Shown piece after piece: positions 1-21,541 of a DNA stretch of 21,541 bases. The notes beneath the pieces were generated by a model. The model ran no database searches and was not told where the DNA came from. It saw only the letters and a list, made by a program, of their open reading frames with translations. The position numbers and the translations under genes were made by a program. Origin of the DNA: a virus. Where the stretch lies: IMG/VR virus record IMGVR_UViG_3300031226_000009, positions 1-21,541 of that record, one strand, 5' to 3'. Each line of letters opens with the position of its first letter. The stretch's first letter is position 1.

Positions 1-2
1 GC

Positions 3-467
3 GTCGTTGAGACTGTCGCTATTAAACTGCGTCATCGTGGTGTCGAAGTGGTGACGTTTCATGACGACACCAGTCTGAGCCAGAGTGAAAATCTCGCAGA
101 GATTGTTGATTTCCACAACGGTGAAAATCGCGATCTTGACGTGAGCGTGCATTTCAATGCCTACGTCGAGACGACTGCACCGATGGGCTGTGAGTGCCTG
201 TACGTCACGCAGGAAGCGCTCGCCGGCCGCATGGCTGCTGCGATTGCTGAATGTGGATTCATCAATCGCGGCGCCAAGAAGCGTACTGACCTGTACTTTC
301 TCAATCAGACGACCGGACCGTCTATTTTGATCGAGGTTTGTTTTGTTGACAGCACGGCCGATGCTACTGTCTACGAAGCGATGTTTGAGGAGGTGTGCGC
401 AGCCATTGCTGGCGTGCTGAGCGGCATCGGTACGGGTAGTGTTGCCATGGCTAGTGCGAAAATATAA
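3..467 (+). CDS. N-acetylmuramoyl-L-alanine amidase (endolysin), 5'-truncated by window edge
   Basis: This is the C-terminal part of an Amidase_3-type zinc amidase that cleaves the MurNAc-L-Ala bond of peptidoglycan, most likely the phage endolysin. The frame is open from base 3, so the true start lies outside the window. Visible family signatures are SVHFNA, containing one zinc-binding His, and the C-terminal IEVCFVDS block with the catalytic Glu, preceded by the typical NRGAKKRTDLYFLNQTTGPS stretch. The first zinc His and Glu would lie upstream of the window. The last ~15 residues are Gly/Ala/Ser rich. It is the first of three + strand genes that end at the terminator at 1343-1376, consistent with the end of a late lysis/structural operon. 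A GTG at 48 is an unlikely start because the homologous sequence continues upstream of it. Confidence 0.88.
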   Translation, partial: VVETVAIKLRHRGVEVVTFHDDTSLSQSENLAEIVDFHNGENRDLDVSVHFNAYVETTAPMGCECLYVTQEALAGRMAAAIAECGFINRGAKKRTDLYFLNQTTGPSILIEVCFVDSTADATVYEAMFEEVCAAIAGVLSGIGTGSVAMASAKI

Positions 468-469
468 CA

Positions 470-571
470 GTGTTTCCTACGAATAACGGAGGTTGGTTGC
501 TGCTAGTAGTTCTCATAGCCGTGGCAGCGGCCATCGGTGTGTGGTTGAGCGGCTATGGTAACTGTTGTTAA
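470..571 (+). CDS. Tiny hydrophobic membrane peptide in the lysis region
   Basis: A 33-codon frame opens with GTG just after the amidase stop and encodes a peptide with one hydrophobic segment (LLLVVLIAVAAAIGVWL) ending in GNCC. A GGAGG at 488-492 sits four bases before an in-frame TTG at 497, so the real product may be only 24 residues. Its position between the endolysin and the next late gene suggests a holin- or spanin-like accessory, but no family motif is visible and the Cys residues do not form a normal lipobox. The assignment rests on hydrophobicity, a ribosome-binding site and the snug fit between neighbours. Confidence 0.35.
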   Translation: MFPTNNGGWLLLVVLIAVAAAIGVWLSGYGNCC

Positions 572-596
572 CTTGAACCCAAGGGAGAAATATCCA

Positions 597-1094
597 ATGA
601 AGAAGTCGTTTATGGCACTAATCACGCCAATGCGGTCGGACGCTCATCCGGATCATGAACTACCGAAGCCACAGCCCCCGTCAGGCGCGCATCCAGACCA
701 TACGTTGCCCGGTCAGTTGCCACACCCCGAACATCCGATTTACTATCCATTGCCACCGGATGCACCGGTTGATCCCGGATATGGCGTACCAATCGAACAT
801 CCGGATCATACATTGCCGGGTGATCAGCCACGCCCTGATCACGACTTACCCGGTGCGCAGCCACACCCTGAGCATCCGATTGCGTTGCCACCGAACAGCG
901 GCGGTTGGCTGCCAGTCTATATCTGGGGTCCGGGCGATCCACGACCAAACCCGCCAATTTACATTCCGCCGGAAGTTGAGGTGGAGGGTGAAAAGGTGAA
1001 AGTCACGGCGATCTGGACGCCGGAAAATGGCTGGGAGACAATTGTTATTCTCAAGCCGCAGAAACCGACAGCGACGCCATCGAAACGGCGGTGA
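597..1094 (+). CDS. His/Pro-rich repeat protein, unknown function
   Basis: I do not recognise a named family. The 165-residue protein begins MKKSFMALIT and is made of degenerate short repeats (HPDHTLPG, HPEHPI, RPDHDLPG), followed by a conserved-looking block GGWLPVYIWGPGDPRPNPP and a C-terminal beta-like segment (EVEVEGEKVKVTAIWT) ending in basic residues. The ATG at 597 is preferred over the one at 555 because AAGGGAGA lies at a normal distance upstream. The repeats are also visible in the DNA. It is the last + strand gene before the terminator, so it is a late gene and could be a virion-associated or lysis-accessory protein. Multiple His residues could bind metal; that is speculation. Confidence 0.7.
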   Translation: MKKSFMALITPMRSDAHPDHELPKPQPPSGAHPDHTLPGQLPHPEHPIYYPLPPDAPVDPGYGVPIEHPDHTLPGDQPRPDHDLPGAQPHPEHPIALPPNSGGWLPVYIWGPGDPRPNPPIYIPPEVEVEGEKVKVTAIWTPENGWETIVILKPQKPTATPSKRR

Positions 1095-1494
1095 ATGTCG
1101 AAAAACTGAGGATATACGTCAGCCCTATCTGGCCGTCTCGAGCCGGTGAGCGAACCGGGAAAATCCTCTGTGGCGGCGTCCCGGCATCCGTGAGGACAGG
1201 TCCGGGGTCCTGACGATACTCTCGATAGTGAATAGGACGCGTTCCGCGCGTTCTGACGAAGTCCGGACTTGGCACCGGACAGGGACTGGCGCCCGAGCAT
1301 ACCTCCGGTGGGCGTCGCTCCTTATTTGGCGTCTCTCCCTTGGCCGCTCCGGTTATCCGACCGGAGCGGCTTTTTTGTATCAAGTTGCACCAACGCTCTC
1401 CGGTCGGCGTCGGCGGACATTCTTTGTTGAATAGCAAAATGCCCAAGATGACGACAGTCACGGTGGCAACACTTAATAGCAACAGAGTTTTCAT
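1051..1494 (-). CDS. Possible small membrane-anchored protein, doubtful 3' part
   Basis: The frame starts with an ATG that overlaps the TGA of the preceding gene (TGATG) and encodes a convincing N-terminal signal or membrane segment (MKTLLLLSVATVTVVILGILLF) followed by NKECPPTPTGERWC. The rest of the frame runs antisense through the strong + strand terminator and the hairpin-rich stretch, and overlaps the end of the late gene by about 44 bases. It has the composition of a chance extension. The start looks real because of the coupling; the full 147-residue length is doubtful. Confidence 0.35.
   Translation of the reverse strand: MKTLLLLSVATVTVVILGILLFNKECPPTPTGERWCNLIQKSRSGRITGAAKGETPNKERRPPEVCSGASPCPVPSPDFVRTRGTRPIHYREYRQDPGPVLTDAGTPPQRIFPVRSPARDGQIGLTYILSFSTFTAVSMASLSVSAA
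1095..1342 (+). other. Hairpin-dense stretch between the last late gene and the terminator
   Basis: No + strand gene is visible here. On the + strand several inverted repeats follow one another: CCGGGA...TCCCGG around 1155-1185, AGGAC...GTCCT around 1197-1211, ACGCG-TTCCG-CGCGT near 1237-1251, GTCCGG-N8-CCGGAC at about 1261-1280 and GCGCCC...GGGCGT near 1290-1314. This could be a structured 3' UTR or a small RNA ending at the terminator. The only competing explanation is the doubtful - strand frame listed separately. Confidence 0.35.
1343..1376 (+). terminator. Rho-independent terminator of the + strand late operon
   Basis: A perfect 11-bp stem (GCCGCTCCGGT paired with ACCGGAGCGGC) with a 6-nt loop is followed directly by six T residues. 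It acts in the + direction, since there is no T-run on the other side. It lies between converging transcription units. Confidence 0.93.
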
Positions 1495-1721
1495 CAGTCG
1501 GAACAGTCCTCGTCCAACCTGATGCCGAAATTCGGCACTGGAAACATCAACCGCATATAGGTCGGCATTTCGGAGTGCCGCAGCAATCCAGTTTCAAGGT
1601 CCACCATTGGCGTCGCGCTGTGTGAGTCAGGCTTTGTTCTTGTTTTCGTCATCAGCTTGCGGGTGCGCCATGCCTTCCGGCTCGCTGCGCTGTGGTCCCG
1701 GTTTGCCTTTTTCCGTGCCAT
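1494..1721 (-). CDS. Small basic protein, overlaps the end of its upstream neighbour
   Basis: A 75-residue frame starts MARKKANRDHSAASRKAWRT and ends NFGIRLDEDCSD. The ATG at 1721 has AGAGGG at a suitable distance upstream. It overlaps the last ~95 bases of the membrane-protein gene in another frame, and its stop overlaps the next ATG. The basic N-terminus could bind nucleic acid, but no known domain is recognised. An in-frame extension upstream to 2039 exists but has shadow-like composition and is not credited. Confidence 0.55.
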   Translation of the reverse strand: MARKKANRDHSAASRKAWRTRKLMTKTRTKPDSHSATPMVDLETGLLRHSEMPTYMRLMFPVPNFGIRLDEDCSD

Positions 1722-2052
1722 TGTCGTTGTACCCTCTGTCGAAATGATCAGCATGGCCGGCTGCTGAGCCGGCGGGAAAGATTGGAAACGGCGGTGGTCT
1801 GGTCGGGTCGGGCTCGACTCCATTGTCCGCTGACACCGGTTGAAAATTGAAACCAGTATTGCTGCGGTCGGCTTCCGTGCGTGACGCTTCGGCCATCTGT
1901 TGCATGGCGTATTTGCGGATTTCGTTCCGGGTGAGGCGCCGATACTTGCGCTGCCATGGCCAGTAACCGTATAGCAGGCGCATGCTGATAAACATGACGA
2001 TGACGATGGCGGCCGCCATGATGACATTGTCCATGTCAATCGGTACGGTCAT
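1627..2052 (-). CDS. Small single-pass membrane protein with Pro-rich tail
   Basis: The 141-residue protein has one transmembrane helix near the N-terminus (about residues 8-27), a basic juxtamembrane stretch (RKYRRLTRNEIRKYAMQQM) and a long polar Pro/Gly/Asp-rich C-terminal part. This predicts an N-anchored inner-membrane protein with a cytoplasmic tail. The ATG at 2052 overlaps the end of the upstream HTH gene; a second ATG at 2034, one base after that gene's TGA, is an equally possible start. Function unknown. Its place downstream of a regulator and next to other small membrane genes resembles phage moron or host-takeover clusters. Confidence 0.7.
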   Translation of the reverse strand: MTVPIDMDNVIMAAAIVIVMFISMRLLYGYWPWQRKYRRLTRNEIRKYAMQQMAEASRTEADRSNTGFNFQPVSADNGVEPDPTRPPPFPIFPAGSAAGHADHFDRGYNDNGTEKGKPGPQRSEPEGMAHPQADDENKNKA

Positions 2053-2371
2053 GGCTTGGTCTATTCAATATTCTATTGATGTGTTCAAGATCGCGTACTG
2101 CCATTCGCAGCATGGTCATTACGTTTTCTATCTTCTGTTCAATGTCGCTGCCTTCGCCGTGCTGTAGCCATACTCTGTCGCAGTTCAACAGGGTGGCGAG
2201 TTGCTCGAGCCGTTTGCCTTTCGGCTTGCAGTAGCCGATTTCCCAGTTGTTCCAGTGTTGACGGCTGACGCCCATTGCGCGGGCACAATCGGTCTGCCTG
2301 AGGCCGGTTTTGCGTCGGCATTCAGCGATACGTCTGGCGAACTCAGGCTCGCGAATGATCTGGAAAGTCAT
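2036..2371 (-). CDS. Cro/CI-type helix-turn-helix transcriptional regulator
   Basis: The 111-residue protein contains an XRE-family HTH in its first ~70 residues: EFARRIAECRRKTGLRQTDCARAMGVSRQHWNNWE, with the turn around ARAMGVSRQ and recognition helix SRQHWNNWE, then LEQLATLLNCDRVWLQHG, a common ending of this domain. The C-terminal ~40 residues are probably helical (IEQKIENVMTMLRMAVRDLEHI) and may dimerise. No peptidase domain is present, so it resembles Cro-like or small phage regulators rather than a self-cleaving CI repressor. It lies immediately downstream of the terminator-like hairpin at 2390-2415. A GGGGCT precedes the ATG. Targets are not evident from the sequence. Confidence 0.85.
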   Translation of the reverse strand: MTFQIIREPEFARRIAECRRKTGLRQTDCARAMGVSRQHWNNWEIGYCKPKGKRLEQLATLLNCDRVWLQHGEGSDIEQKIENVMTMLRMAVRDLEHINRILNRPSHDRTD

Positions 2372-2389
2372 TGTATAGCCCCGAAATTA

Positions 2390-2415
2390 CCCGGCGCGGC
2401 TCGCACCGCGCCGGG
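2390..2415 (-). terminator. Hairpin terminator candidate after the exported-protein gene
   Basis: A perfect 10-bp GC stem (CCCGGCGCGG / CCGCGCCGGG) with a 6-nt loop lies just after the stop of the 2423-3109 gene. Read on the - strand it is followed by TAATTTC, a weak T-tract, so termination may be partial. Confidence 0.6.
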
Positions 2416-2422
2416 GTATTGA

Positions 2423-3109
2423 TCAGGCTGCTGCCAGTCGATAGAGCTGGCGGCCTGCTTTCTTGCGCGCACGGCGTTTGCCCCATGCGTAGATCGCACC
2501 GAAGCCAGCGATGACACCGGGTAGACCGGCACCAACAGCCGGGACCGGCACTGGCGCAAGCGCCATGTCGATGCCGCCGTTGAAGCGTCCAGTGCCCACC
2601 GAGTTGATGGTGTAGCGCACCATCGCATCATAGGGGTCGGTCAGCAGCGCATTCATCGTCTCGAACGCACTGTCCGATGTGGCGGTGAACACGCCAGTAT
2701 CAGACAGCAGATTGCCGTTGATGAACGTCTGCTCTTGCGCGTTCCAGCCGCCCGTCAGCCCGGTCACGCTGAACGCCGAGAGGACGCCTTGCGTGGTGCC
2801 AGTGCCGATCAGGCCGTTGGCCGTGACGTTGATGACCAACTGGTGCGTCCCGCCAGCACTCTGGTTTACGTCCAGCGTGTTGGTTGAAAAGATGTCAGGA
2901 AAGGCCAGAAACGACTGAGCATTGATCGTCAACGAGTTGAGGTTGAACACAGAGCCGAAAGCCTGATTGGAAACATCCAACGTGCCATCGGCGCTGCTAG
3001 CAGATGCAACCTGAATGCCATCGACGAAGGCAGTCAGGCTGATTGTTTCCGCTGCTGCCGGAAGCGAGAATGCTCCGACCATAACGGCAGCAAGTAGTAG
3101 TTTCTTCAT
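2423..3109 (-). CDS. Exported protein with PEP-CTERM-like sorting tail (first of two)
   Basis: The 228-residue protein has a Sec signal peptide (MKKLLLAAVMVGAFSLPAAA, cleavage after about residue 20), a beta-rich, Ser/Thr/Asn/Gly-rich body and a tripartite C-terminus: a VPVPAVGAGLPG motif, a hydrophobic helix and a basic cluster KRRARKK. That layout matches the PEP-CTERM/exosortase sorting class, in a VPxP-GAGLPG variant I associate with alphaproteobacteria. After the basic cluster there is an unusual extra tail (AGRQLYRLAAA). The start has a strong CAAGGAGG site. It lies directly downstream of a second gene of the same type (3181-3864). In a phage these proteins would be expected at the host envelope or in exopolysaccharide. 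No exosortase gene is in the window. Confidence 0.75.
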   Translation of the reverse strand: MKKLLLAAVMVGAFSLPAAAETISLTAFVDGIQVASASSADGTLDVSNQAFGSVFNLNSLTINAQSFLAFPDIFSTNTLDVNQSAGGTHQLVINVTANGLIGTGTTQGVLSAFSVTGLTGGWNAQEQTFINGNLLSDTGVFTATSDSAFETMNALLTDPYDAMVRYTINSVGTGRFNGGIDMALAPVPVPAVGAGLPGVIAGFGAIYAWGKRRARKKAGRQLYRLAAA

Positions 3110-3142
3110 TTAAGTTGCCTCCTTGCAAGTAGGGGACGAGGA

Positions 3143-3160
3143 CTGCGGCTTGCGCCGCAG
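3143..3160. other. Short hairpin between the two sorting-tail genes
   Basis: A perfect 7-bp stem (CTGCGGC / GCCGCAG) with a TTGC loop lies in the gap between the two exported-protein genes, upstream of the ribosome-binding site at about 3115. The T-run is on the + side, so it is not a good terminator for the - strand transcript; it may be a processing or attenuation element. Confidence 0.4.
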
Positions 3161-3180
3161 CCTGTTTTTGTGTCGGCGAT

Positions 3181-3864
3181 TTACGCCGCTGCCTTTGAGA
3201 TAGGCAGGTCGAGGCCGAGTCTTTTCTTTCGACGCCTCATTAGTGCCCACAGACCGGCCAGACCGCTGATGAACAACGGACCAGAACCGGCAATGGGTGT
3301 CGGCACCGCGAACGGTGTCGGCACTAAGTCGCCTGTCAACCCAACAGGACCGGTACAACCACCAGTGCAGTCAGTCAGCAGAGCGTCTGCCGCCGCAATG
3401 ATGTTCATATCATTGAACTGCGTGGTGGCGAAAAGGAAGCCACTGAAGTTGTCGATAGTGAACGACAATGTGCTTCCGCATCCGCCAGACGATCCACCGT
3501 TGCCGCAGTCAGCCGAAATGCCGTCTGAGAAGAATTTGAACGGGCCGTTCGAGTAACTGGCGGGGCTGGTGTGCGTCAGCACCTGAATGTTGGTACCTTG
3601 GGCGAGGTCAATTGACGTTGCGTCGATGAACCCTGATCCAGCCAGACTCAAGTTGAACAGGAAGTGTGAGCCTGTCTGAAGTAAGATGTTGGGGTCCATG
3701 TTGACGTTAACGCCAACCTGATCGCACGAGGCATCCAAGCAGGATGCTGACGCTGTACCAAAGTTGCCAGTTCCCGCAAAATCGCTTTGCGTGAAGGTGG
3801 CAGCTTTCGCTGGAGCCGCAGCCAGTAGGGCTACGGACGCCAGTAACAGTAGTTTCTTCTTCAT
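3181..3864 (-). CDS. Exported protein with PEP-CTERM-like sorting tail (second of two)
   Basis: The 227-residue protein has the same architecture as its downstream neighbour: signal peptide MKKKLLLLASVALLAAAPAKA, a secreted beta-type body with several Cys (SCLDASCD, DCGNGG, DCTGGCTG) that could form disulfides, and a C-terminal VPTPIAGSGPLF motif, hydrophobic helix and RRRKKR cluster, followed by a short tail ending KAAA. The bodies are not obviously alike, so the two genes share sorting signals more than sequence. The gene is preceded by the GACATAGGAG ribosome-binding box used by several other genes here, which argues that it belongs to this phage and is not a flanking host gene. Its function is unknown; modification of the host surface is a reasonable guess. 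Confidence 0.75.
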   Translation of the reverse strand: MKKKLLLLASVALLAAAPAKAATFTQSDFAGTGNFGTASASCLDASCDQVGVNVNMDPNILLQTGSHFLFNLSLAGSGFIDATSIDLAQGTNIQVLTHTSPASYSNGPFKFFSDGISADCGNGGSSGGCGSTLSFTIDNFSGFLFATTQFNDMNIIAAADALLTDCTGGCTGPVGLTGDLVPTPFAVPTPIAGSGPLFISGLAGLWALMRRRKKRLGLDLPISKAAA

Positions 3865-3913
3865 CTAGATAGTCTCCTATGTCGGGTTGGTCCCACGTAG
3901 TGGCAGTTTTTCA

Positions 3914-4513
3914 TCAGTCCGGCGCGCCACCCCTCGCCGGTAGGTTGATGCGCTGTTGCCACGGTGTAAACTGTGGCGGATCAGCGTCGAAATCGGCAAC
4001 TAGCGGCCAGCGCGTCATGGCGTCCGGCTGCAACATTGCGTTAACAGTGCCGCCACCGCTGATCAGCGTCGGATAGGCGACGGTCGGTCCGATTACCTGC
4101 GCAACTTGTACTGGCTTCTTTGGTGGCGCGGCATTGCCGTTTGGTTCGATGCTTGGCCGGATTTTTGGGCGCGGATGCCGGCCGGACTGATTGTCCCAGC
4201 AATGACGCTCCGTGTGCCAGTACAGGTGCGAAGTCTTGAACTTGGCGCGGGCCTGCTCCTTGGTCAGGCAGGCCGGCAGGTTATCGGCGCCGAATGCCTT
4301 CTCCATTAGCAGCCAGACGCCAGTGATGACGATGGATATGGCGACGAGAATGAACGCATAGGCAAGAAATTGCTCGGCACGGTCGCGCATCGACATGCTA
4401 CCTTCACGAAAACACTCGCAATCATCCGGTGACGGACAGGGCGCACCGGGCGGCAGGCCGTAGCAAGGACGCCGGATAACCGGAACGTCAGGAGGCGGGT
4501 GCATGCTGGTCAT
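3914..4513 (-). CDS. Single-pass membrane protein with HLYWH..HCWD motif
   Basis: The 199-residue protein has a Cys/Pro-rich N-terminus, one transmembrane helix (about residues 49-67, FLAYAFILVAISIVITGVW) and, just after it, CLTKEQARAKFKTSHLYWHTERHCWD. I recall that motif from small Rhizobiales and phage proteins of unknown function. The C-terminal part is Pro-rich. The ATG at 4513 overlaps the upstream TGA (ATGA). An internal ATG at 4396 has its own GAAGG site and would give a 160-residue protein starting right before the membrane helix, so the true start is unsettled. Clustered His, Cys and Trp could form a metal site in the periplasm; this is inference. Confidence 0.7.
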   Translation of the reverse strand: MTSMHPPPDVPVIRRPCYGLPPGAPCPSPDDCECFREGSMSMRDRAEQFLAYAFILVAISIVITGVWLLMEKAFGADNLPACLTKEQARAKFKTSHLYWHTERHCWDNQSGRHPRPKIRPSIEPNGNAAPPKKPVQVAQVIGPTVAYPTLISGGGTVNAMLQPDAMTRWPLVADFDADPPQFTPWQQRINLPARGGAPD

Positions 4514-4914
4514 GGGGTCGGATCAGGCTGCTCCTTGATCAGCGGTGCGTGTTCGATGCCAAAAGCGCGTAACTGCGCCATCATTGAAATGTACATGGTC
4601 TGATAGACGGTCAGGTTGGCGACGGCATCGTCACGTTCGCGCTGGTACGACTCCATGCGACTGACAGCTGCGCCACGCTCTGCGCGCAGCGCCTCAATTT
4701 CAATCTTGCTGACGGTCATCGACTGCTCCATGCGATCCAGCTGGCGCTGTAATTCGTCGCGCTCCGCCACCACGCGCTGATAACTGGCGACGTGATGCTG
4801 CACGGCAGTCGCGACGGCCAATTCTTCCGGCGACTGCTGCGGTATGCCACCATTGGTCGGCGGTAGTGGCGGTTTCTCAATCGGTGGGCGGTCCGTCTGT
4901 TTGACTGCTGCCAT
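4510..4914 (-). CDS. Coiled-coil protein, unknown function
   Basis: The 134-residue protein has a Pro-rich N-terminus followed by a long heptad-like region (about residues 45-110: ERDELQRQLDRMEQS, KIEIEALRAERGAAV, ESYQRERDDAVANL), typical of a parallel coiled coil. The RERDDAV pattern recurs in many phage coiled-coil proteins of unknown role. GGGAGA is well placed before the ATG, and the stop overlaps the start of the next gene (ATGA), so it is translationally coupled to the membrane protein downstream. A structural or scaffolding role is possible. Confidence 0.7.
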   Translation of the reverse strand: MAAVKQTDRPPIEKPPLPPTNGGIPQQSPEELAVATAVQHHVASYQRVVAERDELQRQLDRMEQSMTVSKIEIEALRAERGAAVSRMESYQRERDDAVANLTVYQTMYISMMAQLRAFGIEHAPLIKEQPDPTP

Positions 4915-4916
4915 GC

Positions 4917-5357
4917 TTATCTCTCCCGCTTGGTAATGGTCAGGGCCTCGTAGCGCCGGTCGCTGTGGATTTCGAGCAGGCGTTCAAGCAGCTTATCTGG
5001 TTCGTTTCGGTACGGATTGGCACCGGTATCGTTGAATACTGGCCGGACGTTGGCGCTGTTCGGTTCGCGCTCGAGCGTGATCAGCTCTTCTTCGCCCGGC
5101 GCGCTTGGAGCAATCGACATTGGATCGGACGATATCGGTCGTCGGCGCGCCCGATGCATGATGCGCAGCCGCACACCGAGTTCTTTGGCGCGCCGGCTCA
5201 GCGTATCGCGCCCGGTACCTATCGCCTTTTCCAGCTTGTGTAACGACATTGTCCCTTGCGACTGCGCGATGATCAGCTTGTCTTCTTCCGGGGTAAACGA
5301 ACGACAACGATACACGCGCATTTTACTCGTATTGTTGAATGGACCGTATTGGACCAC
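4917..5357 (-). CDS. SANT/Myb-like DNA-binding protein
   Basis: The first third carries RSFTPEEDKLIIAQSQGTMSLHKLEKAIGTGRDTLSRRAKELGVRL, a Myb/SANT-like three-helix unit (FTPEEDKLI ... I..GRD.LSRRAKELG) followed by a basic stretch, suggesting sequence-specific DNA binding. The remainder is polar and unrecognised. The start is uncertain: GTG at 5357 has GGGAG touching it, while ATG at 5321, just before the domain, lacks a clear site. It lies 11 bases downstream of the helicase stop and two bases before the coiled-coil gene's start region. It may be a transcription regulator or nuclease partner; small proteins of this type are common in phage replication blocks. Confidence 0.68.
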   Translation of the reverse strand: MVQYGPFNNTSKMRVYRCRSFTPEEDKLIIAQSQGTMSLHKLEKAIGTGRDTLSRRAKELGVRLRIMHRARRRPISSDPMSIAPSAPGEEELITLEREPNSANVRPVFNDTGANPYRNEPDKLLERLLEIHSDRRYEALTITKRER

Positions 5358-5368
5358 CTCCCGGCTCT

Positions 5369-6787
5369 CTAGTCAAGCCGGAACTTACGGACTTCACGGA
5401 TCAGCGCATCCATTCCTGCCGCCATCGTCTTCTTCTTGGTTAGAATATCAACGTTTATCTGATCGATGGGTGAAGCGATTGGCCAATAAAGATAGCAAGT
5501 TTCATCCTGTTCGCCACGATGGTTACGGTCATTCATCTGCGACACGTGCATCAGTGACAGCGACGTTTCATAAAAGTATATTCTATGGCAACGGTCATTG
5601 CCCTTCTTGCCCAGCAGCGTGTGACCCCGGCTGGTCTGGTCGATCTGGCCGACCAGTACGCGGCAGGAACTGTCATCATTGAAGCGCCGCTTCTGCTCGA
5701 TCAGGTCGTCCTTTTTCATACCGCCGGTGATCCACGCTGGCTTGTAGCCTTCCTTTTCGAACTGCTCGATTAGCATGCGTCCGCTTGGATCAAAAAAGTA
5801 GACGACAATTAGTTTACCGTGCCCGGTCGCCATCAGGTCAAGCGCTGCCTTCAGCTTCGGATTGTGTTTCGGCTCTTCCAGCCAGAACGCGCGCCCGTCC
5901 TTCATCAGCAGGCACGACGAAATCTGCTGCAGCTTGATGCGCTGGGTCAGTACCATGTCGGCGCTCACTTCCTCTTCGCCTATCAATGCATAGAACTCCT
6001 GCATCATCGTTGCGTAGTGCTGGTGCTGCTTATCGGTCATTTCGAGGTGGACCGGCACCTCGAGCTGTTCTGGCATATCCTTGCGCCAGTCGCGTTTGAG
6101 CGCCCGAAATGAGCAGCCGTCGAGCATGCGCGCCAGTTCTTCCTTGCGGTCCTCGTTCATGCCGATGACTTGCCGGCCCATGAACCCACCCATCTTGGCG
6201 TAACGATTGCGAAATGCAAACGCATTCATGCCGTTGATCTGGCCGAGCATCTTTAAAGGCGCAAAATAATCCAACACGTTCTGGACCAATGGTGTACCAT
6301 TGTTTAGTCGCACGTACTTTGCATCCTTAACCAGCTGGCCGACACAATACTTAGCCAGTAATGACGTGTGGTTCTTGATACCGGTAGACTCATCAAACGT
6401 TAACATACAACGGCGCTGTCTGAACAGTTCGAGCAGAGCGAGCCGGGCGCGCTCGCTGCCACGCAATGTTTCGTGTGCGATACCATAGACGCCGCACTCC
6501 CAGTTGTAGGGTAGCGGGTCATGTCCCCACATCCCGGTCTGCATAAAACCAAGTCCCCACTCTGCTGGTGCCAGTGTCCAGTCAGCAACGAAGCTACTTG
6601 GTGCCAACACGATATTGAGGTCCACATCACTGAATGAAACGAATTCATTTAAATTAGTTGCAGTTTTGCCAAGTCCTTGCTCAGAATGATTACCGAAACG
6701 CTCGCGTCCGCCGGCAGCTTTTAAATAAGCAGCCTGTACCGGCCAAGGGGTTCGACCCCAAAGTTCATGTTTAAGATGCCATTGCAT
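5369..6787 (-). CDS. SNF2-type superfamily 2 helicase/translocase
   Basis: The 472-residue protein shows SF2/SNF2 motifs in order: Walker A (EQGLGKT, Lys about residue 41), motif Ia (VLAPSSFVADW), motif II (LTFDESTGIKN, DES in place of DEAH, residues about 132-134), motif III-like (LNNGTPLVQN) and, in the second RecA lobe, motif V-like (VLVGQIDQTSRGHTL) and motif VI (SQMNDRNHRGEQ). Such single-core SNF2 proteins are common in phages and act as dsDNA translocases in replication or recombination. I chose ATG 6787 because conserved-looking sequence begins there; a TTG at 6817 extends the frame. Neither has a clear ribosome-binding site. The 5' end overlaps the last 17 bases of the AT-rich HNH gene, so expression probably relies on coupling. 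Confidence 0.85.
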   Translation of the reverse strand: MQWHLKHELWGRTPWPVQAAYLKAAGGRERFGNHSEQGLGKTATNLNEFVSFSDVDLNIVLAPSSFVADWTLAPAEWGLGFMQTGMWGHDPLPYNWECGVYGIAHETLRGSERARLALLELFRQRRCMLTFDESTGIKNHTSLLAKYCVGQLVKDAKYVRLNNGTPLVQNVLDYFAPLKMLGQINGMNAFAFRNRYAKMGGFMGRQVIGMNEDRKEELARMLDGCSFRALKRDWRKDMPEQLEVPVHLEMTDKQHQHYATMMQEFYALIGEEEVSADMVLTQRIKLQQISSCLLMKDGRAFWLEEPKHNPKLKAALDLMATGHGKLIVVYFFDPSGRMLIEQFEKEGYKPAWITGGMKKDDLIEQKRRFNDDSSCRVLVGQIDQTSRGHTLLGKKGNDRCHRIYFYETSLSLMHVSQMNDRNHRGEQDETCYLYWPIASPIDQINVDILTKKKTMAAGMDALIREVRKFRLD

Positions 6788-7211
6788 GAGGGCAGCTACC
6801 AAGCCAGTGTATAGCAAAATTGCAGTTAAAGCATAGAACGCGAAAATCTCTTCTGACCTCTTTAACCCCTTTCGCTGCGATTTCCCGTGCTAGCCAAGCA
6901 TATGTGCGACTTTGACCGCCAATTAAGCGGCGGTGCGTACTGCCTTTGCCATTCTTGTGATCAACACATAAAAAGATCAATTCCTTTTCACCGCAGCCGC
7001 GACACGCACACCTGCCTCCTAACTGTGCAATTAGTTTTGCTTTAAGTCGTCCGTATCGATTGCGTCTATTTATTAAGTGTTTGGTCGGATTTTTTGTTTG
7101 CCAGTGCCTAGTGTAATTAGCTACGCATTTAACACATTGACGAGTACTAGTATAGCGAAAAGCAGTGTGACCATGTTTACACTTTCTACCGGTGTAATAT
7201 TTCGGTGTCAT
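6771..7211 (-). CDS. HNH homing-type endonuclease, AT-rich insertion
   Basis: The 146-residue protein starts with a zinc-knuckle-like segment (YYTGRKCKHGHTAFRYTSTRQCVKC) and continues with an HNH core: CACRGCG, VDHKNGKG (His of the active site), then LCFNCNFAIHW. This layout fits free-standing phage HNH endonucleases that spread by cutting unoccupied alleles. The gene is clearly richer in A+T than its neighbours, a sign of separate origin. It is wedged between a DUF7694-like gene (ATGA overlap at 7208-7211) and the helicase, with its last codons overlapping the helicase start. The same N-terminal motif recurs in the HNH protein at 18233-18871. Confidence 0.83.
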   Translation of the reverse strand: MTPKYYTGRKCKHGHTAFRYTSTRQCVKCVANYTRHWQTKNPTKHLINRRNRYGRLKAKLIAQLGGRCACRGCGEKELIFLCVDHKNGKGSTHRRLIGGQSRTYAWLAREIAAKGVKEVRRDFRVLCFNCNFAIHWLGSCPHAMAS

Positions 7212-7564
7212 GCGATCGCCTTTGCCGGCGGGCGCGGAATTTCCTGATGATGCGGTCGCCAGATGTGCAGCGTGTACTGGTGAAAATTGATGTGGTCGGC
7301 CGGCGGCACGTGCAGCTGCATCGCCGTTTCGTGATCCTGAAAGAACTTGCGCTTGATGAAGTCCATTTCCGGCCAGTTCGGGCAGCGACTGCTGCGGCTG
7401 ACCGAGACGTGATCCCAGCCGTCATCGCTTGAGGCGATACAGCGCAGCGGTTGACCATCAACCGGCGACGGAAAGGCAAAGGCGCCACAGTTGCCGTCAC
7501 CATCCCAGCCATAGACCGCGCTGGCATTAAGCCGGTGCGCATTGAGTTGGTTCAAATCTCTCAT
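7208..7564 (-). CDS. DUF7694-like phage protein
   Basis: The 118-residue protein contains DGWDHVSVSRSSRCPNWPEMDFIKRKFFQDHETAMQLHVPP...HINFHQYTLHIWRP, which I recognise as the pattern of the DUF7694 family: W..M...K..FF..DE.A.Q.H.P...IN.H...LHLWRP. Members are found in phages and their function is unknown. Spaced His, Cys and Trp suggest a compact metal- or nucleotide-binding fold, but this is not shown. The ATG overlaps the preceding TGA, with AAGGG upstream. It is part of the coupled chain that begins at the polymerase gene. Confidence 0.78.
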   Translation of the reverse strand: MRDLNQLNAHRLNASAVYGWDGDGNCGAFAFPSPVDGQPLRCIASSDDGWDHVSVSRSSRCPNWPEMDFIKRKFFQDHETAMQLHVPPADHINFHQYTLHIWRPHHQEIPRPPAKAIA

Positions 7565-7755
7565 CCGTGCCCTTTTAATCGTTCAATTTCACGTTCAAGG
7601 AAAAGGACTTTTTTACGCAGTTCAGTTTCGATAGTTATTCCTTGGTTTGCTAGCATCTGCCACTTTTCCGTATCTGCTTCCTTTTTCTTTAAATCCTTGA
7701 TGCGTTCCCACAATCGTTTGTTTTCTGCTGTGAGTATCTCCATTGTTATCGTCAT
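7561..7755 (-). CDS. Small coiled-coil protein
   Basis: The 64-residue protein is almost entirely predicted coiled coil (LTAENKRLWERIKDLKKKEADTEKWQML ... ELRKKVLFLEREIERLKGHG). Start and stop both overlap neighbours through ATGA, and an alternative ATG exists at 7743. No catalytic motif is visible; an adaptor or oligomerisation role is likely. Its last codons form the repeated junction GGGCACGGATGA that also ends the gene before it. Confidence 0.65.
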   Translation of the reverse strand: MTITMEILTAENKRLWERIKDLKKKEADTEKWQMLANQGITIETELRKKVLFLEREIERLKGHG

Positions 7756-8036
7756 CCGTGCCCTGACCTCTCACTTTCCGGTGCCGGCTCCGGATCGTTT
7801 GGCCAAGTAGCTTCGGCGCCCAGCTCTTCCTGCAGAATGTCCGATACTGCCTGTTTCATAAACTCCATGAACGCGTCCTTGCGCTCCTTGTTGTCGATCA
7901 CGAAGCGCATTGATATGCAGCCAAGCAGGATCGCGCCGTCCATCGTGTTCGGCATTGCGTAGTAGGCGTTCCAGTACTGGCCTTCGTGCCGCATCGCCAG
8001 CCGGCCGACTTGCTTTTTAGTTGTTGATTTGGTCAT
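7752..8036 (-). CDS. Small protein of unknown function (MTKSTTKKQVGRLAMRHEG)
   Basis: The 94-residue protein has a basic N-terminus, a central segment (QYWNAYYAMPNTMDGAILLGCISMRFV) and an amphipathic helix (KDAFMEFMKQAVSDILQEELG), then an acidic Pro-rich end. I do not recognise a characterised domain; similar short proteins with MRxEG..WNAYYA..dTM..A.LLGSI sequences are frequent in phage early regions. The ATG at 8036 is chosen because AAGGT lies at a good distance; the longer frame to 8114 adds shadow-like sequence. Its first 20 bases overlap the end of a 46-residue gene. Confidence 0.7.
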   Translation of the reverse strand: MTKSTTKKQVGRLAMRHEGQYWNAYYAMPNTMDGAILLGCISMRFVIDNKERKDAFMEFMKQAVSDILQEELGAEATWPNDPEPAPESERSGHG

Positions 8037-8157
8037 ATTCGTACCTTGTGATGACGACGTGATCGCGCAGGATACGATCAACTGCGGCCTCAATCTCCGA
8101 GTCCGGCGCGTCAACGATCTCTTCCGAGATTAGCCTGATTAACTCGTCTCTGGTCAT
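8017..8157 (-). CDS. 46-residue protein downstream of the DatZ-like gene
   Basis: A short frame encodes MTRDELIRLISEEIV followed by DAPDSEIEAAVDRIL and ends EYDQINN. Its ATG overlaps the TGA of the HD-hydrolase gene (ATGA) with GGAG just upstream, and its 3' end overlaps the next gene by 20 bases. The composition is that of a small, acidic, two-helix protein. The coding case is good despite its size, because it precisely fills the gap and is coupled on both sides. No function can be given. Confidence 0.65.
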   Translation of the reverse strand: MTRDELIRLISEEIVDAPDSEIEAAVDRILRDHVVITRYEYDQINN

Positions 8158-8774
8158 ACTCCGTGTCCTCCCGTATCTTCGTGCGCTTTAATAGCAGGGA
8201 GCATTACTGTGTGCCACAGTTCCTGCAGCACTTCGGCGCCGGCCGGCAGCTCGAGCCACGCCGAATAGCAGCGGTTCTGCGCATCGATGATGCGCGGCTC
8301 GATCACAGCATTACCCATGCGGCGCTCGCCGGTCAGGAATAGTACCGCATCGAGCCGGTCCGCAGCCTTGATGATGCGCCAGCATTCGTCAACCATCTTC
8401 TCTTTCGCCGGGTTGCCGTCACAGTTGGTGATCGACTGGATTTCCGACATAATGTCGGGCAGCCGCTCTTTCATTTTCAGTTCGATGTAATCGGCGGCAC
8501 GCTCGCTGTCTAGGATTTCGGCCTTGACCGGGCTCACAACGTCACCGGTGATTGTCTCATCAAGATCGTGCGTCAACGCCAGAAACAACAACGCACCCCA
8601 GTTGCCGGGCCAATCGAGTAGCTGCGCGATCTTGCGCGAATAGATAGTTACATAATAGCTGTGATTGGCAACGGTGTCACGCGTCAGCGTCCAGACGATT
8701 GACCACCTAGGTACGATTGATGCCGTACGCAGTTCAGGTGGAAAAAGTAGCTGGGCGCGGCTTTGCTTGTTCAT
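8154..8774 (-). CDS. datZ: HD-domain dNTP phosphohydrolase, DatZ-like (dATP removal)
   Basis: The 206-residue protein has the HD-superfamily metal site of YfbR/DatZ enzymes: H38 in VANHSYYV, H69-D70 in LALTHDLDETITGDVVSPVK, and D139 in WRIIKAADRLDAVLFLTGE. The N-terminal VPRWSIVWTLTRDTVANHS is typical of the YfbR-like group. In Z-genome phages DatZ specifically dephosphorylates dATP to deoxyadenosine, which purges adenine from the dNTP pool. The assignment as DatZ, rather than a general 5'-nucleotidase, rests on its place three genes after PurZ and next to the MazZ-like gene. AGGAAAG precedes the ATG, which overlaps the MazZ-like gene by 41 bases. Substrate specificity cannot be read from the sequence alone. 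Confidence 0.85.
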   Translation of the reverse strand: MNKQSRAQLLFPPELRTASIVPRWSIVWTLTRDTVANHSYYVTIYSRKIAQLLDWPGNWGALLFLALTHDLDETITGDVVSPVKAEILDSERAADYIELKMKERLPDIMSEIQSITNCDGNPAKEKMVDECWRIIKAADRLDAVLFLTGERRMGNAVIEPRIIDAQNRCYSAWLELPAGAEVLQELWHTVMLPAIKAHEDTGGHGV

Positions 8775-9156
8775 GTCGGTTTCTTTCCTGATCGATCATC
8801 CCCAGCCGGTCCCATACGATAAGTGCAAAATTAGCAACATCGACGCATTCGCGGCGTGCGTCCTTCACTGCTAGAAATTCGTCCGCCACTTTGAACTCTT
8901 CCAGCTCGAGGATCAGCAGCCGCACCAATGCCTCAATTGGTAGGTCGCGCCAGCTGGTCTTGTGATCGTTGCGACGCAGCTTCATTTCCATCGCTTCAGT
9001 AAACTTGGTCAGTGCCTCGCGCCGCTGCACCTCATCATCGGCGCGGTAGCCGTCGCAGACTAGCAGGTCCAGAGTTTCAACTTCTTGCAGCGATGCCATA
9101 AAGCGATCGCGCTTGCCGTCCTGAATAGTAAACGTAACGTGTACTTGTTCGGTCAT
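8734..9156 (-). CDS. mazZ: MazG-fold nucleotide pyrophosphohydrolase, MazZ-like
   Basis: The 140-residue protein contains the all-alpha NTP-PPase metal site: E84/E87 in LILELEEFKVAD and E103xxD106 in RRECVDVANFALIVWDRLG, matching the EExxE...ExxD pattern. The preceding KLRRNDHKTSWRDL is typical of the phage MazZ-type group. MazZ of Z-genome phages hydrolyses dGTP (and GTP) to the monophosphate, supplying dGMP, the substrate of PurZ. The gene lies one small gene downstream of purZ and overlaps datZ, as expected for a joint pathway. The first ~55 residues are an N-terminal extension before the MazG core. Only a weak ribosome-binding site precedes the ATG, whose first bases overlap the end of the 69-residue gene. 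Confidence 0.83.
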   Translation of the reverse strand: MTEQVHVTFTIQDGKRDRFMASLQEVETLDLLVCDGYRADDEVQRREALTKFTEAMEMKLRRNDHKTSWRDLPIEALVRLLILELEEFKVADEFLAVKDARRECVDVANFALIVWDRLGMIDQERNRHEQAKPRPATFST

Positions 9157-9362
9157 GTTTCTGTCTCGTACGGATTTTTGAGTTGAGGTTGAACCGGTTG
9201 CCCTCTATCTGCCATTGCTTTACTGATAACTCGTTGCGCCTCATCTTGAACGATCTTCCACGCCTTGGCCGCGACTTCCTGCTCGTCATAGAAAAAGTCG
9301 TCGCGGCTGCGCACATACAGCACGACAGCCAGTGCCTCTGCCAGTGTTATCGGTGTCGTCAT
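9153..9362 (-). CDS. 69-residue protein between purZ and mazZ, unknown
   Basis: The protein (MTTPITLAEALAVVLYVRSRDDFFYDEQEVAAKAWKIV...) is predicted to be mostly helical and weakly acidic. Both ends overlap neighbours by the ATGA arrangement, so it is translated as part of the purZ-mazZ-datZ chain. It shows no catalytic motif that I recognise. Its placement inside the nucleotide-modification cluster makes it a candidate accessory subunit or regulator, but this is inferred from position only. Confidence 0.65.
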   Translation of the reverse strand: MTTPITLAEALAVVLYVRSRDDFFYDEQEVAAKAWKIVQDEAQRVISKAMADRGQPVQPQLKNPYETET

Positions 9363-10471
9363 AGGTCCATTTCTAATTGTTCGATGACAGTCTTGAGTTG
9401 TTCTTCGCTACGTACGTCAGCGGTGGTCGGCCCGTTTTCGAGGACGATTTCAGGCCGCGCAATGCCAAGCCGGTCAGCGCGCACCTTGATAAAACCGATG
9501 ATCGCTACCAGTTCTGACTGCTCGCGTATGTAATTGCAGAACGAAATAAACACCACGTCAGGGCGCACGCGGTTCATGGCGTCGGCCAGCTGATTGAATG
9601 AAAAAGTGAAGATGCGGCGCACGCGCTTGGTCACGGTGGTGATTTCGGCCGGCTGGCCGAGCGTCTCCCAGTCAGTCTCCTGCTGGTCCGGATAGCAGTC
9701 GCCCGACTGTCCCAGCTGTTTGCCGTCCTGCACGATGGCGCCCACACGGATCGGATAACAACGAATGACCAGCATTGACTTGCCGTAGAAATGCGGATGG
9801 ATGCCGGCGTCGTTCATTGCCTGCTCGAGCGTGCAGTCGCGTGACGTGCAGTATGGATAGAAATGACCATTGAGGCTAAGCGACAGACCTTGTGGCACTT
9901 CAACGCATACCGATTTGCCGCTACGCATCTCCTGATTGAGATTGATTAGTCGTGTATGCGGACGTAGTATCGGATCGTCACGCGCGATCTGGCCAGAGCG
10001 CAACACCTTGCGCGAAATCGCCTCACCTACTCCCTTGCGCGTTGATGCGATCTTGGTCTGGGCGCTGTCGGCGCGGCCTTCAGCTTCCTTGCACTCCTTG
10101 GTAATGACGGCGGCATTCGGGTGAATGAAGAAGCGGGTCAGATCGACCTCGTAGTCGAACAGCTCGTTGCGCAAGGTTTCGACGTCAATGGCGCAGCCAG
10201 CGTTGAGATAGATGATCGGCTTTTTGTTCAGGTCCTGTGCCTGAATGAGGGCAACGGTCGGTAAATGAAAGGCGACACGTTTCACTCCGTTATGAATGGA
10301 AGTGTGGCCGGCCTGTGCGCTGGCGTTGGTTGTACATATATCAAAGCCCTGTCCATGCTCGAGCGCCAGCTGACAGGCGAGCGACGCAGCAGCGGCGCCT
10401 TTAGCCTCGCTGCCGTATTGACCGCCGATGAGAAAGCTGGCTTTGCCGGGTAGCAAGAAGTTGTCATACAT
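9359..10471 (-). CDS. purZ: PurZ: adenylosuccinate-synthetase homologue for 2-aminoadenine synthesis
   Basis: The 370-residue protein aligns with PurA throughout: P-loop-like IGGQYGSEAKG (residues 15-25), AGHTSIHNG with the conserved His, STRKGVGEAI, VEVPQGLSLSL, FYPYCTSRDCTL, CYPIRVG and a C-terminal TTVTKRVRRIFTF. PurA has GDEGKG with a catalytic Asp; here it is Ser21 (GSEAKG), the change that marks PurZ, which joins Asp to dGMP to give N6-succino-2-amino-dAMP, later cleaved by host PurB. It is much shorter than bacterial PurA (about 430), as phage PurZ proteins are. The ATG at 10471 is chosen because GGAGG lies nine bases upstream; an ATG at 10480 abuts that site. It overlaps the DUF6378-like gene upstream. 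Confidence 0.93.
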   Translation of the reverse strand: MYDNFLLPGKASFLIGGQYGSEAKGAAAASLACQLALEHGQGFDICTTNASAQAGHTSIHNGVKRVAFHLPTVALIQAQDLNKKPIIYLNAGCAIDVETLRNELFDYEVDLTRFFIHPNAAVITKECKEAEGRADSAQTKIASTRKGVGEAISRKVLRSGQIARDDPILRPHTRLINLNQEMRSGKSVCVEVPQGLSLSLNGHFYPYCTSRDCTLEQAMNDAGIHPHFYGKSMLVIRCYPIRVGAIVQDGKQLGQSGDCYPDQQETDWETLGQPAEITTVTKRVRRIFTFSFNQLADAMNRVRPDVVFISFCNYIREQSELVAIIGFIKVRADRLGIARPEIVLENGPTTADVRSEEQLKTVIEQLEMDL

Positions 10472-10739
10472 CGCAGGCATCCTCCGCCAGTTTGCTGTAG
10501 CCTTGCAAGTCGTGGAAATGTTCTTTAAAATGCGGATCAGCGCCGGCGCTTAGAATGCGCGCCAGCTTTAGTGCTATTTCATCCAGTGCTAGTTGCTGTG
10601 CTGGGTTAAGTGCCTGCCAGTTGCCAGTCGAGCGAAATAGCTCACGCATCTGCATTGCGATACGTCCGTTTTCTGCGAACGTGCCGTGCGTGCTGCTGCG
10701 CTGCTTGAACGTGATGGTCAGATCGTTTGCTTCTGGCAT
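10464..10739 (-). CDS. DUF6378-like phage protein
   Basis: The 91-residue protein reads RSSTHGTFAENGRIAMQMRELF...NWQALNPAQQLALDEIALKLARILSAGADPHFKEHFHDLQGYSKLAED. This is the recognisable pattern of DUF6378 proteins (YGdFxenaria..lK....W..L...Q..ALe.Ia.KiaRI..Gdp...D.w.DiaGYa.La). Family members are frequent in phages beside nucleotide-metabolism genes, and their HxDxxGY tail resembles all-alpha dNTPase-type helices; the reaction is unknown to me. GAAGG is well placed before the ATG. It directly precedes purZ with overlap, so it is probably co-translated with it. Confidence 0.78.
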   Translation of the reverse strand: MPEANDLTITFKQRSSTHGTFAENGRIAMQMRELFRSTGNWQALNPAQQLALDEIALKLARILSAGADPHFKEHFHDLQGYSKLAEDACDV

Positions 10740-10930
10740 TTTGCCTTCTCGTCCCTGATGAAATCTCTCATGTGCTTGCCCGAGACTGCCCAGTCATCAA
10801 GCAGGCCCTGCATTACTTTGCCGACCTCGAGCGGGTCAGCCTGCTTAGTCCATTTCAGGCGTCCCATCTCGACCAGCAATGCGGTCAGCTCTTCATTGGC
10901 TGGGATCAGGCACAGGCGTTTGTACGTCAT
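10718..10930 (-). CDS. Small helical protein (MTYKRLCLIPANEELTALL)
   Basis: The 70-residue protein begins MTYKRLCLIPANEELTALLVEMGRL and ends in a Lys-rich tail. The ATG at 10930 overlaps the TGA of the nuclease gene (ATGA) and is preferred over a frame extension to 10948. The 3' end overlaps the DUF6378-like gene by 22 bases. No family is recognised. It is part of the coupled polymerase-to-purZ segment. Confidence 0.65.
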   Translation of the reverse strand: MTYKRLCLIPANEELTALLVEMGRLKWTKQADPLEVGKVMQGLLDDWAVSGKHMRDFIRDEKAKCQKQTI

Positions 10931-11394
10931 TTTTGTTGCTCGTCCCACTCTGCGAAAAAGGTCTGCAATAATATCAGAATGTGGTGCGGGCGCTGATCCG
11001 CTTTGCCAAGGAAAGTATGACCTTGGCGCGTCAGTGTGAATGGCTTGATAGTCGAGTCACTGTAGGCGATCGTCTCCCATGTCGAAATGTTGAGCCACAG
11101 CGACAGCCCCGAGCCGGTGCCGGTCTGTAGAAACGAGGCGACGCCGCACGGCATGCCGGCTGCGTTGAACTGGCGCAGAAATTTCTGTTGCGGATGCGTC
11201 ACGTCGAGTAGGAAGCGTCCGTCACTGGACGGCCAGTCGCGCTGTTTGACTTCGAGGAAACCGGCCGGCCATTTCGGTAGCTTGACCAGCAAGTCAGATA
11301 CTCCAATCAGAAAGCGATTGTTCATCTTATGCGCGCGTCCGCCGGCATCATTGGCGGCTTCTATGATCATTGATTGTAAAGTCAGCTCATCCAT
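10927..11394 (-). CDS. PD-(D/E)XK (VRR-NUC-like) nuclease
   Basis: The 155-residue protein carries the signature of a VRR-NUC/Holliday-resolvase-like nuclease: GVSDLLV with the metal-binding Asp (about residue 34), GFLEVKQRDW with the ExK pair (E48, K50), and HPQQKFLRQFNAAGMPCGVASFL, the Q-containing helix and strand typical of the family. Such small phage nucleases resolve or trim branched DNA during replication and recombination. The start at 11394 sits one base after the stop of the preceding small gene; a longer GTG-started frame (11463) overlaps that gene and is not credited. Location next to the polymerase supports a replication role. Confidence 0.78.
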   Translation of the reverse strand: MDELTLQSMIIEAANDAGGRAHKMNNRFLIGVSDLLVKLPKWPAGFLEVKQRDWPSSDGRFLLDVTHPQQKFLRQFNAAGMPCGVASFLQTGTGSGLSLWLNISTWETIAYSDSTIKPFTLTRQGHTFLGKADQRPHHILILLQTFFAEWDEQQK

Positions 11395-11395
11395 G

Positions 11396-11608
11396 TCATG
11401 GCCTGTGCGGGCAGCCAAGCTGGCGGCAACCCCAGTTAGGAATGGCGTAGACTCCGCGTGCACACGCTTCGCAAACGCCGATGAGCAGGAACGAACTTGA
11501 CGCTAGCACTCGCGTCTTTTGCTTATTGGCTTCCAATTGAGCAGCCAGACTGGTCTTGTCGCGATTTTCCCTGTCGGCGCGGTCGCGCTGGTCGTCATAG
11601 TGTCCCAT
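11396..11608 (-). CDS. 70-residue protein coupled to the polymerase gene, possible zinc site
   Basis: The ATG overlaps the polymerase TGA (TGATG), and the stop lies one base before the nuclease ATG, so the gene fills the space exactly. The protein has a charged N-terminus (MGHYDDQRDRADRENRDKTS), a hydrophobic stretch (VLASSSFLLIGVC) and a Cys/His-containing end (CEAC...CRQLGCPH) that could bind zinc. No known family is recognised. The tight fit is the main evidence that it is coding. Confidence 0.6.
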   Translation of the reverse strand: MGHYDDQRDRADRENRDKTSLAAQLEANKQKTRVLASSSFLLIGVCEACARGVYAIPNWGCRQLGCPHRP

Positions 11609-13566
11609 CAGTCCTCGCCATACGTTGCCAGTGCCCAGTTCTTGCCTTCACCATCATCGACTTTAACCGGCAGGTCGAGTTTGATGCGTGCCTGCTCGCT
11701 GCTGAAATCCGCCATGATGCGCCGGCACTCATCATACACCGGGCGCGCGTTCTCGTCAAATTGGAATGAGATCGAGTCGTGGCAGTTGAGCAGCATTTCG
11801 ACTGGCGCTTTCGCGTCGAACAGATAATCGCTGATTGCCAGCATTTTTTCCTTGATTATGTCCGCATTGCCGCACTGGAGCAGCCGGTTCATCGCAGTAT
11901 AGTCTTTGTTCTGATACTGCAGGTGGGCGCGGCGCCCGAGCAGCGACACTACGTATCCGCGCCGGCGAAAGACGGCGGCGGCTTTGTTCTGGAACGGGCG
12001 CAGTTCAGGCAATACGCGATGATATTCCTTAATCATGGCATCGGCTTCGCTTGCCGGCACCTTGTACTTGGTGACGATGGCGTTCTTGCCGCCACCGGTC
12101 AGTACCGTCTGGTTGACGCGCTTGCCGAAATTATTGCGATGGTGGCGCTGTTCGGCCGGCGTCAATTTGTCCCAGTGTTTGCCGACCGTGAGTAGCATCG
12201 CCTGCGAAACGGCGGTGTGGGCGTCGGCGTCGGGATTGGTGCGGTAGTCGTTGAGAAACACTTTGGAGCGCGTGTAGAACGCCATCAGGCGCGGCTCGAT
12301 CTGGCTGAAATCGCATTCGCCCCACAGGTCGAAATCGGGCACGAATACTGAGCGGTACAGTTTGCCCAGTTCTTCGTCATGCTTCGGCACTTGCTGCAAA
12401 TTGGGGTCGGTCGATGACAGGCGCCCGGTGACGGTGCCGTAGTCGTCGTTCTTCAATTGATTGAAAGTAGTATGGACGCGGCCTTTCCACAGGTGTTTAT
12501 CCTGCAGCGGAATGCAGAACGATGCTTTTAGGTTCTCCCACTTGCGCAGGCGGATGATTTTCTGGCCGGCTTCGTGCTTCTCCAGATAATCAGAAGTGAA
12601 AGATGGCGAACCTTCAGGCCGGCTTGGGCTTGGCGCCGTACGTGGATGCTTGAGATGGCCATGATCCTCCATCCATTTCTGCACGTCAATCGGCGAGCGG
12701 GCATTGAAATCTGACGGGAACGCGTTCTTCAACTGTTCAACGCCGGTGTCAATGTGACCAATCAACCAGTCGAGCCGTTCCTCGTCCACCTTAATACCAC
12801 GTATCATCATGCGCGTCAGAACGGGAATGATGCGGCTCTCAATATCGTGTACGCGCTCGAGGCTCTCGATTTCAGTCTTGCCATCAATATCAATGCCGGG
12901 CTTAAGTATTTGCTTCATCTGCGCATCGCGCAGCTGCCAAGTCGTGATGCCGTCGCCGCAGGCGTAGCTCACCGCCGTCTTGTCGTCGCCGGCGAGGCGC
13001 CAGTAATGGCCCATCGCTTCCTTGTCGGCCTTGATTTCGGGGAACGTCTGGCGCAGGTAGCTGATGATTTCGACGATCTTCTTGGTTTGCACTTTGTGAC
13101 GGATGGCGCAGTCCTCGAGCGAGTACTTGCCCATGTACTCGTTAAGCAGCGGCTCGTTGATGCTGGTGTCTTCGACGCGCGGCTGAAAGGTGAACCCGAC
13201 ACGCGACAGAAAGCGCAGATCGAAAGTCACCCGGTGGCCGAATATCAACGTGTCGGGCTGGTCGATTGCCTTGATCAGCTCCTTTTCACCCGGCGCCAGC
13301 TTGCCGTCCCAGTCTTCAGGGTCGTGGCAGCCATGGCGCCAGCCGACATTGGCGTTGTCGGCGTGGCGAAATGGCACGTAGTAAGAGTCGGCGTCACGCG
13401 GACCGAAACAGAGAACGTAACCAACAATGCAGTGCTTGCGCCAGTCAAGGCCAGTCGTCTCCACGTCAACGCAACGCACTTTTTCATGCGGCAGGCGATT
13501 GAGTACCTGTTGCAGCACCTCGTCGGCTACGTTTGCCCTCAGCTTCTTCTTGCTACGTGCTAGCAT
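11608..13566 (-). CDS. dpoZ: Family A DNA polymerase with 3'-5' exonuclease, DpoZ-like
   Basis: The 652-residue protein lacks a 5' nuclease domain. Proofreading motifs: ExoI CVDVETTGLD (D34, E36), ExoII GHRVTFDLRFL (D116), ExoIII SYACGDGITTW (Y201, D205). Polymerase motifs: TVTGRLSSTDPNLQQVP, motif A ECDFSQIEPRLMAF (D419), O-helix region NNFGKRVNQTVLTGGG (K482), GRRAHL, motif C LLNCHDSISF (D597). In Z-genome phages such an enzyme (DpoZ) copies DNA with dZTP, and this one shares an operon with purZ, mazZ and datZ. At the positions of E. coli Pol I F762 and Y766 there appear to be Gln and Thr, and HDE is HDS. ATG 13566 has AAAGGAG; longer frames are discarded. Confidence 0.88.
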   Translation of the reverse strand: MLARSKKKLRANVADEVLQQVLNRLPHEKVRCVDVETTGLDWRKHCIVGYVLCFGPRDADSYYVPFRHADNANVGWRHGCHDPEDWDGKLAPGEKELIKAIDQPDTLIFGHRVTFDLRFLSRVGFTFQPRVEDTSINEPLLNEYMGKYSLEDCAIRHKVQTKKIVEIISYLRQTFPEIKADKEAMGHYWRLAGDDKTAVSYACGDGITTWQLRDAQMKQILKPGIDIDGKTEIESLERVHDIESRIIPVLTRMMIRGIKVDEERLDWLIGHIDTGVEQLKNAFPSDFNARSPIDVQKWMEDHGHLKHPRTAPSPSRPEGSPSFTSDYLEKHEAGQKIIRLRKWENLKASFCIPLQDKHLWKGRVHTTFNQLKNDDYGTVTGRLSSTDPNLQQVPKHDEELGKLYRSVFVPDFDLWGECDFSQIEPRLMAFYTRSKVFLNDYRTNPDADAHTAVSQAMLLTVGKHWDKLTPAEQRHHRNNFGKRVNQTVLTGGGKNAIVTKYKVPASEADAMIKEYHRVLPELRPFQNKAAAVFRRRGYVVSLLGRRAHLQYQNKDYTAMNRLLQCGNADIIKEKMLAISDYLFDAKAPVEMLLNCHDSISFQFDENARPVYDECRRIMADFSSEQARIKLDLPVKVDDGEGKNWALATYGED

Positions 13567-13577
13567 TGCAGCTCCTT

Positions 13578-13916
13578 TTAGTGCGGAGGCGGTTGAATGT
13601 CCGCTGCAGACAGCTTCCGCCGTTTCCCCTGCTTGCGCTCCTGTTCGCGGAGGCGCTGCTTCTCTTTTTTCGCTTCGACTGAATATTGAGCCTTTCGCGT
13701 TGCAATCCACTTGTCGATTGTATCAATCATCTTGTCTGGCGCTCTTAATTTTCTGGCCGTCACTCGGGCCTGTTCTAATCTCTTTTTATCTAGATTTCTC
13801 AGAACGCCTGTCTGCATCGCAACGCCGAAGAACCAATCGATCCATCCATCAAGTTTACGGCATACATCGTCAACCATGTTATCAATGTTTGCGTCGCCTT
13901 TTACTGCTCTACTCAT
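13578..13916 (-). CDS. Basic helical protein upstream of the polymerase, unknown
   Basis: The 112-residue protein starts MSRAVKGDANIDNMVDDVCRKLDGWIDWFFGVAMQ and has a highly basic helical C-terminal half (KKEKQRLREQERKQGKRRK). It may bind nucleic acid, but no domain is recognised. The start is preceded by the recurrent ACATAGGAG box, which overlaps the stop of the gene before it. It ends 12 bases before the polymerase ATG, so the two are likely one transcriptional unit. Confidence 0.7.
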   Translation of the reverse strand: MSRAVKGDANIDNMVDDVCRKLDGWIDWFFGVAMQTGVLRNLDKKRLEQARVTARKLRAPDKMIDTIDKWIATRKAQYSVEAKKEKQRLREQERKQGKRRKLSAADIQPPPH

Positions 13917-13930
13917 CGTTGTCTCCTATG

Positions 13931-14224
13931 TTAAAACGGGATCGTGTCATCGTCGTCTTCTTCTTCTCCCAGCGTGTCGCGCCGGTCTTCGTCCCTGCCG
14001 TGCGGTCTGCTGCCGGCCAGCGTGTCGAGCGGTCCGACCAGCTTGCTGTAGAGCGAGTCGAGCCAGTCCTGCTGCTTCGGCGACATGCGCACGTTGATGC
14101 CGAACCTCTCGACGCGGTCGATTTGGTCGCGCACGAACTGTTTAGCGTTGTCATTCATGCGCTTGAGTTCAGGCTCGAGCGATTGCAGCTGCGTCTCCAG
14201 TCGTTCGAATTGCTCAGGTGTCAT
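13931..14224 (-). CDS. Protein with SSB-like acidic C-terminal tip
   Basis: The 97-residue protein has a helical N-terminus (MTPEQFERLETQLQSLEPELKRMND), a middle segment (MSPKQQDWLDSLYSKLVG) like those found in many phage replication-region proteins, and an end of EEEDDDDTIPF. The last residues closely copy the C-terminal tip of bacterial SSB (DDDIPF), the docking peptide for many replication and repair proteins. No OB fold is visible, so it is not itself an ordinary SSB. ATG 14224 overlaps the TGA of the preceding membrane-peptide gene; a longer frame to 14290 is not favoured. It lies near the polymerase, which fits a replication-accessory role. Confidence 0.7.
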   Translation of the reverse strand: MTPEQFERLETQLQSLEPELKRMNDNAKQFVRDQIDRVERFGINVRMSPKQQDWLDSLYSKLVGPLDTLAGSRPHGRDEDRRDTLGEEEDDDDTIPF

Positions 14225-14349
14225 GTGAGAACCATGATCAGCAATGCTGCGTACGACAGGACGAAAACCCCAATAAGGATCAGTCTCCATCGAATCGTTG
14301 CGAGCATCACTTGGGTTAGAGCGCGGAAAAAGTTCTCTTGTTCAGTCAT
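14221..14349 (-). CDS. 42-residue membrane protein
   Basis: The frame MTEQENFFRALTQVMLAT continues into a hydrophobic helix (LILIGVFVLSYAALLIMVL) that fills the C-terminal half. GGGAGGG lies five bases before the ATG at 14349, and the stop overlaps the next gene's ATG (ATGA). A single-pass inner-membrane peptide is predicted; function unknown. The longer in-frame extension to 14424 runs through a hairpin and is rejected. Confidence 0.62.
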   Translation of the reverse strand: MTEQENFFRALTQVMLATIRWRLILIGVFVLSYAALLIMVLT

Positions 14350-14369
14350 CGGTCCCTCCCGAATAAGAA

Positions 14370-14410
14370 CCGGCGCGGCCGTTACGTTGGGACGGGGCGG
14401 GCCGCGCCGG
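14370..14410 (-). terminator. GC-rich hairpin after the 14428-15444 gene
   Basis: A perfect 11-bp stem (CCGGCGCGGCC / GGCCGCGCCGG) with a 19-nt loop lies 18 bases past the stop of the upstream gene. Read on the - strand, TTCTTATTC follows. The T-tract is short, so partial termination or RNA stabilisation is likely. Confidence 0.6.
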
Positions 14411-14427
14411 CAACATACAGACAACTA

Positions 14428-15444
14428 CTAGAAACGTTGATTGCCTGCTGTTTCCCCTTGTCCCGGCTCACCAGTTGCCGTATCGCCGGCAGCAGCGTCA
14501 TCCTCTTCTGATTGCAGACCTTCAATGTCCTTGATCGCTAGTCCACGTGCCGAGAAAGTTTCGTACATCGCGCGATACTGCAAGTACTGGGCCTCGTCCT
14601 CGATCAGCCCGGCACCGTGCACGTCGATGTTAAAGAAACTCTGGCCGCGATTGTTGCTGTCTTCCGTAGCGCGGAACTCCCACACCGTACCGAAAATCGG
14701 CGCACGTACCGTCTTCAGTTTGGTGTTGAACCGGCGCCCGATTTTGATGCTCGAGCGCTGGAATGACAACACTGCCGGCATCAGGTCCGGCTCGTCCGGG
14801 AATGCCAGCAGAAAGTTGTACATTTCAGTCGCGGCTGGCGGCGAGTTGGGATCGTTCGGATTGAGCGTACCCCACACGTTAAGGCCGCTCTCCTGCACCG
14901 TTTTCGCCAGTGTCCAAGTCACAGTCTCTCCGCCATCCTTCTTGTCGAGCTGTACGGTAAACGAACCTTGTGACGGCGACCAGTGCATGCCATCGTCAGC
15001 ACGTGCGAGGATGCCACCGCCGGCGTCACGCGGGCGCCACAGGATATAGCGCTTGTCCATGAACACCGGCACCGCACGAAATGGAGCATCGAAGATGAAC
15101 TCAGACGCCGGGTGAAAAAAGTTGCCAGCCCTGAGGCCCTCGTACTCCTGCAGTTCAGGCGACAGGCCCTGCATCAGCTTGAGGCGCGGGATTTCAATGT
15201 CTTCCTTGCCGATGTTCTCTTTGCCAAGGTCAGCGTCCGAGCGCATAAACTTCGGCAACGTCTGGACGGCGGCAGACGGCACTGGTGCCGGCTGGTGACG
15301 CACCGGCTGCGTCGTCGGACGCGGAGCAGGTCGGCGTTCCTCCGCCGGCGCGGCGCGTCCCTGATGTGCGGCAGCTTGCGCAGCTTTGGACGCAGGCGCG
15401 GCGGTCTTCTTCGCTGGTGTCTTTTTTGCAACGGCTTTTGCCAT
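14428..15444 (-). CDS. Phage early protein of unknown function (possibly ssDNA-binding)
   Basis: The 338-residue protein has a Lys/Ala/Pro-rich, disordered N-terminus (first ~60 residues, MAKAVAKKTPAKKTAAP...), then a globular part with IEIPRLKLMQGLSPELQEYEGLRAGNFFHP, VPVFMDKRYILWRPRD and LSFQRSSIKIGRRFN, and an acidic, Gly-rich end. I recall the IPRLKLMQ...LWR pattern from conserved phage early proteins that sit near polymerase genes, some labelled ssDNA-binding, but I cannot confirm the function. An ACAGGAG site precedes the ATG. Position upstream of the polymerase group supports a replication role. The basic-start/acidic-end layout suits a nucleic-acid-binding protein with an autoregulated tail; this is inference. 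Confidence 0.72.
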   Translation of the reverse strand: MAKAVAKKTPAKKTAAPASKAAQAAAHQGRAAPAEERRPAPRPTTQPVRHQPAPVPSAAVQTLPKFMRSDADLGKENIGKEDIEIPRLKLMQGLSPELQEYEGLRAGNFFHPASEFIFDAPFRAVPVFMDKRYILWRPRDAGGGILARADDGMHWSPSQGSFTVQLDKKDGGETVTWTLAKTVQESGLNVWGTLNPNDPNSPPAATEMYNFLLAFPDEPDLMPAVLSFQRSSIKIGRRFNTKLKTVRAPIFGTVWEFRATEDSNNRGQSFFNIDVHGAGLIEDEAQYLQYRAMYETFSARGLAIKDIEGLQSEEDDAAAGDTATGEPGQGETAGNQRF

Positions 15445-15480
15445 GGTCGGTTCTCCTGTGCGGGTTAAGTTTGCCCTATG

Positions 15481-16077
15481 TCAATTCGTCGTAGTGACGC
15501 TAGTATTTGGCACCCACGCTGTTGTGAACAATTCCTTCGGTAGCTCCATGTTCTTCTCTTCCATCAATTCCTTGGCGGCGGCCGACAGCGTGCCGGCGTT
15601 GACTGTGGTGGTGATCAGGTCGCCTAGTCCATTTTCCTGCAGCCAGACGTAGGCTTCCTCCCGCTTGCCGGCCGGGATCGAGGCGAACAGGCGTGACGAC
15701 AGGCCGACACGGAAGCCTTCTTCAAGCGGCACGTGCGTGATCTTGTCGGCCTCAAACGTCTGCGGCACCTCGAGTTCCTTGTACTTCTTGAATAATTGAA
15801 TGATCGGCTCCAACTCTTCACCGATGCGAAAGTTGAGCCGGTGCAGCGCAATGAATGCGCGGGCGAGCGGGATCGAGCCACCCTTCTTGGCGCGCAGCAT
15901 TTCCTTCTCGAGTTGTTTGGTCAGTTTGGCAGCGGCACCGACTGCCTGTAGAATTTTCAGAGTGGTGGGAGCAGCGTTGATAATGGACGCCGGCAACTTC
16001 TTGGGCGGCGCCTTCTTGTCCGGCGCCGGCTGTTCATTTCCGTTTACAGATTTACGTTTGGGTTGGGGCTTCACCAT
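15481..16077 (-). CDS. Conserved phage protein of unknown function
   Basis: The 198-residue protein has a basic, Pro-rich N-terminus (MVKPQPKRKSVNGNEQPAPDKKAPPKK) and a mostly helical body; towards the end REEAYVWLQENGLGDLITTTVNAGTLSAAAKELMEE and LPKELFTTAW...TSVTT recall a class of conserved proteins found upstream of polymerase genes in tailed phages. I do not know its function. ATG 16077 has a TATAGGAG box, one of the repeated boxes in this genome; the longer frame to 16146 is discarded. It is the immediate upstream neighbour of the 14428-15444 gene. Confidence 0.72.
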   Translation of the reverse strand: MVKPQPKRKSVNGNEQPAPDKKAPPKKLPASIINAAPTTLKILQAVGAAAKLTKQLEKEMLRAKKGGSIPLARAFIALHRLNFRIGEELEPIIQLFKKYKELEVPQTFEADKITHVPLEEGFRVGLSSRLFASIPAGKREEAYVWLQENGLGDLITTTVNAGTLSAAAKELMEEKNMELPKELFTTAWVPNTSVTTTN

Positions 16078-16136
16078 TCCAGCTATTCTCCTATATCGGG
16101 AGCGCAGTCTAGCACGCCGGCCGGGCGCCGACAAGC

Positions 16137-16445
16137 CTAAATCCACACGGCCAAGTAGCCTTCAGCTTTCTTGTCCCAACGCAACACGCAGACGCTGCCG
16201 TAGCGGGCGCCGAGCATCATCATGAACTGGGCCAGTTGCAGCCAGTCGCCGGCCAGCAGCACGAAATCACGCTCCGGCTCGAAATCGTCGGCAGCCTGCG
16301 ACAGCGCGAACGTGTTGATCGCTGGAATACGCTTGTTGTCGATTTCATCGCCATAGACGTAGCGAACGTTAATATAGCGAATGTCACCGTACTGGATCGC
16401 GGCGCTGGTGTCGTCGTGCGTCATGTTGACGGCGTAAACTGTCAT
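16137..16445 (-). CDS. Small protein of unknown function (MTVYAVNMTHDDTSAAI)
   Basis: The 102-residue protein reads as an alpha/beta fold (IRYINVRYVYGDE, NTFALSQAADDFEPERDFVLLAGDWLQLAQFMMMLGARYGSVCVLRWDKKAEGYLAVWI). The C-terminal half, with 'VLLAGDWLQLAQFMMMLG..YG.V.VLRWD...GY', looks like a well-ordered domain but is not one I can name. AGAGGT is well placed, and the ATG overlaps the upstream stop (ATGA). It ends about 60 bases before the next gene's start. Confidence 0.68.
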   Translation of the reverse strand: MTVYAVNMTHDDTSAAIQYGDIRYINVRYVYGDEIDNKRIPAINTFALSQAADDFEPERDFVLLAGDWLQLAQFMMMLGARYGSVCVLRWDKKAEGYLAVWI

Positions 16446-16816
16446 GCGCGGGACCTCTCTATTGCTCGTTTCAGGGCTGCGAATTGCGCAGCAGTCAGGA
16501 AGCCTCGCCGTTGCCACCACGTGTAAACATCCTCGACGAAAATCCGAAATGACGAGTCAATCGCCACCGTGCGAAACAGATATTCAAACATGTCTTCAAT
16601 TTCGACCGGATCGACGTGGCGGGTGTAGCCTCCGCCGGGCGCCTCGCGGCGCGCCTTCCACATTGAAATATTGTCCTTAAGCAGCTGTTCCCAGTTCTTG
16701 TTTTCGGCGGCCAGCATGGCATTGGCCATACGCAGCGCCGTCAGCGCTTCCTGTTCGTGGTCGCTCGTCGTCATCATCATCAACTTGATGAATTTGTCGA
16801 GATTGAATGCCGGCAA
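16442..16816 (-). CDS. Helical protein with TTG start, unknown function
   Basis: The 124-residue protein contains DHEQEALTALRMANAMLAAENKNWEQLLK, a helical pattern I have seen in alphaproteobacterial and phage proteins of unknown role, followed by a central linker and a helical C-terminus (TAAQFAALKRAIERSRA). The first codon is TTG, supported by the ACATAGGAG box six to seven bases upstream, and no in-frame ATG lies nearer to that site. The stop overlaps the next gene's ATG. It is the first gene after a ~275-base untranslated stretch rich in hairpins, so it likely opens a transcription unit or follows a processed leader. Confidence 0.68.
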   Translation of the reverse strand: MPAFNLDKFIKLMMMTTSDHEQEALTALRMANAMLAAENKNWEQLLKDNISMWKARREAPGGGYTRHVDPVEIEDMFEYLFRTVAIDSSFRIFVEDVYTWWQRRGFLTAAQFAALKRAIERSRA

Positions 16817-16860
16817 CGACTGCTCCTATGTCGAGAAGGTTCCTGTCCTGCGTCACCTAC

Positions 16861-16922
16861 AACCGCAGCCACACCGAGGGTGGCGCCCTGCCGTGCTTTG
16901 CGTCGCGGCAATCGCTGCGGTT
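16861..16922 (-). other. Structured leader RNA candidate
   Basis: On the - strand a perfect 9-bp helix (AACCGCAGC / GCTGCGGTT) encloses 44 bases that can form smaller hairpins (TGCCG...CGGCA and AGGG-CGCCA-CCCT). It lies in the untranslated stretch upstream of the TTG-started gene. It does not fit a tRNA (no T-loop or anticodon arm). It could be a leader, a processing site or an unknown regulatory RNA. Confidence 0.4.
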
Positions 16923-16997
16923 TAATCCGTACCACCGCCAAGCAGCCACCCAACTTTGCCGGTCTTGCTAGGTGACAATTCCCTCTAGGGACCAAAA

Positions 16998-17035
16998 CCC
17001 CGGAGTTACTCAGGGCAAGGGTCCCAGTGCCGGGG
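16998..17035 (-). terminator. Second hairpin with T-tract after the 17092-17541 gene
   Basis: Read on the - strand, CCCCGG pairs with CCGGGG across a 26-nt loop and is followed at once by TTTTGG. With the stronger hairpin at 17052-17084 it forms a tandem terminator downstream of the 17541 gene. Confidence 0.5.
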
Positions 17036-17051
17036 AAACTGTAGTAATACA

Positions 17052-17084
17052 CCTCCCGGCGCGGGGGTGAGCTGCGCCGGGAGG
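17052..17084 (-). terminator. Strong hairpin just after the 17092-17541 gene
   Basis: A perfect 11-bp stem (CCTCCCGGCGC / GCGCCGGGAGG) with an 11-nt loop begins 7 bases past the stop codon. No T-run follows (TGTATTAC), so it may stabilise the mRNA end or act with the next hairpin. Confidence 0.6.
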
Positions 17085-17091
17085 GACTTTA

Positions 17092-17541
17092 CTACGCTGC
17101 AGCTTCTGCGGGAGCTGAACTCGCAGTTGCACGCGACGCAGTAGAGCGGCGAGCCTTCTTGGCCTTCTTCGCTTTCGCCTTCTTGGCCGGCTTGGCGCGG
17201 GTGAGCGGCTCGATCTTCGGCAACACCGGGTCCTTTTGCTTGAGGTCGGTGACCGAGACTGATCCGATTTTCACCTTCTGCTCATTGCGGACGAGGCCGC
17301 GCAAAGCAGTACCGAGGTTCATGGACGCCATGCCCGGATTTCCACCTTTGCTGATGCCCTTGACGTCATTGGCCTTCGCCACGTCATTGAGGCTGCCACC
17401 ATTGGCGATGTGCAGTGCCAGCGCACGGTGGACGGCGTCGCCGTTACCACGTGAGGTGCGGATTTTGCCGGTTTCTCTGTCGCGAATACGGATTACGCCG
17501 TACTCGTAGTCTGCAGTCTTCAGTTGAACTTTCTTAGCCAT
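17092..17541 (-). CDS. Basic, Lys/Ala-tailed protein with domain shared by two neighbours
   Basis: The 149-residue protein has an N-terminal part (VQLKTADYEYGVIRIRDRETGKIRTSRGNGDA), a segment at about 54-93 (VAKANDVKGISKGGNPGMASMNLGTALRGLVRN) that matches the C-terminal domain of the next two genes upstream, and a histone-H1-like tail rich in Lys and Ala (residues about 116-149). DNA binding is likely. Its own sigma70-like promoter lies at 17566-17594, and two hairpins follow the gene, so it looks like a separately and strongly expressed early gene. It may compact or coat DNA; the function is not established. Confidence 0.75.
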   Translation of the reverse strand: MAKKVQLKTADYEYGVIRIRDRETGKIRTSRGNGDAVHRALALHIANGGSLNDVAKANDVKGISKGGNPGMASMNLGTALRGLVRNEQKVKIGSVSVTDLKQKDPVLPKIEPLTRAKPAKKAKAKKAKKARRSTASRATASSAPAEAAA

Positions 17542-17565
17542 AGTGTCTCTCCTTTGTCACTCGTT

Positions 17566-17594
17566 GTTAAAGCACATCCTGTGCTGGTAGTCAA
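17566..17594 (-). promoter_or_regulatory. Sigma70-like promoter P3
   Basis: Reading the - strand: -35 TTGACT (17594-17589), a 17-nt spacer ending TGTGC, -10 TTTAAC (17571-17566). It sits 25 bases upstream of the 17541 start and immediately after the hairpin at 17595-17622. Confidence 0.82.
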
Positions 17595-17622
17595 GCGCCG
17601 GCCGGTTAATTCCAGCCGGCGC
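17595..17622 (-). terminator. Hairpin after the 17630-18208 gene
   Basis: An 8-bp perfect GC stem (GCGCCGGC / GCCGGCGC) with a 12-nt loop lies just downstream of the stop. It abuts the -35 of promoter P3, so it may insulate the two units. There is no T-run. Confidence 0.5.
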
Positions 17623-17629
17623 CTATTCA

Positions 17630-18208
17630 TTACGCTACGTTCCAGTCGATTTCGGCCTTCTTGCGAATTTTGGCGCGCAGCCGGTTCGCAACGTTCATGC
17701 GGGCCATGCCGTGATTGAGCGAGCCGTAAGCCGGGACCCAGCAATCGTTCGCCTTGGCGAACTTCACGAAGCGGGCGAAATCGAACTTCGCCTTCTTGGT
17801 GTCCGGATCGATCTTGGTCATGAACTCCTTGCGGATTTGCTGAGTGAGCGAGTCGCCGCAGGTGTGGCGGTGCGGCTGGTACTTTTTGCGGTACTTCGGC
17901 TTCACGATTGACTTGCCCTGTTCGGCGTCGGACTCATCGCCTTCGTCGCCGGCCTCTTCGCCGTCGAACTCGCCGTCCTCGTCGCCCTCGTCGGCGTCAA
18001 CCGACTTGCGAGCCTTCGCCGGCTTGCGGATGCGCTTCGGGGCAGTGCCGCCATTCAGCTCGCGCAGTGCAGTCTCAAGGGCTTCCTTGGGGTCTGTATG
18101 ACGGGCGAGGGTGACGCCATTGCGGATCGCGTTGACCATGTCGCCGTCGATGACCAGCTCGATGCCGGCACGGACTGCGCGCTTGGTGGTGTTGTGGTGA
18201 ATTTTCAT
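17630..18208 (-). CDS. Early protein with acidic linker and shared C-terminal domain
   Basis: The 192-residue protein has an N-terminal part (MKIHHNTTKRAVRAGIELVIDGDMVNAIRNG), a basic patch (KRIRKPAKARK), a very acidic linker (about residues 71-97, Asp/Glu/Gly) and a C-terminal domain at 147-189: FVKFAKANDCWVPAYGSLNHGMARMNVANRLRAKIRKK. That domain recurs in 18856-19455 and, more weakly, in 17092-17541. The AN.CW..Y..LN.GM.RMN..NRLRAK signature is one I have seen in phage and plasmid proteins of unknown function; the basic helices suggest DNA binding. Promoter P2 lies 44 bases upstream and a GACATAGGAG box precedes the ATG. Confidence 0.75.
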   Translation of the reverse strand: MKIHHNTTKRAVRAGIELVIDGDMVNAIRNGVTLARHTDPKEALETALRELNGGTAPKRIRKPAKARKSVDADEGDEDGEFDGEEAGDEGDESDAEQGKSIVKPKYRKKYQPHRHTCGDSLTQQIRKEFMTKIDPDTKKAKFDFARFVKFAKANDCWVPAYGSLNHGMARMNVANRLRAKIRKKAEIDWNVA

Positions 18209-18232
18209 TTCCAGCTCCTATGTCAAAGCGCG

Positions 18233-18871
18233 TTATTGCGCCAGTGGTGAAGTTATAGCACATTCCGGAGAGGGTGTCAAGTGTTCCTTGCAGTTGATAC
18301 TGTGACAGGGTGTCGCAATCTCAGTTAAGCACGGCTGGCGCCGGGCGTCAAGCACTGCGAGCCATTCAGCCATCGTCTTTGTGCCCTTGCTACTGTTGCA
18401 GGGTGAACAAAACAGCTGAAGATTGGCTGGCCAGTTCGATCCACCGCGCGATAGTGGAATTTTGTGTTCAACAGTGCAGCTAACTTCAAGCGAGGTGCTG
18501 CAATGCGGTGCCGCGCAAACGCCGTTCTGCTCATTCCACAATCGCTGAATGTCGACTGCAGTGAAATGGCCGGGTGCACCTCGTTTTCTAGCATGATAAG
18601 CATGATGGAGGGCGATTGTACGCTCCTTATTGTTTTGGCGCCAAGCATGCATAACAGCAGCTACGTGTTTTTTATTGGCTTGATGCCAACGATGGGTTCT
18701 GCCAGCTCTGCATTCTTTGTCTTGCTTGATGTACTGGCACCTTGGACAGTGGCAGTTAGCAACTTGCCGCTCGCCCTTCAGCTCCGGATGCTTGGTGCAC
18801 GGCTTGCCGAAATAGCGCGTCAATCCGTTCGCCTTGGCCTGCTGGCGAGTTGGCACTATTTCGATGGCCAT
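18233..18871 (-). CDS. HNH endonuclease inserted between two paralogous genes
   Basis: The 212-residue protein has an N-terminal Cys/His segment (TRYFGKPCTKHPELKGERQVANCHCPRC), a basic middle and a C-terminal HNH nuclease core: GVCAAPHCSTSL, TVEHKIPLSRGGSNWPANLQLFCSPCNSSKGTKT, with the EH, N and CxxC elements of the family. Such free-standing HNH proteins move between phage genomes. It starts inside the end of the 18856-19455 gene, and its last ~15 codons run across promoter P2 of the next gene, so the insertion or its stop codon uses resident sequence. The N-terminal motif resembles that of the HNH protein at 6771-7211. Only a weak AAGGG precedes the ATG. Confidence 0.83.
   Translation of the reverse strand: MAIEIVPTRQQAKANGLTRYFGKPCTKHPELKGERQVANCHCPRCQYIKQDKECRAGRTHRWHQANKKHVAAVMHAWRQNNKERTIALHHAYHARKRGAPGHFTAVDIQRLWNEQNGVCAAPHCSTSLEVSCTVEHKIPLSRGGSNWPANLQLFCSPCNSSKGTKTMAEWLAVLDARRQPCLTEIATPCHSINCKEHLTPSPECAITSPLAQ
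18252..18280 (-). promoter_or_regulatory. Sigma70-like promoter P2
   Basis: Reading the - strand: -35 TTGACA (18280-18275), a 17-nt spacer ending TGTGC, -10 TATAAC (18257-18252). It is the best match to the sigma70 consensus of the four and drives the 18208 gene. It lies inside the 3' end of the HNH reading frame. Confidence 0.86.
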
Positions 18872-19455
18872 TTGACTACGTAACCCTTGCGAACTTTTGC
18901 CCTGAGGCGATTTACCGCATTCATACGGCGTAATCCTGCGTTAAGTGCGTCGTATTTGTCGTCCCAGCAACCGTTCGCCTGTGCGAACTTTTTGAACTCC
19001 GCGCCCAGCGGAATGCTGGCGACTTTTACGCCCAGCTCGTCAACCGGCGCCTTCGCTCTGGCCGGCGCCTGCTTCGGCGTCGAGCCGTTAAGAACTAGGC
19101 CGCTTTCGCGCTTGGCCGGCGCTTCGCCGTTCGCCACCCACTTGCCGGTGCGGGTGTCCCAGCGATAGGGACGCAGCTTGAAGTCTGCCGGCAGGGCGCC
19201 GTACTTCTTACCCTTCGGTACGATGGACTTGAGGCGTTGAATTTTCGCGTCAGTCTTTGCCTGCTTGCTGGCGTTCCACTCTTCGAGGCTCATTCCCTTC
19301 GGCTTGCCCCAAGTGTCATTGGCCGGATCGTACGCCGGCATCGGAATGACGCGCCGGCCCAGTTCGTCAGTTGACGGGGCGGTGCGCTTGGGCTGCGACT
19401 TCGGGTCACGGCGCAGGAAGGCGGGGATCGTCAGGTCGAGGTCGTCTTTCGTCAT
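18856..19455 (-). CDS. Early protein sharing the RMN..NRLRAK C-terminal domain
   Basis: The 199-residue protein has a polar, basic N-terminus, two similar short segments (DELGRRVIPMP at 30-40 and DELGVKVASIPL at 139-150) and a C-terminal domain at 154-196 (EFKKFAQANGCWDDKYDALNAGLRRMNAVNRLRAKVRKG) closely similar to that of 17630-18208. Promoter P1 lies 26 bases upstream, and the leader carries a GACATAGGAG box. It is the first gene of the early set downstream of P1. The function is unknown; a DNA-binding or nucleoid-type role is plausible given basic helices, high predicted expression and paralogues. Its 3' end is overlapped by the HNH gene. Confidence 0.76.
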   Translation of the reverse strand: MTKDDLDLTIPAFLRRDPKSQPKRTAPSTDELGRRVIPMPAYDPANDTWGKPKGMSLEEWNASKQAKTDAKIQRLKSIVPKGKKYGALPADFKLRPYRWDTRTGKWVANGEAPAKRESGLVLNGSTPKQAPARAKAPVDELGVKVASIPLGAEFKKFAQANGCWDDKYDALNAGLRRMNAVNRLRAKVRKGYVVKWPSK

Positions 19456-19480
19456 CGTTCAGCTCCTATGTCAAAACGCA

Positions 19481-19509
19481 ATTAAAGCACAGCTTGAGGG
19501 TCCTGTCAA
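19481..19509 (-). promoter_or_regulatory. Sigma70-like promoter P1
   Basis: Reading the - strand: -35 TTGACA (19509-19504), a 17-nt spacer ending TGTGC, -10 TTTAAT (19486-19481). The expected start is near 19474, giving a short leader with the GACATAGGAG box (19472-19463) and the ATG at 19455. Confidence 0.86.
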
Positions 19510-19644
19510 GTACCCTGAATTGGCGGGAGTTGTTTAAGGTCGCTCCCTCGACCAAGGCTTGCAGGTGTCGGTGCACCTGCCGTTCGGGTCCTTGAAACCT
19601 CCGCACGCTGCCGTATTCGTGCTGCGTTCGCCTACCGAATGAAC
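19510..19644 (-). ncRNA. Untranslated transcript between P4 and P1, possible small RNA
   Basis: The stretch downstream of promoter P4 has no convincing start codon with a ribosome-binding site. It can form hairpins GCAGGTG-CACCGA-CACCTGC and GGTCG-AGGGAG-CGACC followed by TTAAAC. It could be a small regulatory RNA, a leader, or simply the spacer of a tandem promoter. A 62-codon frame here is not credited. Confidence 0.3.
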
Positions 19645-19673
19645 AGTAAAGCACAGGCCGAACCAGCTGTCAA
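19645..19673 (-). promoter_or_regulatory. Sigma70-like promoter P4
   Basis: Reading the - strand: -35 TTGACA (19673-19668), a 17-nt spacer ending TGTGC, -10 TTTACT (19650-19645). It follows the HNH gene at 19722 and lies about 164 bases upstream of P1, with no clear gene directly behind it. Confidence 0.78.
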
Positions 19674-19721
19674 TTCAACCTGACTATGCACGGTGAACAT
19701 TGCCGGCGAACCTCATTTCAT

Positions 19722-19931
19722 TTACCAGAGTTCGCGCCAAAGCCTCTTCCTGCGTGCATGCTCTTCTTCGTGACAATCCGCGCACAGCACCTGAGCGTTG
19801 AACAGACTAGCATCTGCCGGATCGCCTATGTGATGAAGTTGAAGAAAGTTCGTACCACTGCAACGTTCACAACGATATTTGGCGCGCGTGAAGGCTGCCT
19901 GACGCACATGCTGGCTGAACTCCCTCCGCAT
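19722..19931 (-). CDS. Small HNH endonuclease
   Basis: The 69-residue protein is a compact HNH domain: CERCSGTNFLQLHHIGDPADASLFNAQVLCADCHEEEHARR, with CxxC...HH...N...CxxCH...H, the usual zinc-bound ββα-metal core. Proteins of this size sit beside packaging genes or act as free-standing nickases in phages. ATG 19931 overlaps the TGA of the preceding small gene (TGATG) with GGAG upstream; a GTG-started extension (19946) overlaps further and is less likely. It is the third HNH protein in the window and the only one lacking the Cys/His N-terminal motif. Confidence 0.82.
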   Translation of the reverse strand: MRREFSQHVRQAAFTRAKYRCERCSGTNFLQLHHIGDPADASLFNAQVLCADCHEEEHARRKRLWRELW

Positions 19932-20050
19932 CAGAACATGCTCCACACCAGATAGCCGAGTCCGTAGGCAAGCAGTCCTGACCAGATTACGGTCAGGATC
20001 AGCCCGATGCCGATTGCACTTCCAATCAACGCGTTGACTGCAGCCTTCAT
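19931..20050 (-). CDS. 39-residue membrane protein
   Basis: The frame MKAAVNALIGSAIGIGLILTV... is nearly all hydrophobic, giving one or two membrane segments. The ATG at 20050 lies one base after the protease TAA and has GAGGA upstream; the stop overlaps the next ATG. A small integral membrane protein, function unknown. The longer extension to 20152 lies in the protease gene and is discarded. Confidence 0.58.
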   Translation of the reverse strand: MKAAVNALIGSAIGIGLILTVIWSGLLAYGLGYLVWSMF

Positions 20051-20051
20051 A

Positions 20052-20984
20052 TTATCCTCGCGTCGTGTGCCAGACCAGTTCACCGGCGCGCGTGTCGATG
20101 GTAAACGGCGCGATGCCATTAATGATCGGAAAGCCAAGCAACGGTGAGCCATCCGTCACTACTGCTTCAACATTACGGATGACGTGACTGCCGATGCGCA
20201 GCTCGCGGATACGGATTGCTTTCTGTTTGCTTTTGCTACCGTCAGCCAGCGTGACCATGATATCTTCAATCTGGATGGCATTGCTGTTTCTGATCAGCAT
20301 GCTGGCGAAACTGGGCGGCACCTGTGCACCCATGGCGCCAGTATCGATCAGCATGCGGATCGGCATTCCGCCGAGCAGCACGTCTACGTGAATTGACATA
20401 CCACCAGCGGACACGATGATCGGCACGCTATCCTTGCTGCTGGGACGACTGGCAGTCGATGCCGGCGGTTGCTGGGTCGGTGCCGGTTCCGGTGGTGTTT
20501 GTGCCGGCGGCTGTGCGTAAGGTTGCGTATCCAGCTGGGCAGTCGGCGTCGGCAGTTGCTTGCGCACCGTGCAGCGTGAATACGACTGCATTACCAGTGC
20601 ATTGCCACGCTTGCTGTCATACATCCATTCATGGTAGAACATTTCGTTCGTCGTCTTGTTCTGCTTGACTTCACCAATCATGAATAACCACGGCTGGCGC
20701 AGTAAATTGCCGCGCCATTGCGTTTTACGATCAGTAGCAGACGCGTCAGTCATGCCGTACTGGGCCTGACGCGATACGATGGCGCCAGAACGCAGCTGAT
20801 GAAATACGCGCCAGCTGTGGTCGTCCCATGAATGTTCGACTGCGGTAGCAACAACCGGGTTGGGATCATTGGTATCGGCGCCGAACAACATCTGCGGTGC
20901 TTCGCACTGCAGTTGGACGCTCATGGCGTGCGCACTGCCGGCAAACGCTAGCAATGTAGCCGCTGTCGGGAGGAACTTGTTCAT
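20052..20984 (-). CDS. Secreted retropepsin-like aspartic protease with N-terminal extra domain
   Basis: The 310-residue protein has a Sec signal peptide (MNKFLPTAATLLAFAGSAHA), an N-terminal domain with conserved Trp/Tyr/Cys (SWRVFHQLRSG, WMYDSKRGNALVMQSYSRC), a Pro/Gln linker (about 145-185) and a C-terminal retropepsin-like half domain: VDVLLGGMPIRMLIDTGAMG with catalytic D214-T-G, LADGSKSKQKAI and SPLLGFPIING. One DTG per chain means it must dimerise, as in retroviral and bacterial clan AA proteases. ATG 20984 overlaps the upstream TGA (ATGA) with AGGTGG upstream; a 45-residue extension is in-frame but not supported. It likely acts in the periplasm on envelope or virion proteins. A phage gene of this kind is unusual. 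Confidence 0.8.
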   Translation of the reverse strand: MNKFLPTAATLLAFAGSAHAMSVQLQCEAPQMLFGADTNDPNPVVATAVEHSWDDHSWRVFHQLRSGAIVSRQAQYGMTDASATDRKTQWRGNLLRQPWLFMIGEVKQNKTTNEMFYHEWMYDSKRGNALVMQSYSRCTVRKQLPTPTAQLDTQPYAQPPAQTPPEPAPTQQPPASTASRPSSKDSVPIIVSAGGMSIHVDVLLGGMPIRMLIDTGAMGAQVPPSFASMLIRNSNAIQIEDIMVTLADGSKSKQKAIRIRELRIGSHVIRNVEAVVTDGSPLLGFPIINGIAPFTIDTRAGELVWHTTRG

Positions 20985-21541
20985 GCGCCACCTGTCGGGG
21001 TCGGCAGCTTGCTGGGCTGGGTTGGCTGGGTGTCCGGCTGTGCGCCGAACGGCTGGGTGCTGACTTCCGGCTGTCTGCCGTAGGGCTGGGTCGATGGGCC
21101 GGGCAGTCGCTTGGCGCATTCCAGCAACACTGCCTGCATTTCGCGCGAACCAGTCATATCAATGACCCACGTCTTCTCAGTGCCGCCGGGAAACTCAATT
21201 AGCATCTTGTCGGCATGAGCAAAGCCTTCGAAAAACTCGCCCAGTTCTTCCGGCCCGATGCGAACTTTTAGTTCGCCAAGCGCAAAGCCCTTGCCGCGCA
21301 GCATGGTACCAATGGCCTCAGCCGTACCAGCCTGCTCCTTGTCGAACCAGACATTCACAGTGGCTTTTGTTCCTTCCGGAATTTGCCAGCCATCCTTGAA
21401 TATGTCGATGGTCAGGTTCTTGCTACCACCGAACAGCTTGAGGTAGACCACTTGCGTAGCGGGATTGCCGGTGCGCAGACCGCATACCGGCACGTTGCCG
21501 GTCGTGTTTTCCTGTGCGGTCAGATAGTAGGCGGTCCATGA
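20981..21541 (-). CDS. Exported-type protein of unknown function, 5' end outside window
   Basis: The frame runs to the right window edge without a start; the first visible residues are SWTAYYLTAQENTTGNVPVCGLRTG. The body (LYLKLFGGSKNLTIDIFKDGWQIPEGTKATVNVWFDKEQAG and FPGGTEKTWVIDMTGSREMQAVLLECAKRL) has a pattern I associate with secreted alphaproteobacterial proteins of unknown function. The C-terminus is a Pro/Gln tail with TQPYGRQP/TQPFGAQP repeats like the linker of the protease downstream. Its TGA overlaps the protease ATG, so the two are co-translated and may form a pair. No signal peptide can be seen because the start is missing. Confidence 0.68.
   Translation of the reverse strand, partial: SWTAYYLTAQENTTGNVPVCGLRTGNPATQVVYLKLFGGSKNLTIDIFKDGWQIPEGTKATVNVWFDKEQAGTAEAIGTMLRGKGFALGELKVRIGPEELGEFFEGFAHADKMLIEFPGGTEKTWVIDMTGSREMQAVLLECAKRLPGPSTQPYGRQPEVSTQPFGAQPDTQPTQPSKLPTPTGGA

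Follow-up and report, generated by a model that had tools for sequence, protein, structure and literature searches.

Two questions are raised by this locus: whether the phage that it comes from builds its genome with 2-aminoadenine (Z) in place of adenine, and, if so, which kind of polymerase copies such DNA. The window, meaning the whole stretch analysed, is a 21.5-kb fragment of an uncultivated tailed phage (IMGVR_UViG_3300031226_000009, positions 1-21,541), and a megablast-level DNA comparison with isolated phages found no similarity. Its minus strand carries, from 13566 to 8154, a cassette in the order polymerase, small genes (including a nuclease-like and a DUF6378-like gene), PurZ, a MazG-like gene and DatZ (Table 1). 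Adjacent genes mostly overlap at their ends, by 1 to 68 bases, and a 39-base gap past DatZ breaks the pattern. The coordinates bear out an earlier note on this DNA, which had placed the polymerase, PurZ, the MazG-like protein and an HD hydrolase together on one strand within 8154-13566, with overlapping starts and stops. The same note had called the gene combination distinctive, a description that did not survive comparison: the order polymerase, small genes, PurZ, MazZ-2, DatZ recurs in Ochrobactrum phage vB_OspP_OH (OH below) and in most of 80 IMG/VR loci, and the layout is thus found in an isolate and in dozens of environmental contigs.

Table 1. Features of the window, with coordinates and the basis for each assignment.
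Feature	Position	Strand	Basis or remark
SNF2-family helicase (482 aa)	5369..6817	-	PF00176 6.9e-10, PHROG 62 3e-66
DatZ-type HD phosphohydrolase (206 aa), predicted dATP triphosphohydrolase	8154..8774	-	PF12917, PHROG 7076, S-2L residues, DatZ clade
MazZ-2-type MazG-like nucleotide pyrophosphohydrolase (140 aa), predicted dGTP to dGMP	8734..9156	-	alignment, invariant residues, fold model
Small ORF (69 aa) between PurZ and MazZ-2	9153..9362	-	4-base overlaps on both sides
PurZ (373 aa), predicted N6-succino-2-amino-2'-deoxyadenylate synthase	9359..10480	-	NF038379, 6fm1, Ser24, PurZ clade
DUF6378-like four-helix protein (91 aa), possible dNTP pyrophosphohydrolase	10464..10739	-	PHROG 16943, PF19905
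Small ORF (76 aa)	10718..10948	-	99% in L002 and L003 only
Nuclease-like protein (178 aa)	10927..11463	-	PHROG 93 endonuclease 3e-7
Family A DNA polymerase with 3'-5' exonuclease (652 aa), proposed third Z-associated type	11608..13566	-	PF00476, catalytic residues, 67-row clade
Polymerase O-helix motif KRVNQTVLTGGG	12088..12123	-	Gln486 at E. coli F762, Thr490 at E. coli Y766
Pam3 gp34-like protein	14428..15444	-	PF23977 3.1e-47

PurZ matched the profile NF038379 (1.5e-62), PHROG 1211 (2e-57) and the phiVC8 PurZ structure 6fm1 (1e-41). At the position of PurA Asp13 it carries Ser24 (GGQYGSEAKG, versus GTQWGDEGKG in E. coli), and the dGMP/(d)ATP pocket is kept (Y203, C204, T205, R240, V241, T273, R280, F306, G335, P336), with Asn at the position of S-2L Q308, as in phiVC8 (N297). 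Departures from the pocket are Ala at G25, Ser at N305 and Ala at G130. The PurZ tree placed the protein in a 71-row clade with the PurZ of phiVC8, S-2L and SH-Ab (SH-aLRT 98). PurZ0 phages (Arthrobacter Wayne type), whose PurZ0 is accompanied by DutZ, DmtZ, DUF5664 and a Wayne-type DpoZ (PMC12884076), share the Ser at D13 and the GSEAKG loop with the window, but PurZ0 groups elsewhere on the tree, outside this clade, and membership of the window protein in PurZ0 was ruled out on that basis.

The product of the MazG-like gene had no match in Pfam, PHROG or NCBIfam. It aligns with the proteins that occupy the same slot in OH, ZP6 and phiVC8, and E84, E87, E103, D106 and N109 (the ExxE...ExxD motif plus an Asn) are invariant across 40 sequences; its structural model (pLDDT 84) matched the MazG-like structures 2p06 and 2yxh. 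With four acidic residues in ExxE...ExxD, a MazG fold and a gene lying between purZ and datZ, the protein belongs to the published MazZ-2 variant. DatZ matched PF12917 (2.3e-18) and PHROG 7076, 'dATP triphosphohydrolase' (1.8e-16), and is identical to S-2L DatZ at 13 of 14 tested positions covering metal ligands, phosphate and base specificity, among them R19, W20, I22, H34, H66, D67, E70, P79, K81, K116 and D119. The sole mismatch is an Asp where close DatZ proteins have Gln29, and the nearest relatives of the window protein also have Asp. In a tree built with few outgroups, it fell in a 60-row DatZ group (SH-aLRT 87), separated from YfbR and from two nucleotidases of non-Z phages.

Judged by residues, trees and synteny, PurZ, DatZ and MazZ (in its MazZ-2 variant) are genuine members of their families, which makes a 2-aminoadenine genome the best reading of the locus; the prediction from these genes that the phage has Z in place of adenine is very probably correct. 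A nucleotide-salvage set that leaves the bases unchanged is a highly improbable alternative. The genome paper on OH annotated the homologues as adenylosuccinate synthase, pyrophosphatase and 5'-nucleotidase (PMC7139368), in keeping with such a set, but the Ser that stands in place of PurA Asp13, together with the residues of the dGMP pocket, indicates PurZ rather than PurA, and the residues that exclude 2-amino purines are retained in DatZ. That A gives way to Z only in part, or that the product is a derivative of the succino-intermediate and not complete Z-DNA, also seems improbable, if less so. PurZ homologues are diverse, few phages have been analysed chemically, and heterologous S-2L clusters in E. 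coli gave partial replacement (PMC8342488); against this, DatZ and MazZ-2 are both intact in the window, a set that goes with Z-DNA in S-2L and in phiVC8-like phages.

Under the preferred reading of complete replacement, the genes would form the nucleotide and replication cassette of a Z-DNA tailed phage. By homology to the S-2L, phiVC8 and SH-Ab enzymes, MazZ-2 would convert dGTP to dGMP, PurZ would join dGMP and aspartate to give N6-succino-2-amino-dAMP, host PurB and host nucleotide kinases would complete dZTP, and DatZ would remove dATP. The phage family A polymerase would then copy the genome with dZTP, as a putative third lineage with a small O-helix residue (Thr, with Gln at the F762 position) and an intact proofreading site. 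From this scheme we infer Z in the virion DNA and a polymerase that tolerates or prefers it. Taken whole, a Z-DNA cassette served by a family A polymerase of a third lineage is an explanation we consider reasonably probable.

The polymerase is where the locus departs from the known systems. It matched PF00476 (6.7e-53), its exonuclease residues are present (D355/E357/D424/Y497/D501) and the catalytic residues of the polymerase domain are also kept. Against the DpoZ model NF038380 the match was 3.8e-78, yet it scored 263 bits against a cut-off of 500. The Phe that phiVC8-like DpoZ has in the O-helix (F459) is replaced by Thr in an ungapped alignment anchored on K758, N761 and G767; insertion 3 is absent, and Gln and Asn stand at L455 and G548. 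In the polymerase tree, made without phiJL001 (which published work names as the nearest non-Z polymerase), the protein belonged to a separate 67-row clade (support 100) outside the phiVC8-like and Wayne-like DpoZ clades. The O-helix Tyr (E. coli Y766), otherwise nearly universal and Phe in both known DpoZ types, is usually Thr, Ser or Asn in the 67 sequences. The missing signatures and the separate clade rule out a phiVC8-type or Wayne-type DpoZ. Used as a working term for PurZ-linked family A polymerases with proofreading, DpoZ nonetheless fits the protein.

These results sort the claims of the earlier note. The motifs that it had named are there: the Asp-to-Ser change in PurZ, the ExxE...ExxD of a MazG-fold hydrolase (with a matching fold model), the H...HD...D of an HD phosphohydrolase (confirmed by PF12917 and PHROG 7076), and a family A polymerase with its proofreading residues. 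Its view that all four established Z components are present stands for PurZ, DatZ and MazZ and fails for the polymerase, whose signatures and clade are not those of an established DpoZ. One of the four proteins, the polymerase, thus lies outside the known Z clades, yet its lineage is tightly linked to PurZ.

That linkage is strict. At the Y766 position, PurZ-linked polymerases have Thr, Ser or Asn in about 59 cases, Phe in 22 and Tyr in 5, whereas 94 polymerases without PurZ have Tyr in 93 and Phe in one, and Thr, Ser or Asn in none. When 2.9 million viral contigs were scanned blind for the motif, all 29 polymerase matches (29/29) lay on PurZ-bearing contigs. Three contigs with a non-Tyr polymerase and no PurZ (L204, L244, L250) were set aside as uninformative: on each, the polymerase sits at the end of the contig, or within 600 bases of it, in the direction in which PurZ should lie. 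Fisher tests gave very low p-values that exaggerate the association between Y766 and PurZ, since a tree-based count gave few independent events (two well supported, four in all); a tree-based sign test of the association between polymerase and PurZ was not significant, with too few independent pairs. Five PurZ-linked polymerases of the clade retain Tyr (L046, L051, L061, L070, L228), which shows that linkage to PurZ can occur without the small residue.

We read the window polymerase as a putative third, independently recruited Z polymerase, whose selectivity for Z we infer; that it is adapted to Z appears rather likely. A tentative further proposal, which we rate somewhat below even, is that a small residue at O-helix Tyr766 (Thr, Ser or Asn, with Gln, Met or Leu at 762) is a different way of making Z:T preferred to A:T, and the hallmark of a broad radiation of Z-DNA phages, almost none of them cultivated. 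Alternatively, the polymerase might not distinguish A from Z, the hydrolases (DatZ, MazZ-2 and perhaps the DUF6378-like protein) excluding A and Thr766 serving, for example, the replication of harder-melting Z-DNA or strand displacement. S-2L has Z-DNA despite an unselective polymerase, owing to DatZ (PMC8065100), DatZ is intact in the window, and the five Tyr-retaining polymerases fit this account, as does a study of phiVC8 DpoZ in which selectivity was not tied to one residue and backtracking with proofreading was proposed (PMC8599892). We nevertheless think it unlikely: the three PurZ-linked lineages all show a change at the O-helix Tyr that is hardly ever seen elsewhere, which suggests selection on base-pair recognition. 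Both known DpoZ types share one characteristic change only, Tyr to Phe in helix O (PMC8599892). A third PurZ-linked lineage has a small residue there instead, which suggests that this position is the one on which selection acts.

The closest known system is vB_OspP_OH (Wolominvirus OH, NC_070933), listed among Z-cluster phages by Czernecki et al., 2021 (PMC8342488). It has a polymerase, small protein, nuclease, DUF6378-like protein, PurZ, MazZ-2, small protein, DatZ and SNF2 helicase in the same order as the window, and its polymerase falls in the same clade and likewise has a small residue at Y766, in this case Ser. The two differ in identity (39% in PurZ, 30% in the polymerase), in the PurZ loop (GSTGKG in OH, GSEAKG in the window), in the F762 position (Met versus Gln) and in subclade, that of the window having no isolate. 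Vibrio phage phiVC8 resembles the window in PurZ (35%), a MazZ-2 type hydrolase, DatZ and a nearby DUF6378-like gene, but its DpoZ, which carries insertion 3 together with Phe at Y766 and Gly at N845, belongs to another polymerase clade. Cyanophage S-2L likewise has PurZ, a MazG-like hydrolase and DatZ adjacent to one another; it differs in having MazZ-1 and PrimPol, and no family A polymerase.

The polymerase is of a kind previously undescribed and so far found only beside Z genes, and the lineage gives a fresh means of testing how polymerases select Z rather than A. A further suggestion is that the lineages so far studied leave out most of the diversity of PurZ phages seen in environmental data. 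The literature searched contained no chemical measurement for any phage of this polymerase clade, OH included, and OH is the one isolate found in which the clade could be tested.

Among the smaller genes, the DUF6378-like protein matched PHROG 16943 (1.9e-17) and, below the cut-off, PF19905 (9e-4), and in most PurZ loci its gene immediately precedes PurZ. Across 80 PurZ loci, DUF6378 occurred alone in 56, DUF5664 (a measured dATP/dGTP hydrolase) alone in 9, and both together in none (Fisher 6e-6), a mutual exclusion that may reflect lineage history. Of 80 control loci that lack PurZ, however, 71 have DUF6378 too, which marks it as a gene of phages in general, and its candidacy as a Z-specific fifth component was rejected. 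Profile comparison showed no homology of DUF6378 to DUF5664, MazZ or MazZ-2. The predicted structure (pLDDT 91) had no convincing match in the PDB (Foldseek, VIA-align) and matched solely uncharacterised or DUF6378 viral proteins, so the fold gives no function. The 69-aa ORF was seen solely in the close relatives L002 and L003 (77%), while the nuclease-like protein is 38-67% identical to relatives in the same position (e.g. L189, L190, L235). Downstream of DatZ, the SNF2 helicase is positioned as in OH and is 31% identical to OH gp36; upstream of the polymerase, the Pam3 gp34-like gene is common to OH and other Z phages, its product being 37% identical to that of OH and 24-25% to those of SH-Ab, phiVC8, PMBT28 and BUCT555.

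The window, a tailed-phage genome fragment comprising the entire 21,541-base IMG/VR record, bears nearly all its genes on the minus strand, and megablast against 50,697 phage records returned zero matches. As the earlier note had claimed, genes for PurZ, a MazG-like hydrolase, an HD hydrolase and a proofreading family A polymerase lie together on one strand with overlapping ends (Table), the PurZ, DatZ and polymerase identities being far above chance in family searches. The combination had also been called distinctive. This was not borne out, since the gene order is shared by Ochrobactrum phage vB_OspP_OH (OH) and recurs in most of 80 IMG/VR PurZ loci, so that the layout is of a known type.

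Table. Positions of the cassette and other window genes; identities are to the relatives L002 and L003
Feature	Position	Strand	Remarks
Tandem protein 1	2423-3109	-	secreted-looking
Tandem protein 2	3181-3864	-	secreted-looking; weak TIGR03370 match (0.062)
Helicase	5369-6817		88-93% identical
HNH endonuclease-like gene	6771-7211	-	PHROG 2255; upstream of helicase
64-aa gene	7561-7755		absent from L002/L003
Cassette	13566 -> 8154	-	transcription order: 652-aa family A polymerase; 70-aa ORF of doubtful reality; nuclease-like protein; 76-aa ORF; DUF6378-like (91 aa); PurZ; 69-aa ORF; MazG-like (140 aa); HD hydrolase; overlaps 1 to 68 bases
69-aa gene	9153-9362	-	adjoins PurZ; 77% identical
DUF6378-like gene	10464-10739	-	71-73% identical
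Clan AA protease-domain protein	20052-21119	-	retropepsin-like; PF13650, 6.9e-12

The PurZ assignment stood on both counts proposed for it. Ser24 occupies the position of PurA Asp13, and a tree of 89 sequences grouped the protein with phiVC8, S-2L and SH-Ab inside the PurZ clade (support 98), in a sub-branch almost exclusively of uncultivated viruses. By alignment, the S-2L residues holding dGMP and ATP are largely conserved. Whereas studied PurZ proteins have the loop GSTGKG, the window has GSEAKG and its closest relatives GSEAKG or GSEGKG; PurZ0 shares GSEAKG but lies separately, outside this clade. Many bacterial and archaeal genomes (L109-L188; e.g., Pseudomonas, Xanthomonas, Bradyrhizobium, Nanoarchaeota) also encode synthetases resembling PurZ that carry Ser in place of Asp13, mostly within GSEGKG; these lie outside the phage clade.

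The HD phosphohydrolase proved to be a DatZ, clustering with other DatZ proteins and not YfbR. In S-2L numbering (PMC8065100), it keeps all metal ligands (H34, H66, D67, E70, D119), all phosphate contacts (R19, K81, K116) and the residues excluding ribose and 2-amino purines (W20, I22, P79); the sole change among those checked, Q29 to Asp, is shared by its nearest relatives. The MazG-like protein was unnamed by every family library searched. It aligns with the proteins encoded between purZ and datZ in OH, ZP6 and phiVC8, which are the MazZ-2 variant (PMC8342488). The proposed acidic motif was found (E84, E87, E103 and D106, with N109, are unchanged across 40 sequences), and the predicted structure (pLDDT 84) resembles MazG-like 2p06 and Thermotoga MazG, with weak Foldseek E-values.

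Following the known pathway (PMC8342488, PMC12884076), MazZ-2 would convert dGTP to dGMP, PurZ would join dGMP and Asp into dSMP, host PurB and kinases would carry dSMP through dZMP to dZTP, and DatZ would remove dATP; the phage polymerase would then, hypothetically, replicate the genome. A literature search found no chemical data for phages of the window's clade.

The polymerase had been counted as an established Z component, which held only in part: it is a family A enzyme whose exonuclease and polymerase catalytic residues are intact, but it lacks the DpoZ signatures (PMC8599892) and lies outside both DpoZ clades. Insertion 3 is absent, the F762 and G548 positions are occupied by Gln and Asn respectively, and the helix-O Tyr, which is Phe in both DpoZ types, is replaced by Thr. 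In a tree built with helix-O columns removed, it fell in a 67-row clade (support 100), most of which has Thr, Ser or Asn there. In L300, the polymerase match spans ~2.9 kb and the alignment opens a big gap within the O-helix, suggesting that an intein or insert interrupts the gene there.

The residue at the helix-O Tyr position tracks PurZ: of the PurZ-linked sequences in the tree set, 59 had Thr, Ser or Asn, 22 had Phe and 5 had Tyr, and those without PurZ had Tyr in 14/14, counts that include a few sequences from the same or identical contigs and, on the polymerase tree, represent just 2 to 4 independent contrasts. A control scan of ordinary polymerases at 80 loci without PurZ gave 79 Tyr and 1 Phe. 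A DNA pattern scan for KRxNQxxxTG over 2.9 million viral contigs, run without regard to PurZ but sharing contigs with the earlier PurZ-locus and polymerase searches, gave 40 matches, 11 in unrelated frames and 29 in family A polymerases, all 29 on PurZ-bearing contigs. Because the pattern derives from the window's clade, the scan shows that this clade is PurZ-bound, not that the association arose independently. The polymerases of L226 and L227 branch within the PurZ-linked clade yet retain Tyr766, and their contigs (4.7 and 41.8 kb) have no PurZ; they are possibly a lineage that has lost Z-DNA.

Upstream of PurZ, DUF6378 and DUF5664 mostly occupy the same slot and co-occurred in 0 of 80 PurZ loci (L030-L108); DUF6378 is frequent in phages without PurZ too. 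In S-2L (L006, MW334946), a DUF6378-like frame at 7325-7576 (+) lies opposite S2L_16, so that gene may be annotated on the wrong strand.

Near-identical relatives L002 and L003, from other metagenomes, diverge from the window in a mosaic fashion, PurZ being 98% identical vs 71-93% for the flanking 69-aa gene, the DUF6378-like gene and the helicase, which suggests recombination inside the cassette. The HNH gene is missing at that place in both and is thus probably a recent insertion. The tandem proteins end in tails resembling PEP-CTERM/VPLPA sorting signals (VPxP, a hydrophobic stretch, RRRKK), which are uncommon in phage.
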